Positions 1 to 52,856 of a stretch of DNA of 52,856 bases are shown here, in pieces (positions within the stretch are counted from its first letter, which is position 1; each line of letters opens with the position of its first letter). Both the position numbers and the translations under genes were made by a program. The stretch spans positions 1 through 52,856 of the forward strand of contig SVHD01000011.1 in NCBI GenBank assembly GCA_015056015.1. Reading direction: 5' to 3'. This DNA is from Clostridiales bacterium. Its GTDB lineage: Bacteria > Bacillota > Clostridia > Christensenellales > Aristaeellaceae. The notes under the pieces are model-generated. The model was not told the origin of the DNA. It did no database searches and saw nothing but the letters and a program-made list of their open reading frames with translations.

Positions 1-397
1 GCTTTCCATCGCCCGGGGACAGGCATCCTCCAACGGCTATGAAAATATCCGCCTGGGCCAGATGGAGCGGCGATTCTCCCTTTCCGTAACGCTTTCCTGC
101 GCCATGGTCTGCGCTGCCTGCTCTCTGCCGGCGCTTCGGTTTTTGCTGGGCAATCCGGTGATGAAGTTTTTATCGTCCATTTCCTTTCAGTTCTATATTT
201 ATCATCAGCTTTTCGCGGTGCAATTGAAAAAATGGGGCTTCCCTCCCAGCAGCGTGGAAAATCCCTGGCAGGCAGGAGATTATCGCTGGCAGGTGAATTA
301 TACCATCTGCTGCTTTGCGGGGGCCATCCTGCTGGCGGCGCTGATAACCTATCTGTTTGAATTGCCCATTGCCCGGCGTTTGCGCCGGAAGCAGTAA
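1..397 (+). CDS. Acyltransferase-3 family membrane protein (C-terminal part)
   Basis: The frame is open from base 2 of the window, so the gene starts upstream and only about 131 C-terminal residues are visible. They contain two hydrophobic membrane segments separated by a polar loop. The signature FQFYIYHQL followed by a last helix ending YLFELPIARRL is typical of the C-terminal helices of integral-membrane acyltransferase-3 (OafA/YrhL-like) enzymes, which O-acylate cell-surface glycans. The family match is by eye. The acceptor and donor cannot be read from this fragment, because the catalytic N-terminal helices lie outside the window. Confidence 0.65.
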   Translation, partial: LSIARGQASSNGYENIRLGQMERRFSLSVTLSCAMVCAACSLPALRFLLGNPVMKFLSSISFQFYIYHQLFAVQLKKWGFPPSSVENPWQAGDYRWQVNYTICCFAGAILLAALITYLFELPIARRLRRKQ

Positions 398-441
398 TCC
401 GTGATCCATGAAATTGTATATAAAATTTGGAGGTAGAAAAA

Positions 442-1557
442 ATGAAAGATCCCCGTATGCTGAAACTGGCCCATAATCTGATCAATTATTCCTGCAGGCT
501 GCAGAAGGGCGAACGGGTGCTGATTGAAGCCACCGGTATTCCGGAAGAATTCGTCTGCGCCCTGATTGACGAAGCCTATGCCGCCGGCGGCATTCCCCTG
601 GTGCAGATCAATCAGCCCAAGGTGCAGCGGGCGCTGCTGATGGGCTGCAATGAAGAGCAGCTGGATCTGATGGCCAAATATGATTCCCTGCGCATGAAGG
701 ATTGCCAGGCCTATATCGGCGTTCGCGGCGGCGAAAATGCCTTTGAGCAGAGCGATGTGCCCGGCGAAAAGAAGATGCTTTACGGCCTGAATTATGCCGA
801 AAAGGTGCATTCCAAGATCCGCGTGCCCGAAACCAAGTGGGTGGTGCTGCGCTATCCGCTGCCCGCCATGGCCCAGCAGGCCAATATGAGCACCGAGGCC
901 TTTGAAGATTTCTATTTCGACGTCTGCACCATGGATTATGCCAAGATGAGCCGGGCCATGGACGCCCTGGTTAAGCGCATGGAAAGCACCGATCAGGTGC
1001 ATATTGTGGGCCCCGGCACCGATCTTACCTTCTCCATCAAGGGCATGCCCGCCATCAAATGCGCCGGCGAACTGAATATCCCCGACGGCGAAGTTTTCTC
1101 CGCCCCCATCAAGGATTCCGTCAACGGCGTGCTTACCTATACCGCGCCCTCCCTCTATCAGGGCGTGCGGCATGAAAATGTGAAGCTCACCTTCAAGGAT
1201 GGCAAGATTATCGATCAGGATGGCAGCGCCCCCGAGGCCCTCAAGGCGGTCTTTGATACCGATCCCGGCGCCCGCTATGTGGGCGAATTTGCCATCGGCG
1301 TCAATCCCTTCATCACCAAGGCCATGCTGGATACCCTCTTTGATGAAAAGATCGCCGGTTCCTTCCATTTCACCCCCGGCAATTGCTATGATGAATGCCC
1401 CAATGGCAACAAGAGCGCCATTCACTGGGATCTGGTCTGCATTCAGACCCCCGAATTCGGCGGCGGCGAAATGTATTTCGACGGCGAACTGATCCGCAAG
1501 GATGGTCTGTTTGTGCCCGCTGATCTGCAGTGCCTCAATCCCGAGCAGCTGAAATAA
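442..1557 (+). CDS. M29-family aminopeptidase (AmpS/PepS-like)
   Basis: A cytoplasmic metallo-aminopeptidase of 371 residues, the usual length for family M29. These enzymes bind two metal ions and remove N-terminal residues from peptides. Visible family blocks are NIPDGEVFSAP, GEFAIGVNP, HFTPGNCYDE and SAIHWDLV; the two Glu and the HxD pair are the expected metal ligands. The start is ATG 442, because GGAGG at 429-433 lies 8 bases upstream; an earlier in-frame TTG at 427 would overlap that ribosome site. A hairpin terminator follows directly, so this is probably a single-gene unit or the end of the acyltransferase transcript. Confidence 0.93.
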   Translation: MKDPRMLKLAHNLINYSCRLQKGERVLIEATGIPEEFVCALIDEAYAAGGIPLVQINQPKVQRALLMGCNEEQLDLMAKYDSLRMKDCQAYIGVRGGENAFEQSDVPGEKKMLYGLNYAEKVHSKIRVPETKWVVLRYPLPAMAQQANMSTEAFEDFYFDVCTMDYAKMSRAMDALVKRMESTDQVHIVGPGTDLTFSIKGMPAIKCAGELNIPDGEVFSAPIKDSVNGVLTYTAPSLYQGVRHENVKLTFKDGKIIDQDGSAPEALKAVFDTDPGARYVGEFAIGVNPFITKAMLDTLFDEKIAGSFHFTPGNCYDECPNGNKSAIHWDLVCIQTPEFGGGEMYFDGELIRKDGLFVPADLQCLNPEQLK

Positions 1558-1570
1558 TGTTTCTTTTGCG

Positions 1571-1602
1571 GACCCGCTTTGAAAAAAAGCGGGTCTTCCT
1601 TG
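1571..1602 (+). terminator. Intrinsic terminator after M29 aminopeptidase
   Basis: The stem GACCCGCTTT / AAAGCGGGTC (1571-1595) is followed by a short T-rich tail. It sits 13 bases past the aminopeptidase stop. Confidence 0.75.
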
Positions 1603-1649
1603 TATTTTTATATGAATGTCGGGGGATTTCCCCGGCTGAAAGGACGCTC

Positions 1650-2915
1650 ATGATGAAAAAATGGCTGGTTCTTCTTCTGGTTCTTGCGCTGCTTCCCTTG
1701 AGCGGGCTGGCGGAAAGCGGGGAATATTCGGATCATCTGGTATTTCAGAGCGTAAATCTTGGCTCCTGCCGGGAACTGACGGGGGATGTGGCCATCCAGG
1801 TGGTTTTTGTGGATGGGGATGAAGGCGCGTGGGATGAAAAATCCATGGCTGAATATCAGAAGGCCATGGACCAGGCCTATGATCAGCTGACCCGCTGGGG
1901 CCGGGATTATGGCCAGGAAGTGCGCATTTCCCTGCGCTATGCCCATACGGCGGAAAGCATGGATCTGGATTTTCTGGATTCGGATGCCTGGGCGGATCAT
2001 GTGCTGAATAATGCAGATTTGCCTGCCAGAGGGGATGATTCCGTCTATATGCAGGAATGTATGCCCATCATTTTTCTTTTGAATGAAGGGGGAAGGGCCT
2101 ATGCCTGCGCCAATGCCAGCGAAACCTATAATGATTATCTGATTTGCTTCAATAATTCTACCGTTTCTTCCTTCTCCCATGAATTGCTGCATCTCTACGG
2201 CGCGGTGGATTATTATTATCCGTTGGCCTATCAGGAGGCGGCGCAGAAATATTTTCCCCAGAGCATTATGTTCACCACAGAGGAGCACAAGGAATTTGAC
2301 GGCCTGACCGCCTATATCATCGGCTGGACGGATACGCTGGATGAAAACGCCCGGGCTTTCCTGGAAGATACCCGGCATATCCGGCAGGAGGATCTGGAAA
2401 ACGCTCAGGAGGAGACGCTTTTTACCGGCTATGCCACCCAGGTAAAGGAGCATTATACCTACACCGGGGAATGGGTGATGGGGGCCTGGGAAGGAAAGGG
2501 AATTCTGGAATGGACAAACGGGGCCCGCTATGAAGGGGAATTTTCCGGCGGCCTTCGCCATGGCCGGGGCTTGATGACCCTGAGCAACGGCGAAACCTAT
2601 ATAGGCGAATACAGAGAGGATCGAAAACACGGCCAGGGAGTGGAAACATGGGCGGATTTGAGCGTCTATACCGGCGCCTATGAACAGGATATGCGCCATG
2701 GCTACGGCACCCAGGTCTGGGCCGATGGCACTGTCTACCGGGGCGATTGGCTGAACGGGCAAATGACGGGCCAGGGCACTTATCTCTGGCCCGACGGCAG
2801 CTATTATCACGGCGGAATGGTCAACGGCGGCCTGAATGGCTACGGCATTTTTGTGGATGCGGCGGGCAATCTGTATCGCGGAAACTGGGTGAACGGCAAT
2901 CTGGCGGCAGAGTAA
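1650..2915 (+). CDS. Secreted metzincin-like protease with C-terminal MORN repeats
   Basis: A 421-residue exported protein. The N-terminus KKWLVLLLVLALLPLSGLAES is a signal peptide. The middle carries HELLHLYGAVD at about residues 177-187, a HExxHxxGxxD zinc site in which Asp would be the third ligand. A Met (SIMF, about 207) some 20 residues later could be the Met-turn, as in metzincins. Residues about 270-421 are seven tandem MORN repeats of the form YxGxWxxGxxxGxGxxxxxxGxx. The start ATG 1650 follows AAAGGA. The reaction is inferred to be hydrolysis of peptides outside the cell. MORN repeats usually bind lipid or other proteins, so they may tether the enzyme. No known named family is recognised; catalysis is unproven. 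Confidence 0.75.
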   Translation: MMKKWLVLLLVLALLPLSGLAESGEYSDHLVFQSVNLGSCRELTGDVAIQVVFVDGDEGAWDEKSMAEYQKAMDQAYDQLTRWGRDYGQEVRISLRYAHTAESMDLDFLDSDAWADHVLNNADLPARGDDSVYMQECMPIIFLLNEGGRAYACANASETYNDYLICFNNSTVSSFSHELLHLYGAVDYYYPLAYQEAAQKYFPQSIMFTTEEHKEFDGLTAYIIGWTDTLDENARAFLEDTRHIRQEDLENAQEETLFTGYATQVKEHYTYTGEWVMGAWEGKGILEWTNGARYEGEFSGGLRHGRGLMTLSNGETYIGEYREDRKHGQGVETWADLSVYTGAYEQDMRHGYGTQVWADGTVYRGDWLNGQMTGQGTYLWPDGSYYHGGMVNGGLNGYGIFVDAAGNLYRGNWVNGNLAAE

Positions 2916-2954
2916 ATTGCAATGAAATTACATATTTATTGATAAAAATGACTC

Positions 2955-2983
2955 TTTGCAGACAGGCGGTTTGCTGGTATAAT
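2955..2983 (+). promoter_or_regulatory. Sigma-A-type promoter of the 3018 gene
   Basis: TTTGCA (2955-2960), a 17-base spacer and TATAAT (2978-2983) with an extended TGG element. A TGTATACA palindrome lies between the -10 box and the ribosome site. Confidence 0.8.
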
Positions 2984-3017
2984 AAAAAACACGAGTGTAT
3001 ACAAGGAGGGATATCTT

Positions 3018-4007
3018 TTGAATATTCAGGGCCTGATTGAAAAAATCCATGCAGTGGTGGATTCCCATAAACTCAGCGAAGGCGTATATTGCCGCTGGCG
3101 CTGGCAGGATGAAAAAAACAGCCGACAGCTGGGCGTGAATGAATATGGCTGCGCCGACGCCGCCAATATTCTCTATACCATTGGCGATTTCCCCAGAGAA
3201 CCCGAAAAGCGGGTAAAATGGGTGGAGACCCTGCAGAAAATGCAGAATCCCGAAACCGGCCTGTTCACCGAGGCTACCCATCATACCATCCATACCACCG
3301 CCCATTGCCTGGCGGCCCTGGAATTATTTGACGCCCAGCCCCTTTATCCCCTGACGGCGCTGGAAAAATATCTGGATCCGGAAGCCCTGAAGGAATTTTT
3401 GAATGGCCTGGATTGGGATTATACCCCCTGGCCCACCTCTCATCAGGGGGCGGGGCTCTATGCCGCCATGGCCATTACCCGCAGCTGCAATGCGGATTGG
3501 CAGAAAACCTATTTCTCCTGGCTGCGGGAGCATGCCGATCCTTCCACCGCCCTGGGGCTCAAGGATCGCCGGGGGGATGCGCCCCTCTATTGCCAGCTCA
3601 ATGGCTGGTTCCATTATCTGTTCAATCATGAATATGCACGTCAGCCCATTCCCTATCCGGAACGGGTGATCGACAGCTGTATTGATCTGTATCGCAAAAA
3701 GCAGCTCAGCGATAATTTCAATGCGGAAATCGGGTTTAAGGAAATTGACTGGATTTTCGCCATGAATCGCGCCTCCCGCCAGACGCCGCATCGCTTCCGG
3801 GAAGTGAAAAATTATCTGAAGGATTGCTCCGATCACTTCATTCCTTATATGGAAGGCCTGGATCCGGATACGGATGAGGGCATGAATGATCTGCATATGC
3901 TCTTTGGCGCGGTCTGCGCGCTGGCAGAATTGCAATTGGCCCTGCCCGGCTATATCGAAACCGATGTGCCCATGAAGATCGTTCTGGATCGCCGCCCCTT
4001 TATCTGA
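3018..4007 (+). CDS. Unrecognised helical (alpha/alpha toroid-like) cytoplasmic protein
   Basis: 329 residues with no signal peptide or membrane segment. The start is TTG 3018, supported by AAGGAGGG at 3003-3010 and a promoter just upstream; no better ATG exists. I do not recognise the family. The sequence is rich in alternating helix-type segments with Trp/His/Gly turns. The stretch QNPETGLFTEATHHTIHTTA resembles the repeat unit of alpha/alpha-toroid proteins such as prenyltransferase/squalene-cyclase-like or glycoside-hydrolase (GH88/GH105-like) folds. No catalytic residue can be assigned. It is monocistronic, with hairpins downstream. A sugar- or lipid-related role is only a guess. Confidence 0.6.
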   Translation: MNIQGLIEKIHAVVDSHKLSEGVYCRWRWQDEKNSRQLGVNEYGCADAANILYTIGDFPREPEKRVKWVETLQKMQNPETGLFTEATHHTIHTTAHCLAALELFDAQPLYPLTALEKYLDPEALKEFLNGLDWDYTPWPTSHQGAGLYAAMAITRSCNADWQKTYFSWLREHADPSTALGLKDRRGDAPLYCQLNGWFHYLFNHEYARQPIPYPERVIDSCIDLYRKKQLSDNFNAEIGFKEIDWIFAMNRASRQTPHRFREVKNYLKDCSDHFIPYMEGLDPDTDEGMNDLHMLFGAVCALAELQLALPGYIETDVPMKIVLDRRPFI

Positions 4008-4183
4008 TCTGGAATGGATGCGCAGATGGAACGGAAGATATTGCGGGGGAAACCATTCTCTAAAGCCAAAGAATGGTTTCTTCCGCCCCCCTTCCAAGAA
4101 AGCTATTCTGGATTTGGCTTTTTTCAATTTACCAACTTGATTCCCGGTGAATTTGAAAGAAACATCGCTGCGGGAACAATGAA

Positions 4184-4227
4184 AAAAACGGCACGGGGGA
4201 GAATAAATCCTCTCCCGTGCCGTTTTT
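4184..4227. terminator. Bidirectional intrinsic terminator
   Basis: A long perfect stem, ACGGCACGGGGGAG / CTCTCCCGTGCCGT (4188-4222), flanked by an A-run and a T-run. It can end both the + strand 3018 gene and the - strand small membrane gene. A weaker AAACCATTCT / AGAATGGTTT hairpin lies at about 4050-4080. Confidence 0.85.
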
Positions 4228-4251
4228 CAGTACCAGCAGGAAATCGCCGCA

Positions 4252-4524
4252 TTAACCCCGCTGCTTATCCAGCCGGAGATTGCGGAAATAGAGGGCGATA
4301 TCCGTGCCAACCATCAGCAGATTGAGCACATAGAAAATAAATACATAGGTGATATTGCCGGATACCAGCTTGCTGATAATGCCGCAGACATAGCCGAATT
4401 CGATCAGCAGAAGAAACATCAGGCTCTTGCCCTTGGTGGTTTTTGCACGCAGGGATTTAATAATATTCATGGGCCAGGAGCAGCCAAAGCTGATAACCAT
4501 CAGGGCTTCCAGAATTTCTGCCAT
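4252..4524 (-). CDS. Small three-helix membrane protein, PQ-loop/SemiSWEET-like
   Basis: 90 residues starting at ATG 4524, with AAGGAG about 8 bases upstream on the minus strand. Three hydrophobic segments are visible (about residues 3-20, 32-54, 58-80). The turn after the first helix reads SWPMNIIKSLRAKTTKGKS. In its pattern (Pro, then IxKS, R, TKGxS) this resembles the PQ-loop turn of bacterial SemiSWEET sugar transporters, although the Gln is missing and Trp-Pro is present. SemiSWEETs are about 85-90 residues long and dimerise. The gene is 28 bases downstream of the CorC gene and probably shares its transcript. Function is tentative; a plain membrane protein of unknown role is the alternative. 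Confidence 0.55.
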   Translation of the reverse strand: MAEILEALMVISFGCSWPMNIIKSLRAKTTKGKSLMFLLLIEFGYVCGIISKLVSGNITYVFIFYVLNLLMVGTDIALYFRNLRLDKQRG

Positions 4525-4552
4525 TTGAGTTTCTCTCCTTTTTTGGATGGGA

Positions 4553-5908
4553 TTATTCCAATTCCCGATCCTCGTTTTCATTGGTTTCTTCTTCCGGCTT
4601 CTGGGCGCGGGTGACGGTGATATGCGCCCATTCCACCCGGCGATCCTCAATCTTTTCCACCTGAATCAGAATTTCATCCGCTTCGCCCTCCTCGGGCTTT
4701 TCGCCGTCGGGGGTGCAGATCAGATGCAGTTTGGGGGTGGCCCCGTCCTCGGGGATTTCGGTAAAGCGGCTGAAAATCAGGCCGCCCAGGGTATCGCAAT
4801 CCTCATCCTTGGGCAGAGCGATATCCAGTTCCTCCTCCAGGGTTTCCAGATCGGCAGTGCCGCTGATGCGCCAGCAATCATTCCCCAGGGGCTGAATTTC
4901 GCTTTCGGCGGTGGGATCGAATTCATCGTAGATATTGCCCACGATTTCTTCCAGCAGATCTTCCATGGTGATCAGGCCGCTCATGCCGCCGTATTCATCC
5001 ACCACGATGGCCAGATGGGTTTTGGCCCGCTGCATATTGCGCAGCAGCACATCGGTATGAACGGTTTCGGGCACGAAATAGGCTTCGCGCAGCAATTCGG
5101 GCAGGGGCCTGGGATGCTTTGCCCCCATATTCAGGAAATAATCCCGGGCGGCCAGAATACCGATCACATCGTCAATATCTTCCCGATAGACGGGGAAGCG
5201 GGAAAGGCCCGTTTCGCGGATGGTATTGAGGATGGTTTCCTGATCATCCTCCACCCACAGGGCGGTCACATCAGTGCGGTGGGTCATGCAATCGGCGGCG
5301 GTCATATCCCCGAACTCGAATACATTCTGGATCATTTCGCTTTCATTGCTTTCAATGGCGCCGGATTCCTCGCCAATTTCCACCATGGCCTTGATATCCT
5401 CTTCCGTCACTTCTTCCTCCCGGGCGTGGGGATCAATGCCGAAAAGACGGACGATCACGCGGGTGAGCATCCTTTCCACCCAGGTGAAGGGGAACATCAG
5501 GAAGGCCACTGCCTGAATCAGGGGGCGCATCAGGGGCAAAAGCTGATCCGCGCGCTTTTTGCCCAGCTTGCCGGGCACCATCTGGCACAGGATCATGACC
5601 ACCGGCAGGGCGCACAGGCAAAAGAGAACGCCAACCCATTCAAAGGCCATTTTGCTTTCCATGAAAATGCCCGCGCCCAGCACGGCAAAGAGCATCACAA
5701 TAAACGTCCTCAATCCCCGCAAAGAAACCAGGGCGGGGTTGGGCCGTTCCAGTAAGGGCAGCAATTTCTTCGCGCGGGGATCCTCCAGGGCCTCGGCACG
5801 GAATTTGCTTTCATTTGCATTTGTCAGCGCAGCTTGCGCACAGGAGAGCAGGGAACAGAAAACGAGCAATACAATTTCAAGAATCCATCGGCCAACCGGG
5901 TCTTCCAA
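4553..5908 (-). CDS. CorC/HlyC (CNNM-type) membrane protein with CBS pair
   Basis: A 451-residue protein of the CNNM/CorC family, implicated in divalent-cation (Mg/Co) efflux or tolerance. Residues 1 to about 150 form the membrane domain with four hydrophobic segments. Two CBS domains follow ([15 protein letters not shown] marks the first; [27 protein letters not shown] the second). Then comes the CorC_HlyC domain containing LGGLIFSRF, and a short acidic tail. The start is TTG 5908, chosen because GGGAGG sits 8 bases upstream; no ATG fits. A consensus promoter lies directly upstream. Confidence 0.9.
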
Positions 5909-5941
5909 GGAAATTCCCTCCCATTTACTAAAAGTTCCTCC

Positions 5942-5970
5942 ATTATAGCATGAAAAAAAAGGAAAAGCAA
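5942..5970 (-). promoter_or_regulatory. Promoter of the CorC-like gene
   Basis: On the minus strand: TTGCTT (5965-5970), 17 bases, TATAAT (5942-5947) with an extended TGC. The -35 box abuts the hairpin that ends the upstream response-regulator gene. Confidence 0.8.
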
Positions 5971-5995
5971 TCGCCCCCGCAGGGCAGGGGCGATA
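5970..5995 (-). terminator. Terminator of the orphan response-regulator gene
   Basis: Minus-strand stem ATCGCCCC / GGGGCGAT followed by a T-rich tract (TGCTTTTCC then a run of Ts), 22 bases past the stop codon. Confidence 0.75.
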
Positions 5996-6016
5996 TTTTT
6001 TGCTTTCCCGGGGGGC

Positions 6017-7531
6017 TTAATCGGCCTTGCGATTGCGGAATTCGGTGGGGGTCATATGCTCCACCCGCTTGAAAGCATTGTAGAAGGAAATATAATTGCC
6101 ATAGCCCACGGCCCGGGCCACCTCTTCCACCAGAATCCGGGGGTCCGCCAGCATGGAACGGGCAACGGCCATTTTGGCCTCCAATACATGCTCGTGGAAG
6201 GTGATGCCCGTTTCCTTGCGCATGAGGGCGGAAAGATAATTGGCGCTGACGCATAATTTTTCCGCTACGTCATTCAATTGCAGGCCTTCAATGGCATGCA
6301 GATTGATATATTGGATGGCGTTGCGCACCAGCAGGGAATATTTGGGGGTTTCATGGAATTCCCGCAGGGCGGCGCTGAGCTGCAAAAGGCAATTCCGGGC
6401 GTCCGATTCGCTGCTGACAAACCAGGTGTTGAACAGGGCGGCGTCGGTTTTCCGATCGGAAGCGGCGGCGAATTTTTTCTGCAGGGAGAGGGTGTATAAA
6501 GAAATCATGGCCCGCAGATTGCTGTATTGATGGCCGCTTAATTCCACCAGCACCGAGGCAGCCTGAATGGCAAATTCATCGCTGAGATCGGCCTTTTCAA
6601 TCAATTCATCAATTCTCCGGTGGGTTTCGGCCACGCGCTCGCTGGGCGTGCGGGCAGAATTATTTTCCTGATAGAAGGCCAGGCTCTGCTCCTGCTTGCT
6701 CAGGGCAATTTCCCAAAGGGCCTGCCGGGCCTGATAATAGGCCTGGCGGATGGCATGGCGGGAGGTATGCAGCTGGCTGGAGGAAATATGCACCGGCACC
6801 TGCATTTCTTCCATAACGGCCTGGGCCAGATTCACCGCTTCCTTGCGCCAGGAATTATCCGCCCGATCCCGCATGACAAATACCACCACGGAATCGTAAA
6901 GCAGGATGGATACGGCCCGGGTATGCCGCTGGGAAAAAACGGCGTCCAGGCGATTGAGGGTTTCCTGAGAATAGAGGCGTTCCCCGGGCAATTGCACCAC
7001 CATGATATAATAGGCCTCAAAGCCAAGCCGGGCGTCGGTGAGCATATCGTTTACGCCCTGACCCCGCTGGGAATCATTGGTGAGCAGGGCCAGCAGCTGG
7101 GCCTGGCGCTTCAGGGTATCTACCTGCTCCTGGCGCACTTCGGCCGCCAGGGTATTCTGGGTCTGGGCCACGGCGCGGCGGAGGGTCTTGGTGATTTCAT
7201 CGGGGTTGGCGGGCTTGAGCAGATAATCAAATACCCCCAGCTTGATGGCCTTGCAGGCATACTGGAACTGGGCATATTTGGTAAGCAGAATGATTTTGCA
7301 GTCGGGCAGGGCGGGGCGGATACGCTCCATCAGTTCCAGCCCGTTTTTTCCCGGCATGCGGATATTGGTGATCAGGATATCCGGCCGTTTTTCCAGGGCC
7401 AGGGCAAGGCCGCTGTCCCCGTCGGCGGCGGTGGCTGCGATTTCGCAATCCAGGGCAGCCCAATCCACATTTTCCGTCAGAATCTGCATGCTTTCGGGAT
7501 CATGCTCCACCAGCATCACTTTTAATCGCAT
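6017..7531 (-). CDS. Orphan YesN-type response regulator with pseudo-receiver domain
   Basis: 504 residues with YesN/AraC-type layout. Residues 1-125 are a receiver domain, about 126-400 a long linker region, and about 400-504 two helix-turn-helix motifs of the AraC type (LCVSANYLSALMRKETG and VARAVGYGNYISFYNAFKR). In the receiver, the residue that should be the phosphorylated Asp (xxTDIRMP) is Asn56 (LITNIRMPG, codon AAT). The conserved Lys108 (LLKPA) and the Thr switch residue remain. No histidine kinase is adjacent. It is therefore probably a DNA-binding regulator not switched by ordinary phosphorylation. Start ATG 7531, ribosome site GGAGGG. Confidence 0.88.
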   Translation of the reverse strand: MRLKVMLVEHDPESMQILTENVDWAALDCEIAATAADGDSGLALALEKRPDILITNIRMPGKNGLELMERIRPALPDCKIILLTKYAQFQYACKAIKLGVFDYLLKPANPDEITKTLRRAVAQTQNTLAAEVRQEQVDTLKRQAQLLALLTNDSQRGQGVNDMLTDARLGFEAYYIMVVQLPGERLYSQETLNRLDAVFSQRHTRAVSILLYDSVVVFVMRDRADNSWRKEAVNLAQAVMEEMQVPVHISSSQLHTSRHAIRQAYYQARQALWEIALSKQEQSLAFYQENNSARTPSERVAETHRRIDELIEKADLSDEFAIQAASVLVELSGHQYSNLRAMISLYTLSLQKKFAAASDRKTDAALFNTWFVSSESDARNCLLQLSAALREFHETPKYSLLVRNAIQYINLHAIEGLQLNDVAEKLCVSANYLSALMRKETGITFHEHVLEAKMAVARSMLADPRILVEEVARAVGYGNYISFYNAFKRVEHMTPTEFRNRKAD

Positions 7532-7576
7532 TTTTTGCCCTCCTTCCCATTCTTTTAGGGTAAAATCTTAATTTTT

Positions 7577-7605
7577 ATAATATCACAAAGTTACGATTTT
7601 CTCAA
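7577..7605 (-). promoter_or_regulatory. Promoter of the orphan response regulator
   Basis: Minus strand: TTGAGA (7600-7605), 17 bases, TATTAT (7577-7582), with TGA just before the -10 box. Confidence 0.65.
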
Positions 7606-7660
7606 TCCCTCCCTGGAGAAAACCCATCGGGAAAAAAACGGAAGAAAAAAACCGCCGCCG

Positions 7661-7689
7661 TTTACAAGCCCTGAAAAATAGGGTATAAT
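7661..7689 (+). promoter_or_regulatory. Promoter of the dnaE operon
   Basis: TTTACA (7661-7666), 17-base spacer, TATAAT (7684-7689). The leader to the dnaE start would be only about 28 bases. Confidence 0.8.
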
Positions 7690-7723
7690 CCAAATGGAAC
7701 GAAGCATGAAAGGAGCACACGCC

Positions 7724-10700
7724 ATGGCCTTTACCCATTTGCATCTGCATACGGAATACAGCCTGCTGGATGGGGCCTGCCGGATCAAGCGGCTGGTCAA
7801 GCGCATCCAGGAACTGGGCATGGATTCCTGCGCCATTACCGATCATGGCGTGCTCTACGGCGCTGTCGAATTTTATATGGCCTGCAAGGAGGCGGGGATT
7901 CATCCCGTCATCGGGTGCGAGGCCTATCTTTGCCCGGATATGGATGATAAGCGGGCCTTTTCCCGGGAATACAGCCATCTGATTCTGCTGTGCGAAAATG
8001 AAACGGGCTATAAAAATCTGATGTATCTGGTAAGCCAGGCCTTCACCCGGGGCTTTTATTATCGTCCCCGGATGGATTACAATCTGCTGCGCCGGCATCA
8101 TGAAGGCCTGATTGCCCTTTCCGCCTGCATTTCCGGCGATCTGCCCAAGATGATTCTGGAAGGCCGGGAAAAGGATGCGGAAAATTATGTGTATATGATG
8201 CAGGAAATTTTCGGGAAGGAAAATTTCTTCATCGAAATGATGGATCACGGCATCGAGGAAGAAAAAATGGTGCTGCCCGGGCTGATTGCCATGAGCAAAA
8301 AGACCGGCGCGCCCCTGGTTGCCACCAATGACTGCCATTATATCCGCAAAGAGGACGCCGACGCCCAGGAAGTGCTCATGTGCATCCAGACCGGGAAAAC
8401 CCTGGAGGATGACGGCCGCATGCGCATGACCACCCAGGAATTATATGTAAAATCCGAGGAGGAAATGCTTTCCCTTTTCCCGGATCAGCAGGCGGCCATT
8501 GCCCGTACCCACGAAATTGCCCATCGCTGTCATGTGGAGTTTGATTTTTCCACCGTGCATCTGCCCCGGTATGATGTGCCCCAGGGGGAAACGGCGGAAT
8601 CCATGCTGCGCCGCCTTTGCGAAGAAGGCCTTGCGGCGCGCTATGCGCCCGATGATGAAACGGCCCGGGAACGATTGGAATATGAGCTTTCCGTCATCAG
8701 CAAAATGGGCTATGTGGATTATTTCCTCATCGTATGGGATTTTATCAAATATGCCAAGGATCACGGCATTATGGTGGGCCCGGGCCGCGGCAGCGGCGCA
8801 GGCAGCATCGTGGCCTATTGCCTGAATATCACCATGCTGGATCCCCTGAAATATAATCTGCTCTTTGAGCGCTTCCTCAATCCCGAACGGGTATCCATGC
8901 CCGATATCGACGTGGATTTCTGTTATGAACGGCGGCAGGAAGTGATCGATTATGTGGCCCGGAAATACGGGGCCGATCATGTCTGCCAGATTATCACCTT
9001 CGGCACCATGGCCGCCCGGGGCGTGCTTCGGGACGTAGGCAGGGTGCTGGGCTATCCCTATGCCGAAGTGGATCAGGTGGCAAAGGCTGTGCCCATGGCC
9101 CTGGATATGACCCTGGAAAAGGCCATGGAGCAGAGCAAGGATTTAAAGGGCATGTATGATACCGATCCCCGGGTAAAAAGGCTGATTGATACCGCCATGA
9201 CCCTGGAAGGCATGCCCCGCCATGCATCCACCCATGCAGCCGGCGTGCTCATCACCCGGGAAGTGGCCACCCATTATGTGCCCTTGCAAACCAATGATGA
9301 AGTGATCACCACCCAGTATCCCATGGGCATCATTGAAAAGCTGGGCCTGCTGAAAATGGATTTCCTGGGCCTTCGCAATCTGACCGTCATCCGGGATACC
9401 CTGGATATGCTCAAAAAGCGGGGGATTCATCTGACCCCCGAACAGATTCCCATGGATGATCCCGCTGTTTTTGATATGATCTGCCAGGGGGATACGGATG
9501 GGGTATTCCAGCTGGAAGGGGGCGGGATGCGCAATTTCCTCACCAATATGCGCCCCCGTACCTTTGAAGATATTATTGCCGCCATTTCTCTTTATCGCCC
9601 CGGCCCCATGGAATCCATCCCCCGGTATATCAGGGGCAAGCAGCATCCGGAAACGGTGCAGTATAAAACGCCGCTGCTGGGCCCCATTCTGGATGTTACC
9701 TACGGCTGCATGGTATATCAGGAGCAGGTGATGCAGATCGTTCGCGATCTGGCGGGCTATTCCTACGGGCGAAGCGATCTGGTGCGGCGGGCCATGGCGA
9801 AAAAGAAAAAGGACGTCATGGCCAAGGAACGGAAGAATTTCGTTTACGGCTCTCAGGAAGAGCATATCCCCGGCGCGGTATCCCGCGGGGTGCCGCCCCA
9901 GGTGGCGGAGGAAATCTTCGATGAAATGACCGCCTTTGCCTCCTATGCCTTCAATAAGCCCCATGCCGCCTGCTATGCGGTGGTATCGCTCCAGACCGGA
10001 TATCTGAAATGCCATTATCCGGCTGAGTTTATGGCATCGCAAATGAATTCCTTTACCGGGAACGCAGGAAAAATTGCCGGATACATCTATTACTGCCGGC
10101 AGAAGGGGATTCCCATTCTGCCCCCGCGCATCAATTCCTCCATCCGCAAATTTACCGTGGATCGCACCCCGGACGGCAAATGGGGCATCCGCTTTGGTAT
10201 GGGCGGGGTGAAAAACGTGGGGGATAAGGCGGTGGAGGCCATCGTCCGGGAGCGGGCAAACCATGGCCCCTACAAAGATATTTTTGATTTCTGCCGCAGG
10301 GTTGGCGGCGAGGACGTCAATAAGCGGGCGGTGGAAAGCCTGATCAAGGCGGGCTGCTTTGATGATCTGGGGGCCAAGCGGGTGCAATGCATGGCGGTTT
10401 ATGAAAGCGTCATGGACGCCCAGACCAATCAGCGCAGGCAGAATGTGGAAGGGCAATTATCCTTCTTCGATTTCGGCCAGCCTGCTCAAAGCCTGCAGAC
10501 GGCGGAAACCTATCCCAACCTGAAGGAATATCCCCTGAAGGAATTGCTGGCCCAGGAAAAGGAAATGACGGGGGTTTACTGCTCCGCCCATCCCCTGGAT
10601 GAATACGCCGATGCACTGAAAAAATTATCGGTCAATACCGCCTATCTGGCCGAACTGGCAGAGCAGGTGGATCATGGCCTGGATCAGGATGGAAGGCAGG

Positions 10701-11209
10701 TGTCCATGGGCGGCCTGATCGTGGAAACCCACAGCAAGGCCACGAAAAAGGGCGCCATGATGGGCTTTATCACCCTGGAAGATCAGACCGGCCAGATCGA
10801 ATGTCTGCTTTTCCCCCGGATATACGAGCGTTACAGCAGGGAAATTCAGGCCGATCAGGCAGTGATGATTACGGGCCGCCTTTCCATCCGGGAGGATGAG
10901 GAGCCCAAGCTCATTGCCGATGTGATTGAGCCTCTGGTGCAGCCGGAAAAAATCGATACCCGCACCGACGCCCAGCGGGCCAAGGATTCCCCGGTGAAAT
11001 TATATCTGCGCCTGAAACGGGAAAAGATGCCCAGGATTCAGGAAATGCTGCTCAGGATGCGGGGAAATATTCCCGTTTATATGAATCTGCCGGATGAGGG
11101 GATTACCCTCCTGGCGCCCCGGGAAATGTGGGTGGATGACGCCCAGGACGCCTGGGCTACCCTGATGAGTGAATTGCCCCAGGAAGATATGAAAGTGGTG
11201 AAAAAATGA
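7724..11209 (+). CDS. dnaE: DNA polymerase III alpha subunit, DnaE type
   Basis: 1161 residues, the normal DnaE length. It synthesises DNA during replication in the cytoplasm. Visible parts in order: PHP domain with HLHTEYSLLDG and TDHGVLYG; the polymerase palm with GPGRGSGAGS and the catalytic pair in PDIDVDF; the third acidic site before DGVFQLEGGG; the helix-hairpin-helix region around KRAVESLIKAGCFD; and a C-terminal OB fold (ITLEDQTGQIECLLFP). Start ATG 7724 fits GAAAGGAG at 7708-7714; an upstream in-frame ATG at 7694 lies at the predicted transcription start and is unlikely. The stop overlaps the next start (ATGA), so the anti-sigma gene is translationally coupled. Confidence 0.96.
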   Translation: MAFTHLHLHTEYSLLDGACRIKRLVKRIQELGMDSCAITDHGVLYGAVEFYMACKEAGIHPVIGCEAYLCPDMDDKRAFSREYSHLILLCENETGYKNLMYLVSQAFTRGFYYRPRMDYNLLRRHHEGLIALSACISGDLPKMILEGREKDAENYVYMMQEIFGKENFFIEMMDHGIEEEKMVLPGLIAMSKKTGAPLVATNDCHYIRKEDADAQEVLMCIQTGKTLEDDGRMRMTTQELYVKSEEEMLSLFPDQQAAIARTHEIAHRCHVEFDFSTVHLPRYDVPQGETAESMLRRLCEEGLAARYAPDDETARERLEYELSVISKMGYVDYFLIVWDFIKYAKDHGIMVGPGRGSGAGSIVAYCLNITMLDPLKYNLLFERFLNPERVSMPDIDVDFCYERRQEVIDYVARKYGADHVCQIITFGTMAARGVLRDVGRVLGYPYAEVDQVAKAVPMALDMTLEKAMEQSKDLKGMYDTDPRVKRLIDTAMTLEGMPRHASTHAAGVLITREVATHYVPLQTNDEVITTQYPMGIIEKLGLLKMDFLGLRNLTVIRDTLDMLKKRGIHLTPEQIPMDDPAVFDMICQGDTDGVFQLEGGGMRNFLTNMRPRTFEDIIAAISLYRPGPMESIPRYIRGKQHPETVQYKTPLLGPILDVTYGCMVYQEQVMQIVRDLAGYSYGRSDLVRRAMAKKKKDVMAKERKNFVYGSQEEHIPGAVSRGVPPQVAEEIFDEMTAFASYAFNKPHAACYAVVSLQTGYLKCHYPAEFMASQMNSFTGNAGKIAGYIYYCRQKGIPILPPRINSSIRKFTVDRTPDGKWGIRFGMGGVKNVGDKAVEAIVRERANHGPYKDIFDFCRRVGGEDVNKRAVESLIKAGCFDDLGAKRVQCMAVYESVMDAQTNQRRQNVEGQLSFFDFGQPAQSLQTAETYPNLKEYPLKELLAQEKEMTGVYCSAHPLDEYADALKKLSVNTAYLAELAEQVDHGLDQDGRQVSMGGLIVETHSKATKKGAMMGFITLEDQTGQIECLLFPRIYERYSREIQADQAVMITGRLSIREDEEPKLIADVIEPLVQPEKIDTRTDAQRAKDSPVKLYLRLKREKMPRIQEMLLRMRGNIPVYMNLPDEGITLLAPREMWVDDAQDAWATLMSELPQEDMKVVKK

Positions 11210-11586
11210 AACAACCGATGATGTTAACTGTGCCTGCCGGGAAGGAATGGGTATTGGTGCTGCGCATGGCGGCGGCAGGGGTAGGCGCCCTGTATAATCT
11301 GCCCGTGGATGTATTGGATGATCTGGCCACCGCCATTGAAGAAAGCTGCGATCTTTTGCTGCATCAGGATTATGTGGCGGCGTCGCTGACCATGAAATGC
11401 TGCCTGAATTGCGAGGGGCTTTCCATGTGCATTTCCGCCAGCGAGCGGGTATGCCAGCCCTGCGATGAAGCGGCGGATGCGGATATTGCCAAATTGATTC
11501 TGCAGCCCCTGGTAAAAGAAGTGCAGCTGGATCAGGATGAAAACGGGGTGCATTGCGTACATCTGACCTTGCCAGCCAAGGGGTGA
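11206..11586 (+). CDS. RsbW/SpoIIAB-like anti-sigma factor, degenerate and cysteine-rich
   Basis: 126 residues with the size and layout of the GHKL-fold anti-sigma factors RsbW/SpoIIAB; it precedes a SigB/SigF-type sigma gene by 4 bases, the classic arrangement. The region around DDLATAIEESCDLLLHQ matches the N-box helix, but the ATP/Mg-binding Asn is Asp49, and no DxGxG nucleotide loop is visible further on. Six cysteines fall within residues 65-86, including two CxxC pairs (CLNC and CQPC). I infer that it can bind the sigma factor but probably cannot phosphorylate a partner; no SpoIIAA/RsbV gene is nearby. Zinc or redox sensing is a possibility. It overlaps dnaE by 4 bases. Confidence 0.75.
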   Translation: MKQPMMLTVPAGKEWVLVLRMAAAGVGALYNLPVDVLDDLATAIEESCDLLLHQDYVAASLTMKCCLNCEGLSMCISASERVCQPCDEAADADIAKLILQPLVKEVQLDQDENGVHCVHLTLPAKG

Positions 11587-11590
11587 TAAA

Positions 11591-12325
11591 ATGATGGATG
11601 CAGCAAAAATGCACGATCTTGCGTGCGAATATGCCCTTTCGCCTACGGAAGAAAATCTGCAGGCAGCGCTGGAAGCGGCGCTGCCCCTTTGCGCATTGAT
11701 TGCGCGGCGATTCTCCGGGCGGGGCATTGAATATGAGGATCTGTATCAGGTGGCGTCCATGGCCTGCGTTTCTGCACTGAAGAATTTTGACGTGGAAAGG
11801 GGCCTTAAATTCACTACCTTTGTTACTCCTACCGTCACCGGCACCGTCCGCAATTATCTGCGGGATAAGGCCGGCCTTTTGCGTACGCCCCGGGCTATCC
11901 GGGAGCAAAGCGCCCAATTGGCTGCCGAACGGGAAAAATATCTGCGGGAATTCCATGAAGAGCCCTCGCCCCGGGAACTGGCGGATCGATTGGGCTGGGA
12001 TATGGAAAAAGTGCTGATGATCCTTTCCGCCCGGGAAGCTAATCAGATATCTTCCCTGGATCAGAAGGATGACGAGGGCCTCTCTGCCGGGGATCGGGTG
12101 CCCTTTGAAGAATCGGGCTTTGAAAAAATGGAGCAGCGGGAGGATCTTCTGCGCGCCATGAAAACCCTGACCCCGCTCGAAACCCAATTGCTGGTTTTGC
12201 GTTTTCAGCACCGGCTCAGCCAGCGGGAGGCCGCACAAAAAATGCAGATGACCCAGATGCAGGTATCCCGTATGGAGAGAAGGGTGCTGGCCGCCCTGCG
12301 GAAAGAGATGGAAGGCGATTCATGA
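11591..12325 (+). CDS. Sigma-70 factor of the SigB/SigF/SigG group
   Basis: 244 residues. It directs RNA polymerase to an alternative promoter set. Region 2 is seen in ARRFSGRGIEYEDLYQVASMACVSALKNFD and the following melting segment, region 3 in ELADRLGWDMEKVLMIL, and region 4 helix-turn-helix in SQREAAQKMQMTQMQVSRMERR. Region 1 is absent, as expected for this group. The gene lies 4 bases after the anti-sigma stop and its own stop overlaps the kinase start (ATGA), so all share the dnaE transcript. Which regulon (stress or forespore) it serves cannot be told; the two usual companions, an RsbV/SpoIIAA gene and SpoIIR-like genes, are not in view. Confidence 0.88.
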   Translation: MMDAAKMHDLACEYALSPTEENLQAALEAALPLCALIARRFSGRGIEYEDLYQVASMACVSALKNFDVERGLKFTTFVTPTVTGTVRNYLRDKAGLLRTPRAIREQSAQLAAEREKYLREFHEEPSPRELADRLGWDMEKVLMILSAREANQISSLDQKDDEGLSAGDRVPFEESGFEKMEQREDLLRAMKTLTPLETQLLVLRFQHRLSQREAAQKMQMTQMQVSRMERRVLAALRKEMEGDS

Positions 12326-13197
12326 AAATGAAGCCGCAATTCAATGTGCGCAAGGCCGCCGTATATGCGGTGGTCATCAATGTATTGCAGATTTTGTCCA
12401 TGGGCGCCCTGGCGGGCTATATCCTGATTGACGGCGTGAATCAGGCGCTGCATGGGCTGCTGGGCGATGTGATTGTGCTCGCCCTTTTTGGCGTGGTGGC
12501 CTGGGGCGCGGTGGTGGATATCAAAGAGGCCGTGCATGCCATGAAGATGCATGTGAAATTGCATGGACTGGATGAAACCGTATCCCAGATGAGCGATTTA
12601 AACCGTGCCCTGCGTGCCCAGCGCCATGATTTTCTCAATCATCTGCAGGTGGTTTATTCTCTCATCGAAATGGGAGAGCATGAAGAGGCCAATCGGTATA
12701 TTGAGCAGGTATACGGGGATATTCAGTCGGTGAGCCAATCCCTCAAAACCGCCTGTGCCCCGGTCAATGCCTTGCTGCGGGCCAAGATGGCGGAAGCGGA
12801 GCAGCGGAAAATTACGCTGGAGGTTTCCGTTCATGCCTCCTGGAAGGATTTATCTCTGCCTGCCTGGGAAATGTGCCGGGTGCTTTCCAATTTGATTGAT
12901 AATGCCATGGACGCCCTGGAAGGCAAGGCGGAGGCCCGGATTGAGGTCATCCTTTCCGAGGACGTAAAAAATTGCGCTTTTGTAGTGCGCAACAACGGGC
13001 CCATGATCCCTGAGGATACCCAGGCCTCCATTTTTGAGCCGGGCTTTTCCGGCAAGGGCGAGGGAAGAGGCATGGGCCTTTTCATCGCCAGGGAAACCAT
13101 GCGCAATGCCGGCGGCGATTTGACTGTGGAAAGCAATCCCGATTTTACGGCCTTTTCCGGCTTTGTGCCCCATTCCCGCATCCCAAAGGCGGAGTGA
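12322..13197 (+). CDS. SPOB-type membrane sensor histidine kinase
   Basis: 291 residues. Two membrane helices (about 12-36 and 46-66) form the sensor part with almost no external loop. A dimerisation/phospho-acceptor helix follows with RHDFLNHLQ (His102), the Spo0B_a-type motif of CitA/DcuS/NatK-like kinases. Then comes a HATPase domain with N-box NLIDNAMDAL and glycine loops GKGEGRGMGLF. It autophosphorylates and should donate to a response regulator, but none is adjacent. It is the last gene of the dnaE operon and overlaps the sigma gene by 4 bases. It may sense membrane or intracellular signals and could feed the sigma module. Confidence 0.85.
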   Translation: MKMKPQFNVRKAAVYAVVINVLQILSMGALAGYILIDGVNQALHGLLGDVIVLALFGVVAWGAVVDIKEAVHAMKMHVKLHGLDETVSQMSDLNRALRAQRHDFLNHLQVVYSLIEMGEHEEANRYIEQVYGDIQSVSQSLKTACAPVNALLRAKMAEAEQRKITLEVSVHASWKDLSLPAWEMCRVLSNLIDNAMDALEGKAEARIEVILSEDVKNCAFVVRNNGPMIPEDTQASIFEPGFSGKGEGRGMGLFIARETMRNAGGDLTVESNPDFTAFSGFVPHSRIPKAE

Positions 13198-13210
13198 TCC
13201 GGATTTGCAT

Positions 13211-13247
13211 AAAAAAAGAGCCTGCCGATGCAGGCTCTTATTTGTTT
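13211..13247. terminator. Bidirectional terminator between kinase and rho-like gene
   Basis: The stem AAGAGCCTGC / GCAGGCTCTT with a 4-base loop (about 13216-13239) is flanked by an A-run on one side and a T-rich tract on the other. It serves both converging genes. Confidence 0.8.
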
Positions 13248-15145
13248 CAGATTTTTTCCACAAATTCTTCGTTATTTTCGGTGGCCTCCAGGGTGGAGAG
13301 CAATTGCTGCAGGGCGTCTTTGGCATTTTCCCCTGCCAGGGCGTCCCGGATTTGCTTCATGGCTTCCATGCCCTTTTCGGTGAGCAGCAGATCCGCCCGG
13401 CGGCTGAAGCCTTTGAGCACATTTTCTGCCGTCATGCGGCTTTCCAGATACCATTCCATATTGCTTACGCCCTGAATTTCTTCGGCAATGCCTTCCTCCA
13501 TTTTACCGCCGTCCGCGTTGAAAAGGGCGATGACGGTAAGGGATCCGCCCTCCCGGGTATTGCGGGCGGCGCCCAGGAAACGCTTGGGCTTATTCATGGC
13601 GCTGGCGGCCAGGCCGCAGGGCAGCACCCGGGCGGTATGGGGGGCCAGATGATTATAAACCCGGGCCATGGCGGTGAGGCTGTTGAGCAGGATCACCACG
13701 TCTTTTTTCTCTTCCACCAGCCGCTGGGCGCGATCCAGGGCCAATTCCATCACCCGTGCCTGATTTTCCGGCGCTTCGTCAAAGGTGGTGGAGACCACTT
13801 CACCCTTGAAATTTTCCTTGATTTGGGTCACTTCCTCGGGCAATTCATCCACCAGCACCAGCATCTGCTGGGCCTTATGATGATTCTGGGCGATGGCGGC
13901 GGATAATTTGCCAATCAGCGCCGCTTTATCGGCCTTGGCCGGGCAGTGAATCAGCGCACGCTGGCCAAAGCCTACGGGAGCAATCAGATCCATCAGGCGC
14001 AGGGCGGTATCGTTTTCGCCCTTGCAAAGCAGATTCATTTTCCGCTTGGGATAAATGGGGGTCAGTTCCTCAAAGACGGGGCGATTGGCCACTTCCTCTG
14101 CGGGATGGCCGTTGATTTCCGTCACATACAAAAGGGCGTTATAGCGATCGTTTTCCCGCTGGGGCTTGGTTTTGCCCGCCAGATAATCCCCGGAACGCAG
14201 GGAGAAGCGCCGCACCTGGGCATTGCCTACATATACGTCATTTTTGCCGGGCAGATAATTGCCGCCCCGCAAAAAGCCGTATCCATCAGGCATCACTTCC
14301 AGCACGCCTGCGCCATCGCCGCATTCGCCCATGGCCATCATTTCGGGAATCACGCCGCTGCCGGCGGCATTTTCCTTCTGATAATAGGGCGTGGCGGAAG
14401 CGGGCTGCGCGGGACGGGAATAATTCATATTGGGAGCGCTTTCCCGGGTGGGAGCGGTATATTCGGCCCGGGGGGCATAATCATTCCGGGGGGCCTGATA
14501 TTCCATCTGTCCATAGGCCGGCGCCTGGCGATAATCCATGCTGCGATCGGTTTCCGCAGGGGTCTGATCCGCCGGACCAAAGCGATTGGGATAGGCGGCA
14601 GGACGGGGCTGCTGGGAAAGCCGCGGATCCACCCGCTGCTGGGGCGTGCGATTATAGGCACGGGAATCGGCAGATGCGCCCTGCTGAGCGGCAGGCCGGG
14701 GCGCGCCCCATGCCTGGGGGACACGATTATAGGAAGGATTGGGATTCTGATACGCCCGGGGATTATGCCAGGCGCGGGAGCCTTCCATGGTAAAGGCAGG
14801 GGCCTTGGAGGAAATGCCGCTGACCGGCGCAGCCGGGCTGGCCGGGGTGCCCTGGACTGGCCGGGAAATGGCCCGGGCGATGGGCGGCACGGAAGAATTG
14901 GGGGTCAGCACGGGAATATCATCTTCGTCTTCCGGCTCATCATCCGTAATGATAGCGGCGCTGCGAACAGGATGGGCAGGGGCAGGCGGATAGGAAGCGG
15001 GCGTTTCTTCCGTCTTGGCGGCGGCAGCTTCGGTCAATTTATCAATAATGCCCTGCTTGCTGATGCCCGCGCCAAGCTTCACGCCCATTTCTTTGGCCGT
15101 GCGGCGAAGCTCCAATACTGTCATTTTTTCAAACTGTTCGCTCAT
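13247..15145 (-). CDS. rho: Rho-like protein with degenerate ATPase motifs and disordered linker
   Basis: 632 residues. Order: Rho N-terminal SAP-like domain (1-42); a low-complexity linker (about 43-265) rich in Pro, Tyr, Gln, Arg and Asn; the cold-shock RNA-binding domain (GYGFLRGGNYLPGKNDVYVG, about 288-307); and the RecA-type domain (about 360-590). Genuine Rho has PPKAGKT as Walker A; here it is CPAKADKAA (401-409), with Gly to Asp and Thr to Ala. Walker B ILLDS is ILLNS (Asn488). The SGK/TGG channel loop is TAR/PCG. DELPEEVT and FLGAARNTREGGSLT remain. Domain layout is that of termination factor Rho, but ATP-driven translocation is doubtful. Start ATG 15145 has AAGGAGG 8 bases upstream. 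Confidence 0.85.
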   Translation of the reverse strand: MSEQFEKMTVLELRRTAKEMGVKLGAGISKQGIIDKLTEAAAAKTEETPASYPPAPAHPVRSAAIITDDEPEDEDDIPVLTPNSSVPPIARAISRPVQGTPASPAAPVSGISSKAPAFTMEGSRAWHNPRAYQNPNPSYNRVPQAWGAPRPAAQQGASADSRAYNRTPQQRVDPRLSQQPRPAAYPNRFGPADQTPAETDRSMDYRQAPAYGQMEYQAPRNDYAPRAEYTAPTRESAPNMNYSRPAQPASATPYYQKENAAGSGVIPEMMAMGECGDGAGVLEVMPDGYGFLRGGNYLPGKNDVYVGNAQVRRFSLRSGDYLAGKTKPQRENDRYNALLYVTEINGHPAEEVANRPVFEELTPIYPKRKMNLLCKGENDTALRLMDLIAPVGFGQRALIHCPAKADKAALIGKLSAAIAQNHHKAQQMLVLVDELPEEVTQIKENFKGEVVSTTFDEAPENQARVMELALDRAQRLVEEKKDVVILLNSLTAMARVYNHLAPHTARVLPCGLAASAMNKPKRFLGAARNTREGGSLTVIALFNADGGKMEEGIAEEIQGVSNMEWYLESRMTAENVLKGFSRRADLLLTEKGMEAMKQIRDALAGENAKDALQQLLSTLEATENNEEFVEKI

Positions 15146-15191
15146 GGAATAATTCCTCCTTGGATTCTATGGGGTTTCGGAAGGATTACGC

Positions 15192-15222
15192 GAAAAAAGA
15201 GACGGCTGCGGCCGTTCCCTCT
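15192..15222 (-). terminator. Possible attenuator hairpin in the rho-like leader
   Basis: Read on the minus strand: ACGGC-CGCA-GCCGT stem with flanking GAG/CTC pairing, then TTTTTT. It lies inside the roughly 190-base leader between the promoter and the start codon, so it would end transcription before the gene unless prevented. Confidence 0.45.
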
Positions 15223-15340
15223 GGTTTCATCATCCATTCAAATTTTTCGGGATTTCAATGGCGTCATCCGAAATCGCGGGCCCCCATCTTGGTGAAAATC
15301 AAACCGGCAGATGCTTTTATTCAAGGCACTGTCTTTTGTC

Positions 15341-15369
15341 ATTATAGCAGATTCATGATACCATTTCAA
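15341..15369 (-). promoter_or_regulatory. Promoter of the rho-like gene
   Basis: Minus strand: TTGAAA (15364-15369), 17 bases, TATAAT (15341-15346). It implies a long leader of about 190 bases. Confidence 0.8.
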
Positions 15370-15433
15370 TATTTTTTTTCGTCAGCGGGCCGATTCGATG
15401 AAAATTTACAATGGATTCAAATTTTCATGGAAT

Positions 15434-15481
15434 TTGTATACAAGAAATGTCGAAAAGAAATTTAATGAAAATTGTATACAA
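15434..15481. promoter_or_regulatory. Two identical TTGTATACAA palindromes 38 bp apart
   Basis: TTGTATACAA occurs at 15434-15443 and 15472-15481; both are followed by GAA, so 13 bases are repeated directly. Each is a perfect 10-bp palindrome. They lie just past the AraC gene stop and about 65 bp upstream of the rho-like -35 box. Such paired palindromes often bind dimeric repressors (GntR-type sites look similar); the binder is unknown. Confidence 0.4.
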
Positions 15482-15484
15482 GAA

Positions 15485-16306
15485 TTATTCGTAAATGGGC
15501 ATGCCCGATTCATGCTGGGCCCGGAATTGCCGGGGGGTGAAGCCCGATTCACGGTGGAAAAGCCGGGTGAATTCGCTGGCGCTGGCAAAGCCCAGGGAAG
15601 AGGCAATCTGGGTGACGGTTTTTTCCCCGTTGAGCAGCATCACTTTGGCCTTGCGCAATTTCAGCGCCCGGTAATAGGCGTGGGGCGTTCTGCCGGTGAG
15701 GGATTTAAAAAGCGTATTGAAATGCGAGGGACTGTAGCCCGTCTGACGGGCAATTTCCTCCACCGGGCAATTTTCGGAAAGATGCTGCTGCATAAACCGG
15801 ATGGCGGCGAACAAGGATTGCTGATGCCGGGAGGGCAGGGGGCAAACGGGCATTTCCCAGGGATTTTCCGCTGCGGAAAATAAAAATTCCATCAGCAGGG
15901 CTGCGGCGCGGATATTCCCTTCGCCGGGATCCCTTTTCTGATATTGGGCCCGGATCCGCTGCCAGAGGGAAAGCAAATCATCATCCCCGGGAAAAACGGC
16001 GGGGATTTTTTCCAGGGCCTGCTTTAAAATGTTTCCGTCATCTGCGCCGGTCTGGAAATACAGGAATTCGGAAGAAAGCAAATTCGTGCTGGGCAGGGCG
16101 GAGCGGATATCCCCCACCCGGTTGAAGGTGAATACCCGGGCAGGCACAGGAAAGGCTTGCCCGTTGACCAGGGAATGCCCCCAGGGCACGGGATGATATT
16201 CCAATTCATATTTCAAAATGAACCGGGAGGGCGTGGGGCCATCCACCTGCTTTTGCCAGGTGCCCGACAGCAGAATTTCAATTTCCGGAAGCAGCGTAAA
16301 AATCAC
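15485..16306 (-). CDS. AraC-family transcription regulator
   Basis: 273 residues. The N-terminal ~165 residues are a sensing domain with weak cupin-like character. Residues about 175-270 hold the two AraC helix-turn-helix motifs (VEEIARQTGYSPSHFNTLFKSLTG and VTQIASSLGFASASEFTRLFHRESG). It is divergent from the GH16 gene, 122 bases apart, so it probably controls that gene in response to a sugar ligand. The start is GTG 16306 with a weak GAAGG just upstream; a start further inside cannot be excluded. Confidence 0.85.
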   Translation of the reverse strand: MIFTLLPEIEILLSGTWQKQVDGPTPSRFILKYELEYHPVPWGHSLVNGQAFPVPARVFTFNRVGDIRSALPSTNLLSSEFLYFQTGADDGNILKQALEKIPAVFPGDDDLLSLWQRIRAQYQKRDPGEGNIRAAALLMEFLFSAAENPWEMPVCPLPSRHQQSLFAAIRFMQQHLSENCPVEEIARQTGYSPSHFNTLFKSLTGRTPHAYYRALKLRKAKVMLLNGEKTVTQIASSLGFASASEFTRLFHRESGFTPRQFRAQHESGMPIYE

Positions 16307-16356
16307 ACCTTCGTTGTTTTCACATGGAAAAGATGAAAAAATCGGCTTTTTCAGCC

Positions 16357-16385
16357 TTGTTTCAGCATTCTTTGCCTATTATAAT
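16357..16385 (+). promoter_or_regulatory. Promoter of the GH16 gene
   Basis: TTGTTT (16357-16362), 17 bases, TATAAT (16380-16385). It lies in the intergenic space shared with the divergent AraC gene. Confidence 0.7.
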
Positions 16386-16428
16386 AGAAAAAGAATAGCC
16401 GGTCAAGCACCGGATTGGAGGAATGAAT

Positions 16429-17331
16429 ATGGCCTTTCAGCCTACCCAATTAAAGGAATGCAATATCCGCAGGGAAAATCCCGTTCCCGATCATGCGGAA
16501 AGCCTGCTGCCCGCCGATAAAAAATGGAAGCTCGTCTGGCATGATGAATTTGACGGCAATGCCCTGGACGAAAGCAAATGGAATTTCCGCACCTATTTCT
16601 GGGGCAAAAAATCCCCCACCTGGATTGAACATGAGGGCGTTTCTGTCAGCGATGGCACCATCAAATTGCATCTGGTGCGCAAGGGGGATGATTTCTTTTC
16701 CTCCCATCTGCAGACCGGCGGCATGGTATTTGATAAGCCCAAGGATCCCGACGCCCGCTTCTGGCCCTTCGGGAAAAAGGAGCCTGCCAAATTCATGCAT
16801 AGCTTTGGCTATTATGAATGCCGCTGCAAATTGCCGAAAAATTCCGGCTGGCATGCCGCCTTCTGGCTGCAGGCGCCGGGCATCGGTTCCCATCCCGATG
16901 CTGCGGTGGCCGGCGTGGAATGCGATATTATGGAAAATTATCGCCAGCATACCGAGGGCGAAATGATCTGCGGCAATGGCTGGGGCGGCTATGGCGCCGA
17001 AAGCCAGTGGGCGGGGCATTTCTCCTATCCCTATGAGGAAACCGAGGATGGCTGGCATTATTATGGCGTGGATTGGAGCGAGGATGGCTATACCTTCTAT
17101 GCCGATGGCAAATTGGTGGGCCGCCAGGCGCCGCCCCAGTGCCCCGTGTCCAGGATTGAGCAATTCCTGCTGATTTCCACCGAATGCCATGGCTATAACC
17201 GGGTGTTCGGCAAGCGTGGCGAAGCCGGGGAAAACAGCGCCAAAACCACCGCCGTGCCCGAATTGCTGGCGGCGAAGCTCCCTGATTGCTTTGAGGTGGA
17301 TTTCGTCCGGGTGTATGACGAAGTGAAATAA
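16429..17331 (+). CDS. Glycoside hydrolase family 16 enzyme, cytoplasmic
   Basis: 300 residues. GH16 enzymes cleave beta-1,3 or beta-1,4 links in glucans or galactans by a retaining mechanism. The active-site strand GVECDIMENY contains the ExDxxE triad (nucleophile Glu, helper Asp, acid/base Glu). WHDEFDGNALDESKW near the N-terminus and DFVRVYD at the end are typical of the fold. There is no signal peptide, which is unusual because most GH16 enzymes are exported; it may act on imported oligosaccharides. Start ATG 16429 has GGAGG (16417-16421) 7 bases upstream; the ATG at 16423 is too close to it. A terminator follows. Confidence 0.9.
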   Translation: MAFQPTQLKECNIRRENPVPDHAESLLPADKKWKLVWHDEFDGNALDESKWNFRTYFWGKKSPTWIEHEGVSVSDGTIKLHLVRKGDDFFSSHLQTGGMVFDKPKDPDARFWPFGKKEPAKFMHSFGYYECRCKLPKNSGWHAAFWLQAPGIGSHPDAAVAGVECDIMENYRQHTEGEMICGNGWGGYGAESQWAGHFSYPYEETEDGWHYYGVDWSEDGYTFYADGKLVGRQAPPQCPVSRIEQFLLISTECHGYNRVFGKRGEAGENSAKTTAVPELLAAKLPDCFEVDFVRVYDEVK

Positions 17332-17350
17332 ATAACGAAAGAGTTCAAAA

Positions 17351-17385
17351 AAAGAAGGCACAGCGACAGGCTGTGCCTTTTCTTG
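17351..17385 (+). terminator. Terminator after the GH16 gene
   Basis: Stem AAGGCACAG / CTGTGCCTT (17355-17379) followed by TTCTTG. Confidence 0.75.
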
Positions 17386-17411
17386 TGTGCGTATGGATTG
17401 TGTGCTATAAT
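17383..17411 (+). promoter_or_regulatory. Promoter of the zinc-ribbon membrane gene
   Basis: TTGTGT (17383-17388), 17 bases, TATAAT (17406-17411) with extended TGC. The same TTGTGT-17-TATAAT arrangement occurs before the 28485 gene. Confidence 0.7.
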
Positions 17412-17445
17412 TTGGATGGATACATCGAAAGAGGGCTGTGATGAT

Positions 17446-17736
17446 ATGAAGAAATTCGCAATATGGGGCGCGGCAATTTCATTGATTGTTTTTGTAATCG
17501 ACTGGGGCGTTATTGGCTTAAAATTGCTGGAAGGCGATTATGATATTACATTGGGCGCCTATCTTGCCGTTGCCTGCCTTGTGATTTTTTTCGTATGCCT
17601 GATGTACATCAGATTCGGTCAAAAATGCCTGCACTGTGGGAAGATCATGCAGTCGAATTGGAAATATTGTCCGCATTGCGGTGAAGAAATATTTTGCAGC
17701 AACACTGGTATACAGGCTGAAAAGGGCACAGAATAA
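17446..17736 (+). CDS. Small two-helix membrane protein with C-terminal zinc ribbon
   Basis: 96 residues starting MKKFAIWGAAIS at ATG 17446. Two hydrophobic helices (about 4-24 and 34-54) are followed by a cytoplasmic CLHCGK...CPHCGE zinc ribbon (two CxxC pairs, 15 residues apart). It has its own promoter. No function can be assigned; membrane zinc-ribbon proteins of this size are common and uncharacterised in Firmicutes. Confidence 0.7.
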   Translation: MKKFAIWGAAISLIVFVIDWGVIGLKLLEGDYDITLGAYLAVACLVIFFVCLMYIRFGQKCLHCGKIMQSNWKYCPHCGEEIFCSNTGIQAEKGTE

Positions 17737-17766
17737 AAATCCAGTATGACTTTCTTGGAGGGGCAG

Positions 17767-17894
17767 GGAGGAACGTTCTCGGTCACAAACCCCTTGTGGG
17801 TTTGTGACGCGGTGCGCGCCAATTTAGCAGATACAAGGAGCATACGCAAGCGCAGCGCAGGGTATGCGAATCAATTACAAAGAACGGTCCCCCC
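17767..17894. repeat. Palindromic intergenic element (REP/MITE-like)
   Basis: Between the zinc-ribbon gene and mnmE. The outer arms GGGAGGAACGTTCT (17767-17780) and AGAACGGTCCCCCC (17881-17894) are imperfect inverted repeats. Inside, GTCACAAACCC / GGGTTTGTGAC (17782-17808) is a perfect 11-bp stem with a CTTGT loop, and GCATAC / GTATGC (17840-17867) forms a second stem. No gene is present. The nested symmetry suggests a dispersed repeat or a structured RNA. Confidence 0.5.
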
Positions 17895-17915
17895 AGAATT
17901 ATATTTCTCTGAAGT

Positions 17916-19250
17916 TTATTTCCCCACGCAGAAGCGGGAGAAGATATCGTCCATCAGCCGCTCGTCCACCTGCTCGCCGGTAATGCGGCCCAGGGTGGAA
18001 AGGGCGTCATGCAGATCCACCACCGCCAGATCCACCGGTGCGCCCATCTGGCAGGCCTCCGCCGCGGTGCGGATGGAGGCTGCGGCCTGACGGGCCAAAC
18101 GCATATGCCGGGCCTGGGTCAGTGCGCTTTCCCCGGCGCCTGCGCCGAAGGAAGCCACCTTTTCTTCCAATTCCTTTAATCCTTCGCCGGATGCAGCCGA
18201 TACGCAGATGGCCCCGGGGAAGTCATCAGGATTGAGCTTTCTATCCAGATCGCATTTGTTGAGCACGATAATCCGGGGCGCATTTTCCGTATCCCGGAGC
18301 AATTCCTGATCCTCTTCCGTCAATTCCCGGGATGCATCCAGCACCACCAGCACCACATCCGCCCCGGCCACTGCCTGCCGGGCCCGGGCCACGCCGATGC
18401 GCTCAATTTCATCCGCATTTTCGCGAATGCCCGCCGTATCGGAAAAATGCACCCGCAGACCGGAAAGCAATACATCCGCCCGGATAATATCCCTTGTGGT
18501 GCCGGGAATATTGGTGACGATGGCCCGCTCCTGCCGGGAAAGAGCATTGAGCAGGGAAGATTTGCCTACGTTGGGCCTGCCGCAGAGCACGGCCTCCAGG
18601 CCTTCCTCCGCAATGCGCGCGCCCCGCTCGTCGCAGGCCTTTTCCAATTTATCCGCCAGGGCCAGGGCCCCCTCTTCCAGGGCGCCCGCCGCTTCCTCCC
18701 AGGTGATTTCCTCGGGATAATCAATGGCCGCCGCCGCGCCGGATAAAAGGGCGATCAATTCCTGCTGGGCCTGCTGAATGAAGGCGCTCACGCCGCCCTT
18801 GAGCTGCCGCAGGGCCGCCCGGGCCGCCCGGCCGCCTTCTGCGGAAATCAGGGCCATGACGGCCTCCGCCCGGCTTAAATCAATGCGCCCGTTCAAAAAG
18901 GCACGCTTGGTAAATTCCCCGGGCTCCGCCGCCCGCACGCCCCGGGCATACAGGGCGTTGAGCACGCTTTTTGCCGCCCAGGCGCCGCCGTGGAGATGGA
19001 ATTCCACCACGTCCTCCCGGGTATAGCTGCGGGGGGCGCGCATGATTACCGCCATGCATTCATCCAGGATTTCGCCCTGATCGATGATATGGCCGTAATA
19101 GAGATGATGGCTATCAAATTCCCGGGCGGGGGAAAAGAGCGATTGAAGCGCCTTTTCCGCATCCGCGCCGCTGACGCGCACAATGGCAATGCCGCCTTCG
19201 CCAGGAGCAGTGGCCAGAGCGGCGATGGTATCTTTATCCTGAAAATTCAT
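17916..19250 (-). CDS. mnmE: tRNA modification GTPase MnmE
   Basis: 444 residues. With MnmG it installs the 5-carboxymethylaminomethyl group on wobble uridine of tRNAs; MnmG is not in the window. The N-terminal folate-binding domain begins DTIAALATAPGEGGIAIVRVSG. The G domain has GRPNVGKSS, GTTRD, DTAG and NKCDL, all intact. The C-terminus ends in the family motif FCVGK, whose Cys is required for modification. Start ATG 19250 is followed immediately by the conserved N-terminus. In many Firmicutes mnmE sits near jag/yidC/rpmH; here it stands alone. Confidence 0.96.
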   Translation of the reverse strand: MNFQDKDTIAALATAPGEGGIAIVRVSGADAEKALQSLFSPAREFDSHHLYYGHIIDQGEILDECMAVIMRAPRSYTREDVVEFHLHGGAWAAKSVLNALYARGVRAAEPGEFTKRAFLNGRIDLSRAEAVMALISAEGGRAARAALRQLKGGVSAFIQQAQQELIALLSGAAAAIDYPEEITWEEAAGALEEGALALADKLEKACDERGARIAEEGLEAVLCGRPNVGKSSLLNALSRQERAIVTNIPGTTRDIIRADVLLSGLRVHFSDTAGIRENADEIERIGVARARQAVAGADVVLVVLDASRELTEEDQELLRDTENAPRIIVLNKCDLDRKLNPDDFPGAICVSAASGEGLKELEEKVASFGAGAGESALTQARHMRLARQAAASIRTAAEACQMGAPVDLAVVDLHDALSTLGRITGEQVDERLMDDIFSRFCVGK

Positions 19251-19298
19251 GGGTTTTCCCTCATTCTGTCAATTTCAAATAAACAGGAAACACCAGCT

Positions 19299-19327
19299 AT
19301 CTTATCATCTTTTTCGCGGCTTGGCAA
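19299..19327 (-). promoter_or_regulatory. Promoter of mnmE
   Basis: Minus strand: TTGCCA (19322-19327), 17 bases, TAAGAT (19299-19304). Confidence 0.55.
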
Positions 19328-19356
19328 GGCCGGGAAAGAGGGCGGGAAGGTTCGTC

Positions 19357-19385
19357 TTGCATATTTCCTTTTCCTGTGCTATCAT
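19357..19385 (+). promoter_or_regulatory. Promoter of the Gfo/Idh/MocA gene
   Basis: TTGCAT (19357-19362), 17 bases, TATCAT (19380-19385) with extended TGC. Confidence 0.65.
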
Positions 19386-19427
19386 GCAGACACACGCATT
19401 TCATTCCTGTATTAAGGAGGAAAAAAT

Positions 19428-20264
19428 ATGTTCAAGATTGGGTTCATTGATTATTATCTGGATGAATGGCATGCCAACAATTATCCGGAATGGATCAAAA
19501 AGGCCACCGGCGGCGAAATGCAGGTGACCCATGCCTGGGCGCAGATCGACAGCCCCAAGGGCGGATTGACCACCGACGCCTGGTGTGAACAATACGGCAT
19601 TCAAAAATGCGATACCATGGAGGAATTGATCGCCGCCTGTGATGGGCTGGTGGTGCTTTCCCCCGATAATGCAGAAATGCATCTTTCCCTTTGCGAAAAG
19701 CCTCTGCAGAGCAAAAAGCCCGTCTATGTGGATAAAACCTTCGCCCCCGATGAAGAAACGGCGAAAAAGATATTTGCCTTTGCGGAAAGCAGCGGCACCC
19801 CCTGCTATTCCACCAGCGCCCTGCGCTATGCCAAGGAATATACCGATCTGGAGCCTGAAAAAATTAAGGGCCTTACCACCTGGGGCCCTGCCAGCATGGA
19901 AATTTACGCCATTCATCAGCTGGAACCCATCACCATGCTGATGCAGGCGCGAGGCAAACGGGTCATGTATGTGCCCGGGGATGGCTTTGGCACGCTTACC
20001 ATGGAATTTGAGGATGGCCGCACCGCCGCCATGACCCATTTTGAAGCGGGCGCCCCCTTTATGGCCCATGTGTGCATGGAAGGCGGCAATCAGGCCCTGA
20101 ATGTGCAGAGCGATTTCTGGGCTGTATTTATCAAGGTACTGGTCGATTTCTTCCGCACCGGCAAGGAACCCGTGCCCCATCAGGAAACGCTGAATGTGAT
20201 CGCCCTGCGGGAAGCGGGCATGAAGGCCGTGGAAAAGCCCTTTGAATGGGTGGCACTGTCCTGA
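19428..20264 (+). CDS. Short Gfo/Idh/MocA-family oxidoreductase-like protein
   Basis: 278 residues, shorter than the usual 330-390. The N-terminus is a Rossmann-type domain. LIAACDGLVVLSPDNAEMHLSLCEKPLQSKKPVYVDKT matches the family's EKP-type cofactor segment: 'D' ligand loop, then VYVDKTFA in place of VxCEKPla. The alpha/beta dimer domain follows and is trimmed. The GxGxxG loop of the N-terminus is not obvious (MFKIGFIDYYLDEWH), so NAD(P) binding may be altered. Members oxidise or epimerise sugars and inositols. AAGGAGG precedes ATG 19428, and it is transcribed alone between a promoter and a terminator. Confidence 0.75.
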   Translation: MFKIGFIDYYLDEWHANNYPEWIKKATGGEMQVTHAWAQIDSPKGGLTTDAWCEQYGIQKCDTMEELIAACDGLVVLSPDNAEMHLSLCEKPLQSKKPVYVDKTFAPDEETAKKIFAFAESSGTPCYSTSALRYAKEYTDLEPEKIKGLTTWGPASMEIYAIHQLEPITMLMQARGKRVMYVPGDGFGTLTMEFEDGRTAAMTHFEAGAPFMAHVCMEGGNQALNVQSDFWAVFIKVLVDFFRTGKEPVPHQETLNVIALREAGMKAVEKPFEWVALS

Positions 20265-20279
20265 TAAAAAAGCAATTTC

Positions 20280-20320
20280 TTCACCCTCCCGGCATAAACT
20301 GCCACGGGAGGGTGAAATTT
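20280..20320 (+). terminator. Hairpin terminator after the oxidoreductase gene
   Basis: Stem TCACCCTCCCG / CGGGAGGGTGA (20281-20314) followed by AATTTTATGG. The hairpin ends 7 bases before the yunB start and its 3' arm supplies GGGAGGGTG, so it may also mask the yunB ribosome site. Confidence 0.6.
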
Positions 20321-20321
20321 T

Positions 20322-20999
20322 ATGGAGAAAGGGAAAAAAGAAAAAAAGAAGCCGGGAAAATTGCGGAAAATTCTGCGGATGACTGCCATTATTTTTCTGA
20401 TTCTTTCAGCCATTTTTCTGCTGCTGGAAAAAAATCTGGAGGCGGTGATTCTGGATCTGGCCCATGCCCGGGCGGAAGCCATGGCGGTGGAATATATCCA
20501 TCAGGCCATCCAGGATGTGATGGGGCAGGGCGTCGTATACGGGGATATGATGCAGGTGCAGACGGATGCGGGGGGCAGGGTGACCATGCTGCAGGCCAAT
20601 GCGGTGCGCATGAATGAATTGGCCACCGCTACCGCTTTGCGGGCCCAGGAAAAGCTGGAAAGCGCCGAAAGCCAGAGCGTGGAAATTCCCCTGGGCGCGG
20701 CGCTGGGAATTCCCTTTTTATCGGCCCTCGGGCCCAAGGTGCCGGTGAAGATTATTCCGGTCAGCGCGGTCAATGCCAATTTTTCCACCGAATTTGAATC
20801 GGCCGGCATCAATCAGACAAGGCATAAGATTTTTCTTTCCCTGCTGGTATCCGTGCGCCTGGTGATTCCGTCCGGGGCCAGGCAGGTATCCATCGCCGGG
20901 CAGGCCCTGATTGCCGAGGCCATTATCGTGGGCCAGGTGCCCCAATCCTATGTGCAGGTGCCTGAATATGATGACGCCCTGAATTTTGCGATTCCATAA
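20322..20999 (+). CDS. yunB: Sporulation protein YunB
   Basis: 225 residues. An N-terminal basic segment is followed by one membrane helix (about 22-40) and an extracytoplasmic or forespore-membrane domain. Conserved blocks of the YunB family are visible: VYGDMMQVQTDAGGRVTMLQAN, the IPLG segment (VEIPLGAALGIPF), GPKVPVKIIPVSAV, FESAGINQTRHKI and IVGQVPQSYVQV. In Bacillus, YunB is a mother-cell (sigma-E) protein needed for efficient sporulation; its mechanism is unclear. Its presence indicates an endospore-forming lineage. The only evident ribosome site is the 3' arm of the hairpin just upstream. Confidence 0.88.
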   Translation: MEKGKKEKKKPGKLRKILRMTAIIFLILSAIFLLLEKNLEAVILDLAHARAEAMAVEYIHQAIQDVMGQGVVYGDMMQVQTDAGGRVTMLQANAVRMNELATATALRAQEKLESAESQSVEIPLGAALGIPFLSALGPKVPVKIIPVSAVNANFSTEFESAGINQTRHKIFLSLLVSVRLVIPSGARQVSIAGQALIAEAIIVGQVPQSYVQVPEYDDALNFAIP

Positions 21000-21071
21000 G
21001 GATTGGGGACTGCGAAAAACCAGAAAAACTGTAAAAATTACGCTTCTTGGATAGGAAAACGCGCCGTTTGC

Positions 21072-21100
21072 TTGACAGCGGCGCGTTCTTGTTCTAAAAT
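21072..21100 (+). promoter_or_regulatory. Promoter of the CARDB-like protein gene
   Basis: TTGACA (21072-21077), 17 bases, TAAAAT (21095-21100). Confidence 0.8.
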
Positions 21101-21164
21101 GCTATAGAGTGGATATTTTTCTCCCCGCATGGGTTTTCCTGTGCGTTTGGAAGGAGGGAGGGCA

Positions 21165-23147
21165 ATGATGTTTGCCCAGAAACATGGGCGCCTGTTGGGT
21201 ATGGCGCTGATCCTTTTGGTTCTTGTTTTCTCTTTGGGAATTCCTGCGGCCATGGCTGTGGAGGATCCTATTGATTTTACCATTCAGGTGGAGCCCCAGA
21301 GCCTGACGGAGCCGGGCGCTGTGAAGGTATCCCTGCGGGTGGCCAACACCGGAAGCGAAGATATGAAATATCCGGTGGAATTGTATGATCCCGCGGGCAA
21401 TCTGGTTTCCTCCTTTGGGGATGGGGGCACCTATCTCCTTAAGGCGGGCGCCTTCCGCACCTGGGAAGGCAATTGGGATGTGACCCAGGCGGAACTGGAC
21501 GCCGGGGAATTTTCCTATACCCTGAAATATCATCTGGAAGATGAAAACGGGGAATTGGTGGAATTCAGCCGCCAGGCCGTGGCCCGGGTGGAATTTACCG
21601 GCGAAAGGGTGAAGCTCACCATCAGCCGCTCCATTACCCCCGAAGTGGTGCGCAGCGGCAGCCAGGCCACCGTGGTTTATGAATTGTATAACAGCGGCAA
21701 TGTGGATTTGAAGGATATCCGGGTGAAAGAAAAGATTTCCAGAAACGCCCAGACGGTGAAAACCCTGGCCGTTGGCGAAAAGACCACCCTGACCTTCACC
21801 TCCCGGATCGGCAATGCGGATCTGGTCAGCAGCGCCGAAATCACCTATAAAGCGGCCAATGCCGCCAAGACCTATACCGAAAAGGTGGAGGAGGCCGCCA
21901 TCCTGCTGGCCAAGCCCAATCTGAAGATTGAGCTTTCCACCACCGGCACCGGCGGCGTGAATATCGGCGAAGCGGCCACCCTGGTGGTTACCTTCACCAA
22001 CGCCGGCAACGTTTCCTATTCCAATGTGACGGTGACCGACGCCAGCAAGGGCGAAATCTTTACGAATCTTGCCATTCCTGCCGGTGCCACCGTGGTGGAG
22101 GAAAAGGAATTCATCCTGATGGAGCCCACTACCTTCAAAGTGACCGCCAGCCTGCCGGATAACACCGGGGAAACCCGATCCCTCAATGCCGTGAATGAAT
22201 TGACCATCGGCGTTTTCGATCCGGAAAAGACCCTGCTGCTCACCCTGAATCTGACCTGCGATCAGGAAGCCATCCATCAGACCCCTGCGGATGTGCGCTT
22301 TAACCTGACGGTGACCAACAACAGCAATATCAAGGCGGAAAAGATTGCGATCTATCATGGCAGCACCTATGTTACCACCATTTCCGCCCTGGAGCCCGGC
22401 GCCAGCACCGTGATCACCCGGGATTTCACCGTTTCCCAGGCGGGCAAATTCCGCTTTACCGCCTCCCTGAAGGATTCCTTGCAGAATACCGTTACCTTTG
22501 ATTCCAATACGCTGCAGATCATCTACGCGCAGGCGACCCCCGTGCCCACTCAGGTGCCGGTGGTAACCATTGCGCCTCCCGAACTGATGACGGCGGCCCC
22601 CGCCGATCCCATCATGACCCAGGCCCGCAGCGCGCTCAAGACCCTGGGCGCTATTCTGGGCGTGATCTTCCTGGCCGTATTTGCGCTCTTTGCCGTCAGC
22701 ACCATCGTGCGGCTGTATAAGAAGGGCAAATCCAAGGCTGCCTACGATCATCTGGAATTGGCGGAACGCCGGGATTATACCGAGCCCGCCGATGAAGAAC
22801 TGGAAGAAGTGGAGGCCCGGGTGGAAGAAACCTACCGCGCTGAGGAAGAAGCGGAATTGCTGCCCCACGAAAAGCTGGTCAAGCCCATCGTGGAATCTGC
22901 CGCCCCCGCCGACGCCCCTGCGGTGGAAGAAATGCCCGCTAGTGATGGCGAAGGCGGATACCGGGTATCCCGCGCCGTAGAGGATGACGACGCCCCCGTC
23001 CTGGATGTGACGGAAGAGGATGTGGCCGCGGAAGCCGCCGCCCCGGTGGAAGAACGCCTGGCCGCCGCCCATGAGGCCGCCAAGGAAAGCGATGTGCCCC
23101 GTCGCCGCCGCAGCCGCCGTGCCCAGCGGACGGAAGACGGAGAATAA
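21165..23147 (+). CDS. Secreted, membrane-anchored protein with CARDB-like domains
   Basis: 660 residues starting MMFAQKHGRLL, with AAGGAGG at 21151-21157. A signal peptide ends around AMAVEDP. The outside part (about 40-465) holds four Ig-like beta-sandwich modules resembling CARDB/NEW3 domains, recognisable by repeats of the type VxxxNxGNxxxxNVxVTD and LxPGxSxxxxxxFTxxxxG. A Pro/Thr linker follows, then one membrane helix (about 497-520, LGVIFLAVFALFAVSTIVRLY), then a long acidic, Ala/Glu-rich cytoplasmic tail ending in an Arg cluster. CARDB domains bind proteins or glycans. Role unknown: probably a cell-surface structural or adhesion protein with a regulatory tail. Confidence 0.8.
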   Translation: MMFAQKHGRLLGMALILLVLVFSLGIPAAMAVEDPIDFTIQVEPQSLTEPGAVKVSLRVANTGSEDMKYPVELYDPAGNLVSSFGDGGTYLLKAGAFRTWEGNWDVTQAELDAGEFSYTLKYHLEDENGELVEFSRQAVARVEFTGERVKLTISRSITPEVVRSGSQATVVYELYNSGNVDLKDIRVKEKISRNAQTVKTLAVGEKTTLTFTSRIGNADLVSSAEITYKAANAAKTYTEKVEEAAILLAKPNLKIELSTTGTGGVNIGEAATLVVTFTNAGNVSYSNVTVTDASKGEIFTNLAIPAGATVVEEKEFILMEPTTFKVTASLPDNTGETRSLNAVNELTIGVFDPEKTLLLTLNLTCDQEAIHQTPADVRFNLTVTNNSNIKAEKIAIYHGSTYVTTISALEPGASTVITRDFTVSQAGKFRFTASLKDSLQNTVTFDSNTLQIIYAQATPVPTQVPVVTIAPPELMTAAPADPIMTQARSALKTLGAILGVIFLAVFALFAVSTIVRLYKKGKSKAAYDHLELAERRDYTEPADEELEEVEARVEETYRAEEEAELLPHEKLVKPIVESAAPADAPAVEEMPASDGEGGYRVSRAVEDDDAPVLDVTEEDVAAEAAAPVEERLAAAHEAAKESDVPRRRRSRRAQRTEDGE

Positions 23148-23160
23148 ACCATAAAATATT

Positions 23161-23191
23161 CGGGCTGGAGCATGATCTCCGGCCCGTTTTT
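23161..23191 (+). terminator. Terminator after the CARDB-like gene
   Basis: Stem CGGGC-GGAG / CTCC-GCCCG with single-base bulges, followed by TTTTT. Confidence 0.7.
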
Positions 23192-23210
23192 GATGAATAA
23201 GGAGATAAGC

Positions 23211-23624
23211 ATGCTGAAATTGCTGATTGTGGATGGCCAGGGCGGCGGCATCGGCCGCCAGCTGGTGGAGGCCATCCGGAATGCAAAAATTCCCTGCCAG
23301 ATTACCGCCGTGGGTACCAATACCACCGCCACCGCCGCCATGCTCAAGGCCGGCGCGGATCAGGCGGCCACGGGGGAAAATTCCGTGGTGGTCTGCTGCC
23401 GGGATGCGGATGTGATTGCCGGGCCGGTGGGCATTGCCATTGCGGATTCTTTGCTTGGGGAAATCACCCCGAAAATGGCCCTGGCCATCGGGCAGAGCCG
23501 GGCAAAAAAGCTGCTGCTGCCGGTGAATCATTGCAATAATATCATCGTGGGGGTGGGCGATCTGGCCCTGCGCACGCTCACCGGCGAGGCGGTTTCCTAT
23601 CTTTCTGCCTTGACAAATGAATAA
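23211..23624 (+). CDS. DUF3842 family protein
   Basis: 137 residues starting MLKLLIVDGQGGGIGRQLV, with AAGGAG 8 bases upstream of ATG 23211. The N-terminus GQGGGIGRQLVE resembles a Rossmann dinucleotide loop. The block VGTNTTATAAMLKAGADQAATGENS and the ending GPVGIAIADSLLGEITP are typical of DUF3842, a small Clostridia-wide family of unknown function. The promoter for the downstream transporter lies across its last codons. Confidence 0.75.
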   Translation: MLKLLIVDGQGGGIGRQLVEAIRNAKIPCQITAVGTNTTATAAMLKAGADQAATGENSVVVCCRDADVIAGPVGIAIADSLLGEITPKMALAIGQSRAKKLLLPVNHCNNIIVGVGDLALRTLTGEAVSYLSALTNE

Positions 23625-23638
23625 GTACGCTTTATAAT
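23610..23638 (+). promoter_or_regulatory. Perfect consensus promoter before the ECF leader RNA
   Basis: TTGACA (23610-23615), exactly 17 bases, TATAAT (23633-23638). The -35 box lies inside the last codons of the DUF3842 gene. The predicted start, near 23645, coincides with the first base of the leader's closing stem. Confidence 0.88.
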
Positions 23639-23644
23639 CATGCT

Positions 23645-23773
23645 ATTCCAGCAGCGTGATGCAGGAAGCATCGCGGCCGGGCCGAAGCCCGGGATGCAGA
23701 CTGGAACGGAAAAAGCACACGAATTGAATGTCATGAAGGCATGGCCGCTTGGGCGGTTCATGCCTTTTTTCAT
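23645..23773 (+). ncRNA. Putative riboswitch-type leader RNA of the ECF transporter operon
   Basis: The leader can fold as a three-way junction. P1 is TTCCAG / CTGGAA (23646-23651 with 23701-23706). P2 is an 8-bp stem with loop AGGAA (23655-23662 with 23668-23675). P3 is CCGGGC / GCCCGG with a CGAA loop (23677-23692). The unpaired J3/1 strand reads GATGCAGA. About 30 bases later comes an intrinsic terminator, then the ribosome site and GTG start. GCGGCC in the aptamer (23673-23678) is the exact complement of GGCCGC in the terminator's 5' arm (23743-23748), offering an antiterminator pairing. It matches none of the riboswitch consensus sequences I know. Ligand unknown, presumably the compound carried by the transporter. 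Confidence 0.6.
23735..23770 (+). terminator. Terminator hairpin within the ECF leader
   Basis: AAGGCATG-CCGC / GCGG-CATGCCTT with a TTGG loop and small internal bulge, followed by TTTTTT; it ends 4 bases before the ribosome site GAGGAGG. Confidence 0.8.
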
Positions 23774-23788
23774 GAGGAGGATGATAGC

Positions 23789-24313
23789 GTGAAGAAATTG
23801 CAGGTAAAGAAACTGGTATTGGCCGGGGTATGCCTGGCGCTTTGCATGGTATTGCCCTTTCTGACCGGACAGATTCCCGAAATCGGCAGTAAATTATCGC
23901 CCATGCATATCCCGGTGTTTCTTTGCGGCTTTTTATGCGGCTGGCCCCTGGCCGCGCTGGTGGGGCTGATTGCGCCTGCTCTTCGTTTTTTGCTCTTTGG
24001 TATGCCGCCGCTTTTCCCCACCGGCGTTTCCATGATGGTGGAATTGGCGGTGTATGGTCTGGCGTCCGGGCTGCTGTATGTAAAATTGCCCCGGAAAATG
24101 CTTTCCATCTATATCGCGCTGATTGCATCCATGCTGCTGGGCCGCGCTGCCTGGGGCGCCATGCGCTATCTGCTGATGGCCTTTGGCTCTTCCTTTACCT
24201 TTCAGGCCTTCCTGGCCGGCGCCTTCCTGGATGCCTGGCCGGGTATCCTGTGCCATTTGCTGATCATCCCGCCGGTGGTCAGGGCGCTGGAGAAAGCGGG
24301 TGCCGTGAAATGA
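23789..24313 (+). CDS. ECF-type transporter substrate-binding (S) component
   Basis: 174 residues, nearly all membrane: about six helices. The N-terminus KKLQVKKLVLAGVCLALCMVLPFL with the early Ala/Leu-rich helix is typical of S components, which bind a vitamin and dock onto the shared EcfT/EcfA1/EcfA2 module (not in this window). Conserved family text is LSPMHIPVFLCGFLCGWPLA and MPPLFPTGVSMM. The start is GTG 23789 with GAGGAGG 8 bases upstream. The stop overlaps the kinase start, so uptake and phosphorylation are probably coupled. The substrate cannot be read from sequence; it could be pantothenate-, pyridoxine- or nucleoside-like. Confidence 0.85.
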   Translation: MKKLQVKKLVLAGVCLALCMVLPFLTGQIPEIGSKLSPMHIPVFLCGFLCGWPLAALVGLIAPALRFLLFGMPPLFPTGVSMMVELAVYGLASGLLYVKLPRKMLSIYIALIASMLLGRAAWGAMRYLLMAFGSSFTFQAFLAGAFLDAWPGILCHLLIIPPVVRALEKAGAVK

Positions 24314-24876
24314 CGGATGTTTTTGCCGCAGCGAAAAAAAGAATCGAAGAGGAACTGAAAAAGGGAACGCCTGTGATTCTGGCCCTGGAGGGCGGCGCGG
24401 CTACCGGAAAAAGCACCCTGGGCAAGCAGCTGGCGGATGAATTTCAGGCCCCGTTGATTTCCATGGATGATTTTTTTCTGCCCCCTGCCCTTCGCACGGA
24501 GGCCCGGTTTTCCCAGCCCGGGGGCAATATCCATTATGAGCGGTTTCACGATCAGGTGGCACAGGCCATCCGGAAGAATGAAGGCATCCGCTATCAGGTG
24601 TTCGATTGCGGTATCGGCGATTATGCCGGGATCCGGGAAATTGCCCCCTGTCCGCTTCTGATTGTGGAGGGGGTATACAGCCTGCATCCGGCCTACCGGG
24701 ATATCTATTCCCTGCGCTTCTTTTTAAAGACGACCCCGGAAACCCAGGATGCACGGCTTCACGCCCGGGGGGAATGGCTCTATGATCGCTTTCAATCCCT
24801 CTGGCTGCCCCTGGAAAGTGCCTATTTCGGGGCGGAAGACCTGGAAAAAGGTTGCGATCTGGTATTGGAAACATAA
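24310..24876 (+). CDS. Uridine-kinase-like P-loop kinase
   Basis: 188 residues. Walker A GGAATGKSTLGKQL is at about 27-40, followed by the substrate-lid and Asp motif SMDDFFLP and PGGNIHYERF. The block LLIVEGVYSLHP is characteristic of the uridine kinase/phosphoribulokinase group. The downstream DARLHARG is the Arg-lid region. It phosphorylates a small hydroxylated molecule with ATP in the cytoplasm. Overlapping the ECF S-component gene by 4 bases, it may trap the imported compound as a phosphate. A nucleoside-, pantothenate- or riboside-like substrate is possible; not determined. Confidence 0.8.
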   Translation: MTDVFAAAKKRIEEELKKGTPVILALEGGAATGKSTLGKQLADEFQAPLISMDDFFLPPALRTEARFSQPGGNIHYERFHDQVAQAIRKNEGIRYQVFDCGIGDYAGIREIAPCPLLIVEGVYSLHPAYRDIYSLRFFLKTTPETQDARLHARGEWLYDRFQSLWLPLESAYFGAEDLEKGCDLVLET

Positions 24877-24905
24877 AAAATAAAAAAATTTGTATTTTTT
24901 CCAAT

Positions 24906-24942
24906 TCGGAGGAAACAAAATCCCTGTTTCCTCCGTCTTTTC
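24906..24942 (+). terminator. Terminator after the kinase gene
   Basis: Stem CGGAGGAAAC / GTTTCCTCCG (24907-24935) then TCTTTTC. Confidence 0.85.
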
Positions 24943-24989
24943 ATTGTAAGAGTACTCAATACACTGTTTTTTGAAGGGAGGCCACCTAA

Positions 24990-25463
24990 TTGGCCGATCG
25001 CCAGGAATACGAGCGCGTCGCAGAGGAATCCCTGTCTGCGCTGTATAAAATCGCCATGGGCATGCTCCGCCAGGAGGCGGACGCCCGGGATGCGGTGCAG
25101 CAGGCCCTGCTCAAAGGATGGGAAAAGAAGGAATCCGCCCGGGAGGGCATGTTCCGCTGGTATTTAACCCGCATTCTGATCAATGAATGCCATAATATCC
25201 AGCGGCAGCGGATGCGGGTATTTCCCGTGGAAACGCCCCCGGATGCGGAAATTGAAAATCCCGATTATACAGATTTATACGCCGCCATTCACGCCCTTCC
25301 GGAGGATCTTCGCCTGCCGGTATTGGTGAAATATCTGCAGGGGGCATCCGAAAAGGAAGGCGCCATGGCCCTTGGCATACCGGTGACCACATTCAAAAAC
25401 AGGCTCCATCGTGCACGGAAAGCCTTACGGAAAATGCTGGATCAGGAGGTGATGTTTGAATGA
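24990..25463 (+). CDS. ECF-family sigma factor
   Basis: 157 residues with regions 2 and 4 only, as in ECF sigma factors. Region 2 spans YKIAMGMLRQEADARDAVQQALLKGWEK. Region 4 spans LPVLVKYLQGASEKEGAMALGIPVTTFKNRLHRARKAL, with a helix-turn-helix. The start is TTG 24990 with AGGGAGG 8 bases upstream. The stop overlaps the next start (ATGA), tying it to its membrane partner. It likely responds to an envelope signal. Confidence 0.9.
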   Translation: MADRQEYERVAEESLSALYKIAMGMLRQEADARDAVQQALLKGWEKKESAREGMFRWYLTRILINECHNIQRQRMRVFPVETPPDAEIENPDYTDLYAAIHALPEDLRLPVLVKYLQGASEKEGAMALGIPVTTFKNRLHRARKALRKMLDQEVMFE

Positions 25464-28372
25464 AGCGGGTTGTGAAAATCAATCAGGAAACCATTAACGC
25501 CGCGCTTCCTTCCATCCCTCAGGATTTTGAACGGGATATGCGCGATATGATTGCGCGTCTTCCCCAACAGAGAAAGGAAACGCCCGTCATGAAAAGAAAG
25601 ATTTCAGTGGGTTTGGTTTTTGCGCTGGTGCTGATGCTGATGGCGGTCAGCGCCCTGGCTGCCGTTTTGCTGGGGGGCAAGGATTTTGTGGATCAGATCA
25701 TGGCCCCCATGGCCCAGGAAAATATGGACGAAAATAAATACACCAATGCGCAGATTGAAGAAATCCTGCGCATCGCGGAGGAAAATGATATCCATCTGCC
25801 CGATCATCTCCTGGAAACCCTGGCCCGATCGGATGATGGCTATTACAAGGAAGAATTGATGCGCCAGTTCGTGAAAACGGAATATGGCTTCTATCCCTCC
25901 GCATGGCCCCTGGAAGTGCAGCACTGGTATGAAGAAATGCTGGAGGCCTGCGGCCAGGGGGATGGGCATATTGCCAATGTGCTTCCCGAAGGGGAAAATG
26001 AGCTGACCAAGGAACAGGCCCTGCAGGCCGCCCTTGATTTTATCAAAGCCACCTATCATGAAGCGGCCGATCTGACCGATCCTGCCCATTACCGGGTGCA
26101 TATGCAGTATACCGAAACCATCGTCAATCCTTATCTGAAGGAAAGAAACTGGTGGTTCGAATTTGAAGCGTTGGATGTTGTTTCCAATATCTATTATCTT
26201 ACCATGAAGCAGGATGGCACGGTGGACAGCCACAGCATCTGCGGCGGCATTTACGCCCCCTCCTGGCAGATGCCCGGGCAATTCATTTCCGACCGTTTCG
26301 CCTGGACTTACGGCGATGGCTACGGCCAGACCATGTGGACCACTGAAAGACTGCAGGAATTCCAGAAGGCCCTGCAGCACCGGGTGGATACCGAAGGGGA
26401 AGAGGGCATCATCGCCAGGGAAAAGCATGCCCTGCATCAGACCTATCTGACCTACGATGAAAATACCATGATTCCTGCGGAACAGGCCAAGCAGATCGCC
26501 CAGGATTTTATGAAGGATTATACCCTGGCCCCGGCCTATAATGCCAATACCCCCATCATCCTCATGCAGGGGGAAAAGGGCCCCATCTGGAAAACCATGG
26601 TTACCGTGGAAAAGGATGGCACCCGCCTGGGCCGCGCCTTCATCGAAATGGACGCCCGTACCGGGGAAATCACCGCCAGCGATACCACCTTTGAAAGCTA
26701 TCGGGAATGGCGCATTTACGTTACCGAAGCCTACTGGGAAAAGAATAAGCCCGCTGAGACTTCTGCCTGGGTCAATCCCAATCCCACGCCCCGGCCGGAC
26801 GGAAAGCCCTGGATGTGGGATAACGAAATGTTCCCTGCTTGGTATTGGGAAAAGCTGGATGCAGTGAATTATAACGGCGATACCGCCAGCGATCTCATGA
26901 ATGGCTGGTATCAGGATTATGGATTGGATTCCCTCTTCTGGCCCCTGGAGGCCCAGGCCATCGATTATTACTGGCATCAGATTTATTCCGAAGGGGATAT
27001 CGTTTTCCCCGGCCTGCCCTCCGATACCGATATCACCCAGGAGCAGGCCGTGGAAAAGGCCCGGACGGAATGGGAAAAGCTCCATGGCGATGTGCTGGGC
27101 GAACTGGGCATTGAGGAAATCACCATGGATGATGTGATCTGCGGCGTTTCCTTCTGGTTCAATAAGCCTGCAGAGGGCAAGAATTGCTGGCAGATTACCC
27201 TGATGAATCAAAGCGGCGGCGTTTTAGGCACGGTTTATCTGGATGCCGCCACCGGCAGGGTGCTGGCCAATGGCCTTTGGAAGGATGATATGGAGGCCCT
27301 GCTCTCCGGCAAGCCCGCAAGCTGGTATAATGCCAGCTTCCCGGATTGGTTCTGGGAAAAGCTGGATGCGGTGAATTATAATGCCGATACCGCCGGGGAT
27401 CTGTATGGCAGCTGGCAGGCGGAATATGGGGAATTGATCGATTTCTGGCCCTTTGAATATCAGGCCATCGATTATCTGTGGCATGAGGCTGCTTCCCTTC
27501 ACGGGGATTCCCCCGCCATCAAGGGCCTGCCCGCCGATACGGATATCACCAAAGAACAGGCCTTGGAAATTGCCGCTGCGGCGTTTAAGGAAACCTACGG
27601 GGAAGGGATGAAGAAAGAAAAGAATATCAGCGCCGATGAGCTGGTTTACAGTGTTTCCTATTGGTTCAATGAGCCCCAGGCCGGCACGAATGCCTATGAG
27701 ATCAAGCCGGTGAAGGATGGGAAATTATACGGCATCATCTGGGTGAATGCGGAGAATGGCGAATTGGAGGGCATGGGCTGCTGGGATGAAAAAGTGGTGC
27801 TCTTTAACCAGGCCACTCCGGCGCCCTCACCCACGCCCGGGCCCGACGGCTTCCCCTGGTTCTGGGGTGATCCTTCCATTCCCGCCGCCCATTGGGATGC
27901 CCTGGAAAAGGCCATGCAGGAAATGGGCATTACCCCGGATACCCTGGACGCTTATGTGGAAACCTGGAAAACGGGCAATCCCCCTGCCATGCGGGATGGG
28001 GATCTGAATCAATTCTGGCCCCAGACCCCCAAGGCCATTCATCATACCTTCTATAATTGGTCGCCGAAACAGGACAGCGGCCATTATATGATGGTGGAGG
28101 GCGAGGACGGTACCATCAGCCAGGCATTGGCCGCGAAAATCGGGGATGAAGCATTCAAGGCCTATTGCCAGGGCAAGGTGGATATGGAATGGGTGGATTC
28201 CCTGGCGGTTTCCTATTGCCTCTGGAATGAGGAGGAAACCACGGGGCAGCCCTACTGGCTGATCCAGTATCATGACCTCAGTGATGTTTTCAATACCCGG
28301 GGCTGGGTGAAGGTGGACGCCAAAACCGGCGAAATTCTTCTCCTGGAGCTGGATCTGTTCTCCAACGGATGA
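25460..28372 (+). CDS. Giant membrane anti-sigma/sensor protein with repeated PepSY-like modules
   Basis: 970 residues, coupled to the ECF sigma gene by a 4-base overlap. Residues 1-48 are cytoplasmic (DFERDMRDMIARL looks like a sigma-binding helix). One membrane helix spans about 50-75, and the rest is outside the cell. The outside part repeats a unit of about 175 residues: FPAWYWEKLDAVNYNGDTAS (about 455) and FPDWFWEKLDAVNYNADTAG (about 625), then a diverged copy beginning FPWFWGDPSIPAAHWDALEK (about 796). Each unit ends in a PepSY-like strand-helix (TREQAL..A / VDAKTGEI). Pro-rich linkers separate the modules. By position and topology it is an anti-sigma factor; the ligand is unknown. Confidence 0.8.
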   Translation: MKRVVKINQETINAALPSIPQDFERDMRDMIARLPQQRKETPVMKRKISVGLVFALVLMLMAVSALAAVLLGGKDFVDQIMAPMAQENMDENKYTNAQIEEILRIAEENDIHLPDHLLETLARSDDGYYKEELMRQFVKTEYGFYPSAWPLEVQHWYEEMLEACGQGDGHIANVLPEGENELTKEQALQAALDFIKATYHEAADLTDPAHYRVHMQYTETIVNPYLKERNWWFEFEALDVVSNIYYLTMKQDGTVDSHSICGGIYAPSWQMPGQFISDRFAWTYGDGYGQTMWTTERLQEFQKALQHRVDTEGEEGIIAREKHALHQTYLTYDENTMIPAEQAKQIAQDFMKDYTLAPAYNANTPIILMQGEKGPIWKTMVTVEKDGTRLGRAFIEMDARTGEITASDTTFESYREWRIYVTEAYWEKNKPAETSAWVNPNPTPRPDGKPWMWDNEMFPAWYWEKLDAVNYNGDTASDLMNGWYQDYGLDSLFWPLEAQAIDYYWHQIYSEGDIVFPGLPSDTDITQEQAVEKARTEWEKLHGDVLGELGIEEITMDDVICGVSFWFNKPAEGKNCWQITLMNQSGGVLGTVYLDAATGRVLANGLWKDDMEALLSGKPASWYNASFPDWFWEKLDAVNYNADTAGDLYGSWQAEYGELIDFWPFEYQAIDYLWHEAASLHGDSPAIKGLPADTDITKEQALEIAAAAFKETYGEGMKKEKNISADELVYSVSYWFNEPQAGTNAYEIKPVKDGKLYGIIWVNAENGELEGMGCWDEKVVLFNQATPAPSPTPGPDGFPWFWGDPSIPAAHWDALEKAMQEMGITPDTLDAYVETWKTGNPPAMRDGDLNQFWPQTPKAIHHTFYNWSPKQDSGHYMMVEGEDGTISQALAAKIGDEAFKAYCQGKVDMEWVDSLAVSYCLWNEEETTGQPYWLIQYHDLSDVFNTRGWVKVDAKTGEILLLELDLFSNG

Positions 28373-28386
28373 TAATTTGGATTCGG

Positions 28387-28416
28387 AAAAGGGAGCGGTA
28401 AAACGCTCCTTTTTGC
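28387..28416 (+). terminator. Terminator after the anti-sigma gene
   Basis: Stem AAGGGAGCG / CGCTCCTTTT followed by TTG; the next promoter begins 1 base later. Confidence 0.8.
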
Positions 28417-28445
28417 TTGTGTATTCTGCATTTTTTCGTTATAAT
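28417..28445 (+). promoter_or_regulatory. Promoter of the 28485 glycosidase-like gene
   Basis: TTGTGT (28417-28422), 17 bases, TATAAT (28440-28445). Confidence 0.75.
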
Positions 28446-28484
28446 ATAGCAGAAAGATGTGTGTGTTCATGATGGAGGAAAAAT

Positions 28485-30617
28485 ATGTATCAGAAGGATA
28501 AATTTCAAAGCCCGGAAAATGCTTATGGTCCCATTCAAATTGTGCATGATTTTCAATTTGTGGCGCTGAATCTGGATAGCGAAATGTATACATTCCCGCC
28601 GGAAATGGGCGCGGATAAGCACCGGGAGCATATCGCCCGGCGCATTGAGCGGCTGAAGGAACGGGGCTATGCCGGGCTTGTGCTTTCCGTGGATAACAAA
28701 AATTATCTGGAGGATGAAACTGCCCTAGAACAAATGGCCTGGGCGATTGATTATGCCCATGAAAAGGGCCTGCGTATCTGGATTTATGATGAACAGTATT
28801 ATCCTACCGGCGGGGCGGGGGGCCTGGTGCTGCGGGATCATCCCGAATTGGAAAGCATGGCGCTGGCCTGCGTTCAAAAGGATGTGGAGGCCCGGGGGAG
28901 CGCCGTTCGCATCATGAGCCCCCACGGCCATTCCGCCCTGCAATTCGCCTTTGCCCGGAATAAAGCGGGAGAGCAGATGGATATCAGCCGCTGGCAGGAT
29001 CCGGCCGGCAATCTTTGCTGGGACGCCCCCAAAGGGAAATGGCGCATCTGGTGCTATTTCCTGCGTCCTTTGTATGAGGCAACCTATCTGACCTACGCGC
29101 TGCGTGCGCCCCGGCGTTATCCCAATGTGGCGGATCAGAAATCCATGGCCCGCTTTCTGGATGTGACCTGGGGCGCCTATGAGCAGGCTTTCGGCGATCG
29201 GCTGAAAAAGAAGGTGGAGGCCGTTTTTACGGATGAACCTTCCTTCCTCTGGTATACCGATTATCCCGAAAATTGGAATCCCAAGAAGATCGCCCCGCGC
29301 TTTGCCTCGGTTTCCATCTGCGATTGCCCGGATATGGATATGCCCATTTATCCCTATATTCATTGGCCCACCGGCGTGGAAGAAATCTTTGAAAAGCGCT
29401 GCGGCTATGCCCTGGCCCCCAGACTGCCGGATTTATTCAGCACGGATTTTGAAAATACCCAGGCGCTGCGCCGGGATTTTTATGAAACATTGCATGCTAT
29501 GTTTGATCGCGCATACAATGATCAGTTTATCCATCGCCTGCACGGGAACGAAATGAAATTCAGCGGCCATTATATCGCGGAAGAGGGCTTTGCCGGCCAT
29601 CCCGGCAAATATGGCGATATCCTGCATCATTTGGGCTGTATGGATATTCCGGGCTGCGATTTGCTCTATTCCGCGCCCCATAAGACCCGCCATTCCCTGG
29701 CCTGTAAGGTAGCCTCTTCCGCTGCCCATCAGTATGGCAAGCCCTTTGCCATGATTGAGGCATCCAATATGAAGGATGAGGATCAGACCTTCTCCGTGGA
29801 ACGCCTTGAATTGGCCATGGCTTCCCTGCATGCCCTGGGGGTAAATACCATTACCTCCTATTATGGGGAAGAATTATTTGATGAAGCGGAGTATCGCCGT
29901 TTCACCGCCTATACCGCCCGGCTGGGGGCGCTGCTTTCCGGCGGGGTGCATCAATCCCAGTTGCTGCTTTATTATCCCTATGAGCAATTTGCGGCGCTCA
30001 CCGCACCGGAATGTCTGCCCAAATCGGAGACCGCCGGAATGATGGAAGCCCAGCTGCAGGAATTTTCCGAAATCCTGCTTTCCCGCCAGGCGGATTATGA
30101 TTTCATCAATCGGGAGGTGCTGCTGCAATGCAGCTTTGATCAGGGGGAAATTCTTACGCCCTGCGGGGAACGTCCCAAGGCCCTGCTGTTCCCCTGGGTT
30201 CCCTTTGTGGATGAACAGGTGGCTGACGCCGTTGAAAAGGCCGTGCAGGCTGGCGTGCGGGTGATCTTTGGCGGAAAACGCAGGGAAATTCCCGGGCTGA
30301 AATCCTTGGAAGGCGTGGAATTCACCGAGGAATGCGGCTTGCCGGTATCCTGTGATGTGCAGGTGGAAAAGGAAGAATTGCTGGTGGCGTATCATTATCG
30401 GGCGGGTGAGCAGCAAATCTATCTGCTGGTGAATACAGGCGAAAACGAAATCCGCCGGACGGCCAGCCTTCCCCTGCAGGGAGAAAAACTGACGCTGCTG
30501 GATCTGGATCGGGGAACGGATGCAAATCTTCCCTGCCGACAGGTAAACGACCGTATTGCCTTTGATCTGGCGCTTCCCCCCATGTCTGCGGTCGTGGTGA
30601 TTCAGGAAAAACGGTAA
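28485..30617 (+). CDS. Large cytoplasmic glycosidase-like protein (TIM-barrel, GH106-like)
   Basis: 710 residues without signal peptide. The N-terminal half reads like a TIM barrel (RIERLKERGYAGLVLSVDN, HEKGLRIWIYDEQYYPTGGAGG). AVFTDEPSF offers a strand-end acid typical of retaining glycosidases; YIAEEGF and EASNMKDEDQTF hold other acids. A middle Rossmann-like domain (about 480-610, LLLYYPYEQFAALTAP, RVIFGGKRREIPG) and a C-terminal beta domain follow. This resembles GH106/GH42-type alpha-L-rhamnosidases or galactosidases. The exact family and substrate are unproven. GGAGG precedes ATG 28485. It stands alone upstream of the sugar-transport region. Confidence 0.7.
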   Translation: MYQKDKFQSPENAYGPIQIVHDFQFVALNLDSEMYTFPPEMGADKHREHIARRIERLKERGYAGLVLSVDNKNYLEDETALEQMAWAIDYAHEKGLRIWIYDEQYYPTGGAGGLVLRDHPELESMALACVQKDVEARGSAVRIMSPHGHSALQFAFARNKAGEQMDISRWQDPAGNLCWDAPKGKWRIWCYFLRPLYEATYLTYALRAPRRYPNVADQKSMARFLDVTWGAYEQAFGDRLKKKVEAVFTDEPSFLWYTDYPENWNPKKIAPRFASVSICDCPDMDMPIYPYIHWPTGVEEIFEKRCGYALAPRLPDLFSTDFENTQALRRDFYETLHAMFDRAYNDQFIHRLHGNEMKFSGHYIAEEGFAGHPGKYGDILHHLGCMDIPGCDLLYSAPHKTRHSLACKVASSAAHQYGKPFAMIEASNMKDEDQTFSVERLELAMASLHALGVNTITSYYGEELFDEAEYRRFTAYTARLGALLSGGVHQSQLLLYYPYEQFAALTAPECLPKSETAGMMEAQLQEFSEILLSRQADYDFINREVLLQCSFDQGEILTPCGERPKALLFPWVPFVDEQVADAVEKAVQAGVRVIFGGKRREIPGLKSLEGVEFTEECGLPVSCDVQVEKEELLVAYHYRAGEQQIYLLVNTGENEIRRTASLPLQGEKLTLLDLDRGTDANLPCRQVNDRIAFDLALPPMSAVVVIQEKR

Positions 30618-30645
30618 AGCATTTTTGTACATGCTGAAACATAGA

Positions 30646-30688
30646 AACAGCCCCCAGCCATTTGGCTTTGGGGGCTGATTTTTTGCCT
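30646..30688 (+). terminator. Terminator between the glycosidase-like gene and the PHP gene
   Basis: Stem CAGCCCCCAGCC / GGC-TTGGGGGCTG with loop ATTT, followed by ATTTTTT. Confidence 0.8.
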
Positions 30689-30719
30689 TTGACCAGGGCG
30701 TAATGCGCAGCGGTCTTCG

Positions 30720-31538
30720 TTATTTGTTCAAAAACGCGAAGGAGAATTTGTCCTCTTCCTGCAAACCAAGAAGATCAACAATCCGTTCAAATCGCTTCTT
30801 GGATCCTTCTGTTTCGGCGGGATGATGGGCGTCGCTGCCAAAGTAGAATTTGCAGCCGCACTTTTTGGCCAGCCGGTATGGCCGCAGCAGCCGTTCCAGA
30901 TCCTGTTCTGTATATGCTTCCGGCGGGAAATTCAATTCAATGCCCATCTTTTTCTGTGCCGCGCGGGTGAAGAGCCGCTCCAATTCTGCATCGCTGATCA
31001 TATCCAGCAGATCCAGATGCCGCCATTTGCCGGGCTCCAGGGGCTTGGCCATCAGGCTGCAGGTGATGTGGGCAAGGCCAATCTTTTCAAAGGGCAAATC
31101 CATATCCAGGAGCTTGTCGAATCTTTCAACAAAAAGCCGCGCGCGGCAGGGAAGTGCATCATCCTTTTCATCCAGGGTGAAGCCCATCATATGCAGGTGG
31201 GTGGTGGGAATGATGATGAAATCCATTTCGTCCATGCGCTCAGGCGAAATGCCGACGGTAAAGAATTGATCCATATCCGTTTCGCAGCCGAAATAGAAGC
31301 GTACCTTGTCGCTCTGGGGCAGGGGCTTTGCCTGGCAGATATGGGCATAATTTTGCGGGGCATACCATTTGGACGCGCCGGGGATGGTTTCATCCCAGAA
31401 ATGATCGGTCAGGCAGATTTTATCAAAGCCATGCTTTTCGGCCATGGACAGCAGATATTCTGTTGTCTGCGCAGGATCGCCGGAGCAGCTGGAAAGCTGG
31501 GAATGAATATGAAAATCGTGATCAGTGCGATAGCGCAT
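30720..31538 (-). CDS. PHP-domain metal-dependent phosphoesterase
   Basis: 272 residues. The PHP fold binds up to three metals; members include histidinol-phosphatase HisK and nucleases. Motif 1 is DFHIHSQLSSCSGD, motif 2 LTDHFWDE, the middle ligands lie in PTTHLHMM and AHITCSLM, and the last in FGSDAHHPAE. All the expected His/Asp residues are present. By analogy it hydrolyses a phosphate ester; the sugar-gene context fits a sugar phosphate, though histidinol phosphatase is another option. GGAGG 7 bases upstream supports ATG 31538. Confidence 0.85.
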   Translation of the reverse strand: MRYRTDHDFHIHSQLSSCSGDPAQTTEYLLSMAEKHGFDKICLTDHFWDETIPGASKWYAPQNYAHICQAKPLPQSDKVRFYFGCETDMDQFFTVGISPERMDEMDFIIIPTTHLHMMGFTLDEKDDALPCRARLFVERFDKLLDMDLPFEKIGLAHITCSLMAKPLEPGKWRHLDLLDMISDAELERLFTRAAQKKMGIELNFPPEAYTEQDLERLLRPYRLAKKCGCKFYFGSDAHHPAETEGSKKRFERIVDLLGLQEEDKFSFAFLNK

Positions 31539-31567
31539 GAAGAAACCTCCGATCTTTCATTTTGTTT

Positions 31568-31596
31568 ATTGTATTCTTCTTTCGATCGCTTGTCAA
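31568..31596 (-). promoter_or_regulatory. Promoter of the PHP gene
   Basis: Minus strand: TTGACA (31591-31596), 17 bases, TACAAT (31568-31573). Confidence 0.85.
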
Positions 31597-31608
31597 TGAT
31601 ATGAAAAA

Positions 31609-31642
31609 CAAAAGGATCACCCGATCACAGGCGATCCTTTTT
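31609..31642 (-). terminator. Terminator of the YesN-YesM operon
   Basis: AAAAGGATC-GCC / GGT-GATCCTTTT hairpin around 31611-31641 on the minus strand, directly downstream of the kinase stop. Confidence 0.7.
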
Positions 31643-31647
31643 GATTT

Positions 31648-33489
31648 TTATGGGGCTCCGTTTGGGCTGTCTGTCTTCTGACAGGGGAGGAAGAAGGTAA
31701 CGCATAGGCCGCCCAGCTGGCTTCTGGAAAGCAGCATGCCGCCCTGATTGCCGTAAAGCAGCTTCAGCCGCTGGGCCAGATTGATCAGCCCCACATGCTG
31801 ATTCCGGAAGATTACATCCTGGTTGGTCAACTGATTGAAATCCTGCATTTGCTCATCGCTCATGCCGGGGCCGTTATCGTTAAGAGAGATGATCAGGCGA
31901 TCATTTTCCACATTTCCGCTGATGACAGCCCTGCATACCCCGTGCTCCGGCATCCCGTGAAGGATCACATTTTCCAGCAGCGGCTGCAGGCAAAGCTTGG
32001 GTACATTCCAATGCATTAGGGAATCCGGCACATGGATTTCCACCTGCAGCCGATCGGGATAACTGAGCTTTTTTAAGTAGATATATTTTTCCAGATAACG
32101 GATTTCCTCCTGCAGATTCACCGTATCCACGCCCTTTTGCAAAATGGAGCGGGTGATGCCCGAAAGGGCCAGTACGGCCTCCGCCGCCGGGCTTTTGGGA
32201 TTGCCGGTTTCCATCAGCACCATCATCTGAATGGATTGCAGGGCGTTATAGAGAAAATGAGGGGTGATCTGGGCCTGCAGCACATTGGCCTGGGCATGAC
32301 GCAAATCCTCAAACTGCTGCAGATTTTTCTTTTCCAATTGGATATTCTGATCGTTGGCCAGAAGCAGCTTCATCAGAATATACCGGGTTTCTTCGTCCGC
32401 CTGAATGCTGCCATGCTCCGGCGATGGATTATCCACCGCCTGGGTGATCAGACGGATAGGACGGTAAGCATACCGCGCCAGAATATAGGATACTATCAGA
32501 ACCACGGCAGAGCCGGCAAACAGGGTTATCAGGGTTGTATATACCAGATGCGTGAGCAGCGTGGCATAATGGGAATAGGGGATCAGGCGCAGATACCGCA
32601 TTTCATCGAAGGAGGATTTCATCCAGGAAAGGCGCATGATATCCCCGTCAATTTCCGTATTGAATGTTCCGGTTCCGATGGTCATAATGCTTTCGATTTG
32701 CTGCGGATTCAGATTCAAATCGGCAAAATGGCCGTCGTCATATTGCTTTCCGCTGTCAATCAGAATATGCCCGCTGCCATCCGCAAGCATCAGATCGCTC
32801 AGGGGATCCAGATTCCACTGCTGAATGATTTCCAGCAAGCTATCCAGCTTGATATTGATGAAGCAATAGCCGTATTGCCCGACGCCGATATTCTTCCGGC
32901 AAATCAGGGTAAGGCACAGAATGGGCTCTTGCTGTGTGGCGGTCAGCCCCTTTTTTTCCCGCAATACATAGGCAACCTTTCCGTTGGGCAGATCCAGATC
33001 CTGAATCAATCCCATCAGATTGCTTTCGGGATGGTGTATCCGGAGCGAGCTGCCATAATCGCTGGAAAGTATGCGATCGGTTGCTTCGGTATAAATGACG
33101 ATGGAATCTAGCGGCATATCCCAGATCCATTTGGCCATATTTTCATGGATGACTTTCCGCGTATTTACATCCTGAAAGGAATTGACGTTGGCGGAGGGAT
33201 AGCTGAAAAAGGAATTTACATCAGCATCCACCATGATCCGGAGCATCAGATTTTCCGCATCCCTGCGAACGGTATCCATGGCTTCCTGAATCTGAGAAAG
33301 CAATTGCTGATTATTTTTATCCAGTTCGTTATCCAGCAGATACCGGGTCTGAACAAAGAGAACGACCTGCAGGCAGCCCACGATCAGCACCATGGTAATG
33401 AAGGCGATCAAAAAGATGCGCTTGAAAAGCTGGCTGAACCGCGCCCTGCCCAAACGGGCAATTTGCTGCACCTGCGGCTTTTCAATCAT
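31648..33489 (-). CDS. YesM-type sensor histidine kinase
   Basis: 613 residues. Two membrane helices (about 24-46 and 307-329) enclose a large extracytoplasmic sensor domain. Then come a short HAMP-like linker (RYAYRPIRLITQAVDN), the His-kinase motif AQITPHFLYNALQSIQMM (the phospho-acceptor His), and a HATPase with NVILHGM and NDNGPGMSDEQMQ. YesM-type kinases detect plant-polysaccharide sugars and phosphorylate YesN. Start ATG 33489 has AAGGAAG upstream and overlaps the YesN stop by 8 bases, so the pair is one operon. It probably controls the adjacent permease operon. Confidence 0.9.
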   Translation of the reverse strand: MIEKPQVQQIARLGRARFSQLFKRIFLIAFITMVLIVGCLQVVLFVQTRYLLDNELDKNNQQLLSQIQEAMDTVRRDAENLMLRIMVDADVNSFFSYPSANVNSFQDVNTRKVIHENMAKWIWDMPLDSIVIYTEATDRILSSDYGSSLRIHHPESNLMGLIQDLDLPNGKVAYVLREKKGLTATQQEPILCLTLICRKNIGVGQYGYCFINIKLDSLLEIIQQWNLDPLSDLMLADGSGHILIDSGKQYDDGHFADLNLNPQQIESIMTIGTGTFNTEIDGDIMRLSWMKSSFDEMRYLRLIPYSHYATLLTHLVYTTLITLFAGSAVVLIVSYILARYAYRPIRLITQAVDNPSPEHGSIQADEETRYILMKLLLANDQNIQLEKKNLQQFEDLRHAQANVLQAQITPHFLYNALQSIQMMVLMETGNPKSPAAEAVLALSGITRSILQKGVDTVNLQEEIRYLEKYIYLKKLSYPDRLQVEIHVPDSLMHWNVPKLCLQPLLENVILHGMPEHGVCRAVISGNVENDRLIISLNDNGPGMSDEQMQDFNQLTNQDVIFRNQHVGLINLAQRLKLLYGNQGGMLLSRSQLGGLCVTFFLPCQKTDSPNGAP

Positions 33490-34660
33490 TTGAATCTTCC
33501 TTCCACGTTCCGGTCTGTCGCCATTTTCCCGGCGACATGCCCACATAGCGCTTGAATTGCTTATGGAAATATTTGCTGTCGGTATAGCCGCAGCTGCGCG
33601 CGATTTCAGAGATGGCGGCATTGCTTTCCTTCAGCAGCCGCTGGGCCGCCTCCAGGCGAATGCGGCTCAGTGCTTCGGTAAAGGTGCGCCCTGTTTTCTG
33701 ATGAAATACCCGTGAAAGATAGGCGGGATTGACAAATATTCTGGCCGCCACATCATTCAGGGTAATATCCTCGGCATAATGCTCCCGGAGATAATCCTCG
33801 GCCTGAATGGCCGGGCCGCCATTTTCATAGCTTTCCGGGCTTCTGAAAAGCGTGAACTGGCGCAGATTTTCAAAGGAAGATATCTGATCGCATTTTACGG
33901 GAAGGCCGCTGAGGGAAAACAGCCTGTCTTCCACGGTATTGGTGGTCAATTGCTGCAGATTTCCAGGCCTGTTTTCCAGCAGCAGCCCTTCCAGCGTATC
34001 ATCCTGCTGTTTGAGCGCATAGAAACTGCATCCGTCAACAATCAGATTCATTCCGCTGATGACGACATTTTCCTTGCCCGGCGGACAGACCAATTCATAT
34101 AATATGGATTTCCTTTCCAGGTCAGCCAGGCTGTATCCATTGATTTTCAGGCGATGCAGGAATGCACCTTCCTGCATCAGCTTTCCCGAATAGGCATCCA
34201 GGAGGAACAGGCGATCCAGCCGCTCCTGCAGGTTGGTTACGTCCCCCTCCAGTTGTGCCTTTTGCCCCTCTTTTCTGCGCTCCTGATCCAGCATATCCCG
34301 GATCCGGGAAAAGGTTTCCCGCAGATCATCGATGGCAATGGGCTTGAGAAGATATTCTGTCACATTGTATCGAATGGCGCGCTGGGCATATTCGAATTCC
34401 TGATAGCCGCTTAAAATAACCACACGGGTGAAAAGCGATTGCTCAAATACATATTGGGCGATATCCAGACCGCTGATTTCATGCATACGAATATCCGTCA
34501 GAATCACATCGACAGCATGATTCTGCAAATAATCCATAACCTGGTTTCCATCTTCAAAAATTTCCACCAGTTGAAAGCCTAATTCCTGCCAGGGAATCAG
34601 GCAACGAAGACCCTTACGGATCATGGCGTCATCATCCGCAATAATTAATGTATATGTCAA
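33482..34660 (-). CDS. YesN-type response regulator with AraC output
   Basis: 392 residues. The receiver domain has an intact phospho-acceptor Asp in VILTDIRMHEI, unlike the orphan regulator at 6017. It also keeps the DDD acid pocket near residue 10 and YLLKP. A linker of about 150 residues leads to the AraC helix-turn-helix pair (LNDVAARIFVNPAYLSRVFHQKTG and ISEIARSCGYTDSKYFHKQFKR). The start is TTG 34660, supported by AAGGAGG about 10 bases upstream; no ATG suits. It lies divergent from the FAD oxidoreductase/permease operon and probably activates it. Confidence 0.92.
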   Translation of the reverse strand: MTYTLIIADDDAMIRKGLRCLIPWQELGFQLVEIFEDGNQVMDYLQNHAVDVILTDIRMHEISGLDIAQYVFEQSLFTRVVILSGYQEFEYAQRAIRYNVTEYLLKPIAIDDLRETFSRIRDMLDQERRKEGQKAQLEGDVTNLQERLDRLFLLDAYSGKLMQEGAFLHRLKINGYSLADLERKSILYELVCPPGKENVVISGMNLIVDGCSFYALKQQDDTLEGLLLENRPGNLQQLTTNTVEDRLFSLSGLPVKCDQISSFENLRQFTLFRSPESYENGGPAIQAEDYLREHYAEDITLNDVAARIFVNPAYLSRVFHQKTGRTFTEALSRIRLEAAQRLLKESNAAISEIARSCGYTDSKYFHKQFKRYVGMSPGKWRQTGTWKEDSND

Positions 34661-34686
34661 AGGTTTTTCACCTCCTTCTTATTTAT

Positions 34687-34715
34687 AATGTAACGGAAAG
34701 TTTCCGGTTTTTCAA
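34687..34715 (-). promoter_or_regulatory. Promoter of the YesN-YesM operon
   Basis: Minus strand: TTGAAA (34710-34715), 17 bases, TACATT (34687-34692). Confidence 0.6.
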
Positions 34716-34820
34716 GTGGAATTGTTTGCATGGTAAATAAAAAACACCGCAGGTAAAAAACAGACACCTTTTTGGAGAAAAATCAACCGGATCTTCCTCG
34801 TTTTAGTAAAACCAGGCGGA

Positions 34821-34850
34821 TTGCCACAAATAGTACAAAACGGATATAAT
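34821..34850 (+). promoter_or_regulatory. Promoter of the FAD oxidoreductase/ABC operon
   Basis: TTGCCA (34821-34826), 18 bases, TATAAT (34845-34850). A YesN site would be expected upstream, but I could not see a clear repeat. Confidence 0.7.
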
Positions 34851-34903
34851 TATAGTAATTAATTATACCATTTACGCTATGCAATTCGCAAAGGAGTGAC
34901 AGT

Positions 34904-37114
34904 ATGCGTTTTGAAGAGAAGCAGGTATATGCCGATCTGGTTGTGGTAGGCGCAGGGATGCCCGGCATGTGCGCGGCTATTCAGGCGGCTCGTGAAGGCC
35001 TTGATGTGGTTCTGATCAATGATCGCGGCTGTGTAGGCGGCAACTGCAGCCAGGAAATCTTCGTTACCTGTGCCGGCGCACCCGACTGCAGCCCCCTGAA
35101 TATCAATTCCCGTGAAGGCGGCATCGTGGAAGCCATCCGCGAGGAAACTGTGTATCGCACTCCGGAACGCAATCGGTTTATCCAGGATACCGTATTTATG
35201 GATGCGCTGCTGAATGAAAAAGAGCATTTGAAACTGTATCTGAATACCTGCATTGACAGCGCGGAACTGGATGAAAACGGCCGGATCAAATCCGTTTCCG
35301 GTACGCAGAATACCACCGAAACCCGCTACACCTTCATCGCGCCTTTCTTTGTGGATGATACCGGCGACGGTACGCTGGCGGCCATGGCCGGCGCCGATTT
35401 CATGATCGGCCGGGAAGCGAAATCCACCTTCAATGAAAAGGTCGCGCCGGATAAAGCGGATTCCTTCGTCATTCCCAGCACGCTGACCTTCTTCTCCAAG
35501 GATACCGGCAAGCCCGTGGAATTTGTTCCCCCTGCCTTTGCCTTTGATATCGCCGCCAGCGGCGCCCTGAAATACCGCAAAATTCCCCATAATAATTTCA
35601 ATTTCCAGTGGTTCTATGAGGGCGACGGCGCCAAGGATCAGGTGAAGGACCGGGAAGAAATCATCCAGTATCACCGCAGTCTGGTATACGGCATCTGGAA
35701 TCATATCAAAAACAGCGGGGAATATCCCGAATCCAAGAATTATGATCTGGAATTCGTGGGCCTGATCCCCGGCATGCGGGAATATCGCCGGGTTTGCGGC
35801 GATGTGATCCTGACTGAAAACGATCTGGTCAATCAGAATGAATTTGAGGATACCGTGGCCCATGGCGGCTGGAATATTGACCTTCATGCCATCCGCGGCT
35901 TCTTTGATGATGATCTGATCAACCGCCATATCAATTTCCGGGGCATTTATTCCATCCCCTATCGCTGCAGCTACAGCCGCAATGTGGAAAATCTGTTCAT
36001 GTGCGGCCGCTGCATGTCCACCAGCCATGTGGCCTTTGGCTCCACCCGCGTGGCGGCCACGCTTTCCACTTTGGGCCAGGCCGTGGGTATGGCTGCTGCC
36101 ATCTGCAAGGAAAAGCAGACCACGCCCCGGGGCGTATATGAAAAATATACCCGGGAATTGCAGCAGCGCCTGCTGCGCGAAGACCAGCTGATCCCCGGCC
36201 TCAAGAATGAAGATCCCCGGGATCTGGCCCTGAGCGCCCAGGTGGAGGTTTCCTCTGAAGCGATGCTGGAATTGACCAAGCAGGAGGGCGAAATCGAAAT
36301 CGGCGCTGGGCTGATGCTGGCGCTGCCCTTTACCAATGCGGCCCGGCAGCTGATCCTCACCTGCAGGAGCGACGCCGATACCCAATTGGAATACATCATT
36401 TTCAAGCCCTTCCGCGGCTACAACTTCGGGCCGGATGAAGAGGTGGCTTCCGGCAGCATCCCGGTTTCCGGCAATGGCAGCATGCAGGATGTGATTATTC
36501 CTGTGGATATGCTGGCCCCCGGCAGCTATTACATGATCGCGCTGAAGGAAAATGAACATATTGCTTTCGCCCGCGCGGAAGAGGCCCTGCCCACCACCAT
36601 TCTTTATAATCGCTACAGGAACAAGCAGGAAACCATCTGGAATTATTACACCATGTCCATGGCGGAATATTTCTACAGCCGTCATGAGGATTGCATCTGC
36701 TATCGCTTTGATACGCCCCAGCGTGCCTATAAGCCGGAAAACGTGGTTAACGGCTATAACCGTGCCTATTTCGGAACGAATATGTGGTTCTCGGCAGAAG
36801 GGGATGAAAAGCCCTGCCTGACCCTGAAATTCAATGAGCCCAAGGAAGTTTCCCAGGTACAGATTACCTTTGGTATCAATAATACCACCAAGATTTATTT
36901 CTACACCAAGCGGCTCTTCAAGCATCTATCCCGGAAATACAAGGTATACGGCCTGCTGAACGGCAAGGAAACGCTGCTGGTGGACGTAAAGGAAAACCAC
37001 CTGAAGTTCAACCGGCATCAGTTTACTCCCGGCGTCTATGACAGCCTTCGCTTTGAATTCGAAGAAAATCATGGCGGCCAGGTAGCCATTCAGGAAATTC
37101 GCGCAGAAGCGTAA
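34904..37114 (+). CDS. FAD-dependent oxidoreductase with C-terminal carbohydrate-binding-like domain
   Basis: 736 residues, no signal peptide. The N-terminus LVVVGAGMPGMCAAIQAAREG is the FAD-binding GxGxxG loop. GCVGGNCSQE, FVDDTGDGTLAAMAGADF and SSHVAFGSTRVAAT-type blocks are those of the FAD_oxidored family, which includes xanthan-lyase-associated enzymes. Residues about 560-736 form a beta-rich tail resembling an F5/8-type discoidin fold (YKPENVVNGYNRAYFGTNMW, VSQVQITFGIN). It is the first gene of the operon with the two permeases and the binding protein, so it probably acts on the imported sugar or a derivative. The electron acceptor is unknown. AAGGAG precedes ATG 34904. Confidence 0.82.
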   Translation: MRFEEKQVYADLVVVGAGMPGMCAAIQAAREGLDVVLINDRGCVGGNCSQEIFVTCAGAPDCSPLNINSREGGIVEAIREETVYRTPERNRFIQDTVFMDALLNEKEHLKLYLNTCIDSAELDENGRIKSVSGTQNTTETRYTFIAPFFVDDTGDGTLAAMAGADFMIGREAKSTFNEKVAPDKADSFVIPSTLTFFSKDTGKPVEFVPPAFAFDIAASGALKYRKIPHNNFNFQWFYEGDGAKDQVKDREEIIQYHRSLVYGIWNHIKNSGEYPESKNYDLEFVGLIPGMREYRRVCGDVILTENDLVNQNEFEDTVAHGGWNIDLHAIRGFFDDDLINRHINFRGIYSIPYRCSYSRNVENLFMCGRCMSTSHVAFGSTRVAATLSTLGQAVGMAAAICKEKQTTPRGVYEKYTRELQQRLLREDQLIPGLKNEDPRDLALSAQVEVSSEAMLELTKQEGEIEIGAGLMLALPFTNAARQLILTCRSDADTQLEYIIFKPFRGYNFGPDEEVASGSIPVSGNGSMQDVIIPVDMLAPGSYYMIALKENEHIAFARAEEALPTTILYNRYRNKQETIWNYYTMSMAEYFYSRHEDCICYRFDTPQRAYKPENVVNGYNRAYFGTNMWFSAEGDEKPCLTLKFNEPKEVSQVQITFGINNTTKIYFYTKRLFKHLSRKYKVYGLLNGKETLLVDVKENHLKFNRHQFTPGVYDSLRFEFEENHGGQVAIQEIRAEA

Positions 37115-37130
37115 AGGAGGATATGAGGAT

Positions 37131-38063
37131 ATGACCCCCAGCGTCATCAAACCCCGTCAGCAAAGCTGGAAGAAATACTGGAAGGCCAATTGGATTCTGC
37201 ATGTATTTCTGATTCCCGGCATGCTCTATTTCATCATTTTCAAGTATATCCCCATGTACGGGATCACCATCGCCTTCAAGGATTTCAATATCGTGAAAGG
37301 CGTCATGAACAGCCCCTGGGTGGGTCTGAAGCATTTCAATTATCTCTGGCAGAGCCGGGATTTCTGGCGCGTTCTGCGCAATTCCCTGGAAATCAGTATG
37401 CTGCGTATGGTGTGCAGCTTCCCTGCGCCCCTGCTGCTGGCATTGATGCTCAATGAAATGCGCTCCATCCGCTATAAGCGCACCATGCAGACCATTCTGT
37501 ATCTGCCTCACTTCATTTCCTGGGTTATCATCGTGGGTATTCTGAATAACCTGCTTTCTCCCTCCACCGGTATTTTCAATTTCTTCCGCCGGGAAATGGG
37601 CCTGAACCCCATCTACTTCCTCACCGATTCCACCAAGATCCGCGCCGTGCTGGTAATCGCCGAAATCTGGAAAGGCGCCGGCTGGGGCACCATCGTGTAT
37701 ATGGCGGCCATGACCAGTATCGATCCTTCCCTGTATGAAGCGGCCATGATTGACGGCGCTTCCCGCCTGCAGCGTATCCGGTATATCACGCTGCCCTGCA
37801 TTTCCAGTACCATCGTGGTGCTTTTGATCATGCGCGTGGGCAGCCTGATGAGCAACGGCTTTGAAGAAATTTACCTGCTGCAAAACGCCATGACCATCGA
37901 AGTGGTAGAAGTATTCGAAGTATACTCCTATACGGTAGGTCTGAAGGAAGGCCGTTACAGCTTCTCCACGGCCGTTGGCCTTTTCACCTCTGTCATCGGC
38001 TGCATCCTGCTCTTCATCACGAACTATTTCTCCAGAAAAGTCAGGGGGTATGGATTATGGTAA
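37131..38063 (+). CDS. Sugar ABC transporter permease, LplB type
   Basis: 310 residues with six membrane helices. The cytoplasmic EAA loop reads YEAAMIDGASRLQRIRYITLPCI, the site that contacts the ATPase. The start GILHVFLIPGMLYFIIFKYIPMYGI is typical of the LplB/YtcP group (carbohydrate uptake family 1). It overlaps the next permease by 7 bases. No ATPase is in the operon; this family uses a shared MsmX-like ATPase encoded elsewhere. Confidence 0.93.
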   Translation: MTPSVIKPRQQSWKKYWKANWILHVFLIPGMLYFIIFKYIPMYGITIAFKDFNIVKGVMNSPWVGLKHFNYLWQSRDFWRVLRNSLEISMLRMVCSFPAPLLLALMLNEMRSIRYKRTMQTILYLPHFISWVIIVGILNNLLSPSTGIFNFFRREMGLNPIYFLTDSTKIRAVLVIAEIWKGAGWGTIVYMAAMTSIDPSLYEAAMIDGASRLQRIRYITLPCISSTIVVLLIMRVGSLMSNGFEEIYLLQNAMTIEVVEVFEVYSYTVGLKEGRYSFSTAVGLFTSVIGCILLFITNYFSRKVRGYGLW

Positions 38064-38983
38064 CGAAAACGGAAATGCCGGTAAAGCCGGCCAAGAAAAA
38101 AATCCGTTCCTCCATGGAGGACAAGATCATCTCCTTCGTCTGCTATTCCGTTGTCACTATCTTCGCCATCGCGGTCATCTATCCCATGCTGAATCTGATC
38201 AGCGTATCCATTTCTTCCTATCGTGCCTATCTGCTTCGTCCCTGGATGTTTTTCCCCACGGAGCTGGATTTCACCGCCTTTGCCACGGTATTCAAAAGCC
38301 CCCAGCTGATGAAAAGCTACGGCAACACGATCTTTATCACCGTTGTCGGCACCATCCTCACCCTGGGCATTACCGCGCTGACCGCCTATCCCATTTCCCG
38401 GCCGCAGCTTCGGGGCAAGGCCATTTACATGACGATCATCATCATTACCATGATGATCGGCGCGGGCACCATCCCCAATTTCCTTTTGATCCGCGATTTG
38501 GGTATGTATAATACCATCTGGGCGCTGTTCATCCCCAGCACCGTGGGTGCCTATAACGTCATCCTGATGATCAATTTCTTCCGCGGCATGCCCGATAGCC
38601 TGCTGGAGGCCGCCAAGGTGGACGGCGCGAGCGAAGGGCTGATCCTGGCCCGCATCGTGCTTCCGCTTTCCCTGCCCATCATGGCCACCATCGGCCTGTT
38701 CCGTGCCGTGGGCCTTTGGAACAGCTATTTCGCCGGTATCGTTTATATCCGTGACCGTGATCTTTGGCCGGTACAGCTGGTACTGCGCGAAGTCATCCTG
38801 GCCGCCAATACCGCCATGGCGGAATCCGGCGGCAACGCGGCTGAAATGGATACCGCCAATATTCCTACCATCTCCATCCAGTATGCTTCCCTTCTGGTTG
38901 TTATGGTGCCCATCATGTGCGTATATCCCTTCCTGCAGAAATATTTTGCCAAGGGGATTATGCTGGGCGCAGTGAAGGGCTGA
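38057..38983 (+). CDS. Sugar ABC transporter permease, LplC/YtcP type
   Basis: 308 residues, six membrane helices, EAA loop LEAAKVDGASEGLILARIVLPLS, and the usual C-terminal YPFLQKYFAKGIMLGAVKG of this group. It forms a heterodimer with the preceding permease. Overlapping starts show translational coupling. Confidence 0.93.
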   Translation: MVTKTEMPVKPAKKKIRSSMEDKIISFVCYSVVTIFAIAVIYPMLNLISVSISSYRAYLLRPWMFFPTELDFTAFATVFKSPQLMKSYGNTIFITVVGTILTLGITALTAYPISRPQLRGKAIYMTIIIITMMIGAGTIPNFLLIRDLGMYNTIWALFIPSTVGAYNVILMINFFRGMPDSLLEAAKVDGASEGLILARIVLPLSLPIMATIGLFRAVGLWNSYFAGIVYIRDRDLWPVQLVLREVILAANTAMAESGGNAAEMDTANIPTISIQYASLLVVMVPIMCVYPFLQKYFAKGIMLGAVKG

Positions 38984-38992
38984 TCCTGATCC

Positions 38993-39011
38993 TTAAGCCG
39001 AAATGGCTTAA
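38993..39011 (+). other. Hairpin between permease and binding-protein genes
   Basis: Perfect TTAAGCC / GGCTTAA stem with a GAAAT loop, 3 bases before the ribosome-site region AAAGGAGG. No T-run, so not a terminator; likely an RNA processing or stabilising element that sets higher expression of the binding protein. Confidence 0.45.
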
Positions 39012-39032
39012 AATATTAAAGGAGGTAACCCC

Positions 39033-40529
39033 ATGAAGAAAATCCTGTCCCTGGTCCTGGTACTGGCTATGCTGGCTTCTCTGCCCGTGGCCCTGGCAGC
39101 CGATGAAGAACCCTATGAGTTCTCTCTCATGATCAACTTCGGCGCCGATCTGGATGATGCTGGCAAGGCTTACATTGCTATGCTGGAAGAAGCCTGCAAC
39201 GTCAAGCTGGATTTGAGAACCCCCGCTGGTTCCGCCTACGCTGAATCCCTGCAGATGATGATCGCCAGCGGCGATTACGCCGATCTGGTGCTCTTCCCCG
39301 ATGCCAAGCAGGTCACTCTCCGTGACGGCGCTGCCAATGGCCTCTATCTGGCCCTGAACGATCTGCTGCCCAACTATCCCAACATCATGAAGTACACCCA
39401 TGCCGCGGCTATCGAAGAAGCCAAGATCCTCAAGGATGGCAACATCTACGCCGTGCCCCGGTGCACCGTTACCCGTGCCGACGGTTTCGCCATCCGTCAG
39501 GACTGGCTGGATGCCCTGAACATCACCATTCCCGAAAATGGCCGCATCACCACTGATGAACTCTACAACATCCTCTATGCGATCGTGAACAGCGACCCCG
39601 ATGGCAATGGCAAGAAGGATACCTATGGTTATTCTGCCTACACCAATGGCGGCGACATCACTCCTCAGTTCCAGTGGGCCTTCGGTCTGCTCGGCTGGCA
39701 GGAATATGATGGCGAATACATGGATCTGATGTACAGCAAGGATCATGACAACTTCAAGCGCTGCCTGGCCTTCAACGCCAAGCTGTGGGCTGATGGCCTC
39801 TTCGATCCTGACTGGCCCACCATCCAGACCTCCTCTGTCATGCTGGACCGCTTCCGGTCTGGTGTTGTCGGCATGGTTGGCCGTTTCGCCGGCCACATGA
39901 TCCAGGACCTGCCCCTGGGCCAGGCCATTGATCCCGATTTCGATCTGGGCTACATCACCGGTATCGTTGAAAAGGAAGAAGACAAGGATTCCTACAAGGG
40001 TGCCAACTGGGCTACCGGTTCCTGGGGCTTCTGGGGCATCAGCAGCTTCGCCGAACATCCTGAAAAGATCCTGGCCTTCCTGGATTACCTCCTCAGCGAC
40101 GAAGGCTGGAATTCCACCAAGTGGGGCCCCGAAGGCGTGACCTGGAAGATGGTTGACGGCGTGCCCACCCCCACCGAACTGTACAACACCAACTTCGTTT
40201 CCCGTAACTTCGCTCGCCGCAGCACCGACGCCAGCTTCTTCGTACACATCAACATGGAACCCGATTTCTACGAAGCTACCCTGAATCGTCTGCAGATCTG
40301 CGTCGACCAGAACAGCCTCACCCTGGATATGGGTTATCAGCCTGACGTGCTGCAGGATCCCATCTATCTGGACTATGTGAAGTACATGAAGGTCGAAATT
40401 GCCAAGATCATCACCGGCGCTCGTCCCGTGGATGATTGGGATGAAATCCTGGATGGCTGGTACGAAGCCGGCGGCGACGAATATGTTGCCGAAATGCAGG
40501 AATACATCGCTTCCCAGCAGGGCAAGTAA
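39033..40529 (+). CDS. Extracellular sugar-binding protein of the ABC transporter
   Basis: 498 residues with a signal peptide MKKILSLVLVLAMLASLPVALA. Family-1 carbohydrate-binding protein (LplA/YtcQ-like): EEACNVKLDLRTPAGSAYAESLQMMIASGDYADLVLF is the characteristic start. It should deliver the sugar to the two permeases. The usual lipobox LAAC is LAAD here, so there is no Cys for lipid attachment. Codons shift sharply to AAC, ATC, TAC and GAC, unlike its neighbours, pointing to very high expression. AAAGGAGG precedes ATG 39033, and a strong terminator follows. Confidence 0.93.
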   Translation: MKKILSLVLVLAMLASLPVALAADEEPYEFSLMINFGADLDDAGKAYIAMLEEACNVKLDLRTPAGSAYAESLQMMIASGDYADLVLFPDAKQVTLRDGAANGLYLALNDLLPNYPNIMKYTHAAAIEEAKILKDGNIYAVPRCTVTRADGFAIRQDWLDALNITIPENGRITTDELYNILYAIVNSDPDGNGKKDTYGYSAYTNGGDITPQFQWAFGLLGWQEYDGEYMDLMYSKDHDNFKRCLAFNAKLWADGLFDPDWPTIQTSSVMLDRFRSGVVGMVGRFAGHMIQDLPLGQAIDPDFDLGYITGIVEKEEDKDSYKGANWATGSWGFWGISSFAEHPEKILAFLDYLLSDEGWNSTKWGPEGVTWKMVDGVPTPTELYNTNFVSRNFARRSTDASFFVHINMEPDFYEATLNRLQICVDQNSLTLDMGYQPDVLQDPIYLDYVKYMKVEIAKIITGARPVDDWDEILDGWYEAGGDEYVAEMQEYIASQQGK

Positions 40530-40555
40530 TCGAAACATCGATTTTTCTGCTCAAT

Positions 40556-40593
40556 AAAAAGAGCCCGCTTTCTTCGGAAGGCGGGCTTTTTTT
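40556..40593 (+). terminator. Strong terminator ending the ABC operon
   Basis: AGCCCGCTTTC-TTCG-GAAGGCGGGCT stem (40563-40586) followed by TTTTTTT. Confidence 0.9.
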
Positions 40594-40611
40594 GCTATTT
40601 TTCATTTGGAT

Positions 40612-41667
40612 TTATGCGCCGGTTTGCTCTTTTTGTAAAAACTCCCGAACGAAAGCATCGTCGTTCAGATCCGGATACATCTGATACACCCGTTCAATTT
40701 CTTCCATCTGGCCGGGGGAGAGGGTTTCATCCGGGTTCAGGCACCAGATGCCCTTCATCAGTCCCTGGCGACGCAGCACCTCATGAATCCCTGCGATACA
40801 GCCGGCAAAATTCCCCCGGATATCGAAGAAGGCGCCGTTGGCGTCCGTGATCCGGGCTGCCAGGGTCATATCCTCCGCGCTGAGCACGCCCTTTTCCGCC
40901 GCGCTCCGCAAATGATGGAAATAGGCAACCGCCCGATGGGTCCATACCGCCCAGTGGCCCAGCAGGCCGCCCACGCAGCGGATTTCTTTGACGCCATCCG
41001 GGGAAGCAAAAGAAAACTTTGTCATCAGATCGGCGGCAATGCTGTCGTCATTGCCGGTATACAGGGCGATTTCCCGGCCAGAAAAGGCGATGGCCCGGGC
41101 CACGTCGATGGTCAGATAGCGGTTGAAAGCCGCGCATTTGATGGCCACCACATTTTCGATGGCGCAGATACCGGCCCAGTATTCATAGGAGAAAAGACGG
41201 CCGCCCACCGCAGGCTGCAGATAGAAACCCACCACCGGCATGATGGCCGCTACGGTCTGGGTGCGGTGAATCAATTCTTCCTCCGTTTTATGGGAAAGCC
41301 CGCCGGGGCTGAGCAGCACTGCATCATACCCCAGGGATTTGGCCAATTCCGCTTCAGCGGCGGCCTGGGCTTCATCGCCGCATACGCCGGCAATGCGCAA
41401 AATGGTACGGCCGCTTTCCTGCTCATAGCGAATCATTTCGTCGGCCGCCGTGCGCAATACCTTTTCCAGCAGGTTATGCTGGGGAAGCCGGATTTCAAAT
41501 TGGGTGGTATGCACCGCTGCCGCAATGCCGTCCACCCCGGCCGCCAGATAATAGCGGATCAAGCGCCGCTGGCCGGCCTCATCAAATTGCCGGTTTTCAT
41601 CCAGCACCAGGGGCATGGCGGGGATAAAGCCGCCCCGCTGCATCAGATCATACGCATTTTTTCTCAT
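40612..41667 (-). CDS. Dihydrodipicolinate synthase/N-acetylneuraminate lyase family aldolase
   Basis: 351 residues, slightly longer than usual. The class-I aldolase fold makes a Schiff base with a 2-keto acid. The Lys is seen in VVAIKCAAFNRY and the conserved Tyr in VGFYLQPAVGG. The early YYLAAGVDGIAAAVHTTQFEIRL replaces the GTTGE motif. Members cleave 2-keto-3-deoxy sugar acids, sialic acid or related substrates. The ATG at 41667 overlaps the stop of the epimerase gene (TGATG), so it is the last gene of a three-gene operon. Confidence 0.85.
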   Translation of the reverse strand: MRKNAYDLMQRGGFIPAMPLVLDENRQFDEAGQRRLIRYYLAAGVDGIAAAVHTTQFEIRLPQHNLLEKVLRTAADEMIRYEQESGRTILRIAGVCGDEAQAAAEAELAKSLGYDAVLLSPGGLSHKTEEELIHRTQTVAAIMPVVGFYLQPAVGGRLFSYEYWAGICAIENVVAIKCAAFNRYLTIDVARAIAFSGREIALYTGNDDSIAADLMTKFSFASPDGVKEIRCVGGLLGHWAVWTHRAVAYFHHLRSAAEKGVLSAEDMTLAARITDANGAFFDIRGNFAGCIAGIHEVLRRQGLMKGIWCLNPDETLSPGQMEEIERVYQMYPDLNDDAFVREFLQKEQTGA

Positions 41668-42683
41668 CAGAATTTTCCTTTTCTTTCTTCAAAATGGGTG
41701 GGCTTATTCAGCAGACGGCCGCCGTTTTTCAGCCATTCCGCCTGCCAGATCATCAGCTGCTCTGCGCCGTAGGCGGGATAGCCAAAGTGGCGGATGCATT
41801 TGCTGGCATTGCTCAAAAGCGCCTGATTTGTTTCTTCGCCGTCAAAGATGGGCTCTTCCCCAAGCATGCTGCCCATTGCTTCTGCGGCAGCCCGCACGGA
41901 AATCGTTTCCGGCCCCGTCACATTCAGGTATTCCACATTTTCGCTGGCAAGCAGCAGGGAGCGCAGCGCCACTTCATTCACATATCCCTGCCAGACGCAG
42001 TTAAAGCAGGGCGTACGCACGCTGATAGGCTTCTTTTCCAGGATATTGGCGGCGATATCGCATAATACGCCGTAGCGCAGATCGATGGCATAATTCAATC
42101 GGAACATGAGCACCTTAGCCCCCAGATGGCGCGCCGCATATTCGAAAATCCGTTCCCGCCCCAGGGAGGACATGGCATATTCCCCTACCGGGCCTACGGG
42201 ATCGCATTCCCGGCTGCCGCCATTTGCCAGATCGGAAAGCGGGTATACATTGCCGGTGGAAAATACCACATACCGGGCAGCGCCGAAATGACTGGTCACC
42301 AGGGTGGGAACGCCGGCATTCATCATCCAGGTATCGCCTGCCTGGGCGGAGGTGCCGAATTTTCTGCCCACCATGTAAATGATATTTTTCACTTTCGGCA
42401 ATGCCTTTACCTGCGCAGGATCGGTCAGATCAGCACTGATCATTTCCACCTGATTTTCCTTCAGCAATTCCACCACGTAAGGATCGGAAAAGCGGGAAAC
42501 CGCGATGATCCGCTTTCCGCTTCCGGCCGCATCCGCCGCCCGCTTGGCCATCAGGGCCAATTGGGGGCCCACCTTGCCGCCGGCGCCCAGGATCATGATA
42601 TCCCCGTCCAGACGCTTGAAATCCTCAATCAGGGCCGTCCCCGGGGTGGAAAGAAGATCATCCAGATATTTTTCATCAAACAT
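41667..42683 (-). CDS. NAD-dependent epimerase/dehydratase-like protein
   Basis: About 338 residues. ILGAGGKVGPQLALMAKRAAD is the NAD-binding glycine loop. KNIIYMVGRKFGT, VVFSTGNVYP and YLNVTGPETISVRAAAEAMG are extended short-chain dehydrogenase blocks. The catalytic Tyr is present in GEYAMSSLGRER, but the Lys four residues later is Ser, so the usual YxxxK pair is broken. Two starts are possible: ATG 42683, or TTG 42689 six bases upstream; GGAGA lies close to both. It is the second gene of the TetR-controlled operon. The role in sugar-acid breakdown is inferred from neighbours. Confidence 0.8.
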   Translation of the reverse strand: MFDEKYLDDLLSTPGTALIEDFKRLDGDIMILGAGGKVGPQLALMAKRAADAAGSGKRIIAVSRFSDPYVVELLKENQVEMISADLTDPAQVKALPKVKNIIYMVGRKFGTSAQAGDTWMMNAGVPTLVTSHFGAARYVVFSTGNVYPLSDLANGGSRECDPVGPVGEYAMSSLGRERIFEYAARHLGAKVLMFRLNYAIDLRYGVLCDIAANILEKKPISVRTPCFNCVWQGYVNEVALRSLLLASENVEYLNVTGPETISVRAAAEAMGSMLGEEPIFDGEETNQALLSNASKCIRHFGYPAYGAEQLMIWQAEWLKNGGRLLNKPTHFEERKGKF

Positions 42684-42697
42684 TTTCAATCTTCTCC

Positions 42698-43693
42698 TTA
42701 ATTTCGTCCGATGCGGAACATAATATCTTCCGTAATTTCATGAATGGCGGGCTTGCCGGCCTCAAATAATTCCAATTCCTTGATGACGTGGCGGCCCAGG
42801 CGCAGCAGACCATTATTGACCACCCCGGCAATATGGGGCAGAAAGATCACATTGCTCAGCTTCCGCAGGGGATTATCAAACAGCGGCGGTTCGGGATCGG
42901 TCACATCCAGGCAGGCAAAGCGCAAATTCCCCGCCGTCATATGTTCATACAGCGCCTTTTCATCAATCAGCATCCCCCGGGCTGTATTGATCAGGCCGGC
43001 GTCCTTTTTCATCAGCTTCAGGGTTTGGGCATTGATCATATGATAGGTTTCCGGAATGGCAGAGGCATGCAGGCTGACGATATCCGAAATGCGCAGCAAT
43101 TCTTCCAGCTCCACCTTCCGGACGCCCATTTCCTGGCAGGCTTCTTCGGTTATGTAGGGATCGTATACCACGATATCCACTTCATACATTTTCAGCAGCT
43201 GAATTACCTGTTTGCCGATCATGCCGCCGCCGATAATGCCGATGGTGATATCATATAGATCAACCACCGTCCGTTCCACGCCGTTTTGCCATCCGCCGGC
43301 ATGAATCTGATCGTTGAGCCGGAAAAAATCCTTGCTGGCGGAAATCATCAGCCCCAGGGTCACTTCGGCCACGCCCCGGGCCATGGCAATGCCGGCGCAG
43401 ACCACCCGAATGCCCCGCCGCCAGATTTCTTCATCCACAATGGGCGCTACCGTGCCCGCTGCATGCAGAATCAATTTCAGGTTGGGCGCTGCATCCAGAT
43501 ATTCTTTGGTCAAATGCGGCGATCCCCAGCAGGTGATGACCACATCGGCATCCTTCATCACCGGCAGGATATCCTCCGGGGTATTTCCGCCTTCATTGAT
43601 GGCCAATTCGCCGTGCTGGGCCAGCTGATCCAGCAGATGGGGAGGAAAGATCTGATCTCTTTTTCTGTTGGAAGCAATCAACGCGATTTTCAT
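42698..43693 (-). CDS. D-2-hydroxyacid dehydrogenase
   Basis: About 331 residues. GIIGGGMIGKQV is the NAD loop. The catalytic Arg is in LINTARGMLID, Glu in CLDVTDPEPP and His in FLPHIAGVVN, all intact. It reduces 2-keto acids to D-2-hydroxyacids with NADH (phosphoglycerate- or glyoxylate/hydroxypyruvate-type). Start ATG 43693 is 9 bases after GGGGG; an upstream ATG at 43702 is too close to the ribosome site. First gene of the operon, with a promoter and a TetR-type operator just upstream. Confidence 0.9.
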   Translation of the reverse strand: MKIALIASNRKRDQIFPPHLLDQLAQHGELAINEGGNTPEDILPVMKDADVVITCWGSPHLTKEYLDAAPNLKLILHAAGTVAPIVDEEIWRRGIRVVCAGIAMARGVAEVTLGLMISASKDFFRLNDQIHAGGWQNGVERTVVDLYDITIGIIGGGMIGKQVIQLLKMYEVDIVVYDPYITEEACQEMGVRKVELEELLRISDIVSLHASAIPETYHMINAQTLKLMKKDAGLINTARGMLIDEKALYEHMTAGNLRFACLDVTDPEPPLFDNPLRKLSNVIFLPHIAGVVNNGLLRLGRHVIKELELFEAGKPAIHEITEDIMFRIGRN

Positions 43694-43725
43694 CGAGAAC
43701 ATCCCCCTATAATCTATTTTGCGGC

Positions 43726-43749
43726 AAAAGTAACCAACTGGTTACTTTT
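43726..43749. promoter_or_regulatory. Operator, probable TetR-binding inverted repeat
   Basis: AAAAGTAACCA / TGGTTACTTTT, perfect 11-bp arms around AC. It overlaps the predicted start of the minus-strand operon, just past its -10 box, so a bound dimer would block transcription. The divergent TetR gene begins 131 bases away. Confidence 0.8.
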
Positions 43750-43755
43750 TAGTTG

Positions 43756-43784
43756 ATTATATCATATTCCGGTGATGAATGCAA
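43756..43784 (-). promoter_or_regulatory. Promoter of the sugar-acid catabolic operon
   Basis: Minus strand: TTGCAT (43779-43784), 17 bases, TATAAT (43756-43761). Confidence 0.8.
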
Positions 43785-43816
43785 TAAAAATGAAACGCCG
43801 GGAAGGAATATTTGCA

Positions 43817-43846
43817 TTGACGCGCCGTGTCTTTTTGCGCTACAAT
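43817..43846 (+). promoter_or_regulatory. Promoter of the TetR gene
   Basis: TTGACG (43817-43822), 18 bases, TACAAT (43841-43846). Confidence 0.7.
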
Positions 43847-43880
43847 AGAAGGGAATCTTGAGAAGAAGGAATCGGAAAAG

Positions 43881-44522
43881 ATGGCGGAATCGTCCTCCCG
43901 GCGCCAGGCGCGCGCAGAACAGACCCGGCAAAAAATCCTGATTGCTGCTGAAAATCATTTTTCCCGTTTGGGCTTTTATGGTGCCCGGATTGATGAAATC
44001 GCCGCCGAAGCGGGCGTGAACAAGCGCATGATTTATGAATATTTCGGCAATAAGAAGGAATTGTATCAGATCGTGCTGCGGCAGGTCTATCTTTTGCTGG
44101 GCGATTATGAAGAGCAGCTCTTTTCCGGAACGGCCGACGCCGATCCGGCCCAGGCCATTCATCAGTTGATCCGTTTGTATTTTTCCTTCCTCCATCAGAA
44201 TCCGCATTATGTGCGCATGTTGATGTGGGAAAATTTGAATGAAGGCCAGTATTTTTCGGAAATGAATATGGGCGATAGCCGCAATCCAATCAAAAATGCG
44301 CTGCATGATATTGTGAAGCGCGGGCAGGAAGCGGGCATTTTCCGAAGCGAACTGGATGAAAGACATGTGCTGATGACGCTGTTTGCCTGCCCCTTCAATT
44401 ATTTTTCCAATCGCTATACCATGCAGCGCATTATGGAAACGGATTTTACCGCCCCGGAAGAAATTGAAAGCAGAATTGCTTTTACCACAGAATTGCTGCT
44501 GACCTACCTGACAAAATGTTGA
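43881..44522 (+). CDS. TetR/AcrR-family repressor
   Basis: 213 residues. The helix-turn-helix is at about 10-55 (RQKILIAAENHFSRLGFYGARIDEIAAEAGVNKRMIYEYF), the classic TetR pattern ending in YxYFxxKxxL. The C-terminal helical domain binds an inducer. Start ATG 43881, ribosome site AAGGA. It most likely binds the 43726-43749 palindrome to repress the divergent aldolase/epimerase/dehydrogenase operon, and is released by a pathway intermediate. A strong bidirectional terminator separates it from the next gene. Confidence 0.93.
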   Translation: MAESSSRRQARAEQTRQKILIAAENHFSRLGFYGARIDEIAAEAGVNKRMIYEYFGNKKELYQIVLRQVYLLLGDYEEQLFSGTADADPAQAIHQLIRLYFSFLHQNPHYVRMLMWENLNEGQYFSEMNMGDSRNPIKNALHDIVKRGQEAGIFRSELDERHVLMTLFACPFNYFSNRYTMQRIMETDFTAPEEIESRIAFTTELLLTYLTKC

Positions 44523-44555
44523 TCGCTTCGATCAATGTAAAAGCCTTCTGTGAAG

Positions 44556-44602
44556 ATAAAAACAGACCTTGGAGAGCATCTTCTCCAGGGTCTGTTTTTT
44601 CA
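44556..44602. terminator. Bidirectional terminator between TetR and AraC genes
   Basis: AACAGACC-TGGAGA / TCTCCA-GGTCTGTT stem (about 44560-44598) with A-run and T-run. Its core resembles the hairpin at 50657-50685. Confidence 0.85.
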
Positions 44603-44606
44603 TAAC

Positions 44607-45425
44607 TTATTGCCATTGCTTCCGGTATTGGTGCGGCGTGGTGATCTCATATTTGGAAAATGTCTGGATATAGTTGCTGACGCTGAAAAACCCCACCTGC
44701 TCTGCAATATCCGATACGGAAAGATTGGTGTTTTGCAGCAGCAATTTGCTTTGGCTGATTCTCAGCAGCGTTAAGCATTCGTGGATGGAGATGCCCAGAT
44801 CCCGCTTGAATTGATGGGCCAGATAATATTTGCTGCAGCGGCTTTTTCGGGCGATATCATCCAGCGTCAGCTTTTGCGCATAATCTTCTTCCAAAACCTG
44901 CAATACCCTGGCGGTATATTCGCTGATTTTTTGGGATTTATGGGCTGCTTCTGCAGATACATACAGCATACTCAGGATTTCCGCCAGCAGGCCAAAGGCC
45001 AGATGATGGGCGGAAGGATGAAAATTGCGAAACAGCAGATTCACATCCCGCATGCGATTTTCCATGGCGGCGGGATCCTGCATGGTAAAGACCGCGCCAT
45101 AGCCTTGATGCAGGGAATCCACATATTCCCGCAGCGCCTCGGCACGAAAATGAACAAAGGAAAATTCCCAATGCTTATTGGCGGTATGATAAATATGATC
45201 CTTCCGGCAATCAATCAGAAAGGTCATGCCCGGCAAAAGCCGATATTCCCGCCCTTCATAGGATAGAAAGCCTTCGCCGCCGATGGTGTAGAGCAGCAGA
45301 TATTGATTCAGATTTCTCCGTTTCAGGTAATAGGTTTCATCCTTGCAGAGAAAGCCGCCGCTGCAGAAATGCAGGGGCAAATCCTTTTCCGATATGAAAT
45401 TATTCCGAAAGGTTGTATTTTCCAT
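44607..45425 (-). CDS. AraC-family regulator of the corrinoid methyltransferase module
   Basis: 272 residues. The N-terminal cupin-like sensor (FLSYEGREYRLLPGMTFLIDCRKDHIYH) binds a small ligand. Two helix-turn-helix motifs form the C-terminus (LDDIARKSRCSKYYLAHQFKRDLG and VSDIAEQVGFFSVSNYIQTFSKYE). It is divergent from the methyltransferase operon, with both promoters facing away from a 193-base gap, and is the obvious activator. Start chosen at ATG 45425, where GGAG lies 6 bases upstream; an ATG at 45437 is also in frame. Confidence 0.88.
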   Translation of the reverse strand: MENTTFRNNFISEKDLPLHFCSGGFLCKDETYYLKRRNLNQYLLLYTIGGEGFLSYEGREYRLLPGMTFLIDCRKDHIYHTANKHWEFSFVHFRAEALREYVDSLHQGYGAVFTMQDPAAMENRMRDVNLLFRNFHPSAHHLAFGLLAEILSMLYVSAEAAHKSQKISEYTARVLQVLEEDYAQKLTLDDIARKSRCSKYYLAHQFKRDLGISIHECLTLLRISQSKLLLQNTNLSVSDIAEQVGFFSVSNYIQTFSKYEITTPHQYRKQWQ

Positions 45426-45487
45426 GGATGGCTCCATCCCCTTCTCTTGATCGGCTGAAATACAGGCCGATTTCCAGAAAAACAAAT

Positions 45488-45527
45488 CTGTATACAGTAT
45501 TCTATCAAAGAAGTATATAAAAAGCAA
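45488..45527 (-). promoter_or_regulatory. Promoter region of the AraC regulator
   Basis: Minus strand TTGCTT (45522-45527), 17 bases, TAGAAT (45499-45504). A CTGTATACAG palindrome (45488-45497) sits at the predicted transcription start. Confidence 0.55.
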
Positions 45528-45557
45528 GATTTTGATATTTTTTCGCAAGAAAGCGGG

Positions 45558-45586
45558 TTGAAGCATGAAAATTCTGATATTATAAT
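45558..45586 (+). promoter_or_regulatory. Promoter of the methyltransferase operon
   Basis: TTGAAG (45558-45563), 17 bases, TATAAT (45581-45586). Confidence 0.75.
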
Positions 45587-45617
45587 GAAAACAAATCACG
45601 GATAAGGGGATAGCGTT

Positions 45618-46733
45618 ATGATCGAAAGAATGCGAGAAAAATGGGAAGGCACCATGACTGACCGGGAACGATTCAACCGCCAGATGCATTATCAGCAGGT
45701 GGATCGCTGCTTCAATATGGAATTTGGCTATTGGCGGGAAAACTATAAGGTATGGCCCATGTTCTATGAAAATGGGATCACTAACATTCCGGAAGCTGAC
45801 CGTTTCTTTAGCTTTGATCCGATTCACGGCATTGGCGGCAATATCTGGATGCATCCTTGCTTTGAAGAAAAGATTATCGAGGATCGCGGCAATACGGTAA
45901 TCATGCAGAATGCGGAAGGCTTGCTTGCGGAGGTGCCTAAAGGCTATTCCTCCATTCCGCATTATTTGCAATCCCCCATTGAAACACCGGAGGATTGGGA
46001 AAAAATCAAGAGCGAGCGTTTCCGGCTGGATGATCCGGCCCGGATTGTGGATATTGAAGCCCTCAAAAAGCAGCATCCGGCTGACCGGGATTATCCCCTG
46101 GGGGTGAATTGCGGATCCATGATCGGCAAAATCCGGGATTTGCTTACGATGGAAGGCTTGGCCTATGCTTGCGTGGATTATCCGGAAATGGTGGAGGATA
46201 TGGTGGAAACCTGCTGCCAGCTGGTGGAGCATTTTCTGGATCAGGTGCTGCCCCATTTCCAGTTTGATTATGCTTCCGGCTGGGAGGATATCTGCTGCAA
46301 TAACGGCCCGCTGGTGAGCCTGGATTTTTTCCGGGAAGTGGTGGTGCCCCGGTATAAGCGGATCCATAAGAAGCTGCAGGCGGCAGGAATTGATCTTTGG
46401 TATACGGATTGCGATGGGGATGTGCGGCCCATTCTGCCGTATCTGATGGAAGGGGGCATCAATTGCCTGTTCCCCTTTGAGGTCAATGGCTGCGCCCATC
46501 CCGGGGAATTGCTGACGGCCTATGAAGGAAAGCTGCGCATCATGGGCGGCGTGGATAAAATGCAGTTGATCAAGGGGAAGGAAGCCATCAAGGCCTATCT
46601 GGAATCCCTGATTCCCTTCGTGGAAAAGGGCGGCTTCATTCCTTTCTGCGATCATCGCTGCCCCCCGGATGTGACCCAGGAAAACTATCTGTATTATCTG
46701 GATCTGAAAAAAGAATTGTTTGGAATGAAATAA
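45618..46733 (+). CDS. UroD-family (corrinoid-type) methyltransferase, copy 1
   Basis: 371 residues with the uroporphyrinogen-decarboxylase fold used by methyltransferases MtaA/CmuA and relatives. TDRERFNRQMHYQQVDR is the family N-terminus. YTDCDGDVR and FCDHRCPPDVT supply the Asp/His/Cys residues where MtaA-type enzymes bind zinc. It is followed by a corrinoid protein, so it moves a methyl group to or from the cobalt, not heme precursors. It is probably the substrate-specific enzyme of the pair. AAGGGG precedes ATG 45618; a downstream ATG at 45654 is possible. The methyl donor is unknown. Confidence 0.85.
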   Translation: MIERMREKWEGTMTDRERFNRQMHYQQVDRCFNMEFGYWRENYKVWPMFYENGITNIPEADRFFSFDPIHGIGGNIWMHPCFEEKIIEDRGNTVIMQNAEGLLAEVPKGYSSIPHYLQSPIETPEDWEKIKSERFRLDDPARIVDIEALKKQHPADRDYPLGVNCGSMIGKIRDLLTMEGLAYACVDYPEMVEDMVETCCQLVEHFLDQVLPHFQFDYASGWEDICCNNGPLVSLDFFREVVVPRYKRIHKKLQAAGIDLWYTDCDGDVRPILPYLMEGGINCLFPFEVNGCAHPGELLTAYEGKLRIMGGVDKMQLIKGKEAIKAYLESLIPFVEKGGFIPFCDHRCPPDVTQENYLYYLDLKKELFGMK

Positions 46734-46773
46734 TAGCAAATTTTGCTTTTACAGGCAAAAAAGGAGAATCAAT

Positions 46774-47412
46774 ATGGAACTTTATCAACAGATTTCTGAA
46801 ATGCTGCAAAAGGGCAAGGCCCGGGATGTGAAGGCGCTGGTGCAGCAGGCCATTGATGCAGGCATGCCCGCCCAGGAAATTCTGGAAAAGGGCCTGATGC
46901 ATGGCATGAATATCATCGGCGAAAAATTCACGAAGAATGAAGTATTTGTGCCCGAAGTGCTGGTGGCGGCGCGGGCCATGAATATGGGCTCCGCCCTGCT
47001 CAAGCCCCTGCTGGCGGCGGAGGGCGTCAAGGCCAGCGGCCGGGTCTGCATCGGCACGGTGCAGGGAGATCTGCATGATATCGGCAAAAATCTGGTGAAG
47101 CTCATGCTGGAAGCCAAGGGCTTGGAAGTGATTGATCTGGGCAATGACGTTTCCCCGGAAACCTTTGCGCAGACGGCTAAGGAACAGAATTGCCAGATCA
47201 TCTGCTGTTCTGCGCTGCTTACCACCACCATGGGCGTCATGGCCGATGTGGTCAAGGCAGCAGAAAATGCCGGTATTCGCGGTCAGGTGAAAATCATGAT
47301 CGGCGGCGCCCCCGTTTCTGCCGAATTCTGTAAAAACATCGGCGCGGACGTCTATACCCCGGACGCCGCAACCGCTGCCGATGTGGCGGTAAAGCTGTGC
47401 CAGCAGGGCTGA
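46774..47412 (+). CDS. Corrinoid protein (B12-binding methyl carrier)
   Basis: 212 residues. Residues 1-85 are the helical cap; 88-212 the Rossmann-like B12 domain. GDLHDIGKNLV (Asp99, His101, Gly104) is the DxHxxG motif whose His is the lower ligand of cobalt. VIDLGNDVSPETF and MIGGAPVSAEFCKNIGADVY complete the cobalamin-binding pattern. It carries the methyl group between the two UroD-like enzymes. AAGGAG precedes ATG 46774. Confidence 0.95.
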   Translation: MELYQQISEMLQKGKARDVKALVQQAIDAGMPAQEILEKGLMHGMNIIGEKFTKNEVFVPEVLVAARAMNMGSALLKPLLAAEGVKASGRVCIGTVQGDLHDIGKNLVKLMLEAKGLEVIDLGNDVSPETFAQTAKEQNCQIICCSALLTTTMGVMADVVKAAENAGIRGQVKIMIGGAPVSAEFCKNIGADVYTPDAATAADVAVKLCQQG

Positions 47413-47423
47413 GGATGGAAGAT

Positions 47424-48413
47424 ATGAATATTCGTGAAATGCTCTTTGCAGCGGCGCAGGCGGAAAAAAAGCGCGGGCTGCCGATTTTATCCTTCCCTGC
47501 GACGCAGAAATTGGGCGTCAGCGTGGAGGAATTGGTGCAGTCGGCCCCCCTTCAGGCAGAAGTCATGGCCCTGATTGCCCGGGAAACGGATACTCTGGCG
47601 GCCATCAGCCTGATGGATCTGTCCGTGGAGGCGGAGGCATTTGGGGCGCAGGTGCGTTTTTCGCAGAATGAAGTACCGGCTGTTCTGGGGCAGCTGATCA
47701 GCTGTGAGGAAGAGGCGGATGCGATTGAGATTCCTGCTTTGGATGCCGGGCGGATTCCGGTCTTTGTGGACGCCATTCGTCTGGCCAAAGCAAAAATTCC
47801 GGATAAACCCCTGCTGGCCGGTATGATCGGGCCCTATTCACTGGCCGGCAGACTGATGGATGTGACCGAAATTATCTATACCTGCTATGATGAGCCGGAG
47901 ACCGTGCATAAAGTATTGGATAAGGCCACGAAATTCCTGATTGACTACGGCAATGCCCTGAAAGTAGCCGGGGCGGATGGGCTGATGCTGGCAGAACCGC
48001 TGGCGGGAATTATCAGCCCGGAATTGGCGGCGGAGTTTTCCATGCCCTATGTGAAGCGATTGATCCAGGCGCTGCAGACGGATCATTTTGCGGTGATCTA
48101 TCATAACTGCGGCAATGCCGTCAGCAGTATGCTGGAGGGGATTTTTGCCCAGGGGGCGGCCGCTTACCATTTTGGCAATGCCGTGGAGATGGAAGCAATC
48201 CTGAAGGCTGCGCCGGAAAATGTGCTATGCATGGGGAATGTTGATCCGGTGGCGCAATTTGTCAAGGGAACGCAGGATAGCATGACCCTTGCCGTGCAGG
48301 ATCTGATGAGAAAATGCAGCGGCTATTCCAATTTTCTTCCTTCTTCCGGCTGCGATATTCCTGCGCATGCTCCCTGGCAAAATATTGAGGCATTTTTCCG
48401 GGCGCTTTCGTAA
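47424..48413 (+). CDS. UroD-family (MtaA/CmuA-like) methyltransferase, copy 2
   Basis: 329 residues of the same fold as the gene at 45618 but clearly different. The HxC pair is in AVIYHNCGNAV and the third Cys in SSGCDIPAHAP, the zinc site of MtaA-type second-step methyltransferases. It probably takes the methyl group from the corrinoid protein to the final acceptor (tetrahydrofolate or a thiol). Start ATG 47424 lies 9 bases from GAGG; the ATG at 47415 lies too close to it. Confidence 0.87.
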   Translation: MNIREMLFAAAQAEKKRGLPILSFPATQKLGVSVEELVQSAPLQAEVMALIARETDTLAAISLMDLSVEAEAFGAQVRFSQNEVPAVLGQLISCEEEADAIEIPALDAGRIPVFVDAIRLAKAKIPDKPLLAGMIGPYSLAGRLMDVTEIIYTCYDEPETVHKVLDKATKFLIDYGNALKVAGADGLMLAEPLAGIISPELAAEFSMPYVKRLIQALQTDHFAVIYHNCGNAVSSMLEGIFAQGAAAYHFGNAVEMEAILKAAPENVLCMGNVDPVAQFVKGTQDSMTLAVQDLMRKCSGYSNFLPSSGCDIPAHAPWQNIEAFFRALS

Positions 48414-48467
48414 ATGCGGCTGCCGTTTTCGCGGCGGGCCTTTTCTTGATGAGGGAGGAAATCAAAA

Positions 48468-49001
48468 ATGAAGGAACAGTTGCTTCGTTTGGCTATAGAG
48501 GCCGGGGCATCCAAAGCAGAAATGATTATCTCGCAGCAAATCGTTTTATCAGCCGAATTCCGGGAGGCTTGTCAAAAGAATATCTGCGGCAGATGGGGAA
48601 AATGCTGGATGTGCCCGCCGGATATCGGTGATATTGCGCAGCTGATGGAAAAAATCGGCGCCTATGGGAATGGTATATGGTATCAGAGCATTCATGCATT
48701 AGAAGACAGCTTTGATATTGAAGGAATGATTGCGGCCCGGCGCAGCCATTTGCGCCTGTCCCATCAATTGGAGGGCATGATAAAGCCACTGCTTGGCCAG
48801 CATCTTCATCTCAGCTGCGGCGGCTGCGGTGTATGCCAGCGCTGTGCCCGGGAGGATCATATGCCCTGCCGCTTTCCGGAACAGGCGATGAGCTCACTGG
48901 AAGCTTATGGGATCGATGTATACAGGACGACTGTTTCCACACAGCTTTCCTATATCAACGGCCAGAATACCGTTACATACTTTGGGGTTATTCTGTTCTA
49001 A
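48468..49001 (+). CDS. DUF2284 predicted metal-binding protein
   Basis: 177 residues. CGRWGKCWMCPPDIG and CGGCGVCQRCAREDHMPCRF are Cys clusters of the DUF2284 type, probably binding an iron-sulfur cluster. GAGGAGG-like sequence precedes ATG 48468. DUF2284 genes are often beside corrinoid methyltransferases and RACE activators; an electron-transfer role in reactivating cobalt is likely but unproven. Confidence 0.8.
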   Translation: MKEQLLRLAIEAGASKAEMIISQQIVLSAEFREACQKNICGRWGKCWMCPPDIGDIAQLMEKIGAYGNGIWYQSIHALEDSFDIEGMIAARRSHLRLSHQLEGMIKPLLGQHLHLSCGGCGVCQRCAREDHMPCRFPEQAMSSLEAYGIDVYRTTVSTQLSYINGQNTVTYFGVILF

Positions 49002-49010
49002 GGAGGCATT

Positions 49011-50492
49011 ATGGCTGTTTTAACCATTCGCCAGGGATACAAAATATCACAGATTTCGTTTGAAGCCCCCAGGCCCTTGGCGGAATTACTGGCTTCTGCC
49101 GGCGTTTCTCCGGCGCATCCATGCGGCGGGAGGGGCGTATGCGGAAAATGCGCCGTGCTGCTTTCGGGAAATGCATCCACGCCTAATGCGGCGGAAATGC
49201 GGTGGGGAACGCGCCTGAGCTGCCAGGCCCTGATTACAGGGGATGCAGAGGTGATTTTGCCCCGGGAGCAGCCCATAGAGCAAATCGCCGGGGGCGCCGG
49301 GGCGGATATGCAGGCAGAAAATTCCATGCCCGGTTCATACGGCGCGGCAATTGATATCGGTACCACCACCCTTGCGCTGCTTTTATATGATCTTTCTTCC
49401 GGAAAATGCCTGGGCTCATCCGGGATGCTCAATCCGCAGGCAACTGTGGCGGCGGACGTGATCGGCAGGATTGGGGCTGCCATGAAGGGAGAAAAAGGCC
49501 GTTTGCGGCAGCAGGCGGAAAATGCCATCGCTACGCTGCTTGCTGCTGCCTGCGCGCAGGCAGGGATTGATCAGGGCGCGGTGGAAAGCCTGACCGTAAC
49601 CGGAAATACCACCATGCTGTATTTGCTGAAGGAATATGATCCCTCTGCGCTTTCCCATGCGCCTTTTTTGGCTGACCATCTATTTGACCGGGAGGATTTA
49701 CTTCTTGGCAGAAGGGCGTATTTCCCCGGCTGCCTTCATGCATTTATTGGGGCGGATACCACATGCGCAGTGTTGGCTTCCGGCATGCTGGAAAAAGAGG
49801 AGACAGCGCTTCTGTGTGATGTGGGAACCAACGGAGAAATGGCCCTTTGGCACAAGGGCGAATTGTATATCGCCTCTACCGCTGCGGGCCCGGCCTTTGA
49901 AGGGGCGGGGATTCAGTGCGGCTGCGCCAGCATTTCCGGCGCCATTTGCAGCGCAGAGATCGTTGACGGAAAAATTGTTTATCATACCATCGGCAATAAA
50001 AGCGCTGTGGGCATATGCGGTTCGGGCCTGGTGGATAGCATTGCCCTGCTGCTGGAAAACGGGGTTATTGACGAAAGCGGGCGAATGGATGAAGCGGAGA
50101 TCATCTTGCGGGATGGAATCAAGCTCTGTCAGCAGGATATCCGCTCTGTGCAGTTGGCCAAGGCGGCGGTTTATGCCGGCATTCAGGGGCTGCTTTCTGC
50201 TGCCGGATGCACCTGTGATGATGTAAAGCGAATGTATTTGGCTGGAGGATTCGGAAGCCGCCTGAATGTCAAAAATGCAGCGCGGATCGGGCTCTTTCCG
50301 GGCGCTTTCATCGAAAAAACATGCGTGATCGGTAATGCTGCCCTGGATGGCGCAGCGCTGCTGCTGACCAATATGGCATTGCGGGAAAAGGTTCGCCTGA
50401 TGCAGGCCTGCGCCCGGCATGTCCGCCTGGACGGCAATCCCATCTTTTCCGATGCGTATATTGAAGCGATGATGTTTGAAGAGGAAGCGTGA
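49011..50492 (+). CDS. RACE-type reductive activator of corrinoid proteins (2Fe-2S, ASKHA)
   Basis: 493 residues. The N-terminal [2Fe-2S] ferredoxin domain has Cys38, Cys44, Cys47 and Cys71 (PCGGRGVCGKC and RLSCQ). The C-terminal part is an ASKHA ATPase (AIDIGTTTLALLLYD, VTGNTTMLYLL, CDVGTNGEMAL, GICGSGLVDSIALLL, LAGGFGSRLN). It reduces Co(II) corrinoid back to Co(I) with ATP, as in RamA/RACE proteins. AAGGAGG precedes ATG 49011. It ends the methyltransferase operon. Confidence 0.93.
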   Translation: MAVLTIRQGYKISQISFEAPRPLAELLASAGVSPAHPCGGRGVCGKCAVLLSGNASTPNAAEMRWGTRLSCQALITGDAEVILPREQPIEQIAGGAGADMQAENSMPGSYGAAIDIGTTTLALLLYDLSSGKCLGSSGMLNPQATVAADVIGRIGAAMKGEKGRLRQQAENAIATLLAAACAQAGIDQGAVESLTVTGNTTMLYLLKEYDPSALSHAPFLADHLFDREDLLLGRRAYFPGCLHAFIGADTTCAVLASGMLEKEETALLCDVGTNGEMALWHKGELYIASTAAGPAFEGAGIQCGCASISGAICSAEIVDGKIVYHTIGNKSAVGICGSGLVDSIALLLENGVIDESGRMDEAEIILRDGIKLCQQDIRSVQLAKAAVYAGIQGLLSAAGCTCDDVKRMYLAGGFGSRLNVKNAARIGLFPGAFIEKTCVIGNAALDGAALLLTNMALREKVRLMQACARHVRLDGNPIFSDAYIEAMMFEEEA

Positions 50493-50557
50493 GCGCGGCC
50501 TGCTGCTTTCGTAACGGCAAGAAAAGCCGTTCCATGGCGGAGCCTTGATTCGAAAAA

Positions 50558-50590
50558 CTGCATGGCAGCGACTGCCATGCATTTTTTTGA
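50558..50590 (+). terminator. Terminator of the corrinoid operon
   Basis: Perfect stem GCATGGCAG / CTGCCATGC (50560-50580), loop CGA, then ATTTTTTT. Confidence 0.9.
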
Positions 50591-50654
50591 TGATGGCTGT
50601 TTATATTCTGGATCAGGGAAGCATCCCCGGTATTCTGATCAATCTGCGGATAAA

Positions 50655-50695
50655 AAAGACCCTGGAGAATTTCTTCTCCAAGGTCTGATTATTTT
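50655..50695 (+). terminator. Second hairpin, similar to the one at 44556-44602
   Basis: AGACC-TGGAGAA / TTCTCCA-GGTCT (50657-50685) flanked by an A-run and a weak T-rich tail. The core AGACCYTGGAGA is shared with the terminator at the other end of the module. Confidence 0.6.
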
Positions 50696-50696
50696 G

Positions 50697-50904
50697 TCAT
50701 GGCCGGGGATCATCCTGTTTGCCCCAAGGGGGATAATAGGCTGTTGATGCGTTTGGGGAAAAGAAAAGTTGAATGGCAGTGCTAGAAAGAAAAGGGCATG
50801 CGCAAATAATTAATGCCATTTTTACGTTTAACTCAATAGAAAACTACTTACACTTACCATATGTAGTCAGCTGCCATTTGTGATATTTTTCCTGGAATAA
50901 TAAG
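50697..50904. other. AT-rich intergenic stretch with no gene
   Basis: Between the module's terminators and the next promoter. No start with a ribosome site, no tRNA-like fold and no clear repeat seen; base composition becomes AT-rich from here on. Confidence 0.5.
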
Positions 50905-50933
50905 TTGATAATTGAATTATACTGTTGTATAAT
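50905..50933 (+). promoter_or_regulatory. Promoter of the last gene
   Basis: TTGATA (50905-50910), 17 bases, TATAAT (50928-50933). Confidence 0.8.
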
Positions 50934-50986
50934 ACTAGTAGTTGTTCCTTAATTGCAAACAAAGTGAAATTTTTGGAGGAAAAACC

Positions 50987-52856
50987 ATGGACAAAAAGTT
51001 ATTTTGTTATTTTGGTGTTGTGCTTACTCTGTGTTTGATGTTTGCGCTTCCTGGTATGGGGGAGGATTTATCGGCGAATGGTTTTAATACACAGGCGTTC
51101 TCTGAGGCTTATGATAGTAGTAAGCTCTCTTTGAAGAAACTTGATTTTCCTGGAAACGAAGACATCGAATGGATGTCTGTATCACCACAAGGCAGCTATT
51201 TGCTGGGCCGAAAAGATGCGGATATCGGTATTTACCATATAGCTTCTCAAGCGTTTATTCCGTTGAATGTAGACTATTCTGGTGATGAAAACCATTGTCT
51301 TAAGAGCATGCTTTCTTCTTTTGCAATGAATGGTGTTCAAGTTTCTTGGGCTCCCAATGAACAGTATTTTGTTCTAACCAACCATTATGAGGTTATGCAA
51401 CGTAATGGTTATTGGGACCTGATTCTTGGCAATATTCATGCGAATACGCTCTCTGTTGTTAAATCTTGGGAAAGAAGTGTATTCGCGGAAGACTACGGCC
51501 GACTCTATCAGGCGTGCTTTGATGCCAATAGCACGAAGATCTATTATAGCCGTCTGGGACAAAAAGAACAAACTACTCTGAATTCTAAATATTTGCTGGA
51601 ATCTTACGACCTGGCAACTGGTCAGATTGCCACTTTGTCCGCTAATGAATGGACAGACGAAACAGGTGAAAACTATCGTTGTACCTCTTCTGAACTGTAC
51701 TGCCTCGGTGATGGAAGGTTGGTGCAGTTGGCACAGCCTGAACGTATTAGTTCCACCGATTGGGGCCTGCGCGTTCTCACCCCTGCCCAAGACGAATGGA
51801 AAAGCAGTTACATACCCCTCGCCTATGACGATGCTCGTTGCGGTAGTTTCCGTCTGCGTAAAGCGTCTGATGATTTCTTCACTGTGCAGTATACCGCTAC
51901 GCTGTATGATAAAACATCTTATAGAGAACAAAACGTATATGAAGAACAGTATGTTGTTCTTTCTGAAAGCAATAGAGGAAGTGTTCTTCAAATCGTCAGA
52001 AGCAATTCCTATGGCAATGTCATTCCCTCATCGGATGGGAAATACTTCCTTGCGCTTGCAGGGGAAGGCCGTAATTGGGAACTGTGTGTATATAATCGTA
52101 AAACAGGAACGACACTTGAAAAACAGTTAAGATTGACAGGACCTGAAGTTGATACGCCTTTTTCTGTTGCTGATAATTGGCGGCCACTTAGTGGTAATAC
52201 GGTTGAACATCGTAGGTTCGTTGATGGAATTCTATGGGGCGGTAATATTCTGTTGATGCAATTAGAAAACGGCGTAGGTGTCTATCAGTTTAATGGAGTA
52301 GAAACTGTTTATGAAACGCCATGGCATAAGGGAATTGACTTAACTGGCACTGCTTGGCATTGTTCCGCTCCGGAGGAAAATATCCTGACTTTCTGTGAAG
52401 AAAGAACTTTTGAAATGCGAATCCCCACAGAAAATGCCGTTATTAGAGGACGGTATACGTGGACTGCCAATGATACGATTGTGCTGATCTATCAGTCCGT
52501 CCAGATCGATGGCGAATTGTTTGACGTAGAAAGTAAGAATCAATATTTGGAGATGATTTTCCGCGGTTCCACTTTACAGCTTCTGTCAGAAGACGATGAA
52601 ACGGTGGTTTTTTTCAGCGATGGAAGCACACCCCGACTGTTGCCGCAAACAGATTATATGTCGATATCTGAAATGGATATTCATTACGCATCTCCTATTG
52701 CAGAAGCATATGCCAAAAATCACCTTGTGCTGGAAGAAGTTACTTTACCCAATGCCCAGGATATTAAATGGATTTCGATCTCTCCCAGCGGCAGCTATCT
52801 CTTAGGATGCTGCAATGAACAACTTGGGATTTATCATGTGAAAGATAGCCGCTTTG
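50987..52856 (+). CDS. Secreted beta-propeller-like repeat protein (3' truncated by window edge)
   Basis: The frame stays open from ATG 50987 to the window end (623 residues) with no stop. TTGGAGG (50973-50979) is the ribosome site. The N-terminus DKKLFCYFGVVLTLCLMFALPG is a signal peptide. The module EDIEWMSVSPQGSYLLGR...IGIYHI (about 65-89) recurs at the end as AQDIKWISISPSGSYLLGC...LGIYHV, about 530 residues later, as expected for a TolB/WD40-like propeller or a duplicated domain. Codons (TTA, AGA, CGT, TCT, CCT) and lower GC differ from all neighbours, suggesting acquisition. No function can be assigned. Confidence 0.8.
   Translation, partial: MDKKLFCYFGVVLTLCLMFALPGMGEDLSANGFNTQAFSEAYDSSKLSLKKLDFPGNEDIEWMSVSPQGSYLLGRKDADIGIYHIASQAFIPLNVDYSGDENHCLKSMLSSFAMNGVQVSWAPNEQYFVLTNHYEVMQRNGYWDLILGNIHANTLSVVKSWERSVFAEDYGRLYQACFDANSTKIYYSRLGQKEQTTLNSKYLLESYDLATGQIATLSANEWTDETGENYRCTSSELYCLGDGRLVQLAQPERISSTDWGLRVLTPAQDEWKSSYIPLAYDDARCGSFRLRKASDDFFTVQYTATLYDKTSYREQNVYEEQYVVLSESNRGSVLQIVRSNSYGNVIPSSDGKYFLALAGEGRNWELCVYNRKTGTTLEKQLRLTGPEVDTPFSVADNWRPLSGNTVEHRRFVDGILWGGNILLMQLENGVGVYQFNGVETVYETPWHKGIDLTGTAWHCSAPEENILTFCEERTFEMRIPTENAVIRGRYTWTANDTIVLIYQSVQIDGELFDVESKNQYLEMIFRGSTLQLLSEDDETVVFFSDGSTPRLLPQTDYMSISEMDIHYASPIAEAYAKNHLVLEEVTLPNAQDIKWISISPSGSYLLGCCNEQLGIYHVKDSRF

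Follow-up and report, generated by a model that had tools for sequence, protein, structure and literature searches.

An attenuator RNA family of paired GAA-loop hairpins preceding nickel and nickel-pincer nucleotide genes in Clostridia

Within a 52,856-nucleotide stretch of DNA from a Clostridiales bacterium (contig SVHD01000011.1; the window), a structured leader precedes an ECF transporter S component gene, which raises the question of what kind of regulatory RNA this leader is and what it responds to. All of its parts lie on the plus strand. The leader directly follows a DUF3842 (PF12953) gene (23172..23624, likely start ATG at 23211; Pfam, 164.7 bits), and its σ70-type promoter, TTGACA-17-TATAAT (23610..23638), matches the consensus at 12 of 12 positions. 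The parts that follow are the 5′ strand TTCCAG (23646..23651) of a closing stem, P1; hairpin H1, CGTGATGC-AGGAA-GCATCGCG (23655..23675); hairpin H2, CCGGGC-CGAA-GCCCGG (23677..23692); the unpaired strand GATGCAGA (23693..23700); the 3′ strand of P1, CTGGAA (23701..23706); a third hairpin, H3, ATGTC-ATGAA-GGCAT (23728..23742); an intrinsic terminator (23738..23770; apex loop TTGG); and the ribosome-binding site GAGGAGG (23774..23780). The loops of H1 and H2 are both closed by a C-G pair, and the 4-bp cores of the two hairpins are separated by 7 nt. The S component gene (23789..24313, GTG start at 23789) encodes a protein that matches PF12822 above cut-off (64 bits) and the FolT family TIGR04518 below it (31 bits; cut-off 60). 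The ATG of the next gene, for a P-loop kinase of the uridine-kinase-like kind (24310..24876), overlaps the S gene stop; the kinase has no Pfam match at 0.001 and only sub-cut-off NCBIfam matches to kinases. Just 3′ of the kinase gene are genes for an ECF-type sigma factor and then a 970-aa protein with a PepSY domain match (24990-28372), a pair with no relation to the leader as far as seen.

A first-pass annotation of the window had described the promoter, the hairpins with AGGAA and CGAA loops, the GATGCAGA strand, the terminator and GAGGAGG, all of which were found where it had placed them, and the part of its reading by which a cis-regulatory RNA precedes the ECF S component and kinase genes is upheld; it had overlooked H3, the conserved alternative to the terminator. 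The predicted fold of the RNA is more stable than 200 of 200 shuffled sequences both for 23644-23776 (z -3.4) and for 23644-23710 (z -3.7), and in the minimum free energy (MFE) fold H1 and H2 form a junction closed by TTCCAG/CTGGAA. Rfam 15 gave no match at gathering cut-off across the whole window. Relaxing the threshold to E ≤ 10 for 23500-23900 brought no convincing hit: the best one lay on the minus strand, was to a viral 3′UTR pseudoknot model (E 0.039; 23 bits, cut-off 39) and was taken as chance. At E ≤ 2, 14 related loci yielded two matches, both irrelevant. The leader thus matches none of the classes in Rfam 15, and on this point the first-pass annotation was right.

Relatives were drawn from 80 S-gene loci on genome contigs and 26 places from the genus (window included; one duplicates L002), and many of their leaders carry C-G-closed hairpins with A- and G-rich loops. 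When 1.08 Mb was scanned on both strands with a loop list picked after reading these same leaders, 19 of 20 hairpin clusters fell in the leaders of an S gene, an S operon or, at L012:4727, a methyltransferase gene. First MAFFT alignments (A1 and A2), in which loop lengths were mixed, were dropped because tetraloops were misplaced, and for this reason a covariance model of H1-H2 (R1) was built from nine pentaloop sites; a second model (R2) comprises 16 sites fitted to R1. In 250 genomes of the family, R1 recovered the six known genus sites and found L119, L130, L134 and L136, before S genes, and L120, before a FecCD permease gene; the other 19 of the 30 loci (L121-L129, L131-L133, L135, L137-L142) were judged to be chance. 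In 39 genomes of S-gene loci R1 added L146, L149 and L164, all before genes for a small protein here termed MACF, and its matches there other than L143-L147, L149 and L164 were judged to be chance. R2 reported 11 places in 396 genomes of the order (seven new, six accepted) and 11 in 391 genomes of the class (nine new, seven accepted), for 16 new places and 13 acceptances overall in these overlapping sets. The 13 were found by the model without gene information and accepted after the promoter, H3 and gene had been viewed; L180, L189 and L190, inside open frames of at least 331 aa, and L205 and L206, further matches in the window's own genome, were judged to be chance.

An accepted R2 match lies in eight of the 80 S-gene loci (L002, L012, L015, L022, L030, L033, L039 and L048), and inspection by eye contributed L004, L023, L053 and the leader of the S gene in L012. 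In all, 36 sites were gathered, window included, and counts made from this set are lower bounds. L007, L031, L038, L045 and L087, which look degenerate or like translational variants, were left out; L134 (before an S gene) and L164 (before MACF) are true sites that stand outside the counts, and since both scored only 20-26 bits, among chance matches, weaker unread R1 matches in the 250 genomes may hide more sites. An automatic finder of H3 and terminators returned wrong or missed hairpins at several sites and no terminator for L039, L130, L183 and L188; it searched only the region 3′ of H2 and was therefore blind to the compact form of L130 and L188. Because the finder was unreliable, the H3 set was read by eye (22 of the 36 sites, with a pentaloop).

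The conserved unit predicted from these sites is a pair of adjacent hairpins, H1 and H2, together with the third hairpin, H3. The H1 loop is ANGAA in 24 of 36 sites and the H2 loop NGAA in 30, with ACGA and ACAA among the variants; in 27 sites a gap of 7 or 8 nt separates the 4-bp cores of the two hairpins. A −10-like box (at least 4/6) ends 4-15 nt 5′ of the H1 core in 30 sites (the window, at 20 nt, is an exception), so H1 should sit at the 5′ terminus of the transcript or close to it. Further 3′, H3 has the consensus TATGTC-ATGAA-GGCATG, and its 3′ strand begins the 5′ arm of the terminator. In a fair share of the sites the terminator apex forms a c-NGAA-g hairpin of its own (H4). The resulting H3-H4 pair is matched by R1 as well in L022 (E 0.0032), L136 (0.013) and, weakly, L004 (0.3), and a unit of the H1-H2 type thus seems to be repeated over the terminator.

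Covariation was counted in hand-picked and model-fitted sets of related sequences. In the first nine sites, picked by hand as hairpins, 7 of 10 H1-H2 base pairs are changed on both sides. In the 16-site alignment (A4), fitted to the model, 8 of 10 are (1 of 500 shuffles as high), with 38 doubly changed cells against 12.7 in shuffles (0 of 500 as high) and 95% of cells paired against 23-41% in slid controls; these H1-H2 counts are biased upward, the R1 sites having been chosen for visible hairpins and the R2 sites fitted to R1. In H3, taken from 22 sites (20 distinct) also hand-picked as hairpins, 5 of 6 pairs are doubly changed, a count reached in 17 of 500 shuffles. Its doubly changed cells number 18, compared with 5.8 in shuffles, none of 500 of which reached that figure, and 92.5% of its cells are paired against 13-51% in slid controls. 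The helices named P2 and P3 in the first-pass annotation, which are H1 and H2, therefore do covary across relatives. That the RNA family is real is close to certain; it is an attenuator RNA family of Clostridia that Rfam does not list.

The element recurs in several bacterial families before genes for nickel uptake and for synthesis of nickel-pincer nucleotide (NPN). The 13 accepted R2 sites precede S genes (L175, L176, L179, L182, L183, L187), MACF genes (L177, L184, L186), FecCD genes (L178, L185), a gene for a NikA-like binding protein (L181; 148 bits to nickel_nikA, its closest NCBIfam model, which has a cut-off of 393) and a DUF3842 gene (L188). The operon at L198 reads FecCD, ABC ATPase, binding protein, LarE, LarB, LarC, with its Lar proteins above NCBIfam cut-offs (LarE 236 over 150, LarB 294 over 175, LarC 211 over 90); L196 and L201 have MACF, a small membrane-like protein, LarE, LarB and LarC; L195 has MACF with LarB, LarC and LarE; and L202 has MACF, a small protein, S and LarC. 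The LarC of L033 also passes its Pfam cut-off; the names of the remaining Lar genes rest on similarity judged by eye. In 21 of the 80 loci a LarC gene lies close to the S gene. LarB, LarC and LarE make NPN (PMC11796402, in excerpt), and the occurrence of Lar operons and putative nickel transporters under one motif points to nickel and its NPN cofactor as the common theme, so that a nickel/NPN regulon is very probable. The gene context elsewhere is thus not one of pantothenate, pyridoxine or nucleosides, the candidate ligands named in the first-pass annotation.

Genes for MACF (~120-150 aa) and for a membrane-like protein (~105 aa) repeatedly co-occur 5′ of lar genes or of the S gene (L196:8002-8771 on the reverse strand, L033:1738-2458, L177, L186, L201); neither protein belongs to a Pfam or NCBIfam family, and a nickel-uptake or NPN-related pair is possible. 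At L012:4727 and L173:422-6566 a copy of the element stands before a gene for a class I SAM methyltransferase together with genes for an ABC transporter of the Nik/Opp type, possibly a metallophore-linked nickel system. Lar_N proteins above cut-off occur in 21 of 31 motif genomes and in 12 of 23 others, which is weakly in favor, and the tie to NPN use is therefore loose. The window's own genome, 84.5% complete, encodes a LarA-like protein (Lar_N, above cut-off; G000 contig C24:83517-84125, L207) and has no LarC match. It is speculation that LarA without LarC, together with the S component and kinase, fits salvage of the NPN cofactor or its nucleoside; organisms with LarA and no LarC may then salvage the cofactor.

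The switch of this family is formed by H3 and the terminator. In the window the two share 23738-23742 and are, by sequence, mutually exclusive; H3 alone is worth −2.5 kcal/mol and the terminator −16.7 kcal/mol. Folded in silico at increasing lengths, the transcript forms H3 with its end at 23742 or 23756 and a different hairpin in that region with its end at 23748; H3 is gone once 23764 has been made. No alternative partner was seen for the 5′ strand of H3, which nevertheless covaries with the 3′ strand; H3 thus looks selected as an antiterminator. Because the terminator far outweighs it, something must hold H3, and binding should then mean ON. In the compact variants L130 and L188, read by eye, the terminator takes the 5′ strand and loop of H1, and H1 is the antiterminator; compact and full-length designs alike imply that transcription continues when the hairpins are held. 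Binding would therefore probably switch expression on. The switch proposed earlier, in which GCGGCC (23673-23678) pairs with GGCCGC (23743-23748), has its exact complement in the window and is specific to that sequence: over the 36 sites the longest complement is 5.56, no better than the chance level of 5.52 that mispaired sites give. What relatives conserve as a switch is instead the choice between H3 and the terminator.

DUF3842 draws attention as a candidate for the factor that holds H3. Its gene is directly upstream of 15 of the 36 sites, which are not independent since several belong to one genus, and directly downstream of two; it is directly upstream of L134 as well. No DUF3842 match lies directly beside 19 of the 36 sites within the locus stretches examined, and the gene is near the S gene in 18 of the 80 loci anyway. 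All 21 motif genomes tested encode DUF3842, against 12 of 19 others (Fisher p 0.0027), a comparison in which the 19 controls all come from the window's family and may hide undetected copies of the motif, whereas the motif genomes span many families. The protein has a predicted Rossmann-like fold and no recognized RNA-binding domain, and could instead be an enzyme of the same pathway. We consider a protein binder somewhat more plausible than any other kind, and the lead candidate, DUF3842, less likely than not to be that protein. Slightly more doubtful still is the full proposal that DUF3842 founds a hitherto unrecognized class of antiterminator proteins that bind RNA. With its small Rossmann fold it would sense a pyridinium nucleotide (NPN or its precursor NaAD) and clamp the GAA-loop hairpin pairs when the cofactor is short; nickel uptake and NPN synthesis would thereby be turned on, as would, by way of the S component and kinase, salvage of NPN or its nucleoside.

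The best explanation overall, which we rate at about even odds, is a transcription attenuation element of the nickel/NPN regulon, worked by a trans-acting factor that is most likely a protein, with DUF3842 as first candidate. The mechanism is inferred from sequence in each of its elements: binding of any kind, its positive sense, the factor being a protein, its identity with DUF3842, and the signal sensed. With no factor bound, RNA polymerase would stop at the terminator. The factor, most likely a protein active when nickel or NPN is short and with DUF3842 the first to consider, would bind the paired GAA-loop hairpins, taking H1-H2 as the nascent 5′ end emerges and then H3; with H3 held, the terminator would be blocked, and the S component and kinase would be made.

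The strongest competitor, possible though clearly less likely, is a metabolite or metal riboswitch: a ligand, be it Ni2+, NPN, a precursor or some signal of scarcity, would be bound directly by the pairs of GAA-loop hairpins and would thereby stabilize the antiterminator. The position of the element and its genes are riboswitch-like, no protein partner is proven, and the two similar hairpins, with their constrained loops and a core spacing that holds in 27 of 36 sites, would suit such a design; guanidine-II provides a two-stem-loop precedent (PMC7266159, in excerpt). Little conservation is seen beyond the hairpins, however, the loops vary (ANGAA, NGAA, ACGA, ACAA), no Rfam riboswitch matches, and binding seems to favor H3, the ON state; were nickel or NPN the ligand, genes of uptake and synthesis would then respond in the wrong direction. 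Of the proposed new riboswitch, then, the RNA family absent from Rfam stands; the RNA may bind a small molecule, but the ON logic suits a protein better. Guanidine-II (mini-ykkC) RNAs have the consensus ACGR in both loops. The present element resembles them in its two similar stem-loops with constrained loops, and 3 of 36 H1 loops are ACGA, but none of the 36 sites has ACGR in both loops, no Rfam match was obtained, and the genes here are those of nickel/NPN and transport. The NiCo (czcD) riboswitch, which shares a metal-related gene context, is a four-way junction, unlike the tandem hairpins described here, and has no Rfam match in these leaders. THF riboswitches precede folT-type ECF genes, and the leader studied here likewise belongs to an S component weakly resembling FolT; it differs from them in anatomy and regulon and in lacking an Rfam match.

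It is improbable that this is an ordinary leader without a switch, whose 5′ hairpins protect the mRNA and whose terminator provides fixed attenuation: at most sites H1 lies near where transcription should begin, as in mRNA stabilizers, but this reading leaves unexplained the GAA loops, the unit repeated over the terminator, the covarying H3 and the narrow gene set. Even less probable is the reading first given for the window, a three-way-junction aptamer closed by TTCCAG/CTGGAA and switching through GCGGCC/GGCCGC. The closing stem is present in the window, where the MFE fold contains the junction, and L084 has an analogous one. Over the 36 sites the P1 helix score is slightly above that of mispaired strands (mean 9.97 against 9.31, p 0.044), but the excess is carried by few sites, with L084 and the window at the top, and with the −10-like box so close to the H1 core in 30 of the 36 sites, a 5′ closing strand would hardly fit there. 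Relatives share P1 weakly at best, and a closed three-way junction is therefore not the general anatomy; with the GCGGCC pairing no better than chance, both P1 and that switch were dropped after testing over the 36 sites.

The least probable regulator is an ANTAR response regulator bound to two hairpins, the second of which overlaps the terminator: the logic is shared (one of two hairpins exclusive with the terminator; PMC3369931 and PMC8934654, in excerpt) and a few H3 hexaloops have A1 and G4 (ATTGAA in L048 and L186, AGGGGA in L012), but both genome presence and loops disfavor it, ANTAR domains being found in 9 of 20 motif genomes (absent from G728, 100% complete, and G070, 99%) and in 5 of 13 of an overlapping motif-genome set, with none in the window's own genome (84.5% complete), and none of the H1 or H2 loops of the 36 sites being an A1..G4 hexaloop. 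According to PMC3369931, both hairpins of an ANTAR target carry hexanucleotide loops in which position 1 is A and position 4 is G. The targets of EutV, NasR and AmiR resemble the present element in having two small hairpins with conserved loop bases, one over the terminator, and ANTAR binding there means antitermination. They differ in that H1 and H2 here have mostly penta- (ANGAA) and tetraloops (NGAA), with A1/G4 hexaloops in only a few H3 hairpins; in that the full-length element has a complete hairpin pair 5′ of the pair over the terminator; and in that 11 of 20 motif genomes yielded no ANTAR match. The element would be a second two-hairpin antiterminator design besides ANTAR.

The literature searched, which was without preprints and largely without subscription journals, turned up no regulation at the RNA level for genes of the nickel-pincer cofactor, and no paper in it names DUF3842. 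The element may already be among the motifs of Weinberg et al. 2017, reportedly 224 in number. Judged by titles and the openings of abstracts, none of the papers retrieved on nickel, riboswitches (orphan ones included), lactate racemase, LarC, ECF or regulons presents such an element; by word search, riboswitch, regulat and transporter are absent from PMC11796402, and nickel from PMC7266159, PMC11109978 and PMC8632094. The element ties together LarB/C/E, three transporter families, the ECF S component, the kinase and DUF3842, and gives each a testable function.

Two further leader forms were seen. In variant leaders 5′ of the S gene at L031, L038 and L087, a CTCCC between the hairpins could pair with the GGGAG of the ribosome site, which suggests a translational version of the switch. 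A very short version of the leader occurs at L119:1501-2755, where pairing of CCAAAAA with TTTTTGG could mask the ribosome site; a gene for a TrmO-type tRNA methyltransferase comes after the S gene there.
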